Assembly: GCF_013185185.1 (NCBI RefSeq)
Contig: NZ_JAAZWE010000006.1
Span: forward strand, 248,001 to 312,000
Source of the DNA: Saccharibacillus endophyticus
Lineage (GTDB): Bacteria; Bacillota; Bacilli; Paenibacillales; Paenibacillaceae
DNA length: 64,000 nt
Direction: 5' to 3'
In this document: positions 1 through 64,000 of the stretch, piece by piece
How positions within the stretch are numbered: position 1 is the first letter of the stretch
Layout of the letters: every line of letters starts with the position of its first letter
The notes under the pieces: generated by a model
The model's database searches: none
The model's input: only the letters and a program-made list of their open reading frames with translations
What the model was told of the DNA's origin: nothing
Translations under genes and position numbers: made by a program

Positions 1-336
1 TCCGGCCAATTCTTGAAACGTGCTTGCGAAAAAGTAAAGAACGAACGCGCTGACTCCGAGCAGTCCCGGGAAAATCAATCCCGGAAGAAGCAACTCGATC
101 ACGACGCCCGCAAAGCCGATAAACAACAGCAAAGTCAGCATGATCGGCGTTGTCAGAAATTCGGAAGCATTAGCCAAAAATCCCGCTTGCTCCGGCGCCG
201 ATTCCGTTACGCCGGCAGCAGATGCCGAAGTTGCGAACGACGTTAAAACGATCAGCGGAATGCCGACCAGCCAAACGACGCCCCACAGCGCCGCAGCCAT
301 GCCTACCCACCATTTGGAACGCGCTTGTGTATCCAT
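1..336 (-). CDS. NfeD-family membrane protein (partial, C-terminus outside window)
   Basis: Only the first 112 residues are in the window; the gene runs off the left edge. The start ATG (334-336) follows a good GGAGGG ribosome-binding site. Visible are an N-terminal hydrophobic segment (about residues 10-35) and a second stretch with the NfeD-like pattern of glycine, glutamate and PGL/PGLLG turns (about residues 72-100). NfeD proteins are membrane proteins, often with a ClpP-like protease or OB-fold domain, that work with flotillin-type scaffolds. Lying downstream of rpsU and yqeY, it matches Bacillus yqeZ, so a floA-like gene may follow beyond the edge. Which NfeD subtype it is cannot be told without the C-terminus. 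Confidence 0.75.
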   Translation of the reverse strand, partial: MDTQARSKWWVGMAAALWGVVWLVGIPLIVLTSFATSASAAGVTESAPEQAGFLANASEFLTTPIMLTLLLFIGFAGVVIELLLPGLIFPGLLGVSAFVLYFFASTFQELAG

Positions 337-504
337 TAGGTTTCCCTCCTTCTTTTGAATGTTGTCACATGCACCCAAATCCATTCCGTCGGTTCCCTCT
401 GTTTGTACACATGCGAAAGTGTCTCAGTAATAGTATACGTGCATATCGGCCAGGCGTTTCAAAAAAATCCCGTTTTTCTTAAAAAAGTTGAAACCGCATA
501 ACAA

Positions 505-536
505 AAACGCCTTTCCGGGATTCCGGAAAGGCGTTT
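505..536 (-). terminator. Rho-independent terminator after yqeY
   Basis: Perfect 14-bp stem (505-518 with 523-536) with a GATT loop. On the minus strand it is followed by GTTTTTGTTAT, so it should end the rpsU-yqeY transcript before the nfeD-like gene. Confidence 0.85.
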
Positions 537-547
537 ATTTTGTTCGT

Positions 548-991
548 TTATTGCAGGTACTGCTGAACCACTTGGTTAACCAACTTCCCGTCGGCACGTC
601 CTTTGACTTTCGGCATCAGAGCGGCCATGACTTTGCCCATATCGGCTTTGGAAGAAGCACCGGTTTCCTGGATGGTCTGCTGTACAATGGCTTTAACTTC
701 TTCTTCAGCAAGCTGAGCGGGAAGGTATTCAGCAACAATAACGATCTCGGCTTCGACAGTCTCGGCCAAATCGTCACGACCTGCTTTTTTAAACTCTTGG
801 AGGGAATCTTTGCGCTGCTTGATTTCACGACTCAGAATATCAAGCACTTCTGCGTCATCCAAAGTCCGCTTCAAATCGATCTCCTGATTCTTGACCGTTG
901 CGCGAATCATTCGTATGGTCGAGAGTTTGAATTTATCCTTACTCCGCATGGCTTGTTTCATATCTTCGTTCAATCGTTCGCTAAGATTCAT
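548..991 (-). CDS. yqeY: GatB/YqeY domain-containing protein
   Basis: A 147-residue protein that aligns by eye over its full length with the YqeY family, which resembles the C-terminal tail domain of the GatB amidotransferase subunit. It opens MNLSERLNEDMKQAMR, has the family's IRMIRATVKN segment near residue 26, and ends in the KGRADGKLVNQVVQQYL motif. The precise function is unknown; a tRNA-binding or amidotransferase-related role is inferred from the GatB similarity. The start is preceded by AGGAGG. It is co-oriented with rpsU, as in Bacillus, but the 178-nt gap between them is filled by three tandem hairpins (1015-1166). Confidence 0.93.
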   Translation of the reverse strand: MNLSERLNEDMKQAMRSKDKFKLSTIRMIRATVKNQEIDLKRTLDDAEVLDILSREIKQRKDSLQEFKKAGRDDLAETVEAEIVIVAEYLPAQLAEEEVKAIVQQTIQETGASSKADMGKVMAALMPKVKGRADGKLVNQVVQQYLQ

Positions 992-1014
992 TTAAAATAA
1001 AGCCTCCTACTGGT

Positions 1015-1166
1015 GATGTGTTTATCGCCGAAAGCTTCGGCAAAGGATACCTAAAACACATCTTTAGTGATGTGTTTATCGCCGAAAAATTCGGCAAGGG
1101 GTACCTAAAACACATCTTGGTGATGTGTCTGTTGTCGAAAAAATCGACAAACGAAAAAAACACACC
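1015..1166 (-). repeat. Three tandem nested hairpins between rpsU and yqeY
   Basis: Three copies with a period of 53-54 bp: 1015-1062, 1069-1116 and 1122-1166. Each has an outer stem (GATGTGTTT with AAACACATC in copies 1 and 2) and an inner stem (TTGCCGAA with TTCGGCGA). Copy 3 has changed both sides of the inner stem (TTGTCGA with TCGACAA), so base pairing is kept while sequence is not. The array starts 3 nt after the rpsU stop codon and ends just before the yqeY ribosome-binding site. It is probably an mRNA element; no terminator-type U run follows. Confidence 0.8.
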
Positions 1167-1169
1167 TAT

Positions 1170-1343
1170 TTAGAACTTTCTTTTGCGAGCAGCCTCAGAC
1201 TTTTTCTTGCGCTTTACGCTAGGCTTCTCATAATGCTTGCGCTTTTTGACTTCCGCCAGTACGCCGTCTTTTGCAATAGAGCGTTTAAAGCGGCGAAGAG
1301 CAGCATCAATAGTCTCATTTTTGCGAACTTTAGTTTCAGACAC
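1170..1343 (-). CDS. rpsU: 30S ribosomal protein S21
   Basis: A 57-residue, very basic protein starting at GTG (1341-1343) behind a GGAGGGAGGGG ribosome-binding region. It reads [19 protein letters not shown] and then a lysine/arginine-rich tail ending AARKRKF, the S21 signature. S21 binds the platform of the 30S subunit near the anti-Shine-Dalgarno sequence of 16S rRNA and assists initiation. The length matches the family. A consensus sigma-A promoter lies about 60 nt upstream. It is the first gene of the rpsU-yqeY unit, and the GTG start makes it easy to overlook. Confidence 0.97.
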
Positions 1344-1401
1344 CAGTTTCCCCTCCCTCCGACCAGACCGTCCAAGAGCATAACACGGTTAATCAACTTT
1401 C

Positions 1402-1431
1402 ATTATAGGCGAAAATTAAACCCCGTGTCAA
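1402..1431 (-). promoter_or_regulatory. Sigma-A promoter of rpsU
   Basis: On the minus strand a perfect TTGACA (1426-1431) and a perfect TATAAT (1402-1407) are 18 bp apart, about 60 nt upstream of the rpsU GTG. Confidence 0.88.
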
Positions 1432-1536
1432 TGCTTATAAAAAAGGTTATACGGATATATTCGTACATCTGCCTGTTCTTGCCTCGGTTGCTTGAACGGC
1501 TATCCGTTACAGGCATGGTTCAGGCTTTTCGCCTGC

Positions 1537-1899
1537 TTATTCGTGGGATCCGGAAATTCCGGTCAGTGCGCCGAGTTTGGCACCGCCAAGCAAATGGAAA
1601 TGCAGATGCGGCACCGTCTGACCGCCGTCGGAACCGCAGTTGTTGATCACCCGATACCCGCTCTCCGCGATGCCGAGTTCTTGAGCCAGTTGTACGGCTA
1701 CCTGATGAATTTCTCCGATTACGGCCAAATCCGCTTGTTCGATCTCGTTCAATGAAGGGATCGGTTTTTTGGGCACGATCAATACATGCACGGGAGCCGC
1801 AGGCTGAATATCGTGAAAAGCATAAATCCGCTCATTCTCGAACACTTTTTTGCTTGGGATACTGCCTTCGATAATTTTGCTGAAAATCGTCTCGCTCAT
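1537..1899 (-). CDS. Histidine triad (HIT) nucleotide-binding protein
   Basis: A 120-residue Hint-type protein. The start chosen is the ATG at 1897-1899, with GAGGAGG just upstream; the reading frame stays open further upstream but only through the leader. Residues MSETIFSKIIEGSIPS open the fold, and the catalytic triad motif VPHLHFHLLGG sits near residue 100. Family members hydrolyse purine nucleoside phosphoramidates and AMP-lysine adducts. The gene lies just upstream of rpsU on the same strand, an order I recall from other Paenibacillaceae. The structured RNA candidate at 2027-2291 ends about 130 nt upstream of this start. Confidence 0.93.
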   Translation of the reverse strand: MSETIFSKIIEGSIPSKKVFENERIYAFHDIQPAAPVHVLIVPKKPIPSLNEIEQADLAVIGEIHQVAVQLAQELGIAESGYRVINNCGSDGGQTVPHLHFHLLGGAKLGALTGISGSHE

Positions 1900-2026
1900 G
1901 CGGGTTCCTCCTCGTCTGTTCGGCGGCGGCCATTCGACACGACGGGAATCGTGCAGCCGTTCACCGTGAAATGCTGAATTCCTTAAGCTTACCTTATTCA
2001 TTGTACAAACAAACACAAAAAAAGAC

Positions 2027-2291
2027 AAAAAAAAAGAAGCACCCTGCAAATTCCAAAAGGATCTGCATACTTGAACGACGATCCGGCAGCTTGACCAACC
2101 ATAAGCAGGGTTTACGTTCGCCTGAAACGCACACGCTTTAGGTGCGCTTCCGTTGGAGACTTCGTACACGCTTTAGGTACGAAATCTCAGGCGGACGTAA
2201 CCTTACGTTTAATTTGGTCAAGCTACCAGGCCAGGCTTCGGAAAAACCTGAGAAAAATCGCGGTTCGGGGTGCTTCTCATATGATGTCGGC
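2027..2291 (-). ncRNA. Unidentified structured RNA of about 265 nt
   Basis: On the minus strand a long rod-like fold is closed by a 9-bp terminal helix (2268-2276 with 2036-2044) followed at once by nine U residues (2035-2027), a terminator-like end. Inside are a 14-bp helix (2214-2227 with 2085-2098) and a 12-bp helix (2187-2198 with 2114-2125). The 12-bp helix encloses two neighbouring hairpins (2158-2186 and 2125-2149), whose 9-nt apical loops are identical (CTAAAGCGT). Two side hairpins lie at 2059-2084 and about 2232-2250. An extended -10 (TGTTATAAT) is at 2299-2304. I do not recognise it as 6S, SRP, RNase P or tmRNA: it lacks their signature motifs. Confidence 0.65.
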
Positions 2292-2298
2292 TGACTGT

Positions 2299-2307
2299 AT
2301 TATAACA
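2299..2307 (-). promoter_or_regulatory. Extended -10 promoter of the structured RNA
   Basis: Minus-strand TGTTATAAT: a perfect TATAAT (2299-2304) with an upstream TG. No good -35 is seen at 16-18 bp. Initiation would fall near 2291, about 15 nt before the terminal helix. Confidence 0.55.
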
Positions 2308-2350
2308 ACGACTTGAATCTGTCTCTGTGATTGAAATCACGTACTTCGTA

Positions 2351-5300
2351 TTACATTTTCTCCAAAACAACCTTTGAGCCTGCACCCGCATGGTCTGCCG
2401 GTTGGACAACAAGCCTTCTCGGCAAGCGGGCACGCAGCTCTTGCACGTGACTGATGACACCGACCGACAATCGGTCGTTATGCAGATGCTCTAACGAAGT
2501 GATTACGGTATCCAACAGCTCGGGATCGAGCGTGCCGAACCCTTCGTCCAGGAAAAAGAACTGAAGCGGATATTCGCCGCGCAGCTGAATCTGTGCGGAC
2601 AAAGCAAGCGCAAGCGATAGCGAAGTCAGGAAAGTTTCGCCGCCCGACAATGTCGATACGGGTCTTCTTACGCCGCCGTTGGCATCGTCGCATATGACGA
2701 AACCGCCGTTGGAGTCGACTTCGAGCGAATAACGCTGTTTAGTCAGGAAGCGTAATCGGTTCGAAGCTGCCCGACTGATCTGAATCAACTGCTCTTCGGC
2801 CACATATTCCACAAAGGCATTCCCGCGGAAACAGGTCTGAAGCCGGGATAGACGATCCAATTCCGAGGAAGTCTCCACGCGCGCGGCTTCCAATTCGCTC
2901 CAACGCCCATGTCTTGCCGACACGTCTTCCAAATCCCGCTGCGCACGAGCTCGGCCTGCAAGGGCTTCTTCGTCGAGGCGTCGCGCTTCTTCCAATCGAG
3001 CCGCGCAGTCTGCCCACTGTTCTTCCGAAAGTTGAACACCTTCCAGCAGCGTTTCCAACTCCCGCAAACGAGCGGACCACTCGCGCTCGCGCTCGCGGTG
3101 ATGTTGTACGCGGCGCTCAGCTTCTGTAATTTCATCGACAGCCATCCGGGATGACTCGGCCTCCTGCTCGGTTGCAAATAAAGAGGCAGACAAGGCTTCG
3201 TTCCAAGAGGCTTCCGCTGCGCTCGCATGCTCCGCCGCAGAAACGACCGCTTGCTCCGCCGCAGCCGAAGCATTTGCAGCGAGCTGCCAGGCTTCGCGTG
3301 CCGACTCCAGATCAAGGCGCGTTTGCTGCGCCGCCTGGCGCAGGCTTTGCAGCCGTTCCGTCGCTTCGCGCAGAAGCTCGGCAACCGACGCTCCCCCGGA
3401 GACTTCATTCAGACGCAGCTCTTTTTCCTTGAGCAGCTCCGATCGGCCTTCGGCTTGAGCGGTAAACTGAACGAGACTCCGTTCCGCTTCGGTTGAAGCT
3501 TCTTCGTGAGATTTTAGCGTTTCTTCCATTCCGCGAATGACGGGCACGCTTTTTTCCAGACGCTGCTTCAACTCTTCCGCCTGCGTATCGCGGCTGCGAA
3601 CGTCTTCGCGCCGACGCTCCAATTCGTCCCGGCGAAGCTTGGCGAAAGAAGCTTTCCAACGCTCTTCGGCTTCGCTTAGCCGCTGCTCCAATTCGTTTAA
3701 GCGCTCGGTTGCGCGCTGACGTTGGCGCGCCGCGCCGTCCAGGCGGATGCGGGGGGCTTCCGCCCCTCGGGCGGAAGCCGCGTAAGCGCGCTCGGCGTCT
3801 CTTGCCCGGCCTTCGAGCTGCGCGGAATCGCGCTCGAAGGCTTGGGCCGCAGCCTGCAAGCGGACGAATTCGTCCGCGCGGGCCTGCGGCGGCAGAGGGA
3901 TCGCCGAGGCACGCGGCGAGCCGGGATCGGAGCCGGCCGCGGCGAGGGGCGGCTCGGGGTTGCCCTGCGCGGATCCGGGCGCAGGGGTTCCGGCTTCCGC
4001 CTGCGCGGCGGCGGAAGCGCCCGGTTCCTGCGCAAGTTCCTCGCGCAGGCGCCGGGCCAGGGCTTCGCTGCCCTGCCGCAGGCGGGCGGCGGCGAGGCGC
4101 AGCTCGCGCGCGCCGAGCTGTTGGGCGCGCAGGGGTTCGAGCTCCGCCGCGGCTTCGGCGGCGGAAGGATCTTCGCCCGCGGGCAGCGGGTGATGCGTCG
4201 CTCCGCAGACCGGACACGGGTCGCCTTCGTTCAAGGCTTGCGACAGCTCCGCGGCCATGCGGTGTCTCGCATGTTCAAGACCTGCATGCTCCAGACGCCG
4301 CTCCTCTGTCGCCAAAGCTTCGAGCCAATCGGATAGCTCCGCCTCGAAAGCGTGCAACGCTTGACTTTGAGCATGCGCCTGATCGGCGAAACACTCCAGT
4401 TCTTTTCGGCAGGATTGCTCCTGCTCGCGCCCTGCCGCAAGTTCCGTTTCGGCGTCCTTTTCCTGACGCTGCGCTTCTTCCAAGTCTCGGCGGATTCCCG
4501 GAAGCTGTTCTTCCAGACTCGCCATGGAATCCGCAAGGCGCCCTGCGGATTCCAATTCTGCCCGATCGGCGCTGCGAACTTCGCAGGCGTCCAGCTTTTC
4601 CTGCAAATCCGTCCGCAGTTGATTGGCCTGCTCCAGTTTGCGCCGAAGATCGTCGGCATCTTGCCGCGCGCGTTGAAGACGCGAAGCGGCTTCGTTACGA
4701 CCGCGCTCGAGGCGTTCGCTTTCGTCGCGCAGCGTTTTCAACTCTTGCTCAAGCTGAAGTCCCTGCTCCAACTCCGCCGTGCGGCGCAGCAGCCGGGGTT
4801 CTGTGCTTGTTAAAGCTTCGCGTGCTTGGTTCTCCGCCGAAATTGCACCGTCGGCACGGCTTTTCGCTTCGTCCAAAGCAATACGCAAACGCTGCGCGCC
4901 GGCCGTTAGCTCATTCGAACGGACTGCCGCCGCGCGGAAACGCTCCAGCGTCGGCAGCAGCAGCGCCGAAGCTCTTCCCCGTTCGGCCCGAATCTGAAGC
5001 TCGCGTACCGATTCATCGCGACTTCGAAGCTCTTCCAGCGTCGCCGACACCCGGTCGCGTTCGCCCGCATGTTCGCGAACGCGGGCTAGTTTGTTGTGCT
5101 CGGCGGTAACCGCATCGAGCGACTTTCGTTGTTTCCCCGCTAAAACGGACGCTTCTGACAACTGCTTCTCGGCTTCTTCCACGGCTTCGGCGGAAGCGAG
5201 TCCGAGACCCTGCTGCTCGGCCTCGACTGCACGCAGCGAGCCCTCGGTATCGCGAGTACGCTTGTTCAGCTTTTGAATAAGCCGATCCCCGTATTGTTCC

Positions 5301-5830
5301 AAGTGGAACAGACGCTGAAGCATCTGCCGCCGATCGCTGCCTTTCAGCGATAAAAATTCCGCGAATTTGCCTTGCGGCAGCACGACCGCGCGCGTGAAGT
5401 CGTCCATTTTCAGTCCGATGCGTTCTTCGACAGCACGCGTCACGTCCGCCAGTTTATCCGCAACGACATCGTCGCCTTCCGGCTTGACTTCGATAAACCG
5501 GCTCAACGTATTGCTGACGGACACTTCTCCCGTACGTTTAAAACGACGTTCGACCCGGAACCGACGGACGCCGGCCGAAGATTCCAGCTCGAACGTAAAG
5601 GAGACGAACAAGGTATCTTCGGAATGGTTCATAATGCCTTGCGTACCTCCGTAGGCACGCTCGACTTTGCCGTACATCGCCAGCGTGATCGCATCCAATA
5701 CGGTGGATTTCCCGCTTCCGGTCGGTCCGAAAATGCCGAACAAGCCGGTCTCGCACAACTCGGTAAAATCGACTTCCTGCGCTTCGCGATAACTTTGCAG
5801 ACCCGATAATTTAAGCGTGATCGGCTTCAT
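2351..5830 (-). CDS. sbcC: Exonuclease SbcCD subunit C (SMC-like ATPase)
   Basis: An 1159-residue Rad50/SbcC protein. The N-terminal Walker A is GPTGSGKSTVLDAI (about residue 35). Long coiled coils flank the zinc hook CPVC (residues 539-542). The C-terminal half carries the ABC signature LSGGETFLTSLSLALALS and Walker B FFLDEGFGTLD. With SbcD it forms the ATP-dependent nuclease that opens hairpins and processes DNA ends. Its ATG overlaps the sbcD stop by 4 nt, so the two are translationally coupled. Odd feature: directly after the hook, about residues 547-704, the protein is Ala/Pro/Gly-rich low complexity, encoded by markedly GC-rich DNA (about 3720-4190), unlike the rest of the gene. Confidence 0.96.
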   Translation of the reverse strand: MKPITLKLSGLQSYREAQEVDFTELCETGLFGIFGPTGSGKSTVLDAITLAMYGKVERAYGGTQGIMNHSEDTLFVSFTFELESSAGVRRFRVERRFKRTGEVSVSNTLSRFIEVKPEGDDVVADKLADVTRAVEERIGLKMDDFTRAVVLPQGKFAEFLSLKGSDRRQMLQRLFHLEQYGDRLIQKLNKRTRDTEGSLRAVEAEQQGLGLASAEAVEEAEKQLSEASVLAGKQRKSLDAVTAEHNKLARVREHAGERDRVSATLEELRSRDESVRELQIRAERGRASALLLPTLERFRAAAVRSNELTAGAQRLRIALDEAKSRADGAISAENQAREALTSTEPRLLRRTAELEQGLQLEQELKTLRDESERLERGRNEAASRLQRARQDADDLRRKLEQANQLRTDLQEKLDACEVRSADRAELESAGRLADSMASLEEQLPGIRRDLEEAQRQEKDAETELAAGREQEQSCRKELECFADQAHAQSQALHAFEAELSDWLEALATEERRLEHAGLEHARHRMAAELSQALNEGDPCPVCGATHHPLPAGEDPSAAEAAAELEPLRAQQLGARELRLAAARLRQGSEALARRLREELAQEPGASAAAQAEAGTPAPGSAQGNPEPPLAAAGSDPGSPRASAIPLPPQARADEFVRLQAAAQAFERDSAQLEGRARDAERAYAASARGAEAPRIRLDGAARQRQRATERLNELEQRLSEAEERWKASFAKLRRDELERRREDVRSRDTQAEELKQRLEKSVPVIRGMEETLKSHEEASTEAERSLVQFTAQAEGRSELLKEKELRLNEVSGGASVAELLREATERLQSLRQAAQQTRLDLESAREAWQLAANASAAAEQAVVSAAEHASAAEASWNEALSASLFATEQEAESSRMAVDEITEAERRVQHHREREREWSARLRELETLLEGVQLSEEQWADCAARLEEARRLDEEALAGRARAQRDLEDVSARHGRWSELEAARVETSSELDRLSRLQTCFRGNAFVEYVAEEQLIQISRAASNRLRFLTKQRYSLEVDSNGGFVICDDANGGVRRPVSTLSGGETFLTSLSLALALSAQIQLRGEYPLQFFFLDEGFGTLDPELLDTVITSLEHLHNDRLSVGVISHVQELRARLPRRLVVQPADHAGAGSKVVLEKM

Positions 5831-7014
5831 TCGCTTTCGCTCCCTTCCACGGCGGAATCCCGATCTTCGGAAGCCAGTTCCATAAACAAAGTCACCATCG
5901 CATCATCAGGCTCCGCGCCGCCCGTCTGTTTGCGATAAAAGGTTTTGAACAACTCGTGCATGGGCAACCGCACGCGCTCTTCGGGCATATCCGCCTGTTC
6001 AAGCTGCGGATATACGGGACGGATATGAACGAGTCCTTCGCAGGTTTTTCGCAGCGACTGGATATCGCCGAGGGACATCGCTTCGGTCAACGTGATTTTA
6101 AGATCGATGAACGCTCCCGCATCCCGGCCTTCTTCCAACCATCCGTATACCTGCGCAAGGCCTTCTTTCGCATTCCATTCCACAAGCTGCCGTCCGCACG
6201 ATAAATAAATCTCTTCGATCTTAGGCTCTTTGCCGGGTTCGATATCCATCAGCATGACCGACTTGGCCTGTCCCGCTTCGGAAAAGCTGTAAGCAATAGG
6301 CGAGCCGCTATACCGAATGATGCCTTCGCCTTTGACCGATTGCGGACGGTGCAAATGCCCCAGCGCCGTATACTGCGCGCCGCAGGCCAACGCCGACGGA
6401 TCGACCGTATATGCGCCTCCGACTTGAATCGGACGCTCCGAATCGGACTCAAGCCCGCCGAGCACATAGATATGGCTCATCGCCAAATTGACCGTTTTCG
6501 GCGAAAAATCGGCGGCCAGCTTGCGCATCAACATTCCCACGCGCTCGCTGTACGCCCGACGCAGCAGCGTTTCGTCCGTACCGTCGATCGTCAACAGCTC
6601 GTTGAGGCGCGCTTCCGACGGATAAGGAAGAGCCGCAACGATCGCACGCTCTCCCGTTCGCGCCACGTCGAGCGCGAGCGCTTTTTCCGTCGGCAATCCG
6701 ATCAAAGATATTCCGCTGTCTTTGACCAGCGGACGCACCGATGCGACCCGTTCCGGGTGATCGTGATTACCGGCGATCGCCGCAAGTTGGCAGCCTTCTG
6801 CCCGAATTCGGGCTACGCTTTCGTAAAAAAGCTGTTCGGCGGCGGCCGGAGGATTGACGGTATCGTACACGTCGCCCGCCATCAAGATCAGATCGACCTT
6901 TTCCCGCCGAACGATCTCCACCAGCTCTTCCATGAATTTTTCCTGTTCTTCGAATCGGCTTCGGCCTTCCAGCGTTTTGCCCAGATGCCAGTCCGCCGTA
7001 TGCAGCACGCGCAT
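5827..7014 (-). CDS. sbcD: Exonuclease SbcCD subunit D (Mre11-like nuclease)
   Basis: A 395-residue metallophosphoesterase starting at MRVLHTADWHLGK (ATG 7012-7014, with GAGGAAGGGG upstream). Metal-binding motifs are visible: TADWHLG (residues 6-12), AGDVYD (near 50) and GNHDHPERV (near 85). It is the nuclease subunit that docks on the SbcC ATPase heads to cut DNA ends and hairpins. It lies 47 nt downstream of addA and overlaps sbcC by 4 nt, so addB-addA-sbcD-sbcC looks like one end-processing operon. The frame is open further upstream inside the addA tail, but the conserved N-terminus fixes this start. Confidence 0.96.
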   Translation of the reverse strand: MRVLHTADWHLGKTLEGRSRFEEQEKFMEELVEIVRREKVDLILMAGDVYDTVNPPAAAEQLFYESVARIRAEGCQLAAIAGNHDHPERVASVRPLVKDSGISLIGLPTEKALALDVARTGERAIVAALPYPSEARLNELLTIDGTDETLLRRAYSERVGMLMRKLAADFSPKTVNLAMSHIYVLGGLESDSERPIQVGGAYTVDPSALACGAQYTALGHLHRPQSVKGEGIIRYSGSPIAYSFSEAGQAKSVMLMDIEPGKEPKIEEIYLSCGRQLVEWNAKEGLAQVYGWLEEGRDAGAFIDLKITLTEAMSLGDIQSLRKTCEGLVHIRPVYPQLEQADMPEERVRLPMHELFKTFYRKQTGGAEPDDAMVTLFMELASEDRDSAVEGSESE

Positions 7015-7061
7015 GTTTCGCGCCCCTTCCTCTATATCCGTCTCTATCGCTACCGGTATCT

Positions 7062-10000
7062 TTATAGTCTTACGCCTTGCCCCGCATCGAAAAAGTACAG
7101 CCATTTTTCCGCAACCGTCTCGTCCAGCATCTCTTCGACAGCCCGCGCGTAAAAATCGAGCTGGAAACGATAATGCGCGGACAGTTCTTCGATTCCCCGA
7201 TCCGGACGAAGCCGATCCGTTTTGTAGTCGAGCAAAATCAGCTTCCCGTTCTCTCGGAACAAAGCGTCTACGACCCCCTGTACCAAAACGCGTTCGCCGG
7301 GCAATCGTTCCAAGCGCACGCGACGGTCCAATCCTGAAGCCGCTTTTTCGATATCGGTCGGCCAAGCTCCCGAAGCGCCGCTTCGAACAGGCAGGACCAG
7401 TGCGCCCAGTTCATCGTCGGTTCCGATCCCCGTGCTGAACGGAAGCTCTCTGCGCAACCACTGCGCCGAAGCCGCGCGCGTTCCGATATCGCTGCGGATG
7501 AATGCCGCGATATCCGCCGGATTGACGGTATCGGCTTCGACCTGAAGCAGAATGTTTTTGCCGACAAGCGCCGCCAGCGTCTCCGAAGCTTCGCTCTCGC
7601 CTGTGTCCGCTTTGATCGGCAGATGCAGCATCAACGTATGATAAGCTGTTCCGCGTTCCGCTCCGGTCAAGCGGCTTCGTTCCATGAATCTCGGACGTCG
7701 AAGCTGAAGCGTCGGCGAGTCTCCGGTATTTTCCGCCGATTTTTCCGGTTGTTCTTCCGTCAGGCCCGATACGATCCGAGCCGCTTCCAAAGCATCGGCT
7801 GCCGGATATTCGTCTCCCGCGAACCGGGATTTGATTTCGGTGACCGAAGTTTTCGCCGCGGCACCCCCTGCTTCCGCGTAAGGATAGACCCAATCGAAGC
7901 GTTCCCGGAAGTCGCCGCGCAAGCCTTCGACCCGTTCGCCGCCAAGGATCGCCTTCAACTGCTGAATGCGCTCGGCATAGAGTTCTTCCCCGGCCGCGCG
8001 TTCGGCAGCGGATTCCGCATCGCCGCTGCGTACCGAGAACACCCATCCATGATCCGAGGTCGGCACAGACGACGAGAATGCCAGATCCGCCAGCCCTCGC
8101 AGTTCTTCGGCTCCCGTCTCGAAAATCAGCGACGGGCCGACCCAGTCGAGATAAGAGCGCGCTTTGGCCAACGTATAATCGGCGATCCCTTCCGCGTTTC
8201 CGGCAGACTGCATCCAAGCCGCGATCCGTTTGGGCACGTCTTTGACCGCAGCGGTCAGAATCATCTTATCGCGCGGTCGAGTCAATGCCACGTACAACAC
8301 GCGCATTTCTTCGGCCAACAGTTCCATATGCGCCCGTCTGCGAATCGCAAGCGCGGGCAAAGTCGGATAGCTCACCCGGCTCGCTTCATCCACGAACCGG
8401 GGACCGAAGCCCAATTCCTTGTGCGTCATGAAAGGTGCGTTCAGATCCTGCATATTAAAATTCTTTGAAAGCCCCGCGACAAACACGACCGGGAATTCCA
8501 GTCCTTTGCTTTTGTGAATGGTCATGATCCGCACCGAATCCTGTCCGGTTTCCGACGGAGCTTCGGCCAGGTCGCCTCCGTTTTCCTTTAACCGCTCCAC
8601 GAATCGCAGAAAACGGAACAACCCTTGCGCCGAAGTCGACTTTTCAAACTGTGCCGCCCGATTATACAGCGCCAGCAAGTTCGAACGACGCTGTACGCCG
8701 CCCGGCAATCCGGCTACCCAATCGGCATACCCCGTCTCCCTGTATAAGGTCCAGATCAGTTCGCTAAGCTCGCCGCCGCGCGCCAAATCGCGCCAGCGTT
8801 CCAAGGAATCCAAGAATCCTTTCAATACATGTCTCAACGAAGGATCGACGACAACGTTTCCTTCCGGCGACTCCGACATTCCCGAGCCTGACCGGGCATC
8901 CGTACGTGCCGAATCCTCCGTCCCTAAGCTCTCACCGGTTGCAAGTTCAATGCCGACTGCCGCGGATACGGCTTCGTAAAAGGAAACCCGCGGCCCGCAT
9001 AACCGTACCTGCGCCAATTGATCTTCGGTCAGGCCCACGATCGGAGAACGCAATACCGAAGCAAGCGGAATATCCTGCTGCGGATTGTCGATAATGCTCA
9101 GCAGCGACATGATGACTTCGACTTCGGTCGCTTCGAAATAACCGCGCGCCGCATCGCCGATCGCCGGAATGCCCGCCAATCTCAACTCTTCGATCATCAT
9201 CGGCGCCCAAGCGCTCACCGAACGCAGCAAAATGACGATATCGCCGTATTCGGCCGGACGAAGTCCGCCCGCGCTTTTGTCATAAATCGAAAGAGCTTCG
9301 CTGCCCGGCGCCGAGCCGACCAATTCATGAATACGGGCCGCGATCGCGCGCGCTTCAAGCCTTGCCGTCTCGATCTCCAACGCTTCGGCGGCAAGTCCGG
9401 TTTGCGCGGCCTCATCCGCTTCCGATCCGCTTCCGCGCTCGACCAACATCAGCTCGGGCGCATACTCGTTATGTTCCGCATCCGGATAAGCTTGCGCGCC
9501 GTAGGCCAGCTCCGCGCGCTCATCGTAGGCGATTTCGGCTACCCGTTCGTTCATGATCCGCCGGAAAATGCCGTTGACCGCCTCGACGACTTCTTTCCGG
9601 CTGCGGAAATTGCGAGCCAGATCGACGCGCAGTCCTCCTTCGGAGAAATCTTCGCCGTACGCGCGGTACTTATGCAGGAACAATCCCGGCTCGGCCAAAC
9701 GGAAGCGGTAGATACTTTGCTTCACGTCGCCGACCATAAAGCGGTTGCCGGCTTCGTCTCTGGCAATCAACGATACGATCTCCTCCTGCACGGAGTTCGT
9801 ATCCTGATATTCGTCGAGCAGCACTTCATCGAAGCGCTCCCGATACTCCAAAGCTGCCGCCGAAGGCACGGGATGACCCGGCCGCGAAGCAGGATCGCGC
9901 AAAATACGCAGGCAGTAATGCTCCAAGTCGGAAAAGTCCACCATGCCCCGTACTTTTTTCGCTTTCGCGTAACGCTCTCCGAACTCGATCGTCAGCTCGG

Positions 10001-11057
10001 CAAGTTCTTCCATCAACGGAGCGGCTTCATTCAACTCGGCCAAAAAGGCTTCAGGCGAACGTCCGAAATAAAACTCGCGGATGTCCGTCAAGTCGTCTTT
10101 GGCCGCATCGCGCAGCGCTTTGGCCTGGTCTTTGATCTGCGGGTCGCACTGATCTTTGCGGACCGCGCTCAGTTTGCCGAATGCCATACTCTCGAAATGG
10201 GCATATAACTGTTCCCACGGCTCCCGCTGCGCCGCGGCTTGCAGACGCCGAACCATATCGAGGTCGTTTTGCAGCGTATCGAGGTAAGGAGCAGGCCCTT
10301 CAGGAGACGCAGCCAGATCATAGGCACGCAGCAAAAGGTTTTCCGTGCCTGCCAGCGCCAAACGCGCATCAGCCATCAAGCTGCGGGTCCAATCGGTATC
10401 GCCGAGCGTTTGCACGTCGTCTATGCGGAAAGCCGCAGCCGATTGCCGAAGCCAATGCTCCGGCCACGGGTGGCTTCGCGCAAAATCGTATAACCGCTGA
10501 ACCAAGGCAAAAGCCGGATCGTCGGAACGTTCGCCGCCGAACCAGTCGATCAGCCGCCGGAACAGCCGCCCGTCTTCTTCCAGCGCATAATTTTCCTCGA
10601 ACAGTTCTTCCAATACTTCCTGACGCATGATCTCGCTTTCGTGTTCGTTCGCGATCCGAAAAGCCGGATCGAGCGGAATCAGCGTATAATGCCGGCGAAT
10701 GACTTCCAAACAAAAAGAGTGCAGCGTCGTGATCGACGCCTGGCCGAGCAGCGACAGCTGGCGGCGCACATGTTCGTTTTGCGGGTCGGCGGAAAGCTCT
10801 TTGTTCAGCGCGTCGCGTATCCGTTGGCGCATTTCCGATGCCGCCGCTTTGGTGAACGTCGCGATCAGCATCCGGTCCACGCCGGTCCCTTGATCGGGAT
10901 CCGTAACTTTGCGGATGATCCGCTCGACGAGCACGGCCGTTTTGCCCGATCCCGCCGCTGCTGCAACCAGCATATCGCCGCCGGAGACCGCGATCGCTTT
11001 CCATTGGTCGTCGCTCCATTGGCTGCCCGAAGGCTTTTCGGCATATGTCATTCCCAT
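7062..11057 (-). CDS. addA: ATP-dependent helicase/nuclease subunit A
   Basis: A 1331-residue UvrD-like helicase fused to a RecB-type nuclease. Walker A is AAAAGSGKT (residues 32-40); the DEYQDTN helicase motif II is near residue 405, and GDVKQSIYRFR follows. The C-terminal nuclease motif LLDYKTD lies near residue 1285. AddAB resects double-strand breaks up to a Chi site and makes the 3' tail for RecA. It is about 100 residues longer than the Bacillus subtilis protein. The ATG touches the addB stop codon with no gap, and its ribosome-binding site (GGAGGAG) lies inside addB, so the pair is coupled. A second in-frame ATG two codons later is possible. Confidence 0.97.
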   Translation of the reverse strand: MGMTYAEKPSGSQWSDDQWKAIAVSGGDMLVAAAAGSGKTAVLVERIIRKVTDPDQGTGVDRMLIATFTKAAASEMRQRIRDALNKELSADPQNEHVRRQLSLLGQASITTLHSFCLEVIRRHYTLIPLDPAFRIANEHESEIMRQEVLEELFEENYALEEDGRLFRRLIDWFGGERSDDPAFALVQRLYDFARSHPWPEHWLRQSAAAFRIDDVQTLGDTDWTRSLMADARLALAGTENLLLRAYDLAASPEGPAPYLDTLQNDLDMVRRLQAAAQREPWEQLYAHFESMAFGKLSAVRKDQCDPQIKDQAKALRDAAKDDLTDIREFYFGRSPEAFLAELNEAAPLMEELAELTIEFGERYAKAKKVRGMVDFSDLEHYCLRILRDPASRPGHPVPSAAALEYRERFDEVLLDEYQDTNSVQEEIVSLIARDEAGNRFMVGDVKQSIYRFRLAEPGLFLHKYRAYGEDFSEGGLRVDLARNFRSRKEVVEAVNGIFRRIMNERVAEIAYDERAELAYGAQAYPDAEHNEYAPELMLVERGSGSEADEAAQTGLAAEALEIETARLEARAIAARIHELVGSAPGSEALSIYDKSAGGLRPAEYGDIVILLRSVSAWAPMMIEELRLAGIPAIGDAARGYFEATEVEVIMSLLSIIDNPQQDIPLASVLRSPIVGLTEDQLAQVRLCGPRVSFYEAVSAAVGIELATGESLGTEDSARTDARSGSGMSESPEGNVVVDPSLRHVLKGFLDSLERWRDLARGGELSELIWTLYRETGYADWVAGLPGGVQRRSNLLALYNRAAQFEKSTSAQGLFRFLRFVERLKENGGDLAEAPSETGQDSVRIMTIHKSKGLEFPVVFVAGLSKNFNMQDLNAPFMTHKELGFGPRFVDEASRVSYPTLPALAIRRRAHMELLAEEMRVLYVALTRPRDKMILTAAVKDVPKRIAAWMQSAGNAEGIADYTLAKARSYLDWVGPSLIFETGAEELRGLADLAFSSSVPTSDHGWVFSVRSGDAESAAERAAGEELYAERIQQLKAILGGERVEGLRGDFRERFDWVYPYAEAGGAAAKTSVTEIKSRFAGDEYPAADALEAARIVSGLTEEQPEKSAENTGDSPTLQLRRPRFMERSRLTGAERGTAYHTLMLHLPIKADTGESEASETLAALVGKNILLQVEADTVNPADIAAFIRSDIGTRAASAQWLRRELPFSTGIGTDDELGALVLPVRSGASGAWPTDIEKAASGLDRRVRLERLPGERVLVQGVVDALFRENGKLILLDYKTDRLRPDRGIEELSAHYRFQLDFYARAVEEMLDETVAEKWLYFFDAGQGVRL

Positions 11058-14000
11058 TTATAGATTCTCCTCCTTCAGGCCGTCCTCGTCCGTTTCCTCG
11101 AACATCTCCCAGATCCGGTCTTTGCCAGGCTTGCCCAAATGATTATAGCCGGCATGATCCAGGCTTTCGTCGAACTGGCAAACCGAATGGTACGGACAGA
11201 AATCGCAAGCCTTCTCCTGCTGGATACGATAAGGACGAGCCTCCGATTCGCCTTCCGTGATCCGTTTGCCGATGCCCGCGATGTTACGGCGTACCCCTTT
11301 GAGCAAAGACTCCCACTGCTTGGGGTCGGCGACGGCAGAGCTGCTGTAGAAGCTTCCGTCTTTTTTGACCGCGACCGGAATAACGGGCGATTGCCCGCTG
11401 GCGAGCGTTCGGTCCATTTTGGCCACCACGTCCGCGTCCGCCAGCACCAGACCTTTCATTTTGAACCGCTTGAGCATTTCCTGAGACGCCGCATCCGCAG
11501 CCAATCCATTTTGCGAAGAAAGCAGCGGATTTTGCACGTGGAAATACAGCGTTCCGGCCGGAAGCGCAGGCGCGCCGATCCACTGCTCCGCATGCGTCAA
11601 AATGACATCCAGATAGGTCAACATTTGCAGCGACAGACCGTAGTAGACTTCGTGCAGCTTTAAATCTTTCGAACTGGATTTGTAGTCGATGACGCGCAGC
11701 AGCAAGCCTTCGTCGCCTTCAGCCACGTCGACGCGGTCGATCCGTCCGACAATTTCCATGGTGCAGCCGTTATCCAGCTCGAAGGTGAGTGCCGGAATGT
11801 CTTTGCCCGGACCGAAATCGACTTCGATCCCGAGAGGTTCGAAATCGCCTCTTCGCGCATGTTCGCCCAAAATGACCGAAGCGCGGCCGACGATATCCAT
11901 CAACTTGCGCGAAATGTATCCGTAACGGCTTGTACTGAACAAGATTTCTCCTTGCAGCCTCGGCGCGATCTTGTCGACCGATGCGCGCGCTTCCGCCAAA
12001 CATTCTTCGGTCGACAGCGAACCCCAGCTCCTGTTTTCCAGCTTCAGCCGCATCGCGATATCGCTGAGCGCCGCATGGAACAATTGTCCGATATCCGGCG
12101 CGTTCAGCTTGTATAATTGGCGTTCTTTGAGCTTCAAGCCGTGCGAGGCAAAATGCGAAAAGGCGCAGGCCGTGAATTTTTCCATCCGGGAAACGCTGGA
12201 ACGCAGATTGCGGCCGTACAAACGCACGCTGGTATCGCGGGTCAACCGATCCGAATCGTTGGCGTACACGAGCGAAGCCAATCGGCTTTTCAGCAAAGCT
12301 TCCCGCTTCGGATCGCCTTGATACGCGCCGAGCGCCTCCCACCAGACCGGATGAATTTCCGCGCCCGTTTTCCACAAACGAAGCTGGGCCAGCAGATGCG
12401 GCAGCGTCGGCTCGGGCCGCGTGATAAAACGCTCGTAATCGGCTCGTTCCATGCCGACCGCCGGCAATCCTTGCTCCCTGCGTTCGCGAATAAACGGGAA
12501 CGCGGCGCGCAGGTCAAGCACGATCTCCGAAGGCAGCAAAGGCTTGTCATCGTCGTCGCTAAGCGCATAACTTAACCAAAGCTTATGCGTAGCGCTCGTA
12601 AGCGTATGGTAAACGAGCAGCTTTTCGTCCAGCATTCGGCGTTCCGAACCCGGCGACAATTCCAAGCCGCTCTCGGCCAGGCGGATCCGCTCCGGCTCGC
12701 TGAGCAGTCCGCTTTGCACGGGAGCGAGCGGCACGACGCCGTCGTTCAATCCCAGCACGAACGCGTAACGAAGATCCAGCGGCCGCGTGCGGTCCATATC
12801 GCCGAGCAGCACCCGATCAAGCGCGGGAGGCACGAGACCCAGCGTCAATCCGGCGATTCCGGTTTCCAGCATCCCTGCGAATTCCTCGATCGTAACCTTC
12901 TCGTCGTCGATCAACTCCGCGATTTGGTCCAACAGATCGAGCAGTGCTCCCCAAATTTGCCGATTTACGTCGGCTGACTGCGGATCGCCCGCTTCGGCTG
13001 CTTCACGCGCCAATCGATCGAGCCGCTGCGGAACTTCGGCCGCTTCCAGCATCCGATATACGCTCTCGCACATCGCTCTTGCCGTCTCGGCCTGCTTCAA
13101 ATTTTTTTCGAAATCCGACAACGGAGCCACGATGCGATCCCGGCAAGCCTCCAGACGCGCCATTCTGGCTTCCGCTTCCTCGGCGGCTTCCTGCGCGACC
13201 GGACGGCCTTCGTCGTCCAGGGAGAGCTTCGGCGCTTCGCGCCACGGACGACCGTCGGTCCATCGGGTTCCGCGAATGCCGGAAGCGAGCACGAAATTCT
13301 CCAGCCGGTCCAGCTCCGAACGCGTGATGCTGCCGTCTTCCGGCAGCATCAGGTCCGTTTTGACGCAGCGGAATACGTCTTCGTACTGCCAGCGGCGAAG
13401 CACGACATCCAGCGCCGCACGCACGAATTCGGATAACGGATGATGCAGCACGCCTTTTCGGCGGTCCGTGAACACGGGAATCCCGTAATCTTCGAACACC
13501 GGCGCCAGCACGGATTCATAATCGTCCAGATTACGCACGAATACGGCCATGTCGCGGTAACGAGCCCCTTTTTCCCTAGCCAACCGAAGCATCTCGCGTG
13601 CTGCGGCATCGGCTTCGGCCCGTCGATTATCCGCCGCGTGCAGCGTAACCCCCGGTTCTCCGTCCGCGTTAAGCGGAACCTCTCCGTTCAGAACGCCGCG
13701 TGCCGAACTCCGGTCTCCGCGCAGCTCGGCTTCAAGCCTTGCCAGCATCGGACTGGAAACGAATCTCGGCAGTTCATCCGGCTCTTCCGAAACAATTTCG
13801 CAGCCGTGATCCAGCACTTCGGCCAACTTGCGCAGCTTGCGATAGGTCGTCCCGGTCTGGTGGAACAGGTCCAGGTCGCCGGGCTGTTCGCCGCCGTCGT
13901 AAGGACGATCCAAGGTCAACGAGCAAACGACCGAATCCGCCGTGCCGAGCAGCGCGCCGATCACTTCATACTCGCGCGGCGTGAAGCTGTCGAAGCCGTC

Positions 14001-14615
14001 GATCCAAATCTCCGCTCCTTTTACCAACGAAGAATCGTTCAACTGGCCCGCCAAGCGAATCAGCGTATCTTCGGAATCGACGTACAGTTCGGATAACTTC
14101 CCTTCGAAATCCTGATAAATCGGCAGCGCGTCCTCCAGCTTCTCTCGCAGCAGCGGCGAATGTCCGATCGAGACCAGGTCTTGCATGTGCTCTTCCAATA
14201 AAACGGAATCGATCTTGTAGCGCTTGAGCTCCGTGTACAGATCGTTCAGTTTAGCGATAAATCCGGGCTGCTCGCTGGAAGCGCCGAATAGGCGGAGGTC
14301 GCTCCGTCGTTCGCGCAGAAGACGATACAGCAGCATCCGTTTCCCTTCGTCTCCGATTGCCGTCAGCGCCGAGCCGCCCGTCTCCTGCATCACGCGATAG
14401 GCCAGTCGGTGAAAGCTTACGACCTGCGCGCGCAGACTGCCGCTTCCTTCTTGCCGCGCAAACAAGGCATACTCGCTTTGAAAAGTCGATTGTTCCGGCA
14501 CGATCAGCAGCATGGGCGGCCCCAGCGGATCGGCTTTCATTTTAGTACGCATCTCATCCAGTATCCGGGTTGTTTTGCCGCTGCCCGAACGTCCGAGTCT
14601 TATTTGTAACGTCAT
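11058..14615 (-). CDS. addB: ATP-dependent deoxyribonuclease subunit B
   Basis: An 1185-residue AddB. Walker A GRSGSGKT lies at residues 8-15, right at the N-terminus as in the family. The Fe-S staple cysteines are present: one in FTACAFSHF (about residue 815) and three in ACDFCPYHSVCQF near the C-terminus. The nuclease motif VIDYKSS is near residue 980. AddB contributes Chi recognition and the second nuclease of the AddAB complex. The start ATG follows AAGGAGG. This is the first gene of the addB-addA-sbcD-sbcC run; TATACT about 60 nt upstream may be its -10. Confidence 0.96.
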   Translation of the reverse strand: MTLQIRLGRSGSGKTTRILDEMRTKMKADPLGPPMLLIVPEQSTFQSEYALFARQEGSGSLRAQVVSFHRLAYRVMQETGGSALTAIGDEGKRMLLYRLLRERRSDLRLFGASSEQPGFIAKLNDLYTELKRYKIDSVLLEEHMQDLVSIGHSPLLREKLEDALPIYQDFEGKLSELYVDSEDTLIRLAGQLNDSSLVKGAEIWIDGFDSFTPREYEVIGALLGTADSVVCSLTLDRPYDGGEQPGDLDLFHQTGTTYRKLRKLAEVLDHGCEIVSEEPDELPRFVSSPMLARLEAELRGDRSSARGVLNGEVPLNADGEPGVTLHAADNRRAEADAAAREMLRLAREKGARYRDMAVFVRNLDDYESVLAPVFEDYGIPVFTDRRKGVLHHPLSEFVRAALDVVLRRWQYEDVFRCVKTDLMLPEDGSITRSELDRLENFVLASGIRGTRWTDGRPWREAPKLSLDDEGRPVAQEAAEEAEARMARLEACRDRIVAPLSDFEKNLKQAETARAMCESVYRMLEAAEVPQRLDRLAREAAEAGDPQSADVNRQIWGALLDLLDQIAELIDDEKVTIEEFAGMLETGIAGLTLGLVPPALDRVLLGDMDRTRPLDLRYAFVLGLNDGVVPLAPVQSGLLSEPERIRLAESGLELSPGSERRMLDEKLLVYHTLTSATHKLWLSYALSDDDDKPLLPSEIVLDLRAAFPFIRERREQGLPAVGMERADYERFITRPEPTLPHLLAQLRLWKTGAEIHPVWWEALGAYQGDPKREALLKSRLASLVYANDSDRLTRDTSVRLYGRNLRSSVSRMEKFTACAFSHFASHGLKLKERQLYKLNAPDIGQLFHAALSDIAMRLKLENRSWGSLSTEECLAEARASVDKIAPRLQGEILFSTSRYGYISRKLMDIVGRASVILGEHARRGDFEPLGIEVDFGPGKDIPALTFELDNGCTMEIVGRIDRVDVAEGDEGLLLRVIDYKSSSKDLKLHEVYYGLSLQMLTYLDVILTHAEQWIGAPALPAGTLYFHVQNPLLSSQNGLAADAASQEMLKRFKMKGLVLADADVVAKMDRTLASGQSPVIPVAVKKDGSFYSSSAVADPKQWESLLKGVRRNIAGIGKRITEGESEARPYRIQQEKACDFCPYHSVCQFDESLDHAGYNHLGKPGKDRIWEMFEETDEDGLKEENL

Positions 14616-14716
14616 CGGCCGGTGGCCTCCTTATTTTGCAAACTTTAGCGGTTGCTTTACCTCTATAGTATACCTGATTCGAACGAACAAAAAAAGAACA
14701 TACGTTCTCGAATCAT

Positions 14717-15100
14717 TCAACGCTTACGTCCGGTTATGCGGCGCCAAATTCGACGGGGAATATTCAAAACCAGCATAAAACCGACCAAAATCGGCGAAAC
14801 GCCGCCCATAATCGCTGCTCCGAGCCATGCTCCGTCACTGTCTTCGCCAATGACATACCCCACCCAGGCGCCTAAGCCGGTCAATATTCCGCAAAAGAAA
14901 AGGATAGTCATCCAAAAGCCGACCGTAGACGCAAAGTCGCGCAAAATCTCGCCCGGCAGCGCACGTACCTCTCGGCGCAGATCGTCCCGGTTCCGAATCG
15001 TACCGCCAGGCTTCCCCGACGAATCCGTACCGCGATGATCGCTCGACTCTTGTGATCCGGCATCTTTTTTCATATTCCGTTCATTTATTCCCCTGTTCAC
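14717..15100 (-). CDS. Small two-pass membrane protein, unknown function
   Basis: A 127-residue protein starting at GTG (15098-15100), 7 nt after a perfect AGGAGG; an ATG nine codons later is weaker. The first 50 residues are charged and hydrophilic. Two hydrophobic segments follow (about residues 58-82 and 90-113), with a very basic tail ending RRIWRRITGRKR. I do not recognise the family and assign no function. The short basic tail suggests a cytoplasmic C-terminus. It stands alone upstream of addB and downstream of the RlmI terminator, on the same strand. Confidence 0.75.
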   Translation of the reverse strand: MNRGINERNMKKDAGSQESSDHRGTDSSGKPGGTIRNRDDLRREVRALPGEILRDFASTVGFWMTILFFCGILTGLGAWVGYVIGEDSDGAWLGAAIMGGVSPILVGFMLVLNIPRRIWRRITGRKR

Positions 15101-15207
15101 AACGATTCCTCCTCGCCTGTGACGTTTTCAGGTCATCTCTTCTCTTATAGCGTACGACGGGAAGAGACTGAATTCAAACGCTTCGGAGTTTGCGTACACG
15201 CCCTAAT

Positions 15208-15245
15208 AAAAAAACTTGCTTCCCGCCCAAAAGCGAAAAGCAAGC
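15208..15245 (-). terminator. Terminator after the rlmI-like gene
   Basis: Minus strand: GCTTGCTT pairs with AAGCAAGT across a 16-nt loop and is followed by TTTTTTATTA (15214-15208). Confidence 0.75.
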
Positions 15246-15292
15246 TTTAACGAATCCCTAGATACGAAACGGATCAGCATTTGCGCGAAAAC

Positions 15293-16642
15293 TTAACGGC
15301 TGCGCACTTCGAAAATCGCGAATTTCAGATAATGTCCTTCGTCCACGCCCGAAATTTGCGGATGGTCTTTGCCTGCGGCGCGCCATTCGATCAAGCGCAG
15401 CGTTTTGCCTGCATCGCGCGCGGCTTCCTGAATCGTTTCCAGGAACAAATCCGGACGCATATGGTACGAGCAGCTGGCCGTCACCAGATAACCGCCTTCG
15501 CTGACCAGCTTCATGCCGTGCAGGTTGATGTCTTTGTAACCGCGAACCGCGCCTTTGACCGCCGAACGGCTTTTGGCGAATGCGGGCGGGTCGAGAATCA
15601 CGACGTCCCAACTGCGGCCGCCGCCTGCCGGCATCGGTACGGACGTGTCCACTTTGGACAAGCCTTCGGCGCGGCGTTTGCGTTCTTCGAGCCCTTTCAC
15701 GTTTTCGCGCAGGTAATCGAACGCATCGGCGACCACGAACTCGACGCGGTCGTCAAAACCGTTCAGGCCGACATTCTCGCGCGCGCTTTCGATCGCATGC
15801 GCCGAGATATCGAGGCAGGTGACTTTTTTCGCGCCATACTCGCAGGCATGCAGCGTGAAGCTGCCTGTATGCGAGAAGCATTCCAGCACCGTCGCGCCGT
15901 CCCAATACGGGAACTCGACGACTTTGCCGTTTTTGTTGACCGGGCGGCGTTCGCCGTCCACGTCCTGAAGCTCGATCCCGCTGCGTTCGCCCCAACCGGT
16001 CATCAGCGGACGGATCGAAGCTCGGTTTTCCCGTTGGTCGAAGAAATAGCCCGTTTTTTGCCCCTGCTCGATATCGACTTTGATCAGCAGATCGTTCTCT
16101 TTGACGGTCACGTGACGCGGGCATTCGCCGTACAGCACGCCCGTCGTCTCTTCCAAACCTTCGAGATTTCTGACCGACACGTCGCTGCGTTCGTAAATGC
16201 CTTCCGGACGCATCACTTCGACCAATGCGCTGACGATCTCGGCACGGCGGCGGTCCATGCCCAGCGTCAGGATTTGCACGACCAGCACGTCGTCGAACCG
16301 ATCGACAATCAATCCCGGCAAAAAGTCGGCTTCGCCGTAAACAAGGCGATAAGCCGTACCGAGGACGAACCGATCGCGGTGGCGCAGGCAATCGCGGAAG
16401 CGCGAAACGAAAAAGGCTTCGTCCATCTGTTCGATCGTTCCGTGCGACAACAAACGAACCGTGATTTGCGAATTTTCATTATAATATCCCGTACCCAGCG
16501 GCTTGCCGCGATGATCGGTCACTTCGACCAGATCGCCGGGCGCCGGATTTCCTTCCGTACTTGCGATCTCGCTTTTATAAATCCACGGATGGCCTTCTTC
16601 AAGACGCTTTTTCCGGTTTTTGTCCAATATGACTTTTGCCAA
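15293..16642 (-). CDS. Class I SAM-dependent rRNA methyltransferase (RlmI/YwbD type)
   Basis: A 449-residue protein starting at TTG (16640-16642) behind GAGGAGG. Residues 1-70 form the PUA-like RNA-binding start (HPWIYKSEI, then GTGYYN). The middle domain has the EEA1-like segment (YGEADFLPGLIVDRFDD). The Rossmann methyltransferase has VLECFSHTGSFTLHACEYGA and the catalytic region VILDPPAFAKS, then TASCSYHM. Family members such as Escherichia coli RlmI make 23S rRNA m5C1962, and the cysteine in SCSYHM suits the m5C mechanism. An extra charged loop (about residues 320-345) makes it longer than usual. The exact rRNA target is inferred from the family only. Confidence 0.88.
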   Translation of the reverse strand: MAKVILDKNRKKRLEEGHPWIYKSEIASTEGNPAPGDLVEVTDHRGKPLGTGYYNENSQITVRLLSHGTIEQMDEAFFVSRFRDCLRHRDRFVLGTAYRLVYGEADFLPGLIVDRFDDVLVVQILTLGMDRRRAEIVSALVEVMRPEGIYERSDVSVRNLEGLEETTGVLYGECPRHVTVKENDLLIKVDIEQGQKTGYFFDQRENRASIRPLMTGWGERSGIELQDVDGERRPVNKNGKVVEFPYWDGATVLECFSHTGSFTLHACEYGAKKVTCLDISAHAIESARENVGLNGFDDRVEFVVADAFDYLRENVKGLEERKRRAEGLSKVDTSVPMPAGGGRSWDVVILDPPAFAKSRSAVKGAVRGYKDINLHGMKLVSEGGYLVTASCSYHMRPDLFLETIQEAARDAGKTLRLIEWRAAGKDHPQISGVDEGHYLKFAIFEVRSR

Positions 16643-16684
16643 ATCGCTTCCTCCTCAAATTGCCGCCTGCGCGTAAAACCGTTG

Positions 16685-17116
16685 TTACAGCTTCAGCCCC
16701 AGCATCTCCATCGCCGATCTCAAGATCGGATGGTTGTTCTCATAACCTGATTTCTTGTGCAGGATCAAAGCTTCCTCCGGCGAAAACCATTCCACGCCCC
16801 TGATTTCTTCCTGTTGGGCACGCAATTCGCCTCCGAGCGCTTCAACCAAATAATAACGGACCTCTTTGTCGACAAGCCCGTACTTTTCGTTCTCGTATTG
16901 ATAGCGAATAATGTCCACGAGTTGGATGATCCGTCCTTCGATACCCGTCTCCTCGCGGATTTCGCGCAATGCCGCTTCGCGCGGCGTCTCGCCCGGCTCG
17001 CGTTTGCCTTTGGCCAACGATACTTTGCCGTAGCGATCCTGGATCAGTTGGATTTGCAGCCGTCCGTCCTCTGTACGATAGACGACGCCGCCCGCCGATA
17101 TTTCCGTTCTGCTCAC
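16685..17116 (-). CDS. NUDIX hydrolase
   Basis: A 143-residue protein starting at GTG (17114-17116) after AAGGAGAG. The Nudix box is complete: G-x5-E-x7-REIREETG (about residues 37-59), including the metal-binding REExxEE core. Nudix enzymes cleave nucleoside diphosphates linked to another group; the substrate here cannot be told. The N-terminal SAGGVVYR pattern resembles diadenosine-polyphosphate or housecleaning Nudix enzymes. It lies between mtaB and the rlmI-like gene on the same strand, separated from mtaB by a palindrome. Confidence 0.9.
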   Translation of the reverse strand: MSRTEISAGGVVYRTEDGRLQIQLIQDRYGKVSLAKGKREPGETPREAALREIREETGIEGRIIQLVDIIRYQYENEKYGLVDKEVRYYLVEALGGELRAQQEEIRGVEWFSPEEALILHKKSGYENNHPILRSAMEMLGLKL

Positions 17117-17156
17117 CGTCTTCTCTCCTTATCCGTGCTCTCCCTTTTCGCAAGCA

Positions 17157-17188
17157 AAGGGACTTCGCAACCTCCGGCGAAGTCCCTT
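17157..17188 (-). terminator. Palindrome, possible terminator after mtaB
   Basis: Perfect 12-bp stem (17157-17168 with 17177-17188) and an 8-nt loop. The minus-strand tail is only CTTTGCTTG, so it may be a weak terminator or an mRNA 3'-stabilising hairpin. Confidence 0.55.
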
Positions 17189-17224
17189 CTGCCTACGTTC
17201 CCGCCATCGGCCGAAAAACCGAGT

Positions 17225-18568
17225 TTAGGATACCGACGGCGTGCGCACTTCATCCAGAACGCGCAGCAGTTGACCCCGACATTCGTTCGCGCCCGCTTCC
17301 GTAATCTTGACGCGGCACAGTTGGCCCTGAAGCTCCTGCGAGCCTTCGAACACGATTGTCAGATAATTGTCGCTGTGCCCGCCGACGAAACCTTGCGGAT
17401 ACGTCCCTTTTTCGTTTTTCTCCGGGATGACGTCCACGACTTCGCCGATGAACTTTTGCGCATATTCCAACTGCATCTTTTCCGACAGCTCGATCAGTTC
17501 ATGCACGCGCGCGTTTTTGATTTCCTCATCCACCTGATCGTCCATGCGTGCGGCAGGCGTGCCTGTACGCTGAGAGTACGGGAACACGTGCATTTCGGAG
17601 AAACCGATGTTTTTCATGAAGTCATAACCGTTTTGATACATTTCCTCCGTTTCGCCCGGGAAGCCCACGATCACGTCGGTGGTGATGGCCACGTCCGGCA
17701 TCGCTTCGCGGATCCGCGCGATCTTCTCGGCGAATTCGGCAGTGGTGTACTTGCGGCGCATTCTTTTCAACACGGAGTCGTCGCCAGCTTGCAGCGGAAT
17801 ATGGAAGTGACGGCACATCTTGGTCGAACGCTTCAACACGTCCAGCATCTTGTCGTCGATTTGGCTGGCTTCGATCGAGCTGATGCGTATACGCTCCAGC
17901 CCTTCGACTTTATCCAATTCCTCCATCAGGTCCGACAAACGATAGTTTTCCATATCGTCGCCGTAGCCGCCCGTATGAATGCCGGTCAGCACGATCTCCT
18001 TATAGCCTGCTGCCACCAGTTGACGCGCTTGCGCGAGCACGCTTTGCGGTTCGCGGCTGCGGGACAGTCCGCGCGACCACGGAATGATGCAGAAGGTGCA
18101 GAAGTTGTTGCAGCCTTCCTGAATTTTCAGGAACGCGCGGGTATGCCCGTTGAAGCTCGGCACGTCCAGTTCTTCGAACGTCCGCGTCTTCATGATGTTG
18201 CGCACGGCATTGATCGGCTCTCGCTTGGCTTGAATCTCGTCGACGAGCGGCAGAATCTTCTCGCGATCCTGCGTGCCGATCACCAGATCGACGCCCGGAA
18301 TTTCCAAAATCTCGGCCGCGGACGTCTGCGCGTAGCAGCCCGTCACCGCGACGATGGCATTCGGATTGCGGCGGACCGCGCGGCGAATGATCTGACGGCT
18401 TTTTTTGTCGCCCGTATTCGTGACCGTGCAGGTGTTGATGAGATAGACGTCCGCCGTCTGATCAAACTCCACCTGCTCGTATCCGTCTTTTTTGAACAGC
18501 TGCCAGATGGCTTCCGTATCATAGAAATTAACTTTGCAACCCAGCGTATAAAAAGCGACTGATGGCAT
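17225..18568 (-). CDS. mtaB: tRNA (N6-threonylcarbamoyladenosine 37-C2)-methylthiotransferase
   Basis: A 447-residue radical-SAM methylthiotransferase. The N-terminal UPF0004 domain supplies three cluster cysteines (TLGCKVN, INTCTVTN, TGCYAQ). The radical-SAM motif is CNNFCTFCIIPWSRG (about residue 150), and a TRAM domain occupies the C-terminus. MtaB converts t6A37 to ms2t6A37 in ANN-decoding tRNAs. The N-terminal wording SVAFYTLGCKVN favours MtaB over MiaB or RimO. The ATG overlaps the rsmE stop by one base (TAATG) and its ribosome-binding site GGAGG lies within rsmE, so the two are coupled, as in Bacillus. Confidence 0.95.
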   Translation of the reverse strand: MPSVAFYTLGCKVNFYDTEAIWQLFKKDGYEQVEFDQTADVYLINTCTVTNTGDKKSRQIIRRAVRRNPNAIVAVTGCYAQTSAAEILEIPGVDLVIGTQDREKILPLVDEIQAKREPINAVRNIMKTRTFEELDVPSFNGHTRAFLKIQEGCNNFCTFCIIPWSRGLSRSREPQSVLAQARQLVAAGYKEIVLTGIHTGGYGDDMENYRLSDLMEELDKVEGLERIRISSIEASQIDDKMLDVLKRSTKMCRHFHIPLQAGDDSVLKRMRRKYTTAEFAEKIARIREAMPDVAITTDVIVGFPGETEEMYQNGYDFMKNIGFSEMHVFPYSQRTGTPAARMDDQVDEEIKNARVHELIELSEKMQLEYAQKFIGEVVDVIPEKNEKGTYPQGFVGGHSDNYLTIVFEGSQELQGQLCRVKITEAGANECRGQLLRVLDEVRTPSVS

Positions 18569-19332
18569 TATAAACTTCCTCCCATTTCTCCGGACTCGTA
18601 CAGGATGCAGGACAACGCGGTCATGCCCGCCGTCTCCGCTCTCAGGATGCGTTTGCCGAGTCCCGTAATTTTGGCGCCGGCTGCTTCCGCTTCAACGGCT
18701 TCGCGTTCGGCGAAGCCGCCTTCCGGACCGACGACCAACAAAACATTGGCTTCGCCTTCCCGGCGGCTTTCCGCGAAAGGACGAACGACGTCGCGCAATT
18801 GCGATCCGTTTTCTTTTTCATAGCAAAACAGGACCAGATCGTAATCTCCGAACGTCTTTAGCAGCTGCTTGTACGTTAACGGCTGCTTGACCTCGGGGAT
18901 GCGGCTGCGGTGACTTTGCTCTGCGGCTTCCTTCGCGATCTTGCTCCAACGCTGAAGACGTTTTTCTTCCTTTTTCGCGTCGTACTGGACCACCGTCCGC
19001 TCGGACAGGAAAGGAACAAACGCATCCGCGCCGATCTCGGTACATTTTTGAATGACCGTCTCCAACTTGTCGCCCTTGGGCAGGCTCTGGGCAATGCTCA
19101 CCCGGAAACGGGCTTCGTTCTTTTCGGCGATCTCTTCAATGACGGCCGCGACGACTTCGCCCTGCTCGACGATTTCCAGCTCGGCGAGCACCACGCGCAA
19201 GGCGCCGTCGCACACGATAATCTTGTCTCCGGCGCGACCGCGCATGACACGGCTAATATGACGCGCATCCTCGCCGAGAATGCGGACTTTTTCGTTTTCG
19301 AATTGTTCTTTTTCCACAAAATATCTCTGCAT
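18568..19332 (-). CDS. rsmE: 16S rRNA (uracil1498-N3)-methyltransferase
   Basis: A 254-residue SPOUT methyltransferase. The N-terminal part (MQRYFVEKEQF, then HISRVMR) is the PUA-like domain. The C-terminal trefoil knot carries LLVVGPEGGFAEREAVEAE and the LGKRILRAETAGMTAL motif that binds SAM. It methylates U1498 in the decoding region of 16S rRNA. It overlaps mtaB by one base. Upstream it is set apart from the M50 gene by a terminator (19411-19442), so it probably has its own promoter, unlike the usual prmA-rsmE arrangement. Confidence 0.95.
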   Translation of the reverse strand: MQRYFVEKEQFENEKVRILGEDARHISRVMRGRAGDKIIVCDGALRVVLAELEIVEQGEVVAAVIEEIAEKNEARFRVSIAQSLPKGDKLETVIQKCTEIGADAFVPFLSERTVVQYDAKKEEKRLQRWSKIAKEAAEQSHRSRIPEVKQPLTYKQLLKTFGDYDLVLFCYEKENGSQLRDVVRPFAESRREGEANVLLVVGPEGGFAEREAVEAEAAGAKITGLGKRILRAETAGMTALSCILYESGEMGGSL

Positions 19333-19410
19333 CGCTCATCCACTTCTCTTCCGTTTTTGACCAAATTCCATCATACACAATTTGGCCTCCGCTGACCAGT
19401 AGATCGCGCG

Positions 19411-19442
19411 AAAAACCGGCAGTTCCCGAAGGAAAAGCCGGT
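19411..19442 (-). terminator. Terminator after the site-2 protease gene
   Basis: Minus strand: ACCGGC tt TTCC-TTCG-GGAA ct GCCGGT followed by TTTTCG. Two stacked stems with a TTCG tetraloop. Confidence 0.75.
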
Positions 19443-19469
19443 CGTTGCGCCCATATCGAAAGTTTGCGG

Positions 19470-20168
19470 TTATCCAAAAATCGACGCGCCCAAATCAAGG
19501 AATAATTGCATCAGGTCTCCGATCCACACATACATCCGGCCGATCGTATTTTCGCGCAGCGGCGGAATAAACACAATCAACAAGAAAATAAAGATGGAGT
19601 ACGGTTCGATTTGTTGAAGTTTGCGGCGAATGCGGAGCGGAGCGATGTCCTCGATGATCCGATAGCCGTCTAGCGGCGGCAACGGGATCAGGTTGAACAG
19701 GAACAACAAGATATTCATCTGGATCAAGTAGACGAAAAACAAAGCGAAAGCTTCCTGAACCCTGGATAATTCTTCCGTATAAAAAAGGGTTCCGTCTACC
19801 ATCGTGACATTCAGAATCCCGTACGCCGACAACGCGGAAAAAATCATCGCTCCGACAAACGCGATCAGCAGGTTGCTCAGCGGCCCTACGGCAGAGACGA
19901 CGATTCCCATTAATCTCGGTTTGCTGAAATTCTCGCGGGTGACCGGAACCGGGCGCGCCCAGCCGAAGCCCGCGATCAGGATCAGGATCATGCCGAGAAA
20001 GTCGACATGCCGCGCCGGATTCAGCGTGACGCGGCCGAGCAGCTGCGCCGTAGGGTCGCCGAATTTATAAGCCGCGTACGCGTGCGCGAACTCGTGCACG
20101 GTAAACGCGATGATCAATACGATCAGAACAAAAGGCAGGACGTCCCAAGAAAAGGCCAAAAAGTTCAT
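19470..20168 (-). CDS. Site-2 protease family (M50) membrane protein
   Basis: A 232-residue polytopic protein. The zinc motif HEFAHAY (HExxH) lies in the first hydrophobic helix (about residue 26), and the second metal motif NLIPLPPLDGYR (the DG aspartate) is near residue 165. It has about five hydrophobic segments. M50 proteases cut within membranes; the target here is unknown. The AYKFGDPTAQLLGRVTLNP segment is typical of the short bacterial subgroup that lacks PDZ and CBS domains. The ATG directly abuts the prmA stop, so it is co-transcribed with prmA and inserted between prmA and rsmE. Confidence 0.9.
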   Translation of the reverse strand: MNFLAFSWDVLPFVLIVLIIAFTVHEFAHAYAAYKFGDPTAQLLGRVTLNPARHVDFLGMILILIAGFGWARPVPVTRENFSKPRLMGIVVSAVGPLSNLLIAFVGAMIFSALSAYGILNVTMVDGTLFYTEELSRVQEAFALFFVYLIQMNILLFLFNLIPLPPLDGYRIIEDIAPLRIRRKLQQIEPYSIFIFLLIVFIPPLRENTIGRMYVWIGDLMQLFLDLGASIFG

Positions 20169-21149
20169 TTAGACCACCTTTTCCGCGACGAAAGCCAGCC
20201 ATTCCTCCTCGCGATGCACGTCCCGAATCGTCAGACCCGCCGCAATCAGTCCTTCGCGCACGGCATCTTCTTTATCCTTGTAGATACCGGATGCCAAGTA
20301 CAAACCGCCCGGACGCAAAGCTTCGTACACGTCGTTCGTGAACAGCAGGATGATCTCGGCCAAAATGTTCGCTACCACGATCTGAACCGGAAGCTCTACG
20401 CCGATATCCGACGATGCGCCGTGGCCTTCGGGACGCAGCACGGACAGCAGATCGCTTTCTTTAACCGTGATTTCGCCGGACAAGCCGTTCAACGCCACGT
20501 TCTCCTGCGCGCTTTTTACGGCTACCGGATCGAGGTCGAGCGCCAGCGCTCTTTTGGCTCCCAGCTTGATTGCGCCGATGGACAAAATGCCCGAACCCGT
20601 GCCGACGTCGATGACGTCTTCGCCGCCTTTGACGATGCTTTCCAGCGCGCGCAGGCACAAGGCCGTCGTCGGGTGCGTTCCCGTGCCGAAAGCCATGCCC
20701 GGGTCCAGCTCGATGATGCGTTCGCCTTCGGACGCTTCGTATTCTTCCCACACCGGCTTGATCGTGAGGGTATCGGATACTTTTAACGGTTTGTAGTAGG
20801 CTTTCCATGCCGTCGCCCATTCTTCTTCGTCGACCAACCGCGTCTCGTACGTCGGACTGCCCGTATCGATATCGAATGTTTCCAGCTCCACCGTACGGCT
20901 TTTGACTTCTTCCAGCACGGCTTCGATATTCACGTCATCGGAAAAATACCCTTTGATCTCCGCGCGGCCTTCCGGAATATCGTTCAAAGGCTGGTCGAAC
21001 CATTCCCCGTAAGGACGTTCGCGCTTCTTGTTCAAGTTCCCCGATTCTTCGATCGAAACGCCGCCCGCTCCCGCTTCATGCAGGAAATTCGAGATGGCTT
21101 CCACCGCTTCCTCCGTCGTATGTATGGTCAATTCGTGCCACAACATCAT
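20169..21149 (-). CDS. prmA: Ribosomal protein L11 methyltransferase
   Basis: A 326-residue PrmA. I take the ATG at 21147-21149 (MMLWHELTIHTTEEA), preceded by AGGAG at 6 nt; the next codon is also ATG. The frame is open to 21188 but without a ribosome-binding site. The SAM-binding motif is DVGTGSGILSIGAIKLG (about residue 190), followed by ALDLDP and VANILAEII. PrmA trimethylates lysines and the N-terminus of L11. In Bacillus it follows dnaJ directly; here about 3.7 kb of other genes separate it from dnaJ. Confidence 0.95.
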   Translation of the reverse strand: MMLWHELTIHTTEEAVEAISNFLHEAGAGGVSIEESGNLNKKRERPYGEWFDQPLNDIPEGRAEIKGYFSDDVNIEAVLEEVKSRTVELETFDIDTGSPTYETRLVDEEEWATAWKAYYKPLKVSDTLTIKPVWEEYEASEGERIIELDPGMAFGTGTHPTTALCLRALESIVKGGEDVIDVGTGSGILSIGAIKLGAKRALALDLDPVAVKSAQENVALNGLSGEITVKESDLLSVLRPEGHGASSDIGVELPVQIVVANILAEIILLFTNDVYEALRPGGLYLASGIYKDKEDAVREGLIAAGLTIRDVHREEEWLAFVAEKVV

Positions 21150-21248
21150 CAATCGCTCCTCAATGTTTAACTTTTTCGCTCGTTTCATTGTACTATAGAC
21201 TTACAAGCAGCACAAAACCCCAACTTTTCGCGAAAAGAGGATGAGTGT

Positions 21249-21749
21249 ATGATCTATTGTACGAATTGCGGCGCGTCCAACGCGGACGATGCGAACTTCT
21301 GCGGAAAATGCGGCAAGCTCCTGCAAGGAGAAGCCCGGCCCGATGCTTCGTCTCGCCCGCCGGCCCGAGCGGAACAGCCCGATGCGCGGACGGAAAAAAC
21401 ATTATGGGAAGGACGTCCTTCCGACCTCGGCGACCAGATCAAAACCGGACTGCTCATGAACAATGTCCGCTATAAAATCACGAGCCAGCGCCTGATCGTC
21501 ACTACAGGGCTGGTCGGCAAAAAATCGGAAGAAGTGGAACTCGTCCGGATCAAAGACATCGCGATGGAAAAGACGGTCATGGACCGCATGATGGGCGTCG
21601 GCACGATCATCGTCTATTCCAGCGATCCGACTACTCCCGAAGTACGCCTCGAAGACGTCAAAGACGTGGAGAAGGTAAAAGATTTGCTGCGGGATGCGGT
21701 ACGGGCGGAAAAAGAACTGTACGGCACGCGGTATCGGGAAGACCTTTGA
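21249..21749 (+). CDS. Zinc-ribbon protein with PH-like (bPH) domain
   Basis: A 166-residue protein. Residues 4-23 form a zinc ribbon with two CxxC pairs (CTNC and CGKC). After a Pro/Ala-rich linker, residues 55-150 look like a bacterial PH domain of the YdbS type (LWEGRPS, then ITSQRLIVTTGLVGKKSEEVELVRIKDI and a closing V-rich strand). The role is unknown. It is one of the few plus-strand genes, divergent from prmA and convergent with the MFS gene, with a shared bidirectional terminator. A ribosome-binding site (AGAGGA) is present though not optimal. Confidence 0.82.
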   Translation: MIYCTNCGASNADDANFCGKCGKLLQGEARPDASSRPPARAEQPDARTEKTLWEGRPSDLGDQIKTGLLMNNVRYKITSQRLIVTTGLVGKKSEEVELVRIKDIAMEKTVMDRMMGVGTIIVYSSDPTTPEVRLEDVKDVEKVKDLLRDAVRAEKELYGTRYREDL

Positions 21750-21769
21750 ATTTATTAACGTGCAGATGG

Positions 21770-21808
21770 AAAAAGCCCGCTCTCCGGGGATTGGAGAGCG
21801 GGCTTTTT
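21770..21808. terminator. Bidirectional terminator between convergent genes
   Basis: A 16-bp stem: AAAAAGCCCGCTCTCC (21770-21785) with GGAGAGCGGGCTTTTT (21793-21808), 7-nt loop. It serves the zinc-ribbon gene (+) and the MFS exporter (-). Confidence 0.9.
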
Positions 21809-21889
21809 GACGCTGAAGATCAAATGCCGCGGCGCGAGGTTTGAACAATCAGCCCGCGCCGGAACGAAAATTCAAAACTGCGATAAACG

Positions 21890-23419
21890 TTAAGCTTTCG
21901 CGTTCGCATTTTCCGAAGCGGTCGTCGGCACTTGATGCGGAACCGTTTTTTTGTTGTCCACGGCGACGCGTTTGATGAAGAAGGCCAAAATGAACGCGGC
22001 TGCGGTCATCCAGGTTGCCACGACGAACGAATGGTTGATGCCTTCCACCATAGCCTGCATCGTGACCGTTTGCATCTGAGCGGCGTTTTGCGGATCGACG
22101 CCCATGCTGACGACCAGCTGTTTGCCGACTTCGGCCGCTTTATTCGACATGATCGAGACCAGCAGCGCCGTACCTAAAGCGCCGGCGATGGTACGCAGCG
22201 TGTTGGACATTGCCGTACCGTGGCCGTTCAAACGGGCCGGCAGTTGATTGAGGCCCGCGGTTTGGATCGGCATCATCATGAGCGACATGCCGAACATGCG
22301 GATCGTATACACCGCGATCAAATGTCCGTACGTCGTATCGACGGTCAATTGGCTGAATTCGTAAGTCGTCACGGTCATGATCGCGAGACCCGCAACGGCC
22401 AGCCAGCGCGCGCCGATTTTATCGAAGATGTAACCGGTAATCGGCGACATGATCCCCATGAGGATCGCGCCCGGCAGCAGCATCAGGCCGGATTCGACCG
22501 GCGTGAAGTTTCGCACGTTTTGCAGATACAGCGGAAGCAGAATCATGCCGGAGAACAAAGCCATCGTCGCGATAACGTTAATGATGGTAGTCAACGTGAA
22601 TACGTCGTATTTGAACACGCGCATTTCCAAAATCGGTTTGTCGCTTCTCAACTGGCGGATAACGAACCACAGCAGAGCGACGGCTCCGATGGCGAGCGTC
22701 CAAACCACTTCGTTGGCGCCCCAGCCTTCCGAACCCGCTTGGCTGAAGCCGTACAAGATGCCGCCGAAACCGATCGTAGACAATACTACGGCAAACATGT
22801 CGAGTTTCGGACGGGAAGTTTCGGTTACGTTACGCATGAACAGAATGCCCAGAATAACGGACAGGATGCCGAACGGCAGGATCAGATAAAACAGGTAATG
22901 CCAGTCGTAATGTTCAACCATCCAACCGGACAGCGTAGGACCGATTGCCGGAGCGAAGATCATGGCCACGCCGACGAGCCCCATGGCGGAACCGCGTTTT
23001 TCGATCGGGAAAATGGTCAGGATCGTGAACGTCATCAGCGGCATCAGGATGCCTGCGCCGGCTGCCTGAACCATGCGTCCCGCAAGCAGCAAGCCGAACG
23101 AATCGCTGAATGCGCACAATAACGTACCTAAGGTGAACAAACTCATTGCGGTGATAAACAGGTTTCTCGATGTGAATCGAGCCATCAGGTAAGCCGTTAC
23201 CGGAACCATGACGCCGTTGACGAGCATGAAGCCGGTGCTCAGCCATTGAATAACGGTCGTTTCGACGTTGAGGTCTTTGGCCATCGTCGGCAGCGCCACG
23301 TTCAGCAGCGTTTGGTTCAACAGCGCGACAAAAGCGCCGATCAACAGGGCGACGAGAATCGGACCCTTTTTCAGGGTTTGAATGTCTTGCACAGCAGTTT
23401 TACTCATGGTGGTTTTCAT
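21890..23419 (-). CDS. MFS multidrug exporter, DHA2 (EmrB-like) family
   Basis: A 509-residue protein with about 14 hydrophobic segments, the DHA2 layout. After a short cytoplasmic start come LLNVALPTMAKDL (motif D1-like), QWLSTGFMLVNGVMVPVTAYL and GRMVQAAGAGILMPL (motif C region). It should export drugs or other hydrophobic compounds with proton antiport. The start overlaps the end of marR by 20 nt, and an ATG four codons later is possible. The MarR-exporter pair is a typical efflux module, probably induced by a substrate of the pump. Inserted between dnaJ and prmA. Confidence 0.9.
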   Translation of the reverse strand: MKTTMSKTAVQDIQTLKKGPILVALLIGAFVALLNQTLLNVALPTMAKDLNVETTVIQWLSTGFMLVNGVMVPVTAYLMARFTSRNLFITAMSLFTLGTLLCAFSDSFGLLLAGRMVQAAGAGILMPLMTFTILTIFPIEKRGSAMGLVGVAMIFAPAIGPTLSGWMVEHYDWHYLFYLILPFGILSVILGILFMRNVTETSRPKLDMFAVVLSTIGFGGILYGFSQAGSEGWGANEVVWTLAIGAVALLWFVIRQLRSDKPILEMRVFKYDVFTLTTIINVIATMALFSGMILLPLYLQNVRNFTPVESGLMLLPGAILMGIMSPITGYIFDKIGARWLAVAGLAIMTVTTYEFSQLTVDTTYGHLIAVYTIRMFGMSLMMMPIQTAGLNQLPARLNGHGTAMSNTLRTIAGALGTALLVSIMSNKAAEVGKQLVVSMGVDPQNAAQMQTVTMQAMVEGINHSFVVATWMTAAAFILAFFIKRVAVDNKKTVPHQVPTTASENANAKA

Positions 23420-23897
23420 CTCTCACTTTTTCTAATTTTTTAATGATTTTTCGGTGCGCTTGAAGCATGACTTGCAATTCTTCAGGGTCCAGATCATTAA
23501 GACCCGACAGGTATTGACGATAAGCGGAGTCGGCATCTTTAAGTACCTGCTCGCCTTTTTCCGACAGTTTCAAAACCAGTACGCGCCGATTATTGGCCGG
23601 ACGTTCGCGAATGACCAACTCCGCCTTCACCAAACGATCGATCACGCCGCTGACCGTGCTGCTGCCCAGCCTCATATGCTCGGCCAGTTCACCCAGTCCG
23701 ATCTCCGGACGATCCCGAAGCGCCTTCAACGTCATCAGTTGAATACCTGTGACGCCGAAGCGGCACGACATGTCCGACATCAGTTGAAAAAAGAGCTGCT
23801 TCACTTCCCGGAACGAGTCGACGATCTCGTGCAGTTCAATCTCAGTGTTCGTGTTCAAAGGTATCGCTGTCCTTTCTGTTGCATGAAACCGTGCCAT
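23400..23897 (-). CDS. MarR-family transcriptional regulator
   Basis: A 165-residue winged-helix repressor. The DNA-binding part has GVTGIQLMTLKALRDRPEIGLGELAEHMRLGSSTVSGVIDRLVKAELV and the wing RERPANNRRVLVLKLSEKG (about residues 50-115). It sits at the head of the exporter operon, overlapping it by 20 nt, behind a near-consensus promoter whose transcribed leader holds two inverted repeats, so it probably represses itself and the exporter. The inducing ligand cannot be read from sequence. Confidence 0.92.
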   Translation of the reverse strand: MARFHATERTAIPLNTNTEIELHEIVDSFREVKQLFFQLMSDMSCRFGVTGIQLMTLKALRDRPEIGLGELAEHMRLGSSTVSGVIDRLVKAELVIRERPANNRRVLVLKLSEKGEQVLKDADSAYRQYLSGLNDLDPEELQVMLQAHRKIIKKLEKVRDENHHE

Positions 23898-23913
23898 GAC
23901 AAACGTTCTCTTG

Positions 23914-23947
23914 CGAAATGTTCGTCTGTAAACATTTCGTATACGAA
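23914..23947. promoter_or_regulatory. Probable MarR operators (two overlapping inverted repeats)
   Basis: Repeat 1 is CGAAATGTT (23914-23922) with AACATTTCG (23931-23939), a perfect 9-bp inverted repeat. Repeat 2 is the perfect palindrome TTCGTATACGAA (23936-23947). They share bases 23936-23939 and lie just downstream of the -10, in front of marR. Confidence 0.7.
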
Positions 23948-23949
23948 TG

Positions 23950-23977
23950 ATTATACTACAAATTTTTATAGTGTCAA
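23950..23977 (-). promoter_or_regulatory. Sigma-A promoter of the marR-exporter operon
   Basis: Perfect TTGACA (23972-23977) and perfect TATAAT (23950-23955), 16 bp apart, on the minus strand. Confidence 0.85.
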
Positions 23978-23988
23978 CATATACATAT

Positions 23989-24283
23989 AAAAAGCGCAGG
24001 GTTTTCCGTTCTTCGCTCGGGCTTGTTTTCCTCTCGGGCCCCTGTAACGGGCCGCGAGTAGAAGGAAAGCCAAAAGTCGCTCAGCCCGGAAAACCCTGCG
24101 CCGGTCCGGGGAGGCAGGCGGCCGCTTCGCCCAGGCCGCCGAATGCGGTAAGGCATCGAAGCCCCCTGCCTCCGGCGGCTTCCACCAAGGGTCGACAGCG
24201 GCTTTGCCGACTGCAAGTTCAAGTTGAAAAAAGCAAGAGAACCGTATAACGACGTATGCAACAGGGTTGAGAAAACGTTGTAC
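23989..24283 (-). ncRNA. Candidate structured RNA ending in a long terminator-like rod
   Basis: On the minus strand a perfect 14-bp helix (24088-24101 with 23994-24007) encloses about 80 nt of further pairing and is followed by five U residues (23993-23989). Upstream lies a second GC-rich rod (24165-24175 with 24106-24118, plus an inner GCTTCG/CGAAGC stem) and a small hairpin near 24191-24211. A possible promoter is TTGAAA (24308-24313), 18 bp, TATAAA (24284-24289). No credible protein is encoded. This could be a small RNA gene or just an elaborate terminator; I do not recognise the family. Confidence 0.45.
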
Positions 24284-24417
24284 TTTATATTTAATCCAGA
24301 CACAAAATTTCAATCGCAATCGTTCTAAAATAAAAATTTAGAATCAAAAGTGTCAATCCATATAATGTGCTTGGTAATTAGAAATTTTGCTTTTCAAACC
24401 TTCTCTCTTTTCAAACA

Positions 24418-24455
24418 AAAAAGCAGCCTCCTTTTCAGGAAGCTGCTTTAACTTT
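24418..24455 (-). terminator. Terminator downstream of the small membrane protein gene
   Basis: A stem of AAAGCAGC-CTCC with GGAAGCTGCTTT (one mismatch), followed on the minus strand by TTTTTTG. The plus-strand side is also followed by T-rich DNA. The AT-rich stretch 24300-24415 holds nothing else I can name. Confidence 0.7.
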
Positions 24456-24480
24456 TTTAAAAAACATTCTTTAAAAAAGC

Positions 24481-24582
24481 GTCAGCGGAGGGAGAAATTC
24501 AGGTCAAGACGCCTTTGAACTTGGAAAGCCGAAGGCTTTCCAAGTGAGACAGCGACTTGAACGAATTTCTCCCGCAGCGTCC
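24481..24582 (+). repeat. Dispersed intergenic palindrome, copy A
   Basis: Outer stem GGGAGAAATTC (24490-24500) with GAATTTCTCCC (24563-24573). Inner 11-bp hairpin CTTGGAAAGCC (24520-24530) with GGCTTTCCAAG (24534-24544). The conserved shoulders GCCTTTGAA and TTGAACGAATTTC match copies E and F near 60 kb. Confidence 0.75.
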
Positions 24583-24601
24583 GGGCTTATGCAGAAGCCC
24601 C

Positions 24602-24790
24602 CTACATCCCCATACTCATCAACAAGAAAAACCCAAACATTAAAAAGACCAAAACGGCAAAGAACAGACTCGCCCAATTACGATGATCTTTTTCCGCATT
24701 CGGATTGACGGACTTGATGAAAAAAGACATGAATCCGAATCCCAAAGATGCCACAATCAGAAGGACTGTCAAAGCAAATATTTCGTACAT
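24602..24790 (-). CDS. Small two-pass membrane protein, unknown function
   Basis: A 62-residue protein. The start ATG (24788-24790) follows GGAGGG at good spacing; an ATG 10 codons upstream lacks a site. Two hydrophobic helices (about residues 4-25 and 39-60) are joined by a charged loop (KSVNPNAEKDHRNW). I do not recognise it and infer no function. It sits directly downstream of the dnaJ terminator, on the same strand but as a separate unit. Its stop codon lies next to palindromic copy A. Confidence 0.7.
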   Translation of the reverse strand: MYEIFALTVLLIVASLGFGFMSFFIKSVNPNAEKDHRNWASLFFAVLVFLMFGFFLLMSMGM

Positions 24791-24880
24791 GTTGTCCCTC
24801 CTTCTTTTATTGGCGTTCATTTGATCGAAGCACGTTTATACTGAACGCCTCAATCGGAGAAAAAGTTATGCCGATTCTAA

Positions 24881-24920
24881 AAAAATAGACCTTCGGTTCG
24901 AAAACCGAAGGTCTATTTTT
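24881..24920 (-). terminator. Terminator of the hrcA-grpE-dnaK-dnaJ operon
   Basis: An 18-bp stem, AAAAATAGACCTTCGGTT (24881-24898) with its complement (24903-24920), loop CGAA. The A/T ends make it work in both directions. It lies 13 nt after the dnaJ stop. Confidence 0.9.
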
Positions 24921-24932
24921 CTTTATACGAAC

Positions 24933-26054
24933 TTAGTCGCCGCGGAAAGCGCGCTTCATCCGATCGAAGAAAGATTGTTCCTGTTCATGCGTTTGTTCGC
25001 CGCTTAGGCCGGAGAATTGGCGCAGCAGGTCTTTTTGTTCGTCGGTCAGTTTGCTCGGAGTGATCAAGACCACTTTCACATGCTGGTCGCCTTGTCCGGT
25101 TCCGCGCAGGCGCGGAACGCCTTTGCCTCTCAGACGGAAATAAGTACCCGTTTGGGTTCCGGCCGGGATCTTCAGTTTGACTTTTTCCGTCAAGGTCGGG
25201 ATCTCGATTTCGTCGCCGAGAGCGGCTTGAGCGAACGTCAAAGGCACTTCGCAGTAGATGTCGTCGCCTTCGCGGTCGAAGAATTCGTCGGCTTTCACGC
25301 GAATGACTATATAGAGGTCGCCTGCCGGGCCGCCGCGCAGGCCGCCGTCGCCTTCGCCGGTCATGCGGAGTTGAGCGCCGTCATCCACGCCCGCAGGAAT
25401 GCGGATATGCACTTTGCGCTGCTTTTTCACATGGCCGCTGCCGCTGCATGTCGAGCATTTTTCTTTGATGATTTTGCCGTTGCCGCCGCAGTTCGAACAC
25501 GCTCTGCGATTGACCATGCGGCCGAAAGGCGTGTTTTGCACGACTTCTTCTTGGCCGCTGCCGTGGCAGACCGTACATACTTCGGGCTGCGTACCCGGTT
25601 TGGCGCCGCTGCCGTTACACGTATCGCAGCTTTCGGTACGCGGAATGGTGATGTCGATCTCTTTTCCGAACACCGCTTCTTTGAATTCGAGCGTCATCGT
25701 ATACTGCAAATCGTTGCCGCGCTGCGGCGCGTTCGGGTTGCGGCTTCTTCCGCCGCCTCCGCCGCCAAAGAACATATCGAAGATATCGCTGAATCCGCCG
25801 CCGTTGAAATCGCCTCCGCCGAATCCTTGGTTAGGGTCTTGGTGACCGTATTGGTCGTACTGAGCACGTTTTTGACCGTCGCTCAGTACGTCATAGGCTT
25901 CTTTGACTTCTTTGAACTTGGCTTCGGCATCGTCCGCTTTGTTGACGTCCGGGTGATACTTACGCGCCAGCTTGCGGTAAGACGCCTTGATATCCTGATC
26001 GCTCGCACCCTTTTCAATGCCGAGCACCTCGTAGTAATCGCGCTTTTCCGCCAT
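24933..26054 (-). CDS. dnaJ: Molecular chaperone DnaJ
   Basis: A 373-residue type I J-protein. The J domain has [32 protein letters not shown] with the HPD tripeptide (about residues 33-35). A Gly/Phe-rich region follows (about 75-110), then four zinc-binding CxxCxGxG repeats ([32 protein letters not shown], about 148-215), and the C-terminal substrate-binding domains. It stimulates DnaK ATP hydrolysis and delivers unfolded proteins. It is the last gene of the CIRCE-controlled operon, separated from dnaK by about 200 nt with hairpins. The ribosome-binding site is AAGGAG. Confidence 0.98.
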
Positions 26055-26107
26055 CGCTGTACTCCAACTCCTTTATGCTTTTAATCTGTACCTTCTATCG
26101 CATATAT

Positions 26108-26222
26108 GCGGAAAGTCGCTTATGCGCTTTCCGCCCGTGAACCTGACAAAAGGGAAGCCCGGTCCGGGATGACCCGGCCTGACCTCCCCCAGCCGGCCCG
26201 TCCGCCGATCGGCGGGGTCGGG
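26108..26222 (-). other. dnaK-dnaJ intercistronic hairpins
   Basis: Two clear structures: GCGGAAAG (26108-26115) with CTTTCCGC (26127-26134), having an inner CGC/GCG stem; and a GC-rich hairpin centred on the palindrome CCGCCGATCGGCGG (about 26197-26222). A third, GGTCCGGG/CCCGGCC, lies between. No U run follows any of them, so they look like mRNA processing or stability structures rather than terminators. Confidence 0.5.
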
Positions 26223-26260
26223 CTCTTGTTCGGTTAACCAAAAACGACCACTTAAAAATA

Positions 26261-28123
<1,863 letters not shown>

Positions 28124-28273
28124 TTAAGTACGGTTGATTTTAAAATAAAATGTTTTTCTCGCGTTGCGTCCGACATGCAGACCCTACGCTCTATCATAAC
28201 GGTTTGGCGCGCGTTTTCAAACTTGCCGCTTCGCCGCGAACATTCTCGGCAAAGCGGCTTTTGAAAATGCGGT

Positions 28274-28858
28274 TTAACCGCTGACTTTCACCATTGCGGG
28301 ACGAAGCACTTTGTCTTTCAACATATAACCTTTTTGCAGCTCTTCGACCACGATGCCTTCTTCGTGCTCGTCGCTTTCCACTTGCATAACCGCTTGGTGG
28401 AACTCGGGATTGAAAGCCTCGCCGACGCTATTCATCGCGGTCAGGCCTTCGGCCTGAAGCACGCTTTCGAATTGGCGGTGAATCATTTGCACGCCTTTCA
28501 CGAACGACTCGGCGCCTTCGCCTTCCGGCAGTGTATCCAGCGCGCGACCGAAATTGTCGATGACCGGAACGAGTTCGGTGATCAGCTTCGATGAAGCGTA
28601 TTTGCCGAGCTCTTCCTTTTCCCGAATCGTGCGCTTGCGGAAATTATCGAAATCGGCTTGCGAACGCGCAAGACGTTGTGCGTAATCGTCTACCTGCGCC
28701 GTTAATGCCTCGATTTTGGCTTGAAGTTGTTCTGCGCTCTCTTCCGTGGCAGCACCGTTGGTTTCTTCGGTTGCCTCTTCAGACGTTTGTGCATCCTGCT
28801 CGTTTTCTGCGATTTCTACTTCTTCGTTTTCCGAATATTGCGTTTGTTCTTTACTCAA
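28274..28858 (-). CDS. grpE: Nucleotide exchange factor GrpE
   Basis: A 194-residue GrpE starting at TTG (28856-28858) behind a perfect AGGAGGTGA. The first 45 residues are acidic and disordered. Residues about 48-100 form the coiled coil (QLQAKIEALTAQVDDYAQRLARSQADFDNFRKRT). The C-terminal beta domain includes AFNPEFHQAVMQVES and VVEELQKGYMLKDKVLRPAMVKV. It exchanges ADP for ATP on DnaK and acts as a thermosensor. Its place between hrcA and dnaK is standard. Confidence 0.97.
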   Translation of the reverse strand: MSKEQTQYSENEEVEIAENEQDAQTSEEATEETNGAATEESAEQLQAKIEALTAQVDDYAQRLARSQADFDNFRKRTIREKEELGKYASSKLITELVPVIDNFGRALDTLPEGEGAESFVKGVQMIHRQFESVLQAEGLTAMNSVGEAFNPEFHQAVMQVESDEHEEGIVVEELQKGYMLKDKVLRPAMVKVSG

Positions 28859-28928
28859 GATGCTTTCACCTCCTTGTGTAGATCAAAACTCATCGTAACG
28901 CAGTGTTGCTATACGCACAGATTTGCGA

Positions 28929-29957
28929 TCACGGCCCGTAGCGTCCGGTCAAAGCCCGGCTCATGGCACGCGACAACAAATCGAGTGTTCCTATGACTTT
29001 GGCATACTCCATCCGGGTCGGACCGAGAATGCCTATCGTACCAAATGACTCGCCGTCAAGTGAATAAGTCGCGGTAATCAGACTGCAGTTGACGAAGGCT
29101 TGGTGGATGTTTTCGCTGCCGATCCGCACATGGATTCCTTTTTGCTCGGAATTCAGCAAGCGCGTCAGCGTCGGCGTTTCCTCCAGCAGATCGAGCACCG
29201 TTTTCAACTTGCCGATGTCTCTGAACTCCGGCTGAATGAGCATATTGGTCGTTCCGCTAAGGAATACCTTCTGATCTTTGCCCGAAACGAGCGAATCGTC
29301 CAGCAGCTTCATCAACTGTTCGTAATGCTCGGCATGACGCTGAATTTCTTGTCCGATTTCGGAATAAATCCGTGCTTTCAGCATATGCATCGGCACGCCG
29401 GAAAGTTTGGCGTTCAGCAGATTTGCCGTCCGCTCCATATCGGAAGCCGAGACGCCCGGAGGAATCGACACCGTCTTATTTTCGACTTCACCCGTGCTGG
29501 TCACGATAATCGCGACGGCCGTAGTCTCGTTCAGCGGAAGAAGTTGAAAATGCTTGAGCGAAGTATTGAACATCTCCGGTCCCAGCAAAATCGACGTATA
29601 ATTGGTCATCGAAGCCAAAATCGTCCCGGCATGCTGCACGACTTCTTCCACAGCGTTCAGCTTTTCGGCAGCCAGCTGCTTGAATAATTTCAAGTCCTCC
29701 GCCTTGAGCGGCTTCAGAGGAGCCATATGATCGACGTAATAGCGGTATCCTTTATTGGAAGGAATCCGTCCCGCCGACGTGTGAGGCTGTTCCAGAAAGC
29801 CAAGCTCCTCCAGGTCCGCCATCTCGTTACGAATGGTGGCCGGACTGAACGCTACGTCGCCCCGCTTGGAGATGCTGCGGGACCCGACCGGTTCGGCCGA
29901 ACGAATATAGTCGTCTACGATGGCGTTTAAGATCATGCTCTGACGTTCGCTTAACAC
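28929..29957 (-). CDS. hrcA: Heat-inducible transcriptional repressor HrcA
   Basis: A 342-residue repressor. The start chosen is GTG (29955-29957, VLSERQSMILNAIVDDYI), 10 nt after GGAGG; the reading frame extends 14 codons upstream but without a site. The N-terminal winged helix includes SAEPVGSRSISKRGDVAFSPATIRNEMADLEELGFL and TSAGRIPSNKGYRYYVD. HrcA binds CIRCE and needs GroEL to fold, linking repression to chaperone load. A CIRCE element lies 50 nt upstream, so the operon is self-regulated. Confidence 0.97.
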   Translation of the reverse strand: MLSERQSMILNAIVDDYIRSAEPVGSRSISKRGDVAFSPATIRNEMADLEELGFLEQPHTSAGRIPSNKGYRYYVDHMAPLKPLKAEDLKLFKQLAAEKLNAVEEVVQHAGTILASMTNYTSILLGPEMFNTSLKHFQLLPLNETTAVAIIVTSTGEVENKTVSIPPGVSASDMERTANLLNAKLSGVPMHMLKARIYSEIGQEIQRHAEHYEQLMKLLDDSLVSGKDQKVFLSGTTNMLIQPEFRDIGKLKTVLDLLEETPTLTRLLNSEQKGIHVRIGSENIHQAFVNCSLITATYSLDGESFGTIGILGPTRMEYAKVIGTLDLLSRAMSRALTGRYGP

Positions 29958-30006
29958 GAGATCCCCTCCTGTCGGATCGATAAGAGCCAATCGGAACATT
30001 CTTCCG

Positions 30007-30033
30007 TTAGCACTCTATCTGAATGAGTGCTAA
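30007..30033. promoter_or_regulatory. CIRCE operator
   Basis: TTAGCACTC (30007-30015), 9-nt spacer, GAGTGCTAA (30025-30033): an exact match to the CIRCE consensus bound by HrcA. Confidence 0.98.
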
Positions 30034-30036
30034 ACT

Positions 30037-30074
30037 CTATTACAAAAATACCAAACCGGACTCAACGTTGTCAA
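30037..30074 (-). promoter_or_regulatory. Promoter region of the hrcA operon
   Basis: Two readings on the minus strand: TTGACA (30069-30074), 18 bp, TATTTT (30045-30050); or TTGAGT (30060-30065), 17 bp, TAATAG (30037-30042). The second would start transcription inside CIRCE, the common layout. Confidence 0.6.
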
Positions 30075-30124
30075 GTTCGGTTTGGCAGGATACGAAACGT
30101 TTTTCGATTTGGTATTGCAGCGTT

Positions 30125-30595
30125 TTAACCGATGACTTTCAATACAGCGATTTCATCGCAGCGATCGCGCTTGGCGCAATGAATGCAGTCGGTCCAGACC
30201 TTCTCGGGAAAGACGTCCATCGGCACCACCGTAAATCCGTTTTTCACGAAAAAAGAAACTTCGTAAGTCAAAGCGATGATCTTCGGAATCCCCTGCTCGA
30301 TCGCAAGTTCGATCAGACGATCCACCAGCTTCGAACCGACGCCTTTTCCTTTATTCCCATCCATGATACCCAGCGAGCGAATCTCTACAAGATCCGGGCC
30401 GAGCAGGCAAAGCGAACCGCATCCGATTACCTTACCGTCTTCTTCCGCCACGACGAAGTTGTCGATTTGGCGTCGCAGCACTTCTCTGGAGCGCGGAAGC
30501 ATGATTCCTTTTCGCGCATATTCTTCTATCATGAGATACAGCGGTTCAACATCTTCGAGATTCGCTTGTCTGCATACAACGGTAACGGCGGGCAT
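30125..30595 (-). CDS. GNAT N-acetyltransferase (ArgA-like subgroup)
   Basis: A 156-residue GNAT protein. The acetyl-CoA loop is GKGVGSKLVDRL (about residue 82). The N-terminal ARKGIMLPRS segment and the C-terminal cysteine-rich DCIHCAKRDRCDEIAV segment recall the short stand-alone N-acetylglutamate-synthase-like acetyltransferases of Firmicutes. The natural substrate is not certain. The ribosome-binding site is AAGGAGGTGA. It has its own promoter (30663-30691), as hemW upstream ends in a terminator. Confidence 0.85.
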   Translation of the reverse strand: MPAVTVVCRQANLEDVEPLYLMIEEYARKGIMLPRSREVLRRQIDNFVVAEEDGKVIGCGSLCLLGPDLVEIRSLGIMDGNKGKGVGSKLVDRLIELAIEQGIPKIIALTYEVSFFVKNGFTVVPMDVFPEKVWTDCIHCAKRDRCDEIAVLKVIG

Positions 30596-30662
30596 CGGCC
30601 GTTCACCTCCTTGTTTGTTAGCTAACGCATGCGCGTCAGGTCCGATTGTTTTCGATTGGATA

Positions 30663-30691
30663 AATATACATCAATTCGCATAGTTTTTCAA
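30663..30691 (-). promoter_or_regulatory. Promoter of the acetyltransferase gene
   Basis: TTGAAA (30686-30691), 17 bp, TATATT (30663-30668) on the minus strand. In the remaining 30692-30869 I see only a small GATTC/GAATC hairpin. Confidence 0.6.
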
Positions 30692-30869
30692 TACTTTTAC
30701 GCAGCGAAAACATAAAATTTTTAAAGTTCGGTTTTCTTGCTGTATTTGGCTTCCTTTACCCGATTCAGCGCATTTGTAACAGCAGGATAGCGACGTTCAA
30801 GTCACTTTTCGCTCCTGATTCCCTCTCTGAATCATCGGCACGAAAGGCTCCGTTTATGCGTGAAAACAT

Positions 30870-30898
30870 AAAAAAACCGCCGGGAATTTCCCAGCGGT
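30870..30898 (-). terminator. Terminator of hemW
   Basis: Stem of ACCGCTGGGAA with TTCCCGGCGGT on the minus strand (one G-U), followed by seven T residues (30876-30870). Confidence 0.88.
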
Positions 30899-30934
30899 CT
30901 TCGATTTATTGCCTTACAGTTATATTTCTATTCC

Positions 30935-32134
30935 TCAAGCTTCAACGGTCAGATAGCCAATGAACTCACCGAATACGTCGTTACCGAACAAAATGCCTTT
31001 TTCGCTTAAGCGATAACCTTCGAGATCATGCCGGCGTTCGATCAAGCCCAGATCCATCATCTTCTTCAACGGAGCAGCAAAAATCTCTTCCACCGGCACG
31101 CCGAACTGCTTGAGGAACCGATCGTTTTCCATCCCGTCCAGCATCCGCAGCCCGACCATCATGAAGTCTTCCATCGCTTCTTCGCGCGGCACTTCGAATT
31201 GGTCGAGTCTCGGAAGGCCTTTGGACGCGGCTTCGTTATACGGATTCACGCCTTTGATATTGATATGGCGTTTGCGTCCCACGTATCCGTGCGCACCCGC
31301 GCCGAAACCGTAATAGTCCTCGTTTTTCCAATAGGTGATATTATGTTGGCTTTCTTTGCCCGGTTTGGCGAAGTTGCTGATCTCGTATTGCTTATAGCCT
31401 GCCTCGCGCATTCGGTCCATCAGCAGCCTGTACATCGCCAGCTCGTCGTCTTCGTTCGGAAGCGGCAGCTTGTTTTTGTTGAAAAGGGTATGGAACAGCG
31501 TGTTCTCTTCGACCTTGAGGCTATAAATGGAGTAGTGCGGCAAATCCAATTCCAGTGCCTTGGTAATCGTCTCGTCCAACATTTCGACCGTCTGATTCGG
31601 CAAACCGAACATCAAATCGATCGACAAGTTATGCAGGCCGGTTTTGTGCGCATTTTCCAGCGAGCGGTACACGTCGTCCGTATTGTGGATACGCCCGATC
31701 TCGCCCAGCAGCTTGTTCTGGAACGCCTGCACGCCGAAGCTGACCCGGTTGACGCCGCCGTCTTTCATCACCTTCATTTTTTCGAGATCGGTCGTGCCGG
31801 GATTGGCTTCCATCGAAAACTCGATATCGTCGGACCAATTCGGGAAATGCTTTCGCACGGATGCCAGGAAAAAGGCCATTTCGTCGGGTTTGAGCACCGT
31901 AGGCGTTCCGCCGCCGACGAAGATCGTTTTGATCACGCCCGGCGGGGTAATCGCTACGGTCTGCTCCATCTCAAGGTCAAGCGCGCGCAAATAATCCATG
32001 ACCGGCTGATCTTTGAGCACGTACGAGTTGAAGTCGCAGTAAAAGCATTTATTCGTGCAAAACGGAATATGAATATAGACGGCTTCCGGCGCGGAAGTCA
32101 CGTTGATTTCGTTGGTGTTGGTGTTATTCGTCAT
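30935..32134 (-). CDS. hemW: Radical SAM heme chaperone HemW
   Basis: A 399-residue HemN-like protein. The radical-SAM motif CTNKCFYCDF is at about residues 26-35 (IHIPFCTNKCFYC). VGGGTPTVL follows, then the HemN C-terminal domain (DFMMVGLRMLDG). HemW binds heme and is thought to deliver it to respiratory proteins; it lacks coproporphyrinogen dehydrogenase activity. The CxxxCxxC motif fits HemW. The first 15 residues are Asn/Thr-rich. The start follows CAGGAGG. It lies next to lepA on the same strand as in Bacillus, but the 766-nt gap holds two palindromes and a terminator. Confidence 0.95.
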   Translation of the reverse strand: MTNNTNTNEINVTSAPEAVYIHIPFCTNKCFYCDFNSYVLKDQPVMDYLRALDLEMEQTVAITPPGVIKTIFVGGGTPTVLKPDEMAFFLASVRKHFPNWSDDIEFSMEANPGTTDLEKMKVMKDGGVNRVSFGVQAFQNKLLGEIGRIHNTDDVYRSLENAHKTGLHNLSIDLMFGLPNQTVEMLDETITKALELDLPHYSIYSLKVEENTLFHTLFNKNKLPLPNEDDELAMYRLLMDRMREAGYKQYEISNFAKPGKESQHNITYWKNEDYYGFGAGAHGYVGRKRHINIKGVNPYNEAASKGLPRLDQFEVPREEAMEDFMMVGLRMLDGMENDRFLKQFGVPVEEIFAAPLKKMMDLGLIERRHDLEGYRLSEKGILFGNDVFGEFIGYLTVEA

Positions 32135-32179
32135 GATTTTGAATCCTCCTGTATGGGTGAAGCATCAAGGTGGAGGCGG

Positions 32180-32314
32180 TTGGGAGGCGCTGCGGGAGGA
32201 GGGGGATTTCGATTGCCGCTAAAATCGGATTTTTCATTAGGCAACTGACTCAGGGGTGAAAATCCAATTTTAGATGCAAGCGCTCCGCTTCTCCATCTCC
32301 CCTCCTCCCTCCGC
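32180..32314 (-). repeat. Dispersed intergenic palindrome, copy B (divergent)
   Basis: Inner stem CTAAAATCGGATTTTTC (from 32219) with GAAAATCCAATTTTAG (32258-32273). Outer purine/pyrimidine stem: 32192-32207 (GGAGGAGGGGGAT) with 32295-32308 (ATCTCCCCTCCTCC). Read on the minus strand it shares GGAGCG and CGAAATCCCCC shoulders with the better copies. It is the weakest member. Confidence 0.5.
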
Positions 32315-32515
32315 TAATCCCGACGCGTAGAGGGTAGTAGTAGAAAAGATGTCTGGCTGCGCGGCGACAAAGGCCATAAGGGCATTTCGCCGTGCAAAAC
32401 GTAGCATTTAAGTTTTTGAGTTCTGTTTTTTGTGCGCTGCAAATTAAAGTCAAAAATCGTTCCGTAAATCTTTGATCTTGCATCGTTCACTCTTAAGCAA
32501 AATGTCCCCAATCTT

Positions 32516-32552
32516 CAAAAAGGAAAGCCGGAATTCGGCTTTCCTTTTTAAT
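32516..32552. terminator. Bidirectional terminator in the lepA-hemW gap
   Basis: AAAAAGGAAAGCCG, loop GAATT, CGGCTTTCCTTTTT: a perfect 14-bp stem with A/T ends. It probably ends the lepA transcript. The surrounding 32315-32515 and 32553-32718 show no credible gene. Confidence 0.85.
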
Positions 32553-32718
32553 AACGACGCGAACATCATGATTTCTTAACAAAAAGCGATCTTCCATACG
32601 CACTCGCATCTTCAAACGTTCTTTCTCAAACGGGTACCCCTTTTACTGAGGGAACAGGCCCATCAAGGCCGCATTCCCGAAAATCTATCCACTACCAAAA
32701 AGCTGGATAGAAATAGGG

Positions 32719-32890
32719 CTTGGAACGGATGCGGGCGTGCGAGTGCGGGAGGGAGAAGGGAACGAAGCGAGGGCGCATTTGGAAATCGGGGCTCCCTGAA
32801 ATCTCTCCGAAGACTCCCCGATTCCAACGGCGACCGAGCTCGTTCCATTCTCCCGGCTCCCAAACCGCACATCCCCCGCATACGAGCCAA
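32719..32890 (+). repeat. Dispersed intergenic palindrome, copy C (longest)
   Basis: Inner stem GGAAATCGGGG with CCCCGATTCC (about 32780-32826). Next shell: GGGAACGA with TCGTTCC. Outer shells GCGGGAG/CTCCC and ATGCGGG/CCGCAT continue to the ends. Right shoulder CCAACGGCGACCGAGC matches copies D and F (CAAYACGCGACCG). It ends 10 nt before the lepA stop codon. Confidence 0.7.
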
Positions 32891-32900
32891 GCATTAACCG

Positions 32901-34715
32901 CTACTCGTCCAGCTTCAGCACCGCCATGAACGCTTCTTGAGGCACTTCGACGTTTCCGACCTGCTTCATGCGCTTTTTACCTTCTTTTTGCTTTTCGAGC
33001 AGTTTCCGTTTACGCGAGATGTCGCCGCCGTAACACTTGGCCAAGACGTTTTTGCGCATCGCCTTGACGGTCTCGCGCGCCACGACTTTCGTGCCTACGG
33101 ATGCCTGGATCGGCACCTCGAACATTTGGCGCGGGATCAGCTCGCGCAGCTTCGCGCAGATGACGCGGCCGCGTTGGTACGAGCGGTCTCTATGCACGAT
33201 GAAGGACAACGCATCGACTTGTTCGCCGTTGAGCAGGATATCCATTTTGACCAGGTTCGATTTGCGGTAGCCCGAAATCTCGTAGTCGAACGAAGCATAG
33301 CCTTTCGTCCCGGACTTGAGCTGGTCGAAGAAGTCGTAGACGATTTCGGACAACGGGATTTGGTACGTCAGCGTCACGCGCGTCGTATCCAGGTATTCCA
33401 TGTTGACGAACTCGCCGCGTTTGTTTTGGCACAGTTCCATAACCGTTCCGACGAAATCGTTCGGGACGATAACCGAGGCTTTTACGTAAGGCTCTTCGAC
33501 ATAGTCGAGGCGGCCGACTTCCGGATAGTTCGACGGATTGTCGATCTGGATCACGGAGCCGTCGGTCAGCCCGACTTTATAAATAACGCTCGGCGCGGTC
33601 GTGATCAGGTCGATTCCGAACTCGCGCTCGATCCGTTCCTGAATAACGTCCATATGAAGCAATCCGAGGAATCCGCAACGGAAACCGAAGCCCAGCGCGC
33701 TGGACGTTTCCGGCTCGAACGTCAAGGAAGCATCGTTCAATTGCAGTTTCTCCAACGCTTCGCGCAGATCGTTGTAATCCGAAGATTCGATCGGATACAG
33801 ACCGCAGAACACCATCGGATTGATTTTGCGGTAACCCGGCATCGGTTCGAGCGTCGGGTTTTTCGCATCCGTGATCGTGTCGCCGACGCGCGTATCGCCG
33901 ACGTTTTTGATACCCGCCACGACGAAGCCTACGTCGCCGACGTTCAATTCGTCCACGATGGTCATGCGCGGCATGAAGGCGCCGACTTCGATAACTTCGA
34001 ACGTGGTGTCCGCCGCCATCATTTTGATCTTGGAGCCTGCTTTGATCTTGCCGTCCAAAACCCGGATATAGACGATAACGCCTTTATACGGATCATAGTG
34101 CGAGTCGAAGATCAGCGCTTTGAGCGGCTGATCCGGATCGCCTTGCGGCGCAGGAACTTTGGCTACGACTTGTTCCAGAATCTCTTTGATCCCGATACCC
34201 GCTTTGGCCGAAGCCAATACCGCGTCGCTCGCATCCAGTCCGATTACGTCTTCCACTTCCTGCTTCACCCGATCGGGTTCCGCGCTCGGAAGGTCGATTT
34301 TGTTGATGACCGGCAAAATCTCAAGATTGTTGTCGAGCGCCAGGTAAACGTTCGCAAGCGTCTGCGCTTCGATCCCTTGAGCCGCGTCGACAACCAGCAG
34401 CGCGCCTTCGCAGGCCGCAAGGGAACGCGATACTTCATACGTGAAGTCGACGTGTCCAGGGGTGTCGATCAGGTTAAGCAAATACTCTTCGCCGTCATCG
34501 GCCTTATAGGTTAAACGTACCGCTTGAAGCTTGATGGTAATGCCGCGTTCGCGTTCAAGTTCCATTTGGTCGAGAACCTGTTCTTGCATTTCGCGCGAAG
34601 TCAGGGCACCCGTGTATTCGAGGATCCGATCGGCAAGCGTGGACTTGCCGTGGTCGATATGCGCTATAATGGAAAAGTTCCTTATTTTCTTCTGTCTTGC
34701 TGCAATGTCAGTCAT
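32901..34715 (-). CDS. lepA: Elongation factor 4 (ribosomal back-translocase)
   Basis: A 604-residue translational GTPase. G1 is [15 protein letters not shown] (about residue 19), G3 is [16 protein letters not shown] and G4 is [13 protein letters not shown]. LepA-specific C-terminal elements are seen: [11 protein letters not shown] and [15 protein letters not shown]-like text, ending [24 protein letters not shown]. The ribosome-binding site is GGAGGTAAGG. In Bacillus subtilis gpr and spoIIP sit between rpsT and lepA; here neither is present in that gap. Confidence 0.98.
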
Positions 34716-34758
34716 TCCTTACCTCCGCCTCAATTTGACAAGCCGAATCAATCCATTC

Positions 34759-34787
34759 ATTATAGCAGTTGGCCCTAATCCCAGCAA
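34759..34787 (-). promoter_or_regulatory. Promoter of lepA
   Basis: TTGCTG (34782-34787), 17 bp, perfect TATAAT (34759-34764) on the minus strand, about 45 nt upstream of the lepA ATG. Confidence 0.7.
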
Positions 34788-34828
34788 TCCCGCAGAAAGC
34801 AAAATCCGATTTATTATTGCATGGATGG

Positions 34829-34857
34829 TTGCTTTTTTGCCGATGCCATGCTAAGAT
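34829..34857 (+). promoter_or_regulatory. Promoter of rpsT
   Basis: TTGCTT (34829-34834), 17 bp, TAAGAT (34852-34857), divergent from the lepA promoter. Confidence 0.6.
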
Positions 34858-34920
34858 ACTTTAAGTTGTGAAACTTTCGATGTTCGATGTTTCCTATAAG
34901 CTTTACAGGAGGTGAATGCA

Positions 34921-35196
34921 ATGCCTAATATCAAATCCGCAATCAAACGCGTAAAGACGAACGAGAAACGCCGTGCGCTTAACGCTTCGCAAAAATCCGC
35001 ACTTCGCAGCGCAGTGAAAACCGCTACGACAGCGTTGGAGAGCAACGATGTGGAAGCTGCACAAACTGCAGTTAAGACCGCTTCGCAGAAGCTGGATAAA
35101 GCCGTAACTAAAGGCCTGATCCACAAAAACGCGGCAGCGCGCAAAAAATCCCGTCTTGCTAAAAAAGCGAATTCTCTGAAAGCTGAACAAGCCTAA
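34921..35196 (+). CDS. rpsT: 30S ribosomal protein S20
   Basis: A 91-residue basic protein, [21 protein letters not shown], ending with the S20 tail ([21 protein letters not shown]). The start at 34921 follows AGGAGGTGA at 5 nt; an in-frame ATG three codons earlier overlaps that site and is rejected. S20 binds 16S rRNA helices 9 and 44 early in 30S assembly. It is on the plus strand, divergent from lepA and convergent with holA, the usual arrangement in Bacillales. Confidence 0.97.
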
Positions 35197-35226
35197 GAAA
35201 CCGCTCTTTTGCGATATAATCGTGTG

Positions 35227-35256
35227 ACCCCGGAATCCTTAGGATATCGGGGTTTT
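35227..35256 (+). terminator. Terminator of rpsT
   Basis: CCCCG (35228-35232) with CGGGG (35248-35252) and an inner ATCC/GGAT stem, followed by TTTTAAATTTTTT. Confidence 0.75.
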
Positions 35257-35342
35257 AAATTTTTTCGGAACTTTTGAAAAAGAGGCTTTCCGATTCCCCG
35301 AGTCACCCCAGAAATCTTCTGCCCCTTTTCTATCTTATGCAA

Positions 35343-36362
35343 TTACGCACCCAACTTCAGCAAAAACATCTCCAGCCCGAACACTTTATCGACCGCACCC
35401 GTTTTGATCTCGTGATCCAGCTTGGCAATCGAAGACAGAATGCCGCGAAGCCTGGCCGATTCGAATCGCTTGGCTTGTTCGGCCGCGATCTTGACCGCAT
35501 ACGGATGCAATCCGAGTTGGCTTGCCATTTGCTGCTGCGAGTAATTTTGCCCGGACATTTCTTTGACCTGAAGCATGATCCGGAATTGGCGCGCGATCAG
35601 CGACACGATCTTGATCGGCTCCTCACGCTGCTTCAGCAGGTCGTAAAAGATCGCCATAGCCTGCTGTAATTTCAAGTTGGCAATATGCTCGACCAGCACG
35701 AACACGCTCTGCTCCGTCCCGATCGCAACCAGCTTTTCCACATCGGCAGACCCCACCGACCCGCCTGCTCCCGCAAATAAAGACAGCTTTTCGATTTCCG
35801 CAGACAATGCCCCGAGCGAAGTTCCTGCCCGTTTCAACAATACGTCCACCGTCTCCGATCCGATCGATACCGAACTTTTGCCAAACTGCTTCGTCACCCA
35901 TCCCGCCAACTCATTCTCGCTCATCGGCGCAAACGAAATAACGGGCGCGGCCGCTTTGAACGCCTTGACGACCTTTTTGCGTTCATCCAGTTTTTCCGCA
36001 TAGGCCAGAAATACAAGCACGCTGTAATCCGCAGGATTCCCCAGATACTCCAGCAGTTTCTCTACACGATGCTCGATCTTGGCTGATTCCTTGCCTGCAA
36101 TAAAGATCGTGCTGTCTCTCACGATGATAAGTTTACGTTCCGCCAAGAAAGGAGCCGTCTCCGCTTCCTCGACCACCAACTCGACCGGAGTCTCGGCAAG
36201 GTCGTAATGCGCGACCGCAAACGCCCGTTGATCTTCTTCGATCAGCTCGCTTTCCAGCATCGTGACGAATTCCTTCATTCTATATTTTTCGGTGCCGTAG
36301 CACAGATACAGCGGCGATACCTCGCCCGCTCGTATTTGCTTGACTGCCGTTTTTAAATCCAT
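35343..36362 (-). CDS. holA: DNA polymerase III subunit delta
   Basis: A 339-residue protein starting MDLKTAVKQIRAGEVSPLYLCYGTE (ATG 36360-36362, with AGAGGT upstream). The frame is open further but only through leader DNA. Features are those of HolA: LYLCYGTEKYRMKEF near the N-terminus, a middle segment with LVFLAYAEKLDERKKVVKAFK, and the helical C-terminal collar domain (REEPIKIVSLIARQFRIML, then LGLHPYAVKIAAEQAKRF). It opens the sliding clamp as part of the clamp loader. Its position next to rpsT and near comEC is conserved. Confidence 0.94.
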   Translation of the reverse strand: MDLKTAVKQIRAGEVSPLYLCYGTEKYRMKEFVTMLESELIEEDQRAFAVAHYDLAETPVELVVEEAETAPFLAERKLIIVRDSTIFIAGKESAKIEHRVEKLLEYLGNPADYSVLVFLAYAEKLDERKKVVKAFKAAAPVISFAPMSENELAGWVTKQFGKSSVSIGSETVDVLLKRAGTSLGALSAEIEKLSLFAGAGGSVGSADVEKLVAIGTEQSVFVLVEHIANLKLQQAMAIFYDLLKQREEPIKIVSLIARQFRIMLQVKEMSGQNYSQQQMASQLGLHPYAVKIAAEQAKRFESARLRGILSSIAKLDHEIKTGAVDKVFGLEMFLLKLGA

Positions 36363-36492
36363 AATATTCGTTACCTCTTTCCGCACTTGCCGGTCCCGAC
36401 TTTGAACTCGGCGCATTGAATCGGAGTGTTTTGGGGTTGCTGCATCACTCTCTTTGTCTCCATTGTACCGAATATCGCCGAAAAAGGCACAT

Positions 36493-36557
36493 AAAAAGAC
36501 CGACCTGACCGTTCCCCCGCCTGCTTTACGGATTCGGGAACGGTACTTGGCCGGTTC
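36493..36557 (-). terminator. Terminator of the sigma/anti-sigma operon
   Basis: Stem ACCGTTCCC with GGGAACGGT, extended by GGCCGGTT with GACCGACC, then TTTTT (36497-36493) on the minus strand. Confidence 0.75.
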
Positions 36558-36571
36558 ATTTGTCATGCTTT

Positions 36572-37948
36572 TTATTTGCCGCCCTGCTGGAGCGCCACTT
36601 CTTCAATCTTCCAAATTCCTTGGGCAGTCGTTCCGTCCGCTTTGACCAAATCATACGTAAACGTCTTGCCGTCGGCCGACCATACGCCTCCCGTCACGTC
36701 TCCATCCACTTTATGACTGTTCAGCTCTTTTGAACGATCTCCCTTGAGCAGCTTCAGCGTGTTGGGCGAGTAGGTTATCACATAGGTTCCATCCGGCGAG
36801 GTCCATTCCGAAGGAGCAACGGTCAGGCTGTATACGGAACTATCCGTCATGTCCGATTCATTGTTTGGCACGTCGGCCGATTCGCGGTCGTTCGACGGTT
36901 GCTCTTTGATCGAGAACGTGCCGATACCCTCGTTGGGCTGTGCTTCGTCTTCCGTAGAACTCTCCGCGGACTTTTGCGAATCTTCCTGAACCGGCGGAGC
37001 GGCAGGAGGAACCGACTCCACGGCCGGAAGCTGATTGTTTTTCGAGTCGGCAGACGGTTGAGATCCCTCGGAAGCACCCGGATTTTTGCGCGACGTTCCT
37101 TCTTTATTCGAAGGCGTATCGGCTTTCGGCTGATCCGCGTTCGGCACAACCGGATTGTTGGGAACTTCTCCGTCGTTTTCCTTCTCCGAAGACGTTCCCG
37201 CTTTCGGTTCGACTGGCGCGTTATCGCCGTCTTCCGTCGGCTGCGACTTGACGGAAGGCGGATTGGCTTCGTTTGAAGTCGAAGATTCCGTCGGCGCCGC
37301 CGTTTCTGAATCCGCAGGCTCTTCTTCCGGTTCGGTTTGCGCGTTTTGACCCGGCTCGTCGCTCGGTGCCAACTTCGTTTCCGGCTGCATCGTATCCGCT
37401 TCGGTGCTCGGATCGATCTTTTCCTGCACCGCTCCGCTTTCCGTCTGCGCTCCGTTGGAAGGCACAATCGTCTCGTCCGTCACTCCGGTAACCGCGGCTG
37501 TCGAACTCATTTCCGCATTGGGCATTTCCTTCGGCTCGTAATTAACCACGAAGATGCCCAGCACCGCAGCCGCCACCGCCGTTCCGCCTACGGTACGGCC
37601 CAGCGTCGACCGCCAAAAGGCCGCTGCTCTGCGACGCTTCGGCACTTGCTCTCCCAACATGCGCTTGCTTTCCATTTCGGATAATTTTTCAGGCTGCGCC
37701 TCCGGTGCAGCGATTGCCGCGAGGCGATCGATTTCATCCAATTTGGGCAAGATGGAATCAACGAGGCTTACCGGCGGTTTGACATCCGGCAGCGACTCCA
37801 ATTGGTCCGATAACCCTTGAAGAAATTCGAAATCTTCCCGCGCCTCCGGAGACTCGCCGAGATGACGAAACAGCGTATCCGTTTCTTCTTTGGTGAGGTC
37901 GTGGTCCAGGTAACGGTTCATGTATTCCAACGCTTCTTCGCGTTTCAT
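36572..37948 (-). CDS. Anti-sigma factor, single-pass membrane protein
   Basis: A 458-residue protein. Residues 1-100 are a cytoplasmic helical domain (MKREEALEYMNRYLDHDLTKEETDTLFRHL), resembling anti-sigma domains but without a zinc HxxxCxxC motif. One transmembrane helix lies at about 122-140. About 230 residues of Pro/Ser/Glu/Asn-rich extracytoplasmic linker follow, then a small compact C-terminal domain (about 375-458). The ATG directly follows the stop of the ECF sigma gene (TAGATG), so the two are co-expressed. Function is inferred from this pairing and topology. The long acidic linker would suit a cell-wall-spanning stress sensor, but the signal is unknown. Confidence 0.82.
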   Translation of the reverse strand: MKREEALEYMNRYLDHDLTKEETDTLFRHLGESPEAREDFEFLQGLSDQLESLPDVKPPVSLVDSILPKLDEIDRLAAIAAPEAQPEKLSEMESKRMLGEQVPKRRRAAAFWRSTLGRTVGGTAVAAAVLGIFVVNYEPKEMPNAEMSSTAAVTGVTDETIVPSNGAQTESGAVQEKIDPSTEADTMQPETKLAPSDEPGQNAQTEPEEEPADSETAAPTESSTSNEANPPSVKSQPTEDGDNAPVEPKAGTSSEKENDGEVPNNPVVPNADQPKADTPSNKEGTSRKNPGASEGSQPSADSKNNQLPAVESVPPAAPPVQEDSQKSAESSTEDEAQPNEGIGTFSIKEQPSNDRESADVPNNESDMTDSSVYSLTVAPSEWTSPDGTYVITYSPNTLKLLKGDRSKELNSHKVDGDVTGGVWSADGKTFTYDLVKADGTTAQGIWKIEEVALQQGGK

Positions 37949-38494
37949 CTACAGCGCACCTCCTTTCTGATAATCTCCGAGCAATTGTTGAAGCTGTCCC
38001 CGGGCTCTGAATAAGTAAGATTTGACCGTGTTCAGCGGAAGCTCCAGAGAGTCCGCAATCTCGTTATACGACATGTCCTGCACGTAACGAAGAATGACTA
38101 CCGTTCGATGATGTTCGGGCAGCAAATTAATCGCCCGGTCAATATCTTCTCGAGTATAAGCCCGCATGACTTCGCCTTCCACGCTCTCGCTGCCTTCGAA
38201 GACCATCTCGTGTTCTTCGATCGACACCGTAGGTTTGGCCCGTCTGAACTTATCGATGCAAATATTGGTTACGATTCGCTGCACCCAGGTTTTGAACTGC
38301 GCTTTCTCTTCGTAAGAACCGATTTTGGTGTAAATACGGATCAGTGCTTCCTGGGCTGCATCCATCGCGTCCTGTTCGTTGTTCAGCGTATAGTAAGCCG
38401 TCTTATAGACAGCCGGTTCAATCTCTCGCAATAGGGTGATAAGAGCGTCGCGATCGCCCGATTGAGCGGCTCTAATGAGTTCCTGCTCGACCAC
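37949..38494 (-). CDS. ECF-family RNA polymerase sigma factor
   Basis: A 181-residue sigma factor starting at GTG (38492-38494). Region 2 includes AYYTLNNEQDAMDAAQEALIRIYTKIGSYEEKAQFKTWVQRIVTNICIDKFRR (about residues 33-85). Region 4 is LPEHHRTVVILRYVQDMSYNEIADSLELPLNTVKSYLFRARGQL (about 123-167). Region 3 is absent, as in the ECF group. A matching AACC-N16-CGTC promoter lies about 30 nt upstream, suggesting autoregulation with the downstream anti-sigma factor. The pair sits between comEC and holA. I cannot place it in a named ECF group with certainty. Confidence 0.93.
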   Translation of the reverse strand: MVEQELIRAAQSGDRDALITLLREIEPAVYKTAYYTLNNEQDAMDAAQEALIRIYTKIGSYEEKAQFKTWVQRIVTNICIDKFRRAKPTVSIEEHEMVFEGSESVEGEVMRAYTREDIDRAINLLPEHHRTVVILRYVQDMSYNEIADSLELPLNTVKSYLFRARGQLQQLLGDYQKGGAL

Positions 38495-38523
38495 TAAGGG
38501 TCCCCCTCTCTTGCAACCTCTCT

Positions 38524-38549
38524 GACGAGTCTTTCCTCGAAAAGGTTGC
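38524..38549 (-). promoter_or_regulatory. ECF-type promoter of the sigma factor gene
   Basis: On the minus strand GCAACC (38544-38549), 16 bp, CGTC (38524-38527): the AAC / CGTC pattern of autoregulated ECF promoters. A TGAAAC farther up (about 38578) is without a matching -10. The gap 38550-38743 holds nothing else I can name. Confidence 0.65.
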
Positions 38550-38743
38550 GTTGTTTTTCTGTTTTTTTCAAAAAAATCGTTTCAAATTTATTTGAACGTA
38601 TTCTTATGCCCGCCGAGCCGCGAAAATGCCGCTTTTTCCGGATCGGCTCATATCTCCAATCAGTCTACCAGAAACGGATTTACTCGTCATCTGCAGCTTT
38701 CTGTCTAACTCTGTATTCTCGTTCTCTTACTATATATCAAACG

Positions 38744-38789
38744 AAAAGCGCTCTTTCCTCCCACAACGAAAGGAGAAAGGAACGCTTTT
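38744..38789 (-). terminator. Terminator of the comE operon
   Basis: Imperfect stem AAAAGCG-TC-TTTC-CTCC with GGAG-AAAG-GA-CGCTTTT around CACAACGAAA; on the minus strand CGCTTTTCGTTTG follows. Located after comEC. Confidence 0.65.
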
Positions 38790-38827
38790 GCAATTGCAAC
38801 GGTTTCGGACAAGCTGCTCGGAAAAGT

Positions 38828-41524
38828 TCACTGCAGCCGCATTCCGTCGAGATTGCCGAGCAAGGTTCTCACTCGTATCGGCATACCGAACGGCGCTTCG
38901 ATCTGGATCTCGCCGTGCAGATCCGTGCGGCGAACGAGCGAACCGGCCTGTTCCAGCCGATCCACGACGTCTTCATTCGGATGACCGTAAGTATTGGAGG
39001 CACCGACAGAGATGATCGACAACCGCGGCGACCAATGCCGGATCCAGTCTTCGGTCGACGAATGTTTGCTTCCGTGATGTCCCACTTTGAGCACTTCGGC
39101 CTTTCCGTTATCGCCGCGTTCCGCCAGCCTTTTCAAAATATCCCGCTCGGCTGCGCCTCCGATATCTCCGGTAAACACAAAAGAATGCCCGTTCATGACC
39201 ATCCGAAAAGCCACGGAGTATTCGTTTTGGTCTTCCAATTCCGGCAAATTGCCCGCAAATACGCCGGACGGATTCAAAAACTCCAGCGTCGTTCGTTCAT
39301 CCGGACTCCAAACGTCCCCGTCCTGCGGAGCATAAACGTCCGAGCCGGCAGTCATGACCGCAGCCAACAATTCGTCCAGGTCTTCTCTTCCGCTTCGCGT
39401 TCCGTTCATGATGAACCGCTCCACCGGAATTTCATCGATGACGGCAAGCAGTCCTCCGTAATGGTCGCGATCCCCATGCGTAAGGATCACGGCATCCAAC
39501 CGGTGCACGCCCCGTTTTTTCAACAAAGGAACGACGACGTCCCGACCCACTTCGTACGGGTCGAGTCTTCGTCTCCATTCTTCGCCGGGACGTTCGAACG
39601 TAATCGTTCCGCCCCCGTCCACAAGCAGATGTTTACCCGAAGGCGTCGTGATCAGAATAGCGTCGCCCTGCCCGACGTCCAACATTTGCACGAGTCCCGC
39701 CGGATCGTTCTTCGGACGGTATGCCGCCGTAAGCAGCCCGGCCAGAAGACATACGCATAAAACGATAAGCCACGGCCTCATACGGTTTCGGCGGCTGTCC
39801 GGCATGCCTCCGTATCGAACAGACGGGGCAAAACGTTCCGAAGCGAGCGGCAGGGTATCGCTGTTCGCTTCGTTTGAAGTTGCAAGTCCCGACATGCCTT
39901 CCCGATCTTCGCTTCCTTGTCCCTTGTCGGCAGTTCGGTTCAAAGCTCTGGCTTTTACATACCGTTCCGATGCGAATATCCCCGCGAACAATACGGACAA
40001 ATACAAAGCGATCCACGCAGGAGACGGCGAAGCCCATAACGTGCGCGCCCATCGAACCGCTCCGCCCCCGTCCGCGCACCAAAACACGATCGCATTAAGA
40101 AGCCTTACCGGATACGCCGTCCATTCGGCGCCCTGTATCCAGAACGTGCCTAGAATCAGAGATACTGTCCCTAGCGGAATCGAAATCAAGCTGATCAACG
40201 GGACAAGAATCAGATTGGCGGCCAGGCCCAGCAGCGAATATTGATTGAAATAATAAATGCTGAGCGGAAAAGATACCAGATCCGCGACCAACGATATGGA
40301 GGCCCCCGTCGCGAGGCTGTCGGGCAGGAAAAATAAAATCCGCCGCATCGGGCGGGTCAGCACAATGATGCCGGCCGTTACCGAGAAAGAAAGCTGAAAG
40401 CTGATCGACGTCAAATAATACGGATCCCATAGCAACATCAGCAAAGCCGCTAGGCATAAAATGTGCAGCCCGTCCTTCAGCCAACCGCGTCTGGCGGCAT
40501 ACAGTCCGATCATGCTCATGATCCCCGCGCGAATCGCCGAAGGCGAAGAACCGGTAAGCAGCACATACGGCGGGACAAAACATAGCGCAGCTACCAAAGA
40601 CGTTTCTTTGGCGACGCCCGACCGGCGAAGAATCAACAGCACGGCGCCTACGTATAATCCGACATGCATGCCCGAGATCGCCAACACGTGCGTCATGCCC
40701 AGCCGCGCGAAATTGATATACGTCTCGGGATCGAGACCGTCCTGCAATCCCAGCAGCAATCCTTGCATGTATCCGGCGCCGATTCCCGGATACAATTGTT
40801 CCAGTTTGCCCGCCAGCAGCGCACGCAAATCGTCGTTTCGGCGCAGCAGGCGCAATCCTCCTCGCGAAGGTTCGAGCAGTTCCAGGCTTGAAGCGCCCGC
40901 CCCGCGGGCTACCCAATGAATACGCTTATCACGCAAATAATCGCGATAATCGAAAGCACCGAAGTTGCGCGCTTCCGAAGGCGTTTCCAGGTCGGCGGAA
41001 ACGGCAACCCGATCTCCCCGTCCCCACGAAGCCGCGGTTTTCTGCTCGTCTTCCGCCGCTAATTTCACGCGCACGACCACTTTTTCCGTCCGTGGCAAAA
41101 GAACGAATCCCTTCGAAGCGGCTTCCCCCTTGCTCGCGCCGTTCGCTCCTTCTTCAATACCGGACTTTATACGCTCGACGTCCATTTCGAACATGGCCAG
41201 ATCGCCGTCGATTTTAACGGCCCCTGCCAAGCTACCTTCCAATTGAATTCCGGGATAACCGCCTTCGACCGTCTTTCCCAGCATATCGGGCAAAACCGAG
41301 AAGTTGCGCGCATCCCGGTACGTTCCGTAACTTGCGGCCAGACCTAGCGCCAAGCCGAACAGAAGCAAGGGCTTACACGGCAGCCCAGTTAACCGTCCAG
41401 CCGCAAAAAGCAGCAGGGCTAATCCGACCAGCACGATCGCCATCTGCATTCCGTCGTAAAGATGCGCGACGATCGCCCCGGCCAGCCAACAAACGGTAAA
41501 TCCGACAAAAGGTCTTCGCTTCAT
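38828..41524 (-). CDS. comEC: DNA internalization protein ComEC/Rec2
   Basis: An 898-residue polytopic protein. I start at ATG 41522-41524 (MKRRPFVGF), with AGGA 6 nt upstream; a GTG overlapping the comEA stop (41539) is possible. The N-terminus has two or three helices and a DUF4131-like domain. The competence domain holds the channel helices (MTHVLAISGMHVGLYVGAVLL near residue 290). The C-terminal metallo-beta-lactamase-like domain has QMLDVGQGDAILITTPSGKHLLVDGGG and ILTHGDRDHYGG. ComEC forms the pore that takes up single-stranded DNA, and its lactamase domain may degrade the other strand. The gene appears intact, so transformation may be retained. Confidence 0.95.
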   Translation of the reverse strand: MKRRPFVGFTVCWLAGAIVAHLYDGMQMAIVLVGLALLLFAAGRLTGLPCKPLLLFGLALGLAASYGTYRDARNFSVLPDMLGKTVEGGYPGIQLEGSLAGAVKIDGDLAMFEMDVERIKSGIEEGANGASKGEAASKGFVLLPRTEKVVVRVKLAAEDEQKTAASWGRGDRVAVSADLETPSEARNFGAFDYRDYLRDKRIHWVARGAGASSLELLEPSRGGLRLLRRNDDLRALLAGKLEQLYPGIGAGYMQGLLLGLQDGLDPETYINFARLGMTHVLAISGMHVGLYVGAVLLILRRSGVAKETSLVAALCFVPPYVLLTGSSPSAIRAGIMSMIGLYAARRGWLKDGLHILCLAALLMLLWDPYYLTSISFQLSFSVTAGIIVLTRPMRRILFFLPDSLATGASISLVADLVSFPLSIYYFNQYSLLGLAANLILVPLISLISIPLGTVSLILGTFWIQGAEWTAYPVRLLNAIVFWCADGGGAVRWARTLWASPSPAWIALYLSVLFAGIFASERYVKARALNRTADKGQGSEDREGMSGLATSNEANSDTLPLASERFAPSVRYGGMPDSRRNRMRPWLIVLCVCLLAGLLTAAYRPKNDPAGLVQMLDVGQGDAILITTPSGKHLLVDGGGTITFERPGEEWRRRLDPYEVGRDVVVPLLKKRGVHRLDAVILTHGDRDHYGGLLAVIDEIPVERFIMNGTRSGREDLDELLAAVMTAGSDVYAPQDGDVWSPDERTTLEFLNPSGVFAGNLPELEDQNEYSVAFRMVMNGHSFVFTGDIGGAAERDILKRLAERGDNGKAEVLKVGHHGSKHSSTEDWIRHWSPRLSIISVGASNTYGHPNEDVVDRLEQAGSLVRRTDLHGEIQIEAPFGMPIRVRTLLGNLDGMRLQ

Positions 41525-41535
41525 GGCGTTTCCTA

Positions 41536-42189
41536 TCACAAAGCCAGGTCCGGCAGCATTTTCTCAAGCATTTTGGCGCCGATGCCTTTGACCTTCACGA
41601 TGTCCGTCACGTTCCGAAACGGACCGTTCCGCGAGCGATAATCCAAAATCGCCTGAGCCTTCTTCTCCCCGATGCCGGGCAATTCCATCAATGCGGCCGC
41701 GTCTGCCGAATTGATATGGATTTTGCCGTCGTCGACCGGAGCCGCCGCAGTCGATTGAAGAGCAGGTTGGGCAACGGCCGGTTGCGAGACATCAGGCTCG
41801 GCTGTTTCCGCTGCCGCAGAGATCGAAGGCGCTGCTTCTACCGCGGCCCGGTTGTCGTCAACCGATCCGACACTGGCTGCTTCGGGCACTTGATCCGTTC
41901 CCTGAACGACTGGATGGATATCGCTATCAACTTGGCCGCTTGCGCTTCCCGGTTCTTTTTCCGGGGAAGCCGACGATGCTTCGGACGGTTCCTGCTTGAC
42001 GGCTCGTTTTTCTTTTCCGTCTTTTAAAGCAGCGTCAAGCGTTCCTTCCTGTACGGCCAGAGCCGTCTGAAGCTGATCATTCAGCGGCTTCCACGGCTCG
42101 CCTTGCGGATCGTTTCCTCCGGCCACCAGCAGCACTCCCGTTCCAAGCACTGCCGATAAACAAGCCGCCCACAATAATTCCTTTTTCAT
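41536..42189 (-). CDS. comEA: Competence DNA-binding protein ComEA
   Basis: A 217-residue protein. A signal anchor lies at residues 4-26 (ELLWAACLSAVLGTGVLLVAGG region). Next is about 110 residues of Ser/Ala/Glu-rich linker. The C-terminal helix-hairpin-helix domain reads IHINSADAAALMELPGIGEKKAQAILDY and ends VKGIGAKMLEKML. ComEA is the membrane-tethered receptor that passes duplex DNA to ComEC. The SLBB domain found in some ComEA proteins is not evident; the linker takes its place. The RBS is GGGAGG. It is preceded by an unusual T-box-like leader and followed directly by comEC. Confidence 0.93.
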   Translation of the reverse strand: MKKELLWAACLSAVLGTGVLLVAGGNDPQGEPWKPLNDQLQTALAVQEGTLDAALKDGKEKRAVKQEPSEASSASPEKEPGSASGQVDSDIHPVVQGTDQVPEAASVGSVDDNRAAVEAAPSISAAAETAEPDVSQPAVAQPALQSTAAAPVDDGKIHINSADAAALMELPGIGEKKAQAILDYRSRNGPFRNVTDIVKVKGIGAKMLEKMLPDLAL

Positions 42190-42351
42190 TTTTTCGCCTC
42201 CCGAATGAAATTCATGCTTCGAATTTCGGATTCGAATTCGGCGGTATGTACGTCGGACGCTCCTTTTGCTATAGGAAAACGATACAGCTTCCCCGATTCT
42301 GAGCCTGGCCTCTCGCTGCCGATCAAGCAGTCGACCGCAAATCCGAAAACC

Positions 42352-42486
42352 AAAAAACCTCCCGCCCCCGGCAATATTCGCCAGGGACGGAAGGTTATGT
42401 TTCCCGCATTGTAATCCCTAGTTAACGGCTGTGCGTGCTTCGCTTGCCGTTCCCTTTCATCCGATAACGGGGATGAGCCGATGAAT
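42352..42486 (-). promoter_or_regulatory. T-box-like leader without Stem I, upstream of comEA
   Basis: The leader starts near 42486 and ends at a terminator (CCTTCCGTCCCTGGC with GCCGGGGGCGGGAGG, then six T, 42357-42352). It shares with the leuS T-box the segment ATCCCCGTTATCGGAT, a following C/G-rich hairpin, the AGGG...CGGGAA region and CGTCCCTGGCG. The core TGGTACC of the T-box is replaced by ATTACAAT, and only about 60 nt precede the antiterminator region, too short for a Stem I with a specifier codon. It may be a decayed or repurposed T-box. Between it and comEA (42190-42351) I see no gene. Confidence 0.6.
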
Positions 42487-42492
42487 GCTTTT

Positions 42493-42522
42493 ATTATAGA
42501 GAGCCTGGAAGCGTAAAGTCAA
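42493..42522 (-). promoter_or_regulatory. Promoter of the comEA leader
   Basis: TTGACT (42517-42522), 18 bp, perfect TATAAT (42493-42498) on the minus strand, with the same -35 sequence and 18-bp spacing as the leuS T-box promoter. It overlaps the end of the comEB gap, about 10 nt past the comEB stop. Confidence 0.8.
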
Positions 42523-42530
42523 TGCCGGTC

Positions 42531-43046
42531 TTACGAAATCGGCTCCGCGGCCGGGGTCGGCGGCCGGTAATGCTCGACGCCGCGGAACGCGATTCCCTTC
42601 TGCTCCATCATCGTGCGTACCTTGCCGCTATCTTTCGGATAAGCCCGGCAGAATACGACCTCCGTAATGCCGCTGTTCGCCAGCATGTTGGCGCAGGTCC
42701 AGCAAGGCTCGTCGGTCACGTACACCGTCGAGCCTTCTCGGTCGGCGCGATCGGTAAACAGCAGCAGGTTCTGCTCGGCATGGATCGTGCGCACGCAGCG
42801 CTGCTTTTTGACCACTTTTTCTTCGCCGCCGTCTTTGACCAGCTCATACTCCTCCGCGATCATGCAGCCGTCTTCCGAACAGTCCGGTACGCCCATGGGC
42901 GCACCATTATAAGCTGTGCCGAGCAACTTTTTCCCCTGTACCAGCACGGCTCCGACCTGACGCCTCGGACACTGCGAACGCGTCGACACCATAAAGGCGA
43001 TGTCCATAAAATAGGTATCCCAATCCTTGCGCGGATGGCTTCCCAT
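42531..43046 (-). CDS. comEB: ComE operon protein 2 / deoxycytidylate deaminase
   Basis: A 171-residue zinc deaminase. The start is ATG 43044-43046 (MGSHPRKDWDTYFMDIAFMVSTRSQCPRRQVGAVLV), with AGGGAG upstream; the open frame extends further but through non-conserved leader DNA. The zinc motifs are IHAEQN (HAE, about residue 90) and DEPCWTCANM (PCxxC, about 120). It deaminates dCMP to dUMP for dTMP synthesis. Bacillus comEB lies in the comE operon though it is not needed for uptake; here it is upstream of comEA and separated from it by a promoter and leader. Confidence 0.93.
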   Translation of the reverse strand: MGSHPRKDWDTYFMDIAFMVSTRSQCPRRQVGAVLVQGKKLLGTAYNGAPMGVPDCSEDGCMIAEEYELVKDGGEEKVVKKQRCVRTIHAEQNLLLFTDRADREGSTVYVTDEPCWTCANMLANSGITEVVFCRAYPKDSGKVRTMMEQKGIAFRGVEHYRPPTPAAEPIS

Positions 43047-43181
43047 ATTATTTTTCCACTCCCTTGTCCGCGATCTGCGGGAACGCCCAAGCGGGAGCCG
43101 AAGCAAAGTTCGCCCCGCCTCCCGTTTTCTGCTTGATGTCCCGCAAGATAAGCTATGCATACCTTGCCTTATTCAAAGGTT

Positions 43182-45635
43182 TTAATTCGCGACGATATTG
43201 ACCAGCTTGCCCGGTACGGCAATGACTTTGCGAATCGTTTTGCCTGCCAACGCGTTCTGTACGTTTTCCAGGCTCATTGCATGATCTTCCAGCGCTTTCG
43301 CGTCCCAATCTTTCTGAACGTTGGCGCGCTGCGCGATCTTACCGTTGACCTGAATCACGATTTCCACTTCGGACTCCGTTGTCCATGCTTCGTCAAACTG
43401 CGGCCAAGCGGCATACGTCAGACTGTCCGTGCGGCCGATCTTCTCCCACAGCTCTTCCGCGATATGCGGCGCGAGCGGCGACAGCAGTTGAATGAAGTCC
43501 TGCATCGCTTGGCGCGGCAGCTCTTCCTGCTTGTACGCGTCGTTGGTGAAAATCATCAATTGGCTGATCGCCGTGTTGAAGCGCAGAGCTTCCATGTCTT
43601 CGGTCACTTTTTTGATCGTTTTGTGCCAAGTGCGCTTGAACTCGTCGGTGCCTGCGGTATCCGAGATTTTCGCGCTGAGACTGCCGTTGTCGTCCACGAA
43701 CATGCGGTAGACGCGGGACAGGAAGCGGTGCGAACCTTCCACGCCGTTCGTGTTCCAAGGCTTGGTCGCTTCCAGCGGTCCCATGAACATTTCGTAAATC
43801 CGCAGCGTGTCTGCACCGAACTCGTTGACGATCTCATCCGGGTTGATGACGTTGCCGCGCGATTTGCTCATTTTCTCGTTGTTCGGGCCGAGGATCATGC
43901 CTTGGTTGACGAGTTTTTGGAACGGTTCTTTCGTATTCACGACGCCGATATCGAACAGCACTTTATGCCAGAAGCGCGCGTACAGCAGGTGAAGTACCGC
44001 ATGCTCCGCGCCGCCGATGTAGAGGTCGACCGGCATCCAGTAATCCGATTTTTCTTTGCTGCACAGTTCCTGATCGTTGGTCGGGTCGAGGTAGCGCAGG
44101 TAGTACCAACAGCTGCCCGCCCATTGCGGCATCGTATTGGTTTCGCGGCGCGCTTTCATTCCCGTTTCCGGATCGACGATATTCACCCAATCCGTCGCGT
44201 TCGCCAGCGGCGATTCGCCTGTGCCCGATGGCTTGATCTCGTCCATTTCCGGCAGCAGCAGCGGCAGGCTGTCTTCCGGCACGGCTTTCATGCTTCCGTC
44301 TTCCAGATGGATGATCGGAATCGGTTCGCCCCAGTAACGCTGACGGCTGAACAACCAGTCGCGCAGACGGTAGGTCGTTTTGCCCTCGCCTTTGCCGCCC
44401 TGCTCCAACCATTCGATCATGCGCGCGATACCGTCTTCTTTGTTCAGGCCGTCCAGGAAGCCGGAGTTGACGTGTTCGCCTTCGCCCGTGTACGCTTCTT
44501 TTTCGATATCTCCGCCTTTGACGACTTCGATGATCTGAATGCCGAACTTTTTCGCGAATTCCCAGTCGCGCGTGTCATGTCCGGGAACGGCCATGATCGC
44601 GCCCGTGCCGTAAGCGGCCAAAACGTAATCGGCGATCCAGATCGGCAGCTTCGCTCCGTTGACCGGGTTGACCGCGTACGCGCCCGTGAATACGCCGCTT
44701 TTGTCTTTGTTGAGGTCGGTACGTTCCAGATCGCTTTTATGCGACGCTTTTTCCTGATACGCCTTCACCGCTTCTTTTTCATGCTCCGTCGTGATCTTTT
44801 CCACCAACGGATGTTCCGGCGCCAGCACGCAGTACGTCGCGCCGTACAGCGTATCCGGACGGGTCGTGAAGACCGCGATGTTCTCGTCCGTGCCTTCCAC
44901 CTGGAACGTCACTTCCGCGCCCTGCGATTTGCCGATCCAGTTGCGCTGCATGTCCTTCAAGCTTTCCGGCCAATCCAGCTCTTCCAGATCTTCCAACAGA
45001 CGGTCGGCGTAAGCGGTAATTCTCAGCATCCATTGACGCATCGGCTTGCGGATTACCGGATGGCCGCCGCGTTCGCTTTTGCCGTCGATGACTTCTTCGT
45101 TCGCCAGCACGGTTCCGAGCGCCGGACACCAGTTAACCGGAATTTCCGCCACGTAAGCCAGATCGCGCTTGTACAGCTGCAGGAAGATCCATTGCGTCCA
45201 TTTGAAATATTCCGGGTCCGTCGTGCTGATCTCGCGATCCCAATCGTACGAGAAACCGAGCGATTTGATTTGACGACGGAACGTGTTGATATTTTTCAGC
45301 GTGAACTCGCGCGGGTGACCGCCGTTATCGATCGCGTACTGTTCCGCAGGCAGGCCGAACGCGTCCCAACCCATCGGGTGCATCACGTTGAAGCCCTGCA
45401 TCCGCTTGTAGCGGGAAACGATATCCGTTGCCGTATAACCTTCCGGGTGGCCGACGTGCAGGCCCGCGCCGGACGGATAGGGGAACATGTCCATCGCATA
45501 AAACTTCGGCTTGCTATGGTCCATGTCATCGGTCTTGAACGTTTTTTCCTCGTCCCATTTCTGCTGCCATTTCGGTTCGATCGTCTGGGCACGGTAGCCG
45601 CTTGCCGCAGCTCCTTGCTCGTTTCTTTCGCTCAT
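43182..45635 (-). CDS. leuS: Leucyl-tRNA synthetase
   Basis: An 817-residue class I synthetase. I start at ATG 45633-45635 (MSERNEQ), about 10 nt after AGGG; an ATG two codons earlier (45641) is equally in frame but too close to the site. The HIGH motif is in [19 protein letters not shown] and the KMSKS motif in [17 protein letters not shown]. The CP1 editing domain lies between (about residues 220-420; [22 protein letters not shown]). It charges tRNA-Leu. A complete T-box riboswitch precedes it. Confidence 0.97.
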
Positions 45636-45663
45636 CGTCATCTGTCCCTTCGCTTCTAAAATC

Positions 45664-45964
45664 AAAAAGCCCCCCGCCCGCCGGCGTCGTAAACGCCAGG
45701 GACGAGAGGCATTGCTTCCCGTGGTACCACCCTGATTAGCGGACAAGCCGCTCACTCAAATATCCGATAACGGGGATCAACCGATGCGACCGGACGTCTT
45801 TTCCGTAAAAACCGGATGTACCGCCGTCTGTCCGCATAATCTCCGAGGCGAGTTCGTACAGGGTGCGCTGCCGGGCTTCCACCAACCGCCGGCTCTCTTG
45901 GAAACGTCCACCTGCCTACTGCTCCTCATCATCGACAAATCTTATCTTTGTTCACCTTTGCAAT
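45664..45964 (-). promoter_or_regulatory. T-box riboswitch controlling leuS (leucine)
   Basis: A leader of about 300 nt. It has the AGTAGGCAGG element of Stem I, the AAGAGAGCCGGCGGTTGGTGG region, and a putative specifier loop GAACTCGCC with a CTC leucine codon. The canonical T-box CAGGGTGGTACCACGGG is the complement of 45718-45734. A GC-rich terminator ends it (about 45669-45710) with five T residues (45668-45664). Uncharged tRNA-Leu should stabilise the antiterminator and turn leuS on. Confidence 0.93.
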
Positions 45965-45970
45965 GCCCCT

Positions 45971-46000
45971 ATTATATAGAAAACAAAAGTAAAAAGTCAA
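45971..46000 (-). promoter_or_regulatory. Promoter of the leuS T-box leader
   Basis: TTGACT (45995-46000), 18 bp, perfect TATAAT (45971-45976) on the minus strand. Confidence 0.85.
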
Positions 46001-46176
46001 TGACTCCTATAGCGTTAACAAGATACTCCGCGCCTTCGGGCCTCAAGCTGTGGTATACTGGTAGGCGCTCCCGGACGCGACGTCAGCAATCGGACTTCGA
46101 ACGACGCCGCGCCGACAGCCGGAACGGGCTTGGTTCTTTTCCCGCGAAGCCCTTCAATACAAGGAGGAATACCGTT

Positions 46177-47253
46177 ATGTTCAATCCCGATCAGGTCAAA
46201 CCGTTTATCACGCATGCCGATCCGTTGGTCAGCAACGCGGCGATCCGGTTTTTGGCCGAAACGTATAAATACCCGCAGGACATCTCCGCACTGGTGCTGG
46301 AAAAGCTGGTGTCGGCGCCTCGCAAAGAAGACGTCTATTTGCATCGTGCAGCCGCTTTTCCGCAAACGAAAGTCACCGTACAAGCTATGCTTCATCTGCT
46401 GAACGCAGGCATGGTGACAGGCAATTCGCGTATTTTCCTATCCCGTATGCTGCTTGGCAGCAATCCCGACCTGCTCAAGCCGGTGCTGGAACAAATTAAA
46501 GCGTTGGACGAAGACTGGTACGAGGAAGCAGCCGAATACGTTCGAATCTCCGATCTGAGCGATGCGGAAGTGCGTAGCCTTTTTAATGAAGAAACGCAAA
46601 AAAACAGCGGACTGGATTACGAGGATATCGACTACGACAAGTTGGATCTTTTGCTGACCGAACTGATCGAACGCGAGATTCTGCAGCCGCGCGAGACGAT
46701 GGACGAACTTCAGGAACAGTACACGCTGGACCCCCAGTCGATCCGTACCGTTTACCTGATCCAGGCTGCGGGCAAACTCAAAATCTCTTACGCGCTCCCT
46801 CTGTTCTACGATGCGCTCAAATCCGATAACGATCTGGTTGCCGAACAAGCCGCCGATGCGCTCGTTCGCGTAGGCAGCGAAGAGGTGATCGAGAAACTCG
46901 TGCAGATGTACAACGAGGAAAAAGACAGCTTCCTGCTGCTGAGTCTCGTCGATGTCCTGTCCCGCATCCTGCTGCCGTCGGCCGAAGAAGCGCTGATTGC
47001 TTTGCTTGAAAAAGAAGACCACTTCACGCGCATCGCCAAACTCGCCGACGGATTGTGCAGACTCGGTTCGGAGCAGGCTGTGCCGGTGGTGCAGGAGCTG
47101 GTCAAGATCGGCTATGATAAAGACTATGTGGAACTGAAAGAATCCATTTACGCCTGCTGCGTCATGTTGGGCCGCGTGCTGCCTGAGCTGGACGAATGGC
47201 GTAAGGAAATTGCGAAGGAAGACGAGGAGCGGATGAATAAGCTGCGTGGTTAA
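46177..47253 (+). CDS. HEAT-repeat protein, unknown function
   Basis: A 358-residue protein. The start ATG (46177-46179) follows AAGGAGG; the frame extends upstream but over the promoter. It is made of repeated helical pairs of the HEAT type, for example LPLFYDALKSDNDLVAEQAADALVRVGSEEVIEKLVQMY and the units around residues 290-340. It has no signal peptide or membrane segment, so it is a cytosolic scaffold or adaptor by inference. An extended -10 (TGGTATACT) lies near 46051. It is divergent from the leuS leader. I do not recognise a specific family. Confidence 0.8.
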   Translation: MFNPDQVKPFITHADPLVSNAAIRFLAETYKYPQDISALVLEKLVSAPRKEDVYLHRAAAFPQTKVTVQAMLHLLNAGMVTGNSRIFLSRMLLGSNPDLLKPVLEQIKALDEDWYEEAAEYVRISDLSDAEVRSLFNEETQKNSGLDYEDIDYDKLDLLLTELIEREILQPRETMDELQEQYTLDPQSIRTVYLIQAAGKLKISYALPLFYDALKSDNDLVAEQAADALVRVGSEEVIEKLVQMYNEEKDSFLLLSLVDVLSRILLPSAEEALIALLEKEDHFTRIAKLADGLCRLGSEQAVPVVQELVKIGYDKDYVELKESIYACCVMLGRVLPELDEWRKEIAKEDEERMNKLRG

Positions 47254-47338
47254 GAAAGCTTCTCTATTCAGAACAGAGCCGCTTTCGAGAGCAATTATTT
47301 TTCGTCATCTATAAAAATTGAATCTTTGCGACGCGATT

Positions 47339-47370
47339 GAAGCCTCCAGTCATTTAGAGGCTTCTTTTTT
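47339..47370 (+). terminator. Terminator of the HEAT-repeat gene
   Basis: GAAGCCTC (47339-47346) with GAGGCTTC (47357-47364), followed by six T. Confidence 0.88.
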
Positions 47371-47518
47371 ATAATTTTCCCGAAATCAAATTAAGTAGTC
47401 TGTTATTTCAATTCAAATCATTGATTCCTTCATTTTTATAAATATGGTATATATTCTTTAAGAAGTTTAGTTAGCATTTACAAATAAAACGGGCATAAAG
47501 ATATGGAGGAAATAAGCA

Positions 47519-48604
47519 ATGCGAAAAAAGCTAGGCCTTTGTTTACTTGCGCTAAGTTTACTTTTGGCAAGTTCACCAATACCTTTAGAAATTCAAGCGG
47601 ATTCTTCGAATCAGACTCAAGCGATCAATACGGCTCAGAATCATTTCTCCAAGCAATTCTCACTGAAACGAAAATCAGTCTCCAGTCCCCTGTTTTACGA
47701 TGTTAACAACGACGGTACGGACGAAATTATTCTGTCTGCTCCAAGTAAAAGAGAGTATGGCCCTCTCGTTTCTTATCTAGGAATCTATTCAAGTGCGGGA
47801 GCAAAACTCATGACCCAAAATATAGAATCCGATTATATCTACGAAATTCGACCTATGAAAAACGAAACATACAATAATCTACTAGCTTTCATCGATAGTC
47901 AAGGAAATGCTGGATCTTCGGTATCTGTGAAGGTATTTAAAAACAATACGTTAAACGAAATTTTTGGTACTTTTCCGCTTAACGTAGACGTGGACAGAGT
48001 CGTAATTAAGGATGAAGACCAAGATGGAAACGACGAAATCTACGGCTATCAAATGTATCTTGCGGCAGAAACCCGTAATCTCAGCCATGCAACAGCTGTT
48101 TATGATGAACTTGTACATAGATGGGATTCCAAAACCAGAAAATATGTAACCGCGATTTATGGGCAAGATGGAATACAAGATAGCCAAAGAGTTCCCGCAG
48201 GTCCGATCGATGCTCAACAAGCTTTAAAGCTATTGCAACAAGCTCGTTATAAACAATTAACGATGGCTCCTCAGGGAAGCCCGGAGAGTTTGCGAAAATC
48301 TCTTCAGTACGTATTCACTTATAACTTCATTAACGAAATCGAAAATCAAGGATTAATCAATTTCGGCAATGGCAAGGTCGGCCCGCATTATCTGCACGGA
48401 GACAACGATCTGCTTTTAGTTCCGGTATTCGATACGAATAAAAAAGCAACTTTAAGACAAGTGGCAAGCGGAAAAGCTGCTATTCTTACTCAAGCCGTGA
48501 AAAAAAACATTGGCAAAAAATCATACACTTTTACTTACGAAGCTACATTTTACAAAACAAAATACGGTTGGAAAGTTAATAGTTTTAGAAATATGAGTGA
48601 TTGA
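47519..48604 (+). CDS. Secreted protein with calcium-binding-like repeat, unknown function
   Basis: A 361-residue protein with a clear signal peptide (MRKKLGLCLLALSLLLASS, cleavage near residue 28). DVNNDGTDEI (about residue 61) and DEDQDGNDEI (about 164) resemble the D-x-D/N-x-D-G loops of VCBS/FG-GAP or dockerin-like calcium sites. The C-terminal 90 residues resemble a small folded unit with aromatic strands (YTFTYEATFYKTKYGWKV). Function unknown. The DNA is clearly more AT-rich than its neighbours, with weaker codon bias toward GC, suggesting recent acquisition. The ribosome-binding site is GGAGGAAA. Confidence 0.75.
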   Translation: MRKKLGLCLLALSLLLASSPIPLEIQADSSNQTQAINTAQNHFSKQFSLKRKSVSSPLFYDVNNDGTDEIILSAPSKREYGPLVSYLGIYSSAGAKLMTQNIESDYIYEIRPMKNETYNNLLAFIDSQGNAGSSVSVKVFKNNTLNEIFGTFPLNVDVDRVVIKDEDQDGNDEIYGYQMYLAAETRNLSHATAVYDELVHRWDSKTRKYVTAIYGQDGIQDSQRVPAGPIDAQQALKLLQQARYKQLTMAPQGSPESLRKSLQYVFTYNFINEIENQGLINFGNGKVGPHYLHGDNDLLLVPVFDTNKKATLRQVASGKAAILTQAVKKNIGKKSYTFTYEATFYKTKYGWKVNSFRNMSD

Positions 48605-48640
48605 GAAAAACATGCTTCTCTCTTTTGTTCTCCTCTAGTC

Positions 48641-48675
48641 AATAAGCCGCTCCCTACAAAGGAGCAGCTTATTTT
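48641..48675. terminator. Bidirectional terminator after the secreted protein gene
   Basis: AATAAGCcGCTCC (48641-48653) with GGAGCaGCTTATT (48661-48673), one mismatch, then TTTATC. Confidence 0.75.
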
Positions 48676-48745
48676 ATCGGGAAAGTTCCTCCAACCTCAT
48701 CCAGCTTCCCGATTGCAATACGCGACCGCAGCGGCACTCCCCCGA
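48676..48745 (+). repeat. Dispersed intergenic palindrome, copy D (right half only)
   Basis: ATCGGGAA (48676-48683) with TTCCCGAT (48706-48713), then TGCAATACGCGACCG, nearly identical to copy F. The left outer arm is missing. It ends beside the stop of the chemotaxis gene. Confidence 0.65.
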
Positions 48746-48753
48746 CGCCGCCC

Positions 48754-49608
48754 CTACAACAACTTCGCGATTCCTTTGATCTCGCCAGCCGATTCCGCCA
48801 ACTGCTCCATCGAAGCCGCGATCTCTTGCGTAGCCGCTGCCTGCTGTTCGCTCTGGGCCGTGCAGCGATCCAGAGTCTCGTCGAGATTTCCGATCCGCGT
48901 GCGGATCAAGCCCAAAATCTTCTCGATCTCGCGCGCTGATGAAGCACTCGATTCCGCCATCTTGCGAATCTCCGCCGCCACGACGCCGAATCCTCGGCCA
49001 TGCTCGCCCGCATGGGCTGCTTCGATCGCCGCATTGATCCCGAGCAGCGTCGAATTCTCGGACACTTCCCGAATGAACGACAGAATCTCATCCGTCTTTT
49101 TCAACTCGGTGACGACGCTTCGCCCAATCTCCTGCAACACCGCAAGATCAGCAGCCAGATCGGTAGCCGTCTTGGCGATCTCGTCCGCAGCCGTTCGAAC
49201 CTCGTTCGAGCTGACAGCCAGATGCTCTGCCGCTCCGTCCAATATCTGCTGATTGCGCAAGCTGATGCCGAGCGTCAGTACGCCGGCCGGGCGACCGCTT
49301 CCGTCCAAATCCCCGATCGGCTTCGCTACCGACTTGAATGCAGCACCGTAGACTTCCGCACCCAGATTCGCACTGACGGTTCGTCCTTCGTCAAGCGCTC
49401 GCCGAATCCCGCTTTGCGAAGGAATCGGGGCTCCCGGCTCTACCGGAATGCCGACTTCTTTCCCCGGCAGATAGGCTTGAAACTTCTCCGTATCCGTCAA
49501 GGCAAACATCACATCAATCGGGAACAACTCCTGGACAACAGGCAAAACGGTTTCAAAAGCTTCCTTCAACTGCTCCATATTTTCTTTTTTCAACGACGCG
49601 GCTTCCAT
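48754..49608 (-). CDS. Soluble methyl-accepting chemotaxis protein
   Basis: A 284-residue receptor without membrane segments. The start ATG (49606-49608) follows AAGGGG; a GTG one codon earlier is possible. Residues 1-120 are a small sensory domain ([35 protein letters not shown], then [17 protein letters not shown]). Residues about 140-284 are the signalling hairpin, with the tip [45 protein letters not shown]. It should couple to CheA/CheW in the cytoplasm; the signal is unknown. The hairpin is short, as in cytosolic receptors such as Bacillus YfmS. Confidence 0.87.
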
Positions 49609-49697
49609 CACAATCGCCCCTTCCTTTTTGCAGCGAAGTATACCACTTACCGAGCTCGTTCGAATGCGCTTTTTGTCGCAAAACATCAGGTATTTTT

Positions 49698-50417
49698 TTA
49701 CTCCCCGGGATAATCGAGTCTTCGCCGGTGCAAAGTCCACAAAAGCAGGGCTGCGGATATTGCTGCATAAACCAACGCCGCCCCTACAGGCAGCCACTTG
49801 CCTCCTGTCCCCAACTCATCGTAGAACGTTAACGCATGCAAAGTCAGTTGGAGCGGCGGCAAGATATAGGTCATCCATGACCAACCCTCCGGCAGCGCGT
49901 TCCCGATTCCGCCTGCTCCGAAAGCAAGCGCCAACCAGGTGCACAGAATTAATACGGCGTACAAGCGCGATTCAAATAACTTGACGGTAAACCACCCCGC
50001 CAGCGATACGCCCAACCCCGCCAACGAAATATGATATAACGATGCCATACCTAACTCTTCCATATACGGAAACCGCTCAAGTCTGCCTAGCAACGCCGGA
50101 TAAATGACAGCAAAGAGCCCCAGTGCCGAAGCAAAAATCCAGGCATATAACAGCTTTGCTCCGCTCAAGCGAACCAAACTGCGAGCATGCAGCAGGGTTG
50201 CCATCTCCTGATTAGCCGCTTCCACATCCATCACCAGACAACCGATCGCCGCTGCCGCAACAAATAACAGCGATGACGAGAACGCGTAGCTTCCCATTAC
50301 CGGATTAGGAGCGGAACTGTAAATCAATATCAAAATAGCCAAGTAAATAAACGACGGCGCGCCATAACGATAAGAACGCATAAAGCATCGATGGAGATAC
50401 TGCAACAGTGCAATCAT
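49698..50417 (-). CDS. ABC transporter permease
   Basis: A 239-residue protein with about six hydrophobic segments. The start ATG (50415-50417) overlaps the stop of the ATPase gene (ATGA) and has AGGAGGGCGAGG upstream. No family-level motif is clear; the topology is that of ABC-2-like or antibiotic-type permeases. With the upstream ATPase it forms a two-gene ABC system, likely an exporter, whose substrate I cannot assign. Confidence 0.8.
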
Positions 50418-51313
50418 ACCTCGCCCTCCTTTCTGTTCAGCGACAATACGATGCCTTCTGCCTGCCAAAAGTCGCGCATGAACGCGTGACAATCCTCGCT
50501 CGGGATGCCGCAACGTACCGCATTCCCGGCAGCCGTCCAGTCGACGCGCGGAAATGCGACAGCTAAACGCTCTCTTGCCTTTTCCGTCAACAGCCCGTCC
50601 AGCTCATAACGGACTGACCCGGAATTCGAGGCTTCGTCCGTATTCGGTTCCTCTAAAATCAACTGTCCTTCGCGAATCCGATACGTGGTACTGACCGACT
50701 CCCACGACGGAAGCGGATCATGCAGAGCGGTAATGACGGCCGTGCCTTCCGCTCGGAGACCGTGCAGAAGCGTCAACAGCTTCTCCGACGAAGCGGTGTC
50801 CAGCCCGGAAAAAGGTTCGTCCAGCAGCAGCAGGGCAGGACGAAGCAAACAGGCTTGCATAAGATTCACCTTTTGCAGCATGCCTTTGGAATAATGGATA
50901 AGCAGCGACGGACTGTGGGCAGGCAGCTCCAACAGCTCGTGCAATTCTTCGATGCGCGTGGTTAACGCTGCCGTCGGCATGCCCGCAATCCGCCCCATAT
51001 GGATCAAATATTCTTCGGAGGTCATGCGCAATTTGGGCAGCCGATCCGGCGCGTATCCCGTCTGCAACTGCTTTGAACTTCTATGTATACGACCCGAGCT
51101 TGCCGGAATAATTCCTGCAACGATCTTAAGCAAGGTGCTTTTTCCCGAACCGTTGCCGCCGCGTAAAATCAAACTTTCTCCTCGGTCCAGACTCAGCGAG
51201 ATTTCCGACAACACCTTGCGCGAGCCGTAGCTCTTGCCCACCTGCTCAAGACGAATTAGCGAAGAGGCCGTGCCTGAATCGACTGCACCCTTCTTCTTGA
51301 TTCGCTCATTCAA
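50414..51313 (-). CDS. ABC transporter ATP-binding protein
   Basis: A 299-residue ATPase. The Walker A is GGNGSGKSTLLKIVAG and the Walker B LLLLDEPFSGLD. The signature is HYSKGMLQKV in place of LSGGQ, as in DrrA/CcmA-type exporters. I take a TTG start (51311-51313), 9 nt after AAGGAG; ATG codons upstream (51331, 51337) lack sites and add little conserved sequence. The last 80 residues are an extra C-terminal domain. The stop overlaps the permease start, so they are coupled. Confidence 0.85.
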   Translation of the reverse strand: MNERIKKKGAVDSGTASSLIRLEQVGKSYGSRKVLSEISLSLDRGESLILRGGNGSGKSTLLKIVAGIIPASSGRIHRSSKQLQTGYAPDRLPKLRMTSEEYLIHMGRIAGMPTAALTTRIEELHELLELPAHSPSLLIHYSKGMLQKVNLMQACLLRPALLLLDEPFSGLDTASSEKLLTLLHGLRAEGTAVITALHDPLPSWESVSTTYRIREGQLILEEPNTDEASNSGSVRYELDGLLTEKARERLAVAFPRVDWTAAGNAVRCGIPSEDCHAFMRDFWQAEGIVLSLNRKEGEV

Positions 51314-51375
51314 TACGATCATCTCCTTCATTACCATCTTAAACCAATTTTTATTTATATTCAAAATTCGCATGC

Positions 51376-51414
51376 AAAAAGCCCCGATTCCCAAGAAGGG
51401 ATATCGAGGCTTTT
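51376..51414 (-). terminator. Terminator of the MFS gene
   Basis: Minus strand: AAAAGCCTCGATATCCC with GGGAATCGGGGCTTTT (two mismatched positions), then a final T run at 51376-51380. Confidence 0.75.
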
Positions 51415-51452
51415 CCCAAATCGAAGATACGTCCCAATCGCTTGACGCAAGC

Positions 51453-52598
51453 TTAACGAACTAACACGGATGAAATAAACATAAGCACGAACAACGCCAG
51501 AATCACAACAGGAATCACGGTTAACCCCATCATGCCAGCCGAAAGACCGACCAACATCGGGATCACCGTCGAACCCGTGTAAGCACTCGCCATTTCGAGT
51601 CCGATTACGCTTTGCGAAGCCTTTTTCCCGAAACGTTCCGGCGTCATGTGCACAATACTCGGATAAATCGGCGCACCGCCGAATCCCAAAACAAACAGCC
51701 CGACTCCGGCCAGAACTACGCTTGAAGAACCGATCAACACGATTAAACCTAAAGCCCCGATCAGAATTCCGTAACGAATCAGCGGCTTGGCCGAAACTTT
51801 TTCGGATAAAAATCCCGATAGGATTCGCCCTGCGATAATTCCGATAAAATAAAGGGACGAGAACGCCGCCGCCTGGTTAACCTCCAGCCCTTTGCTCGCG
51901 ATCAAGTAAGAAGCCGCCCATAAGCCAACCGCCGTCTCCGATCCGTTATAACACAGCATCACCAACATCGCGGGCTTGACCCCTTTAATACGTACCGCTT
52001 CGCGGCTGCTCATGAATTTGGGCTCTTCATCCTGCTGCTCGATCCGGCTCTCGAACAGCTTCCATAAAGGCAGCGCCAGCAGCAAGACAACCGTTATCCC
52101 CAACAATATAAACGCCACCGCAGAAAACCCGCCACGCCAATCGTTTCCTTCACGAAGATTCAGCGCCATAACCAACGGTCCTGCCGTAGCTCCGATTCCC
52201 CAGAAACAATGCAGCCAGCTCATATGTTTGGCTTTGAAATGAAGGGCTACGTAGTTGCTGAGCGCCGCATCGACTGCCCCGGCACCGAAGCCGAGCAAGA
52301 CCGCGCCCACGATCAACAGCGCGAAATTCGGTACGATCGAATAACAGAAAAGAGCCAAAGAAGTGGACAAAATACTGCCGATCACGACTTTTCCGGTTCC
52401 GAATTTGTATAAAAGCTTATTTGCCGACAAACTCGATGCCACGGTGCATAGCGATACGACAAACGGGATAATCCCCGCCATTTCCGTCGTTGCATTCAAC
52501 TCCAGCTTCATGACCGGCCAAGCGCTTCCGAGCAGCGAATCGGGCAATCCCAATCCGATAAAAGCCAAATAAATAATAATCAGTAATAACGTAACCAT
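51453..52598 (-). CDS. MFS transporter, 12-helix (FucP-like)
   Basis: A 381-residue protein with 12 hydrophobic segments. The N-terminus (MVTLLLIIIYLAFIGLGLPDSLLGSAWPVM) and the LHCFWGIGATAGPLVM, GRILSGFLSEK and FGGAPIYPSIVHMTPERFG segments recall FucP/fosmidomycin-like carriers that transport sugars or small molecules. The substrate is unknown. A ribosome-binding site close to the ATG is poor, so the true start might lie elsewhere, but the first helix would be lost with a later start. It stands alone between terminators. Confidence 0.82.
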   Translation of the reverse strand: MVTLLLIIIYLAFIGLGLPDSLLGSAWPVMKLELNATTEMAGIIPFVVSLCTVASSLSANKLLYKFGTGKVVIGSILSTSLALFCYSIVPNFALLIVGAVLLGFGAGAVDAALSNYVALHFKAKHMSWLHCFWGIGATAGPLVMALNLREGNDWRGGFSAVAFILLGITVVLLLALPLWKLFESRIEQQDEEPKFMSSREAVRIKGVKPAMLVMLCYNGSETAVGLWAASYLIASKGLEVNQAAAFSSLYFIGIIAGRILSGFLSEKVSAKPLIRYGILIGALGLIVLIGSSSVVLAGVGLFVLGFGGAPIYPSIVHMTPERFGKKASQSVIGLEMASAYTGSTVIPMLVGLSAGMMGLTVIPVVILALFVLMFISSVLVR

Positions 52599-52759
52599 GC
52601 TCCACGAAGAAACCCCGAATCGGGACCGATCTTCTTCGGAATTTCTACTCCCTCCGACAGTTATGTAATTTTCGAAAAGCTTTTCGGTCCGAAATCTAAA
52701 TTACCATAATCGATGATCGAATCATAGAGGACGAAGACAGATCGACAGGCTTCAAACGC

Positions 52760-52801
52760 AAAAAAGCCCTCGTATTCCGCTAGGGAATTCGAGAGCTTTT
52801 T
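52760..52801 (-). terminator. Terminator of the sugar ABC operon
   Basis: Minus strand: AAAGCTCTCGAATTCC with GGAATACGAGGGCTTT (two mismatches), followed by TTTTTT (52765-52760). Confidence 0.82.
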
Positions 52802-52847
52802 CTTGAATCGGACAAGGGACTCTACTGTTTATTGAAGGCCGTACGAT

Positions 52848-54416
52848 TTACTGTTGAGCTTCCATTTTTGCTTTGTACGCATCCAACTGCTTTTGCAATT
52901 CGGCTTTGACTTTGTCGTAGCCTGCCGTTTTCAGCTTGGCGCGGAATTCTTCGACCGCTTGCACCGGATCGCTGACTTTACCGAAATTGATTGCCGGACC
53001 CAATTCGCCCGCTACCTGCGAGATCGCGGTCAGCTCGCTTTCGACCGGTGTTTTGTCGAATACGAATTGGCCGTAAGGGTAAGGGATTTTGATCTTGTCG
53101 TATTCGGCATACACGTCGCCGATCTTGTCCCAAGTCGTGTCGCTCGGAATTTCGAATTTGTCGACGCGTCCGCCCCAGAAGTCGGAGTAGAATTGGTCGC
53201 GCGTTTGGTCATAGCCTTCAGGAAGCGTACGTTTTCCGTCTTTCAGTTCGTACTGCACGCCTTCCATGCCGTAGTTGATCAGGTGATAAATTTCTTCGTT
53301 GTTGCGGATCAGGTCGTACGCCATCAGCGCGCGCTCCGGATTTTTGCTGTGCGCGCCCAGCGACGTGCCGCCGTGCGTGATCGACAGTTCCGTCAGGTTT
53401 TTGCCGCCTGTCGTGTTGAAAGCGAACATTTGCAGTTCGGATCCCGGTTGGTCTCTGTCCATTTCCACTCTCAGTCCCGAGAAGGTTTGCGTATGGTGTT
53501 GGTCCATGCCGGACAAGCCGGCTTTCAAAGCAACTCGGTTATCGTTCTTGTTGTTCAGGGCATCTTCGCGCCAGAAGCCTTTATCCGCCCAACTCTTCAT
53601 CAATGTCGCGTAATCGACCATCGTATCGCTGAACACGGGCTCGGCTACCGTATATTTCTCGTCGTTCGATACGGCCGTGAAGACCGGCATATAGCCTGTC
53701 GAGATCGGCAGTTCCAGGTTATCCGTATACGATTGAACGTATCCGCCCCAAGTCTGCGCGCCGGAAGCCATGTCCCAAGGGATTACGTCAGGCTTGTTGT
53801 CTTTGATATATTGTAGGTAATCGCCGATTTGTTCCCAGTTTTTGATCGGTTCCGTGATGCCCGCTTCCTTGGCCCAATCGCCGCGATAGAAGAAACCGTG
53901 GTTGACCCATTGCGTGTAATCGTTTTCAGGAATCAGAACGATTTTGTCGTTGTATTTGCTTTCGTTCCAATCCTCTTCCGGAATGGACTTCCACGTTTCC
54001 GGCGCATACTTCGGCAGCAGCTCGTCAAGGTTCATGAAGGCTCCGCGCTGCGCGTTGGCCCATGTATCCAGCCAGTCGGTACCGATGGTGATCAAGTCGA
54101 CCGGTTCGCCGGAAGCAAGCAGCAGATTGTATTTCGTCTGCCAATCCGCCCATTCGACCCATTTCCATTCCAGCTCGGCATTGATTTTTTCCTTCATGAT
54201 CACGTTGACTTTGTCCATTACGGCTTCGAACTGTCCGTTCTGGGGCTTATCCCCGAGTACGACATAACTGATCTTGACGAACTTCGACGTATCCGCTCCG
54301 CCTTCGGATGTGGTTCCGCCGGTCGAAGCCGTAGAGCCCCCGCCTCCGCAAGCCGACAATACGACCAGCATCGTCGCCATCAGCAAAGCCATGCTTTTTT
54401 TCTTCCATCTGAACAT
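52848..54416 (-). CDS. Extracellular carbohydrate-binding lipoprotein of an ABC importer
   Basis: A 522-residue lipoprotein. The start ATG (54414-54416, MFRWKKKSMALLMATMLVVLSAC) follows AGAGGGGG; the longer frame upstream is untranslated leader. The lipobox LSAC places the lipidated Cys near residue 23, with a Gly/Ser/Thr linker after it. The mature protein resembles LplA/YtcQ-type binding proteins (about 500 residues; large segments WQTKYNLLLASGEPVDLI, KNPERALMAYDLIRNNEEIYHLINYGMEG). These bind oligosaccharides such as pectin or xylan fragments. Together with the two upstream permeases it makes a complete importer except for the ATPase, which is usually encoded elsewhere (MsmX-like). Confidence 0.9.
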   Translation of the reverse strand: MFRWKKKSMALLMATMLVVLSACGGGGSTASTGGTTSEGGADTSKFVKISYVVLGDKPQNGQFEAVMDKVNVIMKEKINAELEWKWVEWADWQTKYNLLLASGEPVDLITIGTDWLDTWANAQRGAFMNLDELLPKYAPETWKSIPEEDWNESKYNDKIVLIPENDYTQWVNHGFFYRGDWAKEAGITEPIKNWEQIGDYLQYIKDNKPDVIPWDMASGAQTWGGYVQSYTDNLELPISTGYMPVFTAVSNDEKYTVAEPVFSDTMVDYATLMKSWADKGFWREDALNNKNDNRVALKAGLSGMDQHHTQTFSGLRVEMDRDQPGSELQMFAFNTTGGKNLTELSITHGGTSLGAHSKNPERALMAYDLIRNNEEIYHLINYGMEGVQYELKDGKRTLPEGYDQTRDQFYSDFWGGRVDKFEIPSDTTWDKIGDVYAEYDKIKIPYPYGQFVFDKTPVESELTAISQVAGELGPAINFGKVSDPVQAVEEFRAKLKTAGYDKVKAELQKQLDAYKAKMEAQQ

Positions 54417-54537
54417 CTGTATACCCCCTCTGAACGATTTGGTGGATGCCAAAATCTTCAAACTGGCAGCTTGTCTGCTATGACCGTCAAACAAGCTGCT
54501 GGCTTACGGTGTAGAGATTGTATGGAACGGAGAGCAA

Positions 54538-55458
54538 TCAGCCTTTGACCGCGCCTACCGTAATGCCCTTGATGAAGTAACGCTGAACGAACGGGTAAAA
54601 CAGGATTACCGGACCGGTCGCGATGACGGCGATCGCCATCTTCATCGTTTCGATCGGCACGTCGCTGAGCGGCACGTTGGATGCGGCCGCGGAGTTTCGG
54701 ATCGCGTCCGCTTTGGTGACCACGTTGTACAGATACAGCTGAAGCGGCCTGAACTGCATATCCGAAGACAGGAACAGCATAGAGTTATACCATTCGTTCC
54801 AATAGCCCAGCGCGATGAACAATCCGATCGTCGCCAGCGCCGGCGTCGTCATCGGCAGAATGAGTTTGACGAAGATGGTAAAATCTCCGGCTCCGTCGAT
54901 CTTGGCCGATTCGGTGATCGCATGCGGGATGGAGCGAACGAAGCTTTTCATCATGATGATCAGGAACGGACTGAGCAGACCCGGCAGCAGGATCGCCAGA
55001 TAGTTATCCTTCAGATGCAGGTACTGGGTCATCAGCAGGTAGAACGGCACCAATCCCCCGGAGAACAACGTCGTGAAGTAAATGAAGAACGAGATCTTGT
55101 TGCGGAACAGGAAGTCGGGACGCTGCAGCGCGTAACCCGTCATGGCGACGATCAACAAACCGATCGCCGTGCCCACCACCGTGATTCCGATCGTGACGGC
55201 GTAAGAACCGAGGATCTGCGTCGGATTTTCAAGCACGATGCGGTATGCGAACGTGCTGAACTCTTTCGGCCAGAAGTTGAATCCGCTTTGCTTGACGGAT
55301 GCTTCCGACGTGAAGGAGGTGCCCAGCACGAGCAGGAACGGCAGTAAGCAGCACAGCGCGAACGCGCCGATGAACACGTAACTGAATCCTCGAATGAACA
55401 ACCCGCTTCGGTCCGTCGTTCGACGGGTGCTTTCCATTTTTTCGTCCATAACGCCCAT
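54538..55458 (-). CDS. Carbohydrate ABC transporter permease (LplC-like)
   Basis: A 306-residue six-helix permease. The EAA motif for ATPase docking is ITESAKIDGAGDFTIFVKLILP (about residues 189-211). The C-terminus ends FVQRYFIKGITVGAVKG, typical of the LplC/YtcP permeases. The start follows AAGGAGGG. Second permease of the importer, 18 nt downstream of the first. Confidence 0.93.
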   Translation of the reverse strand: MGVMDEKMESTRRTTDRSGLFIRGFSYVFIGAFALCCLLPFLLVLGTSFTSEASVKQSGFNFWPKEFSTFAYRIVLENPTQILGSYAVTIGITVVGTAIGLLIVAMTGYALQRPDFLFRNKISFFIYFTTLFSGGLVPFYLLMTQYLHLKDNYLAILLPGLLSPFLIIMMKSFVRSIPHAITESAKIDGAGDFTIFVKLILPMTTPALATIGLFIALGYWNEWYNSMLFLSSDMQFRPLQLYLYNVVTKADAIRNSAAASNVPLSDVPIETMKMAIAVIATGPVILFYPFVQRYFIKGITVGAVKG

Positions 55459-55476
55459 TGATTAGCCCTCCTTCTT

Positions 55477-56445
55477 TTAAAAGAGTGAATTTTCCGGCGA
55501 CAGCTTGCGTACCAACCAGTTGGCGGTCAAGACGATCGCGAAGCCGAACAACGACTGGTACAGGCTGACCGCGCTGCCCAGCGAGAAGTTGAAGTTGGTC
55601 ATCAGCGAGCGGAATACGTAAGTTTCGATGATATCGGTCGTGGCGTACAAAGCGGTATTGTTCGCGCCGACCAAGTTGTAGATCAGGCCGAAGTTGCCTT
55701 TGAGCACGCCGCCGAGCGAGAACAGCAGGAGGATGATGAAGGTCGGTTTCAACCAAGGAAGCACGATGTAGCGGATACGCTGGAACGCGTTCGCTCCGTC
55801 GATCTCGGAAGCTTCCACCACTTCGTTATCCAAGCCCATGATCGCCGCGAAGTAGATGATCGAACCGTAACCGGTCGCTTGCCACAGATACGTGAGTACG
55901 ATGATGAACGGCCAGGCGTTCGGCGTCGAGTAGACTTTGACCGGCTCCATGCCCAGCGATTGCAGAATGCCGTTCAGCAGACCGTAATCGTAGCTCAGGA
56001 TGTTGTAAGCGATCAGGCCGATCAGAACGGCGGAGATAAAGTGGGGCAGGAACATCAGCGTTTGGGAGACTTTTTTGAACCACTTTCCCCTCAGCTCGTT
56101 GAGCAGCACCGCCACGAAGATTTGCAGCATGTTCCCCAGCAGGATAAAGGCCAGGTTATACGCGACGGTGTTGAAGGTGAGCTTCCACAAATCCCCGGTA
56201 ATGACGAGGAATCGGAAGTTCTCGAACCCGACGAACGGGCTGTTGAAGATGCCGTCGGAGTAGTTGTACTTGATAAAAGCCAGATACAAGCCCGGCATCG
56301 GCAAGTACGCGAATACGACGAAAAACACGATTGCGGGCAAACACATGATCAGCAGCGTACGATTGTTTTTGAACTTTTTCCACCACGAGCCCGTCCGTTT
56401 ATCGGCAAGTTCCATGCTCGATTCTTTCTCGGTCAGTACGGACAA
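55477..56445 (-). CDS. Carbohydrate ABC transporter permease (LplB-like)
   Basis: A 322-residue permease starting at TTG (56443-56445) behind a strong GGAGGGG. It has about six helices; the EAA motif is VVEASEIDGANAFQRIRYIVLPWL (about residues 215-238), followed by GLIYNLVGANNTALYATTDIIETYVFR, a hallmark of the LplB group. It is the first gene of the sugar ABC operon. Two LacI-type operators lie upstream (56487-56500 and 56616-56629). Confidence 0.92.
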   Translation of the reverse strand: MSVLTEKESSMELADKRTGSWWKKFKNNRTLLIMCLPAIVFFVVFAYLPMPGLYLAFIKYNYSDGIFNSPFVGFENFRFLVITGDLWKLTFNTVAYNLAFILLGNMLQIFVAVLLNELRGKWFKKVSQTLMFLPHFISAVLIGLIAYNILSYDYGLLNGILQSLGMEPVKVYSTPNAWPFIIVLTYLWQATGYGSIIYFAAIMGLDNEVVEASEIDGANAFQRIRYIVLPWLKPTFIILLLFSLGGVLKGNFGLIYNLVGANNTALYATTDIIETYVFRSLMTNFNFSLGSAVSLYQSLFGFAIVLTANWLVRKLSPENSLF

Positions 56446-56486
56446 TACAATCCCCTCCTTCTCTAGTCAACGGAACTGATTCCAAA

Positions 56487-56500
56487 TGAAACCGATTACA
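56487..56500. promoter_or_regulatory. Degenerate LacI-type operator before the ABC operon
   Basis: TGAAACCGATTACA, matching 11 of 14 positions of TGAAAC-CG-GTTTCA. It lies 42 nt upstream of the permease start. Confidence 0.45.
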
Positions 56501-56615
56501 TTTTTGCAACTATAAAAAGGGACCTATCTTGTCAGGTTTATGCGTTATTCTCATACATAATAATACGAGTTAAGCGATATTCCCGGATAGCTCCCTGGCA
56601 TGCTGCAAATTTTAG

Positions 56616-56629
56616 TGAAACCCGTTTCA
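56616..56629. promoter_or_regulatory. LacI-type operator upstream of the sugar ABC operon
   Basis: TGAAACCCGTTTCA, a near-perfect palindrome, the same box as that in front of the lacI gene. It is about 170 nt upstream of the permease start, in the 267-nt gap that also holds a possible CTGACA / TATAGT promoter (about 56506-56535). Confidence 0.75.
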
Positions 56630-56712
56630 TTCAGAATCAAAATGTAAGGGCTTTCTTTTGAGATCAGAATAATACCAGTTTCAGCGATTGTCAATCTTTT
56701 TCGATAAAAAAT

Positions 56713-57786
56713 TCACTGGAAATTCGTTCCACTCAGCGGTGCCGTCGTTTCGCGCACGACCAGTTCCGGCATGATGGATTGGAACAACGGTACTTTTTTT
56801 CCGGCGATCATTTTGTCCAGCGTTCTGGCCGCCTGGCGCCCGATTTCCTGCGACATGAGCGACACGGTAGTGAGCTCGGGAATGCTGTAAGTCGCCTGCG
56901 GAATATCGTCATAGCCCACGATCGACAATTCTTCCGGAACCCGGATTCCCGCCCGGTGAGCAGCCTTCAACGCGCCGATCGCCAGCAGGTCGTTCATGCA
57001 AAAAATAGCCGTCGGGCGACGCTTCGCGCTCAGCAGTTTAGCGGCAAATTCCTGTCCTTTCGGCACGGAAAAGCCTTCGGTCAGTATCCATTCTTTGCGC
57101 ACGGCAAGCCCTGCGTCCTTCATCGCGCTGCGGAATCCGGACAGCCGCTGCTGCGTATTCGTCATTTTGGAGTATCCGCCGATAACCGCGATATCCCGGT
57201 GCCCGAGGTCGATCAGATGCTGCACCGCAAGCTCCGCGCCGAACTTTTGATCCGCGGAAACCCGATTCAGCTTGGTTTTGGGCAGGCTTCCGTTAAGCAG
57301 CAGCACAGGCACGCGCTTCGCCACTTCCTCCAACTCCCGGGTAAGCTCGGGATCGGGCTTCGCCAAATCCACCCGTCCGCCGATCATGACGATGCCGTCC
57401 ACCTGCTTCTCCATCAGAAGGCTCAGATACTGCGACTCCCGCTCGTACTGCCGATCATACAGACGCTCGTTTTCCTCGTTCGTCGAAATCGTATCGCAGA
57501 GGAAATACGTGTAGCCCAGCTTGCGCGCTTCATAATCGAATCCGGACAGGACCTCGGGGAAAAAAGGATTGGTGATGTCCGGCAAAATGAATCCGATCAT
57601 GCCCGTCTCCTTGCGCGTCAGGCTTCTGGCCAGCGCGTTCGGTTGAAACTGGTACTTGTGCATCAGCGCGACGATCCGTTCCCTTGTTTCTTTTTTGACG
57701 GGCGCCGTATTATTGAGCACCCGCGATACCGTAGCTACCGACACATTGGCTTCTCTTGCGATATCGTATACGGTTACCGGTCGCAT
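56713..57786 (-). CDS. LacI-family transcriptional regulator
   Basis: A 357-residue repressor. The start ATG (57784-57786, MRPVTVYDIAREANVSVATVSRVLNNTAPVKKETRERI) is 7 nt after AGAGG; an ATG two codons upstream is too close to the site. The helix-turn-helix and hinge (residues 1-60: ALARSLTRK) are standard. The ligand-binding periplasmic-binding-like domain has IGFILPDITNPFFPE, VDGIVMIGG and CMNDLLAIGALKAA. It probably controls the adjacent importer in response to a sugar. Its promoter region holds the same operator (57822-57835), so it is self-regulated. Confidence 0.93.
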   Translation of the reverse strand: MRPVTVYDIAREANVSVATVSRVLNNTAPVKKETRERIVALMHKYQFQPNALARSLTRKETGMIGFILPDITNPFFPEVLSGFDYEARKLGYTYFLCDTISTNEENERLYDRQYERESQYLSLLMEKQVDGIVMIGGRVDLAKPDPELTRELEEVAKRVPVLLLNGSLPKTKLNRVSADQKFGAELAVQHLIDLGHRDIAVIGGYSKMTNTQQRLSGFRSAMKDAGLAVRKEWILTEGFSVPKGQEFAAKLLSAKRRPTAIFCMNDLLAIGALKAAHRAGIRVPEELSIVGYDDIPQATYSIPELTTVSLMSQEIGRQAARTLDKMIAGKKVPLFQSIMPELVVRETTAPLSGTNFQ

Positions 57787-57821
57787 CTGCATTCCTCTTT
57801 CCCCGTGGATTTGTCTATATG

Positions 57822-57835
57822 TGAAACGGGTTTCA
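57822..57835. promoter_or_regulatory. LacI-type operator before the lacI gene
   Basis: TGAAACGGGTTTCA, the same palindrome as at 56616-56629. It sits 36 nt upstream of the LacI start. Confidence 0.72.
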
Positions 57836-57894
57836 TTATGGCTCCGATTATACCCGCGGAACTTGCCGGAAGCAATTGAAATTGTTTAGGTTTT

Positions 57895-58677
57895 CTAAGG
57901 AGTACCTTTTCGGTAGGCGCTAGGCGTTACGCTGGTCGTCTGTTTGAATTGCCGCATAAAATGAGTCTCGTTCTCGTATCCGCACAACCTGCCGATCTCT
58001 CCGACCGACAACCGGGTGCTGCCGAGCAAGTATTTGGCGTATTCCACGCGCCCCCGAATCATGTCCGTCACGACGGAACATCCGAATAGTTCTTTATACA
58101 AATGTTGAAAATAAGATTTGCTTAAACTCAGGCGTTCGGCCAAATCGTCGACCGAAACTCGTGCGTCCGGCGAGCCGTATAGTTCGTTTCGAAGCCGGGA
58201 CAACGGTTCCGCGTACCGGCTCGTTCTGGACGGGGCCGCCTCGCGCACTAGACCGTTAGCCAGCTTGATAAAAAGGCCGCGCAGCTCCAGATCAACGATT
58301 TCATCGCGGTAAGGCCCCTTTTCCCGCTCGGCATGCTGCAATTCAAGCACGCATCGGGGCACGAGAACGGGATCGACCGCAGTCATTAACCGATCTACCG
58401 GAAACCTCAACCGCTCCAGCCATTCCTTCAACCCCTGTTCCTCGCAATGTATCCAATCGTTGACGAACGGCTTTTCCAGGTCGCGATACGCGTGCGCGGC
58501 ATTCGGCGAGAACAGGATATACGAGTTGGCTTCCGCCTTTTGCGCGCGCCCGTTCACTTTGATCTCCGCACGCGAACGAAAAAATACGAAAGCGTAATTC
58601 CCTGCTCCCTGAGGGCGTTCGATATGAATTCCCTCTTTGTGCGTAAAGCGGCTTCCGCAGCTTACAAGCTTCATCAT
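57895..58677 (-). CDS. AraC-family transcriptional regulator
   Basis: A 260-residue regulator. The N-terminal 100 residues look like a cupin-type arabinose-binding-like domain (HIERPQGAGNYAFVFFRSRAEIKVNG, then SYILFSPNAAHAYRDLEKPFVNDWIH). The C-terminal two-helix-turn-helix domain is VDDLAERLSLSKSYFQHLYKELFGCSVVTDMI and LSVGEIGRLCGYENETHFMRQFKQTTSVTPSAYR. It is divergent from the GH43 gene, with face-to-face promoters, so it probably controls that enzyme. It starts with two ATG codons after GGGAAG. Confidence 0.9.
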   Translation of the reverse strand: MMKLVSCGSRFTHKEGIHIERPQGAGNYAFVFFRSRAEIKVNGRAQKAEANSYILFSPNAAHAYRDLEKPFVNDWIHCEEQGLKEWLERLRFPVDRLMTAVDPVLVPRCVLELQHAEREKGPYRDEIVDLELRGLFIKLANGLVREAAPSRTSRYAEPLSRLRNELYGSPDARVSVDDLAERLSLSKSYFQHLYKELFGCSVVTDMIRGRVEYAKYLLGSTRLSVGEIGRLCGYENETHFMRQFKQTTSVTPSAYRKGTP

Positions 58678-58725
58678 TATGCTTCCCTACTTTCCTGATC
58701 GAGCACGATTCGTCAGTTTTTAGCC

Positions 58726-58766
58726 AGTATAATTCATTGTTTGGCTTTCCGGCAAACCGCTATACT
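58726..58766. promoter_or_regulatory. Divergent promoters of araC-like and GH43 genes
   Basis: Plus: TTGTTT (58737-58742), 18 bp, TATACT (58761-58766). Minus: TTGCCG (58750-58755), 18 bp, TATACT (58726-58731). The two overlap, so they would compete for polymerase. Confidence 0.6.
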
Positions 58767-58800
58767 GGAAAGGATATCCGATAAAGGAGCTGAATTTGCA

Positions 58801-59754
58801 GTGGACGCTTATCTTTTCGTGCATTTTAAAGAAAAACCGACCCCTGACGGCGAGCAGGTGTATTTCGCGCTCAGCCGTGACGGGTTCAACTGGGAGTCCG
58901 TAAACGGCGGACATTACGTATTGGAAAGCACGCTCGGGGAAAAAGGGGTTCGCGATCATACGATCATTCGCACGGACGAAGGAAAGTTTGTCATTCTCGC
59001 CACCGACCTCAGTTTAGCCAATTCTTTTCACGGCAAATATAAAGGAGATTGGGCCAATATCGGAACGGGCGGCAGCAAATCTTTATCGCTGTGGGAGTCC
59101 GACGATCTGGTGAATTGGTCGGAGCAGCGCTTGGTGGAACTCGGAGACGAGAATTTCGGCTGCTTGTGGGCGCCCGATATCGTTCGCGATCCGACTCAAG
59201 GCGATTACGTCGTTCATTGGTCTTCCTCGCACAAAAGCAACGGCTACGGGGAAAAAGGCATCTACTACTCGCGTACGCGGGACTTCAAGCAATTTTCCGC
59301 GCCGCAATTGTTGGTCCAGAAAGCGGATAGCGGCATTATCGATTCGGCAATCTACGAGGAAGACGGATTCTTTTACCGGTTCCTGAAGAGCGAAGCCAAT
59401 CCCGAGACGCTGATCTTGGAAAAAGGCAGCTCCGTCGCAGGCGATGATTATGTGCGAATTGACGCGTTTGACGAGGAAATGGCGAAGCTGGAGCAAGGAC
59501 TGTACGAAGCGCCGACCGCTTTCAAGCTGCCGAACGGCAAATGGTGCCTGATGATCGACTATTACGGCGTGCCGGGCGAAGGTCAGGGATACGTGCCGTT
59601 TATTGCGGATAGTCTAGCGGACGGTCGCTTCGTGCGTTCGGACGAGAGCTTTAGTTTTCCGTACGGTTTTAAGCACGGCACGGTTCTTTCGATCACTTCC
59701 GAGGAATATGAGCGGGTGAAAAGGCATTACTCGCCTGAGGTCGCGAGTTCGTAG
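58801..59754 (+). CDS. Glycoside hydrolase family 43-like protein
   Basis: A 317-residue protein. The start is GTG at 58801 (VDAYLFVHFKEKPTPDGEQVYFALSRDGFNWE) with AAGGAG upstream; a longer frame lacks a site. The fold reads as a GH43/62-like five-bladed propeller: GVRDHTIIRTDEGKFVILATDLS, SLWESDDLVNWSEQRLV, GCLWAPDIVRDPTQGDYVVHWSS and DSAIYEEDGFFYRF, with Asp and Glu residues in the expected places. Family members attack arabinan, xylan or related side chains. No signal peptide is present, so it would act on imported oligosaccharides, in line with the nearby ABC importer. Exact specificity is unknown. Confidence 0.85.
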   Translation: MDAYLFVHFKEKPTPDGEQVYFALSRDGFNWESVNGGHYVLESTLGEKGVRDHTIIRTDEGKFVILATDLSLANSFHGKYKGDWANIGTGGSKSLSLWESDDLVNWSEQRLVELGDENFGCLWAPDIVRDPTQGDYVVHWSSSHKSNGYGEKGIYYSRTRDFKQFSAPQLLVQKADSGIIDSAIYEEDGFFYRFLKSEANPETLILEKGSSVAGDDYVRIDAFDEEMAKLEQGLYEAPTAFKLPNGKWCLMIDYYGVPGEGQGYVPFIADSLADGRFVRSDESFSFPYGFKHGTVLSITSEEYERVKRHYSPEVASS

Positions 59755-59780
59755 ATCCTATTTGGGTAAGAAGCTGGTGC

Positions 59781-59935
59781 GCTACGGGGGAAATTCGCTC
59801 AAGATGCTTTCTCACCCGGAAAGTTGAATTGGATTTAAATAAAGGAGCTTTCCGAGTTCAAAGGCCAACATCTTCGTCCATGTTACCGCAGGTCTTCTTT
59901 GAAGACCTGTATTTTCACTGATTTCCCCCTCCGCT
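59781..59935 (-). repeat. Dispersed intergenic palindrome, copy E
   Basis: Outer GGGGGAAAT (59786-59794) with ATTTCCCCC (59921-59929). Inner CGGAAAG (59817-59823) with CTTTCCG (59848-59854). It also holds a perfect 9-bp hairpin CAGGTCTTC-TTT-GAAGACCTG (59889-59909) followed by TATTTTC, which may terminate the GH43 gene. Read on the minus strand it shares GCCTTTGAA, CTTTCC-GTGAGA-AGC and GAATTTC shoulders with copy A. Confidence 0.7.
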
Positions 59936-60054
59936 TGGGCTTCGTGCAGAATAAGATCTTTGAAGGTGCGGGCGGCGAGTTATGCCTCTGGTGGGGGAAG
60001 AAAAAAGAGAAGGAAAAGAGAAAAAATTAAGGACAGAGACTTTTCAAAAAGTGC

Positions 60055-60083
60055 TTGACGTCTAGCTTTTCGGAGCGTATAAT
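60055..60083 (+). promoter_or_regulatory. Promoter of tRNA-Pro
   Basis: TTGACG (60055-60060), 17 bp, perfect TATAAT (60078-60083). Confidence 0.85.
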
Positions 60084-60108
60084 CTAATTTTGTAAGAAAT
60101 ACTTCTTA

Positions 60109-60182
60109 CGGGATGTAGCTCAGCTTGGTAGAGCACCTGGTTTGGGACCAGGGGGTCGCATGTTCAAATCGTGTCATCCCGA
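60109..60182 (+). tRNA. tRNA-Pro (anticodon TGG)
   Basis: A 74-nt cloverleaf with acceptor stem CGGGATG/CATCCCG, T8-A9, D-arm GCTC...GAGC, anticodon stem CCTGG/CCAGG around TTTGGGA (TGG, proline) and T-loop TTCAAAT. The discriminator is A and CCA is not encoded. The T-stem has two wobble pairs (GCATG with CGTGT). It stands alone with its own promoter and terminator. Confidence 0.95.
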
Positions 60183-60196
60183 TCAATGAGTCAAAG

Positions 60197-60232
60197 AAAA
60201 AGCCGCGATCCTTCGGGATCGCGGCTTTTTTT
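60197..60232. terminator. Terminator of tRNA-Pro
   Basis: AAAAAGCCGCGATCC, TTCG tetraloop, GGATCGCGGCTTTTTTT: a 15-bp stem, active in both directions. Confidence 0.92.
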
Positions 60233-60275
60233 GTTTGCTTTACGAATGTATCAACCAACTCTAACGTAACTGGAA

Positions 60276-60412
60276 GCGAGAAGGCGGAGAGAGAAATTCA
60301 GTGAAGGAGCGATAGCGTTCGCCTTTGAAATCGGGAAAATTCAACTTAAATTCAATCCTTTTTCCCGATTTCAACACGCGACCGGAACGAATTTCTCTCG
60401 GAGCCTTCTCGC
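60276..60412 (+). repeat. Dispersed intergenic palindrome, copy F (best preserved)
   Basis: GCGAGAAGGC and GAGAGAAATTC (60276-60299) pair with GAATTTCTCTC and GCCTTCTCGC (60389-60412). Inner perfect 13-bp stem GAAATCGGGAAAA (60327-60339) with its complement (60360-60372). Shoulders GCCTTTGAA and ACACGCGACCGGAACGAA. It ends 10 nt before the stop codon of the DUF5107 gene. Confidence 0.8.
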
Positions 60413-60421
60413 TTTCCCCAC

Positions 60422-63400
60422 CTATTCAACCCCGGTCAATTTGAGATGCACCCTTGCCCCAATATGATGAACGTCTAAAGCGAGCGTCTGCTCAAACTCC
60501 GCTCGGGCCTGATCGACCCGTCCCAATCCCAGCAATCCCAAGCCGCGCATAAAGTGGCAGTGAATTTGATTCTTCCGGTTCAAGTCCTCGTCGAAAACAA
60601 GGAAGTCCGGCAGCGATACCGCGAAGTAATCGATCTTGACGTCATCAAAGAAATGCCGCTCCGCGTAATCAATCAGCTTGTTGAAGCGACGTTTCGCTTC
60701 GCGTTCATTGCCAAGCTTAAGCCAAGCCAATCCTTGATAGAAGATCATTTCAGGCGGCTGGTCGTTGTAATACATAGCGCTTGTCGGCTCTGTCAGTCCT
60801 GTCGATGCCTTGGCATAAGCAGCGTTGGCTTCATCCTCCCTGCTCAGCTTCGAATAGGCACGGCCCAGATAATAATAAATATGATTCTCTTGCGCGCCTT
60901 CCAGCTTGCCTTCTCCTAAATTCGTCGGGTAGACGAGTGCTTGAAGCAGCAGTTCCACCGCAGCTTCGGCGTCTCCGCGCTGCAGCCTTTGTTTAGCCGA
61001 TTCGACATGAGCCTGTACGTATTGCCCCGTCGTCTTCCCTTCTCCGCCTTCCCACGGGTGGAATTGGCGCGCAGCCAACAGCCGAACGGATTCCTCATAC
61101 TCGCCCAGCCCGTTATGCAAGGTGACATATTCAAGATACAGATCGTCCCGGCTTTCCACGATAGCCCGCGATTGATGAAGAACGTCTAGCCGCTCCTGTG
61201 CCGACACGCCTGTTTTCCGGTATAACTGATCCAACTCGAACAGAATGCGAGCGTCTGTCGGATCGCAGCGAAAAGCTTGTTCCAGTGACGCTCGAGCCAG
61301 ATCCGTTTCTCCCTTTTTATTCAAATAGGCCAGTCCCAGATTGCGATGCACGACCGCGTAATTGCCGTCAACGGATCGGGCGTTCTCCCAATAGGCAATC
61401 GCCTCTGCATACCGCTTTTTATCATACAGCAGATTGCCGATCGCGTAAGAAGCTGTCGCGTCTTCCGCATGGATCGATAGCGCATGTTCCAAAATTCGCA
61501 GCTCAAACGGACTGTTCGGGAAAAGATAGTCGCGACTGGATCGGCTTGCTTTTTGAAGATAACGTTGCATAGAATCATGCTGCCCCATTTTTCCATACCC
61601 GTAAGCCAGTCCGTATCCGATCAGCGCCTGCTCAGGATCACCGAATCGCAGCAGAACATCGATAGATTCTTTATACAAACCGGCATCGGCATAATCGGAA
61701 GCCAGTTCCAGCGCGTTTCGCCATTCGCCGCGCAGGAGTTCATGCAGCGACTTATAAGCTTTTTGAGCTTCTTTCGCCGCATCTGCCGCTTCGCGGATCC
61801 GCAATATTTCATAATGCGCGCCAAAATCCAGTGCGTCCAGCTGCAATGTGGCTTGGGCAAACGCCAGTGCTTCCTCCAACCTTCCCAGCCCACGCAGCAT
61901 GGCGGTCTTGATCTGCCTCGACTTGTAGTTTCGTTCATTTCGAATCAACGATCGCTCGGCCAATTCCAATGCCTCTTGCTGTTGACCCCGTTCTGCCGCA
62001 ATCTGAGCCAGCGTAAAGTACCCGGCATCTTGCCACTCCGCACTCCAGACCGATTTGTACGCTGCGGCGAAAGCTTCTTCAAGTCTGCCTTGAAGTTTTA
62101 GGCTCTGTGCAAGTTGGTAAAAGGCTTCGCCTTCTCGCGGATTGGGATTACGCTTGGTCATTCTTTGGATCGCAAGCCGGAAATGTCGCTCCGCGTCAGC
62201 AAAAAGACCTCTTCGCAGTAGCAACGTCCCATATGCGATATTGATGCGACTATCGAATTTGTCCCTTTTTAATCCTTCCAAATAGTAAGACTCCGGCTCA
62301 AAGGTGGCATGGCGATATTGTTCCAAATGAAGCCCGGCCAGATACAATTCCTCATTGCTCTGAAGTTCCGAAGGTTCGGATAGAGGCTGCGCCGCTTCGG
62401 GGATTTGTTCGATTTTTTCCGGCTGCGGCGCATACGCGACCAACAGCTGTCCCGCAGCGTCGCGTATCGTCAAGGTCAGTTCATGATTTTGTACGCCTGG
62501 CGGAAGCGGAATCTCGGTCTCGTAGGAAGCAGCAGGATCAAGAGTCGATTTTCGAGAAAACAATACGCCTGCAGGCCCAACCAATTCAATCGACGCCTCT
62601 TCGCAAACCGACGTCGCATACACGCCGATCACGGCTACGTGACGTTCGACGTCAATCTCAAGGTTAACGGCTGCTTCTTTCGTCGCGTTTTTCACGATGC
62701 CAATCTGCTTATACGGCATGAAATACTGGGTAAACGTCTTCTCTTCGTACGGTTCAAGCCAGGTAAAATCCGGTTGGTTGTCGGTAAAGACGCCCGTCAT
62801 CAGCTCGATATAAGGTCCGTCTTCATCTGTCAGATTCCGATCCCAAGCCTGACCGAACTCGCCGTTGCCCCATGTCCACTGCTTTTTCCCGGGCGAGATG
62901 TGGCGGTTGGCGACATGCAAGAGTCCCGAGCGCGCCGCATGATCGTAACCGCCGACGAAATTATAATCCGACTTATACGCCATGTAAGAGGTCGGAACGG
63001 GAATATTGCGATAACGCGAAATATCGACGCCTGCGGAATAATCCATTTTATAATACGTGCCTGTCGCTATCGGAAAACGGGATACATCGCGCTTGCCATG
63101 ATCGAACACCGCGGTAACGTCGGGAGGAAATACGGACTGCGTGTGCTCGTTAACGGCAACCGCCGGATTGGCCCACCATAAAAAAGTCTGCGCTTGCGGC
63201 GTTCGATTGTACAATTGTGCGGCGATTTCCAAATAAGCTTTGCCCGGATACAGCGTATAGCCTGCCGTCATCCGCGTTCCGTACATCCGGTCAATCTCAC
63301 CGATCCACACCGTTACGCTGCCGTCTGCACGTTTTTCCAAACGATACTCAACCGGGCCGTACGTATTGGGACGATGATGCTGCGGCCAGTTGAATTCGAT

Positions 63401-63754
63401 CCCTCCGGAAATCCAAGGACCCGCCAAGCCGACCAACGCGGGCTTAATCACCTGGTTGTAATAAACGAAATCTTGACCGTTGGTCCGATCCACCGCCCGG
63501 TAAATGCGTCCGCCAAGTTCCGGCATCACTTCGATTCGCGCATATTCGTTTTCCAGCACTACGATTTGATAAGGAACGGGCTTCTTCTCGTCTTCGATCC
63601 GGTCGATTACGGGGTGCGGATATACCCGACCGGAGCTTCCTTGGTAGACCCTTTTTTCCAAAAACATCGGATTTTTATTCGGAGCGCCTACGCCATAGGT
63701 CGGAATGTGTACCGTTTCTTCCCAGATGTTTGCGTTTGCCGTCGATTTCATCAT
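60422..63754 (-). CDS. DUF5107 and tetratricopeptide-repeat protein
   Basis: An 1110-residue protein without signal peptide. Residues about 1-370 form a DUF5107-type, mutarotase-like beta-sandwich (YARIEVMPELGGRIYRAVDRTNGQDFVYYNQVIKPALVGLAGPWISGGIEFNWPQHH; EHTQSVFPPDVTAVFDHGKRD). Residues about 470-1110 are many TPR units (for example EALAFAQATLQLDALDFGAHY and DARILFELDQLYRKTG). This fusion recurs in Paenibacillaceae and Bacteroidetes near carbohydrate genes, but its activity is unknown; a carbohydrate-binding or carbohydrate-modifying scaffold is inferred. GGAGGG precedes the ATG. It diverges from an AraC-type gene whose start is in the window. Confidence 0.85.
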   Translation of the reverse strand: MMKSTANANIWEETVHIPTYGVGAPNKNPMFLEKRVYQGSSGRVYPHPVIDRIEDEKKPVPYQIVVLENEYARIEVMPELGGRIYRAVDRTNGQDFVYYNQVIKPALVGLAGPWISGGIEFNWPQHHRPNTYGPVEYRLEKRADGSVTVWIGEIDRMYGTRMTAGYTLYPGKAYLEIAAQLYNRTPQAQTFLWWANPAVAVNEHTQSVFPPDVTAVFDHGKRDVSRFPIATGTYYKMDYSAGVDISRYRNIPVPTSYMAYKSDYNFVGGYDHAARSGLLHVANRHISPGKKQWTWGNGEFGQAWDRNLTDEDGPYIELMTGVFTDNQPDFTWLEPYEEKTFTQYFMPYKQIGIVKNATKEAAVNLEIDVERHVAVIGVYATSVCEEASIELVGPAGVLFSRKSTLDPAASYETEIPLPPGVQNHELTLTIRDAAGQLLVAYAPQPEKIEQIPEAAQPLSEPSELQSNEELYLAGLHLEQYRHATFEPESYYLEGLKRDKFDSRINIAYGTLLLRRGLFADAERHFRLAIQRMTKRNPNPREGEAFYQLAQSLKLQGRLEEAFAAAYKSVWSAEWQDAGYFTLAQIAAERGQQQEALELAERSLIRNERNYKSRQIKTAMLRGLGRLEEALAFAQATLQLDALDFGAHYEILRIREAADAAKEAQKAYKSLHELLRGEWRNALELASDYADAGLYKESIDVLLRFGDPEQALIGYGLAYGYGKMGQHDSMQRYLQKASRSSRDYLFPNSPFELRILEHALSIHAEDATASYAIGNLLYDKKRYAEAIAYWENARSVDGNYAVVHRNLGLAYLNKKGETDLARASLEQAFRCDPTDARILFELDQLYRKTGVSAQERLDVLHQSRAIVESRDDLYLEYVTLHNGLGEYEESVRLLAARQFHPWEGGEGKTTGQYVQAHVESAKQRLQRGDAEAAVELLLQALVYPTNLGEGKLEGAQENHIYYYLGRAYSKLSREDEANAAYAKASTGLTEPTSAMYYNDQPPEMIFYQGLAWLKLGNEREAKRRFNKLIDYAERHFFDDVKIDYFAVSLPDFLVFDEDLNRKNQIHCHFMRGLGLLGLGRVDQARAEFEQTLALDVHHIGARVHLKLTGVE

Positions 63755-63904
63755 TACAATCCCTCCATATGAGAACGTTGTGATAGCTCAAGCCTACCGC
63801 ACCGAGTCCTTGTCGACCATTCACGAAATTCGGGATGTAATGGACGATTTTCGGATCGGGTTTTATACTGAGCGTGACCGCAACGAAAGGAGCAACAGCT
63901 TGAT

Positions 63905-64000
63905 ATGAGAAAAAAAGACGGCTTCGCTTCGGAAAAAATGCTGATTCTCCCGGCCTATCTGCTGGAGCAGCTCTCTTCGCATCCGTTGACGGGAGCCTTA
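63905..64000 (+). CDS. Start of a probable AraC-family regulator (partial)
   Basis: Only 32 residues are visible (from MRKKDGFASEKMLILPAYLL), in an open frame that runs off the right edge. The LLEQLSSHPLTGAL opening is like N-termini of AraC regulators that sit next to DUF5107-TPR genes, and the divergent position agrees. GGAGC lies 12 nt upstream, so the start is approximate. The intergenic 63755-63904 holds no other gene I can see. Confidence 0.55.
   Translation, partial: MRKKDGFASEKMLILPAYLLEQLSSHPLTGAL

Follow-up and report, generated by a model that had tools for sequence, protein, structure and literature searches.

Organization of the segment between sbcC and the HIT gene

The segment described here lies between sbcC and a HIT gene in a stretch of 64,000 nucleotides from Saccharibacillus endophyticus, subsequently referred to as the window. 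On the minus strand, positions 2027-2304 contain a terminal helix, GAAGCACCC/GGGTGCTTC, which is followed by nine T at 2035-2027 and encloses further nested helices. They also contain two neighboring hairpins, A and B, whose stems differ while their 9-nt loop, CTAAAGCGT, is identical. An earlier note on this DNA had listed these elements together with an extended -10, and all of them could be found on the minus strand. The predicted minus-strand fold has an energy of -124.6 kcal/mol, compared with a mean of -73.2 for shuffled sequences (z = -11.1), and none of 200 shuffles folded as well; the plus strand reached z = -6.6 in the same kind of comparison.

Two components make up the segment: a minus-strand small-RNA gene and a palindromic repeat that jumped into its P2 arm (Table 1). 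The striking fold is thus real, yet composite. Two of the features in Table 1 were absent from the earlier note, namely the upstream box GTGATTTCAATCAC (2340-2327) and the nature of the twin-hairpin part as a dispersed repeat. Taken as a whole, the locus probably holds a small regulatory RNA gene, putatively activated by Fnr, that carries a MITE-like insertion in one arm.

Table 1. Features of the small-RNA gene and its insert, in window coordinates
Feature	Position	Strand	Remarks
CRP/FNR-type box GTGATTTCAATCAC (GTGA-N6-TCAC)	2327..2340	-	centre -41.5 from the inferred start
extended -10 TGTTATAAT	2299..2307	-	no -35 passed the consensus scan
small-RNA gene including insert, 266 nt from inferred start to end of U-run	2027..2292	-	ends deduced from -10 and T-run
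unpaired 5' tail AGCCGACATCATAT	2279..2292	-	CCGACA kept in 49/50 relatives
P1 5' strand GAGAAGCACCC, closing the three-way junction	2268..2278	-	
left target-site duplication CTGG	2226..2229	-	
inserted palindromic repeat, 139 nt, twin-hairpin form, in P2 arm	2087..2225	-	
repeat hairpin A	2156..2188	-	loop CTAAAGCGT at 2176-2168
repeat hairpin B	2124..2150	-	loop CTAAAGCGT at 2141-2133
right target-site duplication CCGG	2083..2086	-	CTGG in S. sacchari DSM 19268
P3 hairpin TGCAGATCC...GGAATTTGCA	2045..2067	-	
P1 3' strand and U-run, forming the terminator	2027..2046	-	U-run 2035-2027

The twin hairpins are part of an insertion

The order sbcC-HIT is kept in all 16 genomes of the genus. A conserved promoter is found in nine of the 16 gaps, together with a structured block whose last elements are a GGGTGCTTC-like strand and a T-run, and the remaining seven (61-151 nt) are without promoter and structured block. 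According to our repeat model, the palindromic repeat lies within two of the nine RNA-holding gaps, those of the window genome and of S. sacchari, while the other seven represent empty sites. When the element and one copy of the duplication are removed from the window sequence, 123 nt remain from the inferred start, compared with 121-123 nt in the seven uninterrupted relatives. The joined flanks align without gaps to the sequence of one of the genomes (G014; 96 of 123 positions identical) and fold into the same three-way junction as the relatives. The duplication pair reads CTGG and CCGG in the window and CTGG and CTGG in S. sacchari DSM 19268. The RNA carriers within the genus are the same nine genomes that carry the repeat, so descent alone may link the two.

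The earlier note had treated the segment as one RNA. Its fold has held up, but the twin-hairpin part (2225-2087) is not ancestral to the small RNA and is a dispersed repeat. The proposal that the function of the RNA resides in the hairpins with the constant loop is not supported: they sit in a transposed repeat that occurs at about 90 places in the genome and is present in two, absent from seven, of the nine Saccharibacillus gaps with RNA. It could be argued that a 265-nt RNA nevertheless works through these hairpins, the repeat perhaps having been put to use after its insertion, since the repeat has been kept at this site in the window genome and in S. sacchari DSM 19268 and loop B is nearly invariant among the repeat copies. 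We consider this very unlikely, because the insert is missing from seven of the nine Saccharibacillus RNAs and loop A differs in six other full twin copies that we read in the genome (L009-L014), where it is CTAACCCGT in five and CTAAACCGT in one. Compared with these six copies, identical twin loops are peculiar to the window copy.

In S. sacchari DSM 19268 we also observed a tandem duplication of 1,005 bp (L184, 2219-3071) that encompasses part of the repeat, the 3' part of the RNA and the whole HIT gene. It begins inside the repeat and ends next to a run of N; it may be a real recombination event between repeats or an assembly artefact.

A dispersed palindromic repeat

A search of the S. endophyticus genome with positions 2027-2285 returned 54 pieces, and those from other places covered the inner twin-hairpin part only (query positions 39-204 at most). 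The repeat comes in several forms: with one hairpin, with two hairpins as in the window, as a version of about 80 nt, and as tandem copies that share TACTAGTA. In four such tandem arrangements (L124 990-1200, L125 965-1184, L126 967-1185 and L127 987-1171), copies of different subfamilies have TACTAGTA in common at their junction, and their outer stems differ in sequence but are fully compensated.

The single-hairpin copies form one long imperfect hairpin. Of 28 such copies, 24 could be aligned over 112 columns nearly without gaps; the pieces L028, L030, L031 and L046 were left out of this alignment. In 22 of 39 pairs both sides have changed, and the covariation of the stem in the 24 copies amounts to 0.248, compared with 0.121 after shuffling. 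C-A mismatches in columns 37-39, which would read as G-U on the opposite strand, may point to a strand preference of the repeat; elsewhere both kinds are about equally frequent. A covariance model (R1) gave 133 matches in the S. endophyticus genome, 41 of which proved by hand count to be the same palindrome read again on the other strand. The repeat therefore occupies at least about 92 places, a lower bound since 150 of 1271 candidates were scored. It is found in 10 of 39 genomes: S. endophyticus itself, eight of the 15 other genus members, and one genome of another family (G028), where there are two weak matches. We examined 800 kb of one contig, of which 88% is coding according to a crude ORF caller; 14 of the 20 copies listed there have at least 90% of their length outside ORFs.

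The ends of the repeat consist of CTAG followed by TACCTTGTCAAC. We compared the left four bases (model positions 3-6) with the right four (109-112) at places in the S. endophyticus genome and seven others; of 53 places, six that were not 111-113 nt long were left out. In the resulting 47 copies, on average 2.72 of four bases agree as direct repeats, compared with 2.20 after shuffling (z 6.1). This is the second-best value of all offsets and lengths scanned, and the best (z 6.2) is obtained when this place is extended by one base. Complementarity of the flanks did not exceed the shuffled level at 3, 4 and 5, whereas at 6 it did so slightly (0.66 compared with 0.55).

Judged by these sequence features, the repeat is a transposed, MITE-like element. 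It resembles MITEs in its inverted ends, a 4-bp target duplication, a length of about 100-150 bp, about 90 copies and a mostly intergenic location. It differs from them in that no autonomous partner was found and in that it forms a hairpin from end to end, with a loop that is conserved and stems that covary; among the solo-end copies that we read, none belonged to an autonomous element. REP/BIME elements, which are moved by RAYT proteins, likewise occur as many intergenic hairpin copies per genome. In contrast to them, the repeat described here has a target duplication, and no Y1 transposase was detected in the nine repeat-carrying genomes of the genus. The one genome out of 16 that has a Y1 transposase (G007) is without the repeat, and mobilization by a Y1/RAYT enzyme was therefore rejected. 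For DDE_Tnp_1, we found one fragment in the S. endophyticus genome; seven of the nine repeat carriers have some match and two have none.

Distribution and conservation of the small RNA

A second model (R2), comprising promoter and RNA, was built from the seven uninterrupted Saccharibacillus copies. It detected exactly one copy in each of 95 of the 197 genomes of the family, distributed over 6 of 19 genera; across the order there were 94 positive genomes out of 246, all from the same family. Both runs used stricter filters, so weak copies may have been missed. Carriers named among 27 of 80 scan loci and the window are S. sacchari, S. alkalitolerans, S. deserti, S. qingshengii, S. kuerlensis and the Saccharibacillus strains O23 and CPCC 101409, as well as Paenibacillus macquariensis, P. 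antarcticus and P. caui. The best match in Saccharibacillus sp. JS10 reached 11.6 bits (E 0.02).

We read 50 of the 95 copies, namely the 30 best ones plus 20 selected from another three genera. The C-terminus of SbcC was present in the stretch for 42 of them and the HIT protein for 41, with at least one of the two in 48. Among the seven uninterrupted sequences, both partners have changed in 19 of 39 pairs; covariation is 0.415, compared with 0.239 after shuffling (0 of 500 as high) and at most 0.134 for slid pairings. With all 50 sequences, in an alignment fitted to the model, the corresponding values are 0.624, 0.174 and at most 0.127. Here 37 of 39 pairs have changed on both sides, which is less telling because shuffles average 32.7. 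The most divergent copies are L178, L179 and L180 from one genus (g8), in which the promoter is kept, the body and P1 differ, and GAGTATAA follows the box in place of GATACAG.

Neither the RNA nor the repeat of the window was matched in a search of Rfam 15 at gathering and permissive thresholds, and the same applied to both at the RNA loci of nine relatives and at two repeat loci. The sole hit over the segment, PVT1_3 (11.9 bits, E 1), was dismissed as chance. The earlier view of the segment as a structured RNA that had not been identified before is borne out by these searches and by the homologous sbcC-HIT gaps, in which related structured segments occur and the fold covaries above shuffled sequences. 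Altogether, the small RNA looks like an uncatalogued family with an FNR-type promoter. The same search placed a T-box leader at 45695-45941 of the window (minus strand), above the Rfam gathering score.

We also considered that the segment might encode a small protein. An ATG frame of at least 20 codons is found in 14 of the 50 copies. However, the longest ATG frame has fewer than 10 codons in 29 of the 50 (median 5), and the feature that is conserved is the fold. This explanation is hardly credible and was rejected on these grounds.

Promoter box and candidate regulator

The -10 is present in all 50 copies, and the transcription start that we derive from it, position 2292 in the window, agrees with the start near 2291 proposed before. 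A consensus scan reported no promoter with a -35 at the small-RNA gene. The GTGA-N6-TCAC box occurs in 49 of the 50 copies and is centred at -41.5 from the start derived from the -10 in all 49. CCGACA is found among the first transcribed bases in 49 copies, and GCCGACAT in 39. A box centred at -41.5 has the geometry of a class II CRP/FNR activator; in the window and in 49 of 50 copies, the RNA thus has a promoter of its own with an FNR-type site at the distance expected of an activator. In the window alone, the box is unremarkable (one found, 0.69 expected). For comparison, TGTGANNNNNNTCACA is cited as FNR consensus in Table 1 of PMC8151001.

The S. endophyticus genome encodes a CRP/FNR protein (L114) that ends in CELCPNEIC and thus has a C-terminal Cx2Cx4C pattern, which is the same in all 14 genomes read. 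According to a passage in PMC8139620, a C-terminal cluster sets the Fnr of B. subtilis apart. The protein scores above the cut-off of no NCBIfam family, with CRP as the best score, so that we call it Fnr on the grounds of its cysteine motif and the box. From its sequence, we regard it as a candidate Bacillus-type Fnr and putative cluster binder. At E<=1e-100, 94 of 95 RNA carriers and 9 of 102 non-carriers have a homologue of the protein, with a cut-off chosen after the values had been seen and an association counted regardless of descent. Six Saccharibacillus genomes without the RNA have a homologue at 75-79% identity. In one of the genomes without the RNA (G015), fnr appeared to be a pseudogene; this was rejected since the stop precedes the likely start, and we therefore do not claim a co-loss of RNA and Fnr.

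The box also occurs within 350 bases upstream of the fnr candidate in all 14 genomes read, three of which are without the RNA. In S. endophyticus it takes the form GTGAAAAAAGTCAC, and boxes lie at this place in the 13 further genomes. This suggests autoregulation or control by Rex. In 800 kb of the S. endophyticus genome we counted 24 strand-wise boxes. Three of them, at two sites, stand at class II spacing from a -10 that has 5 or 6 matches; the better of these sites (centre about -42.5) precedes a gene whose first 237 residues match NirB. Six control palindromes gave 18 matches in the same 800 kb, none of them with a -10 of 5-6 matches and one with 4 of 6.

Alternatively, the same RNA with the same insertion could have a box that is read by a second protein of the CRP/FNR family or by the redox repressor Rex, in which case the RNA would respond to a different signal or to the NADH/NAD ratio. 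The recognition helix R-E-x-x-x-R reads GTGA, and it is also present in another protein (L115); the S. endophyticus genome has 13 matches to HTH_Crp_2. Several of the boxes at fnr read GTGAAA, which is Rex-like too. Rex of S. aureus binds TGTGAn6TCACA, as stated in a passage of PMC2883068, and Rex is therefore a live rival. However, a distance of -41.5 in 49 of 49 copies is activator geometry and fits a repressor poorly, and the box recurs upstream of fnr and nirB. Control by another regulator thus seems unlikely to us, and Fnr is the activator that we prefer.

Possible function and related systems

We infer that the RNA is transcribed, controlled by Fnr and active in trans, the last because of its free promoter and terminator, closed fold and constant unpaired 5' tail. 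When oxygen falls, a Bacillus-type Fnr would bind the GTGA-N6-TCAC box at -41.5 and activate, in class II fashion, a promoter that has an extended -10 and lacks a good -35. The transcript would begin at 2292, P2 and P3 would fold, and P1 would close the three-way junction and end transcription at the U-run. The RNA would then act in trans, with its conserved unpaired 5' tail as the most likely pairing site. The MITE-like repeat, having inserted with a CTGG duplication, would only lengthen the P2 arm, without damage to the promoter, the tail, P1, P3 or the terminator.

Around 686 ORF starts (roughly placed starts in 800 kb of the 5.94 Mb genome), complements of the 5' tail were no more frequent than in shuffles: there were 23 seven-mers (23.2 expected from shuffles), 3 eight-mers (5.1) and 0 nine-mers (1.1), which leaves the target claim unsupported. 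The start of glnA appeared on the list of best pairing energies and was discounted as one of 686 tries. It is possible that the tail is conserved as initial transcribed sequence. The lack of excess targets would also fit an RNA that binds a protein as a sponge, or one that merely terminates sbcC transcription under a conserved promoter; the closed fold and a U-run located just ahead of the HIT promoter point in the same direction. However, a terminator needs neither an activator box at a fixed distance nor a constant 5' tail nor two covarying arms, and we think that such a role is improbable compared with regulation in trans.

Among known systems, FnrS has its own promoter with an activator site, an intrinsic terminator and anaerobic induction. 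The RNA described here is similar in its own promoter with FNR-type activator site and its intrinsic terminator, and anaerobic induction would be expected for it. It differs in that it matches no Rfam family, FnrS included, and in forming a three-way junction closed by the terminator stem, at the sbcC-HIT locus of a Gram-positive family. By its presumed control logic the RNA would work like FnrS, while it stands outside the FnrS family by sequence and fold. It seems to us an even chance that this single-copy, putatively Fnr-activated RNA in much of the Paenibacillaceae is the equivalent of FnrS in Gram-positives, built on a three-way junction of its own and equipped with a constant 5' seed. 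In passages of a review on nitrate respiration, a table places FnrS of E. coli under FNR control, and RoxS/RsaE is given as the small RNA of Bacillus and Staphylococcus, with ResDE, not Fnr, as its activator (PMC8139620). RoxS/RsaE, according to the same passages, is likewise a Gram-positive small RNA of respiration and redox control, and it differs in its control by ResDE rather than through an FNR box; the RNA here is without Rfam match.

If our reading is correct, the RNA would be a post-transcriptional arm of the anaerobic switch in Paenibacillaceae, and a robust one, since a transposon would have more than doubled its length with the control regions untouched. With a conserved RNA under an FNR-type promoter, it would become possible to test RNA control by Fnr in Gram-positives directly, in a family whose genera Paenibacillus and Saccharibacillus are of agricultural interest. 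The locus offers a clean natural experiment on a structured RNA that survived a large transposon in one arm, and it warns that a striking fold can be composite. In literature mostly outside subscription papers, we found no title or abstract that reports the RNA or the repeat. For P. riograndensis, 27 small RNAs have been described, of which three belong to known families and the others are without assigned function, as summarized in a part of PMC5670726. The small RNA may be present among these unassigned ones.
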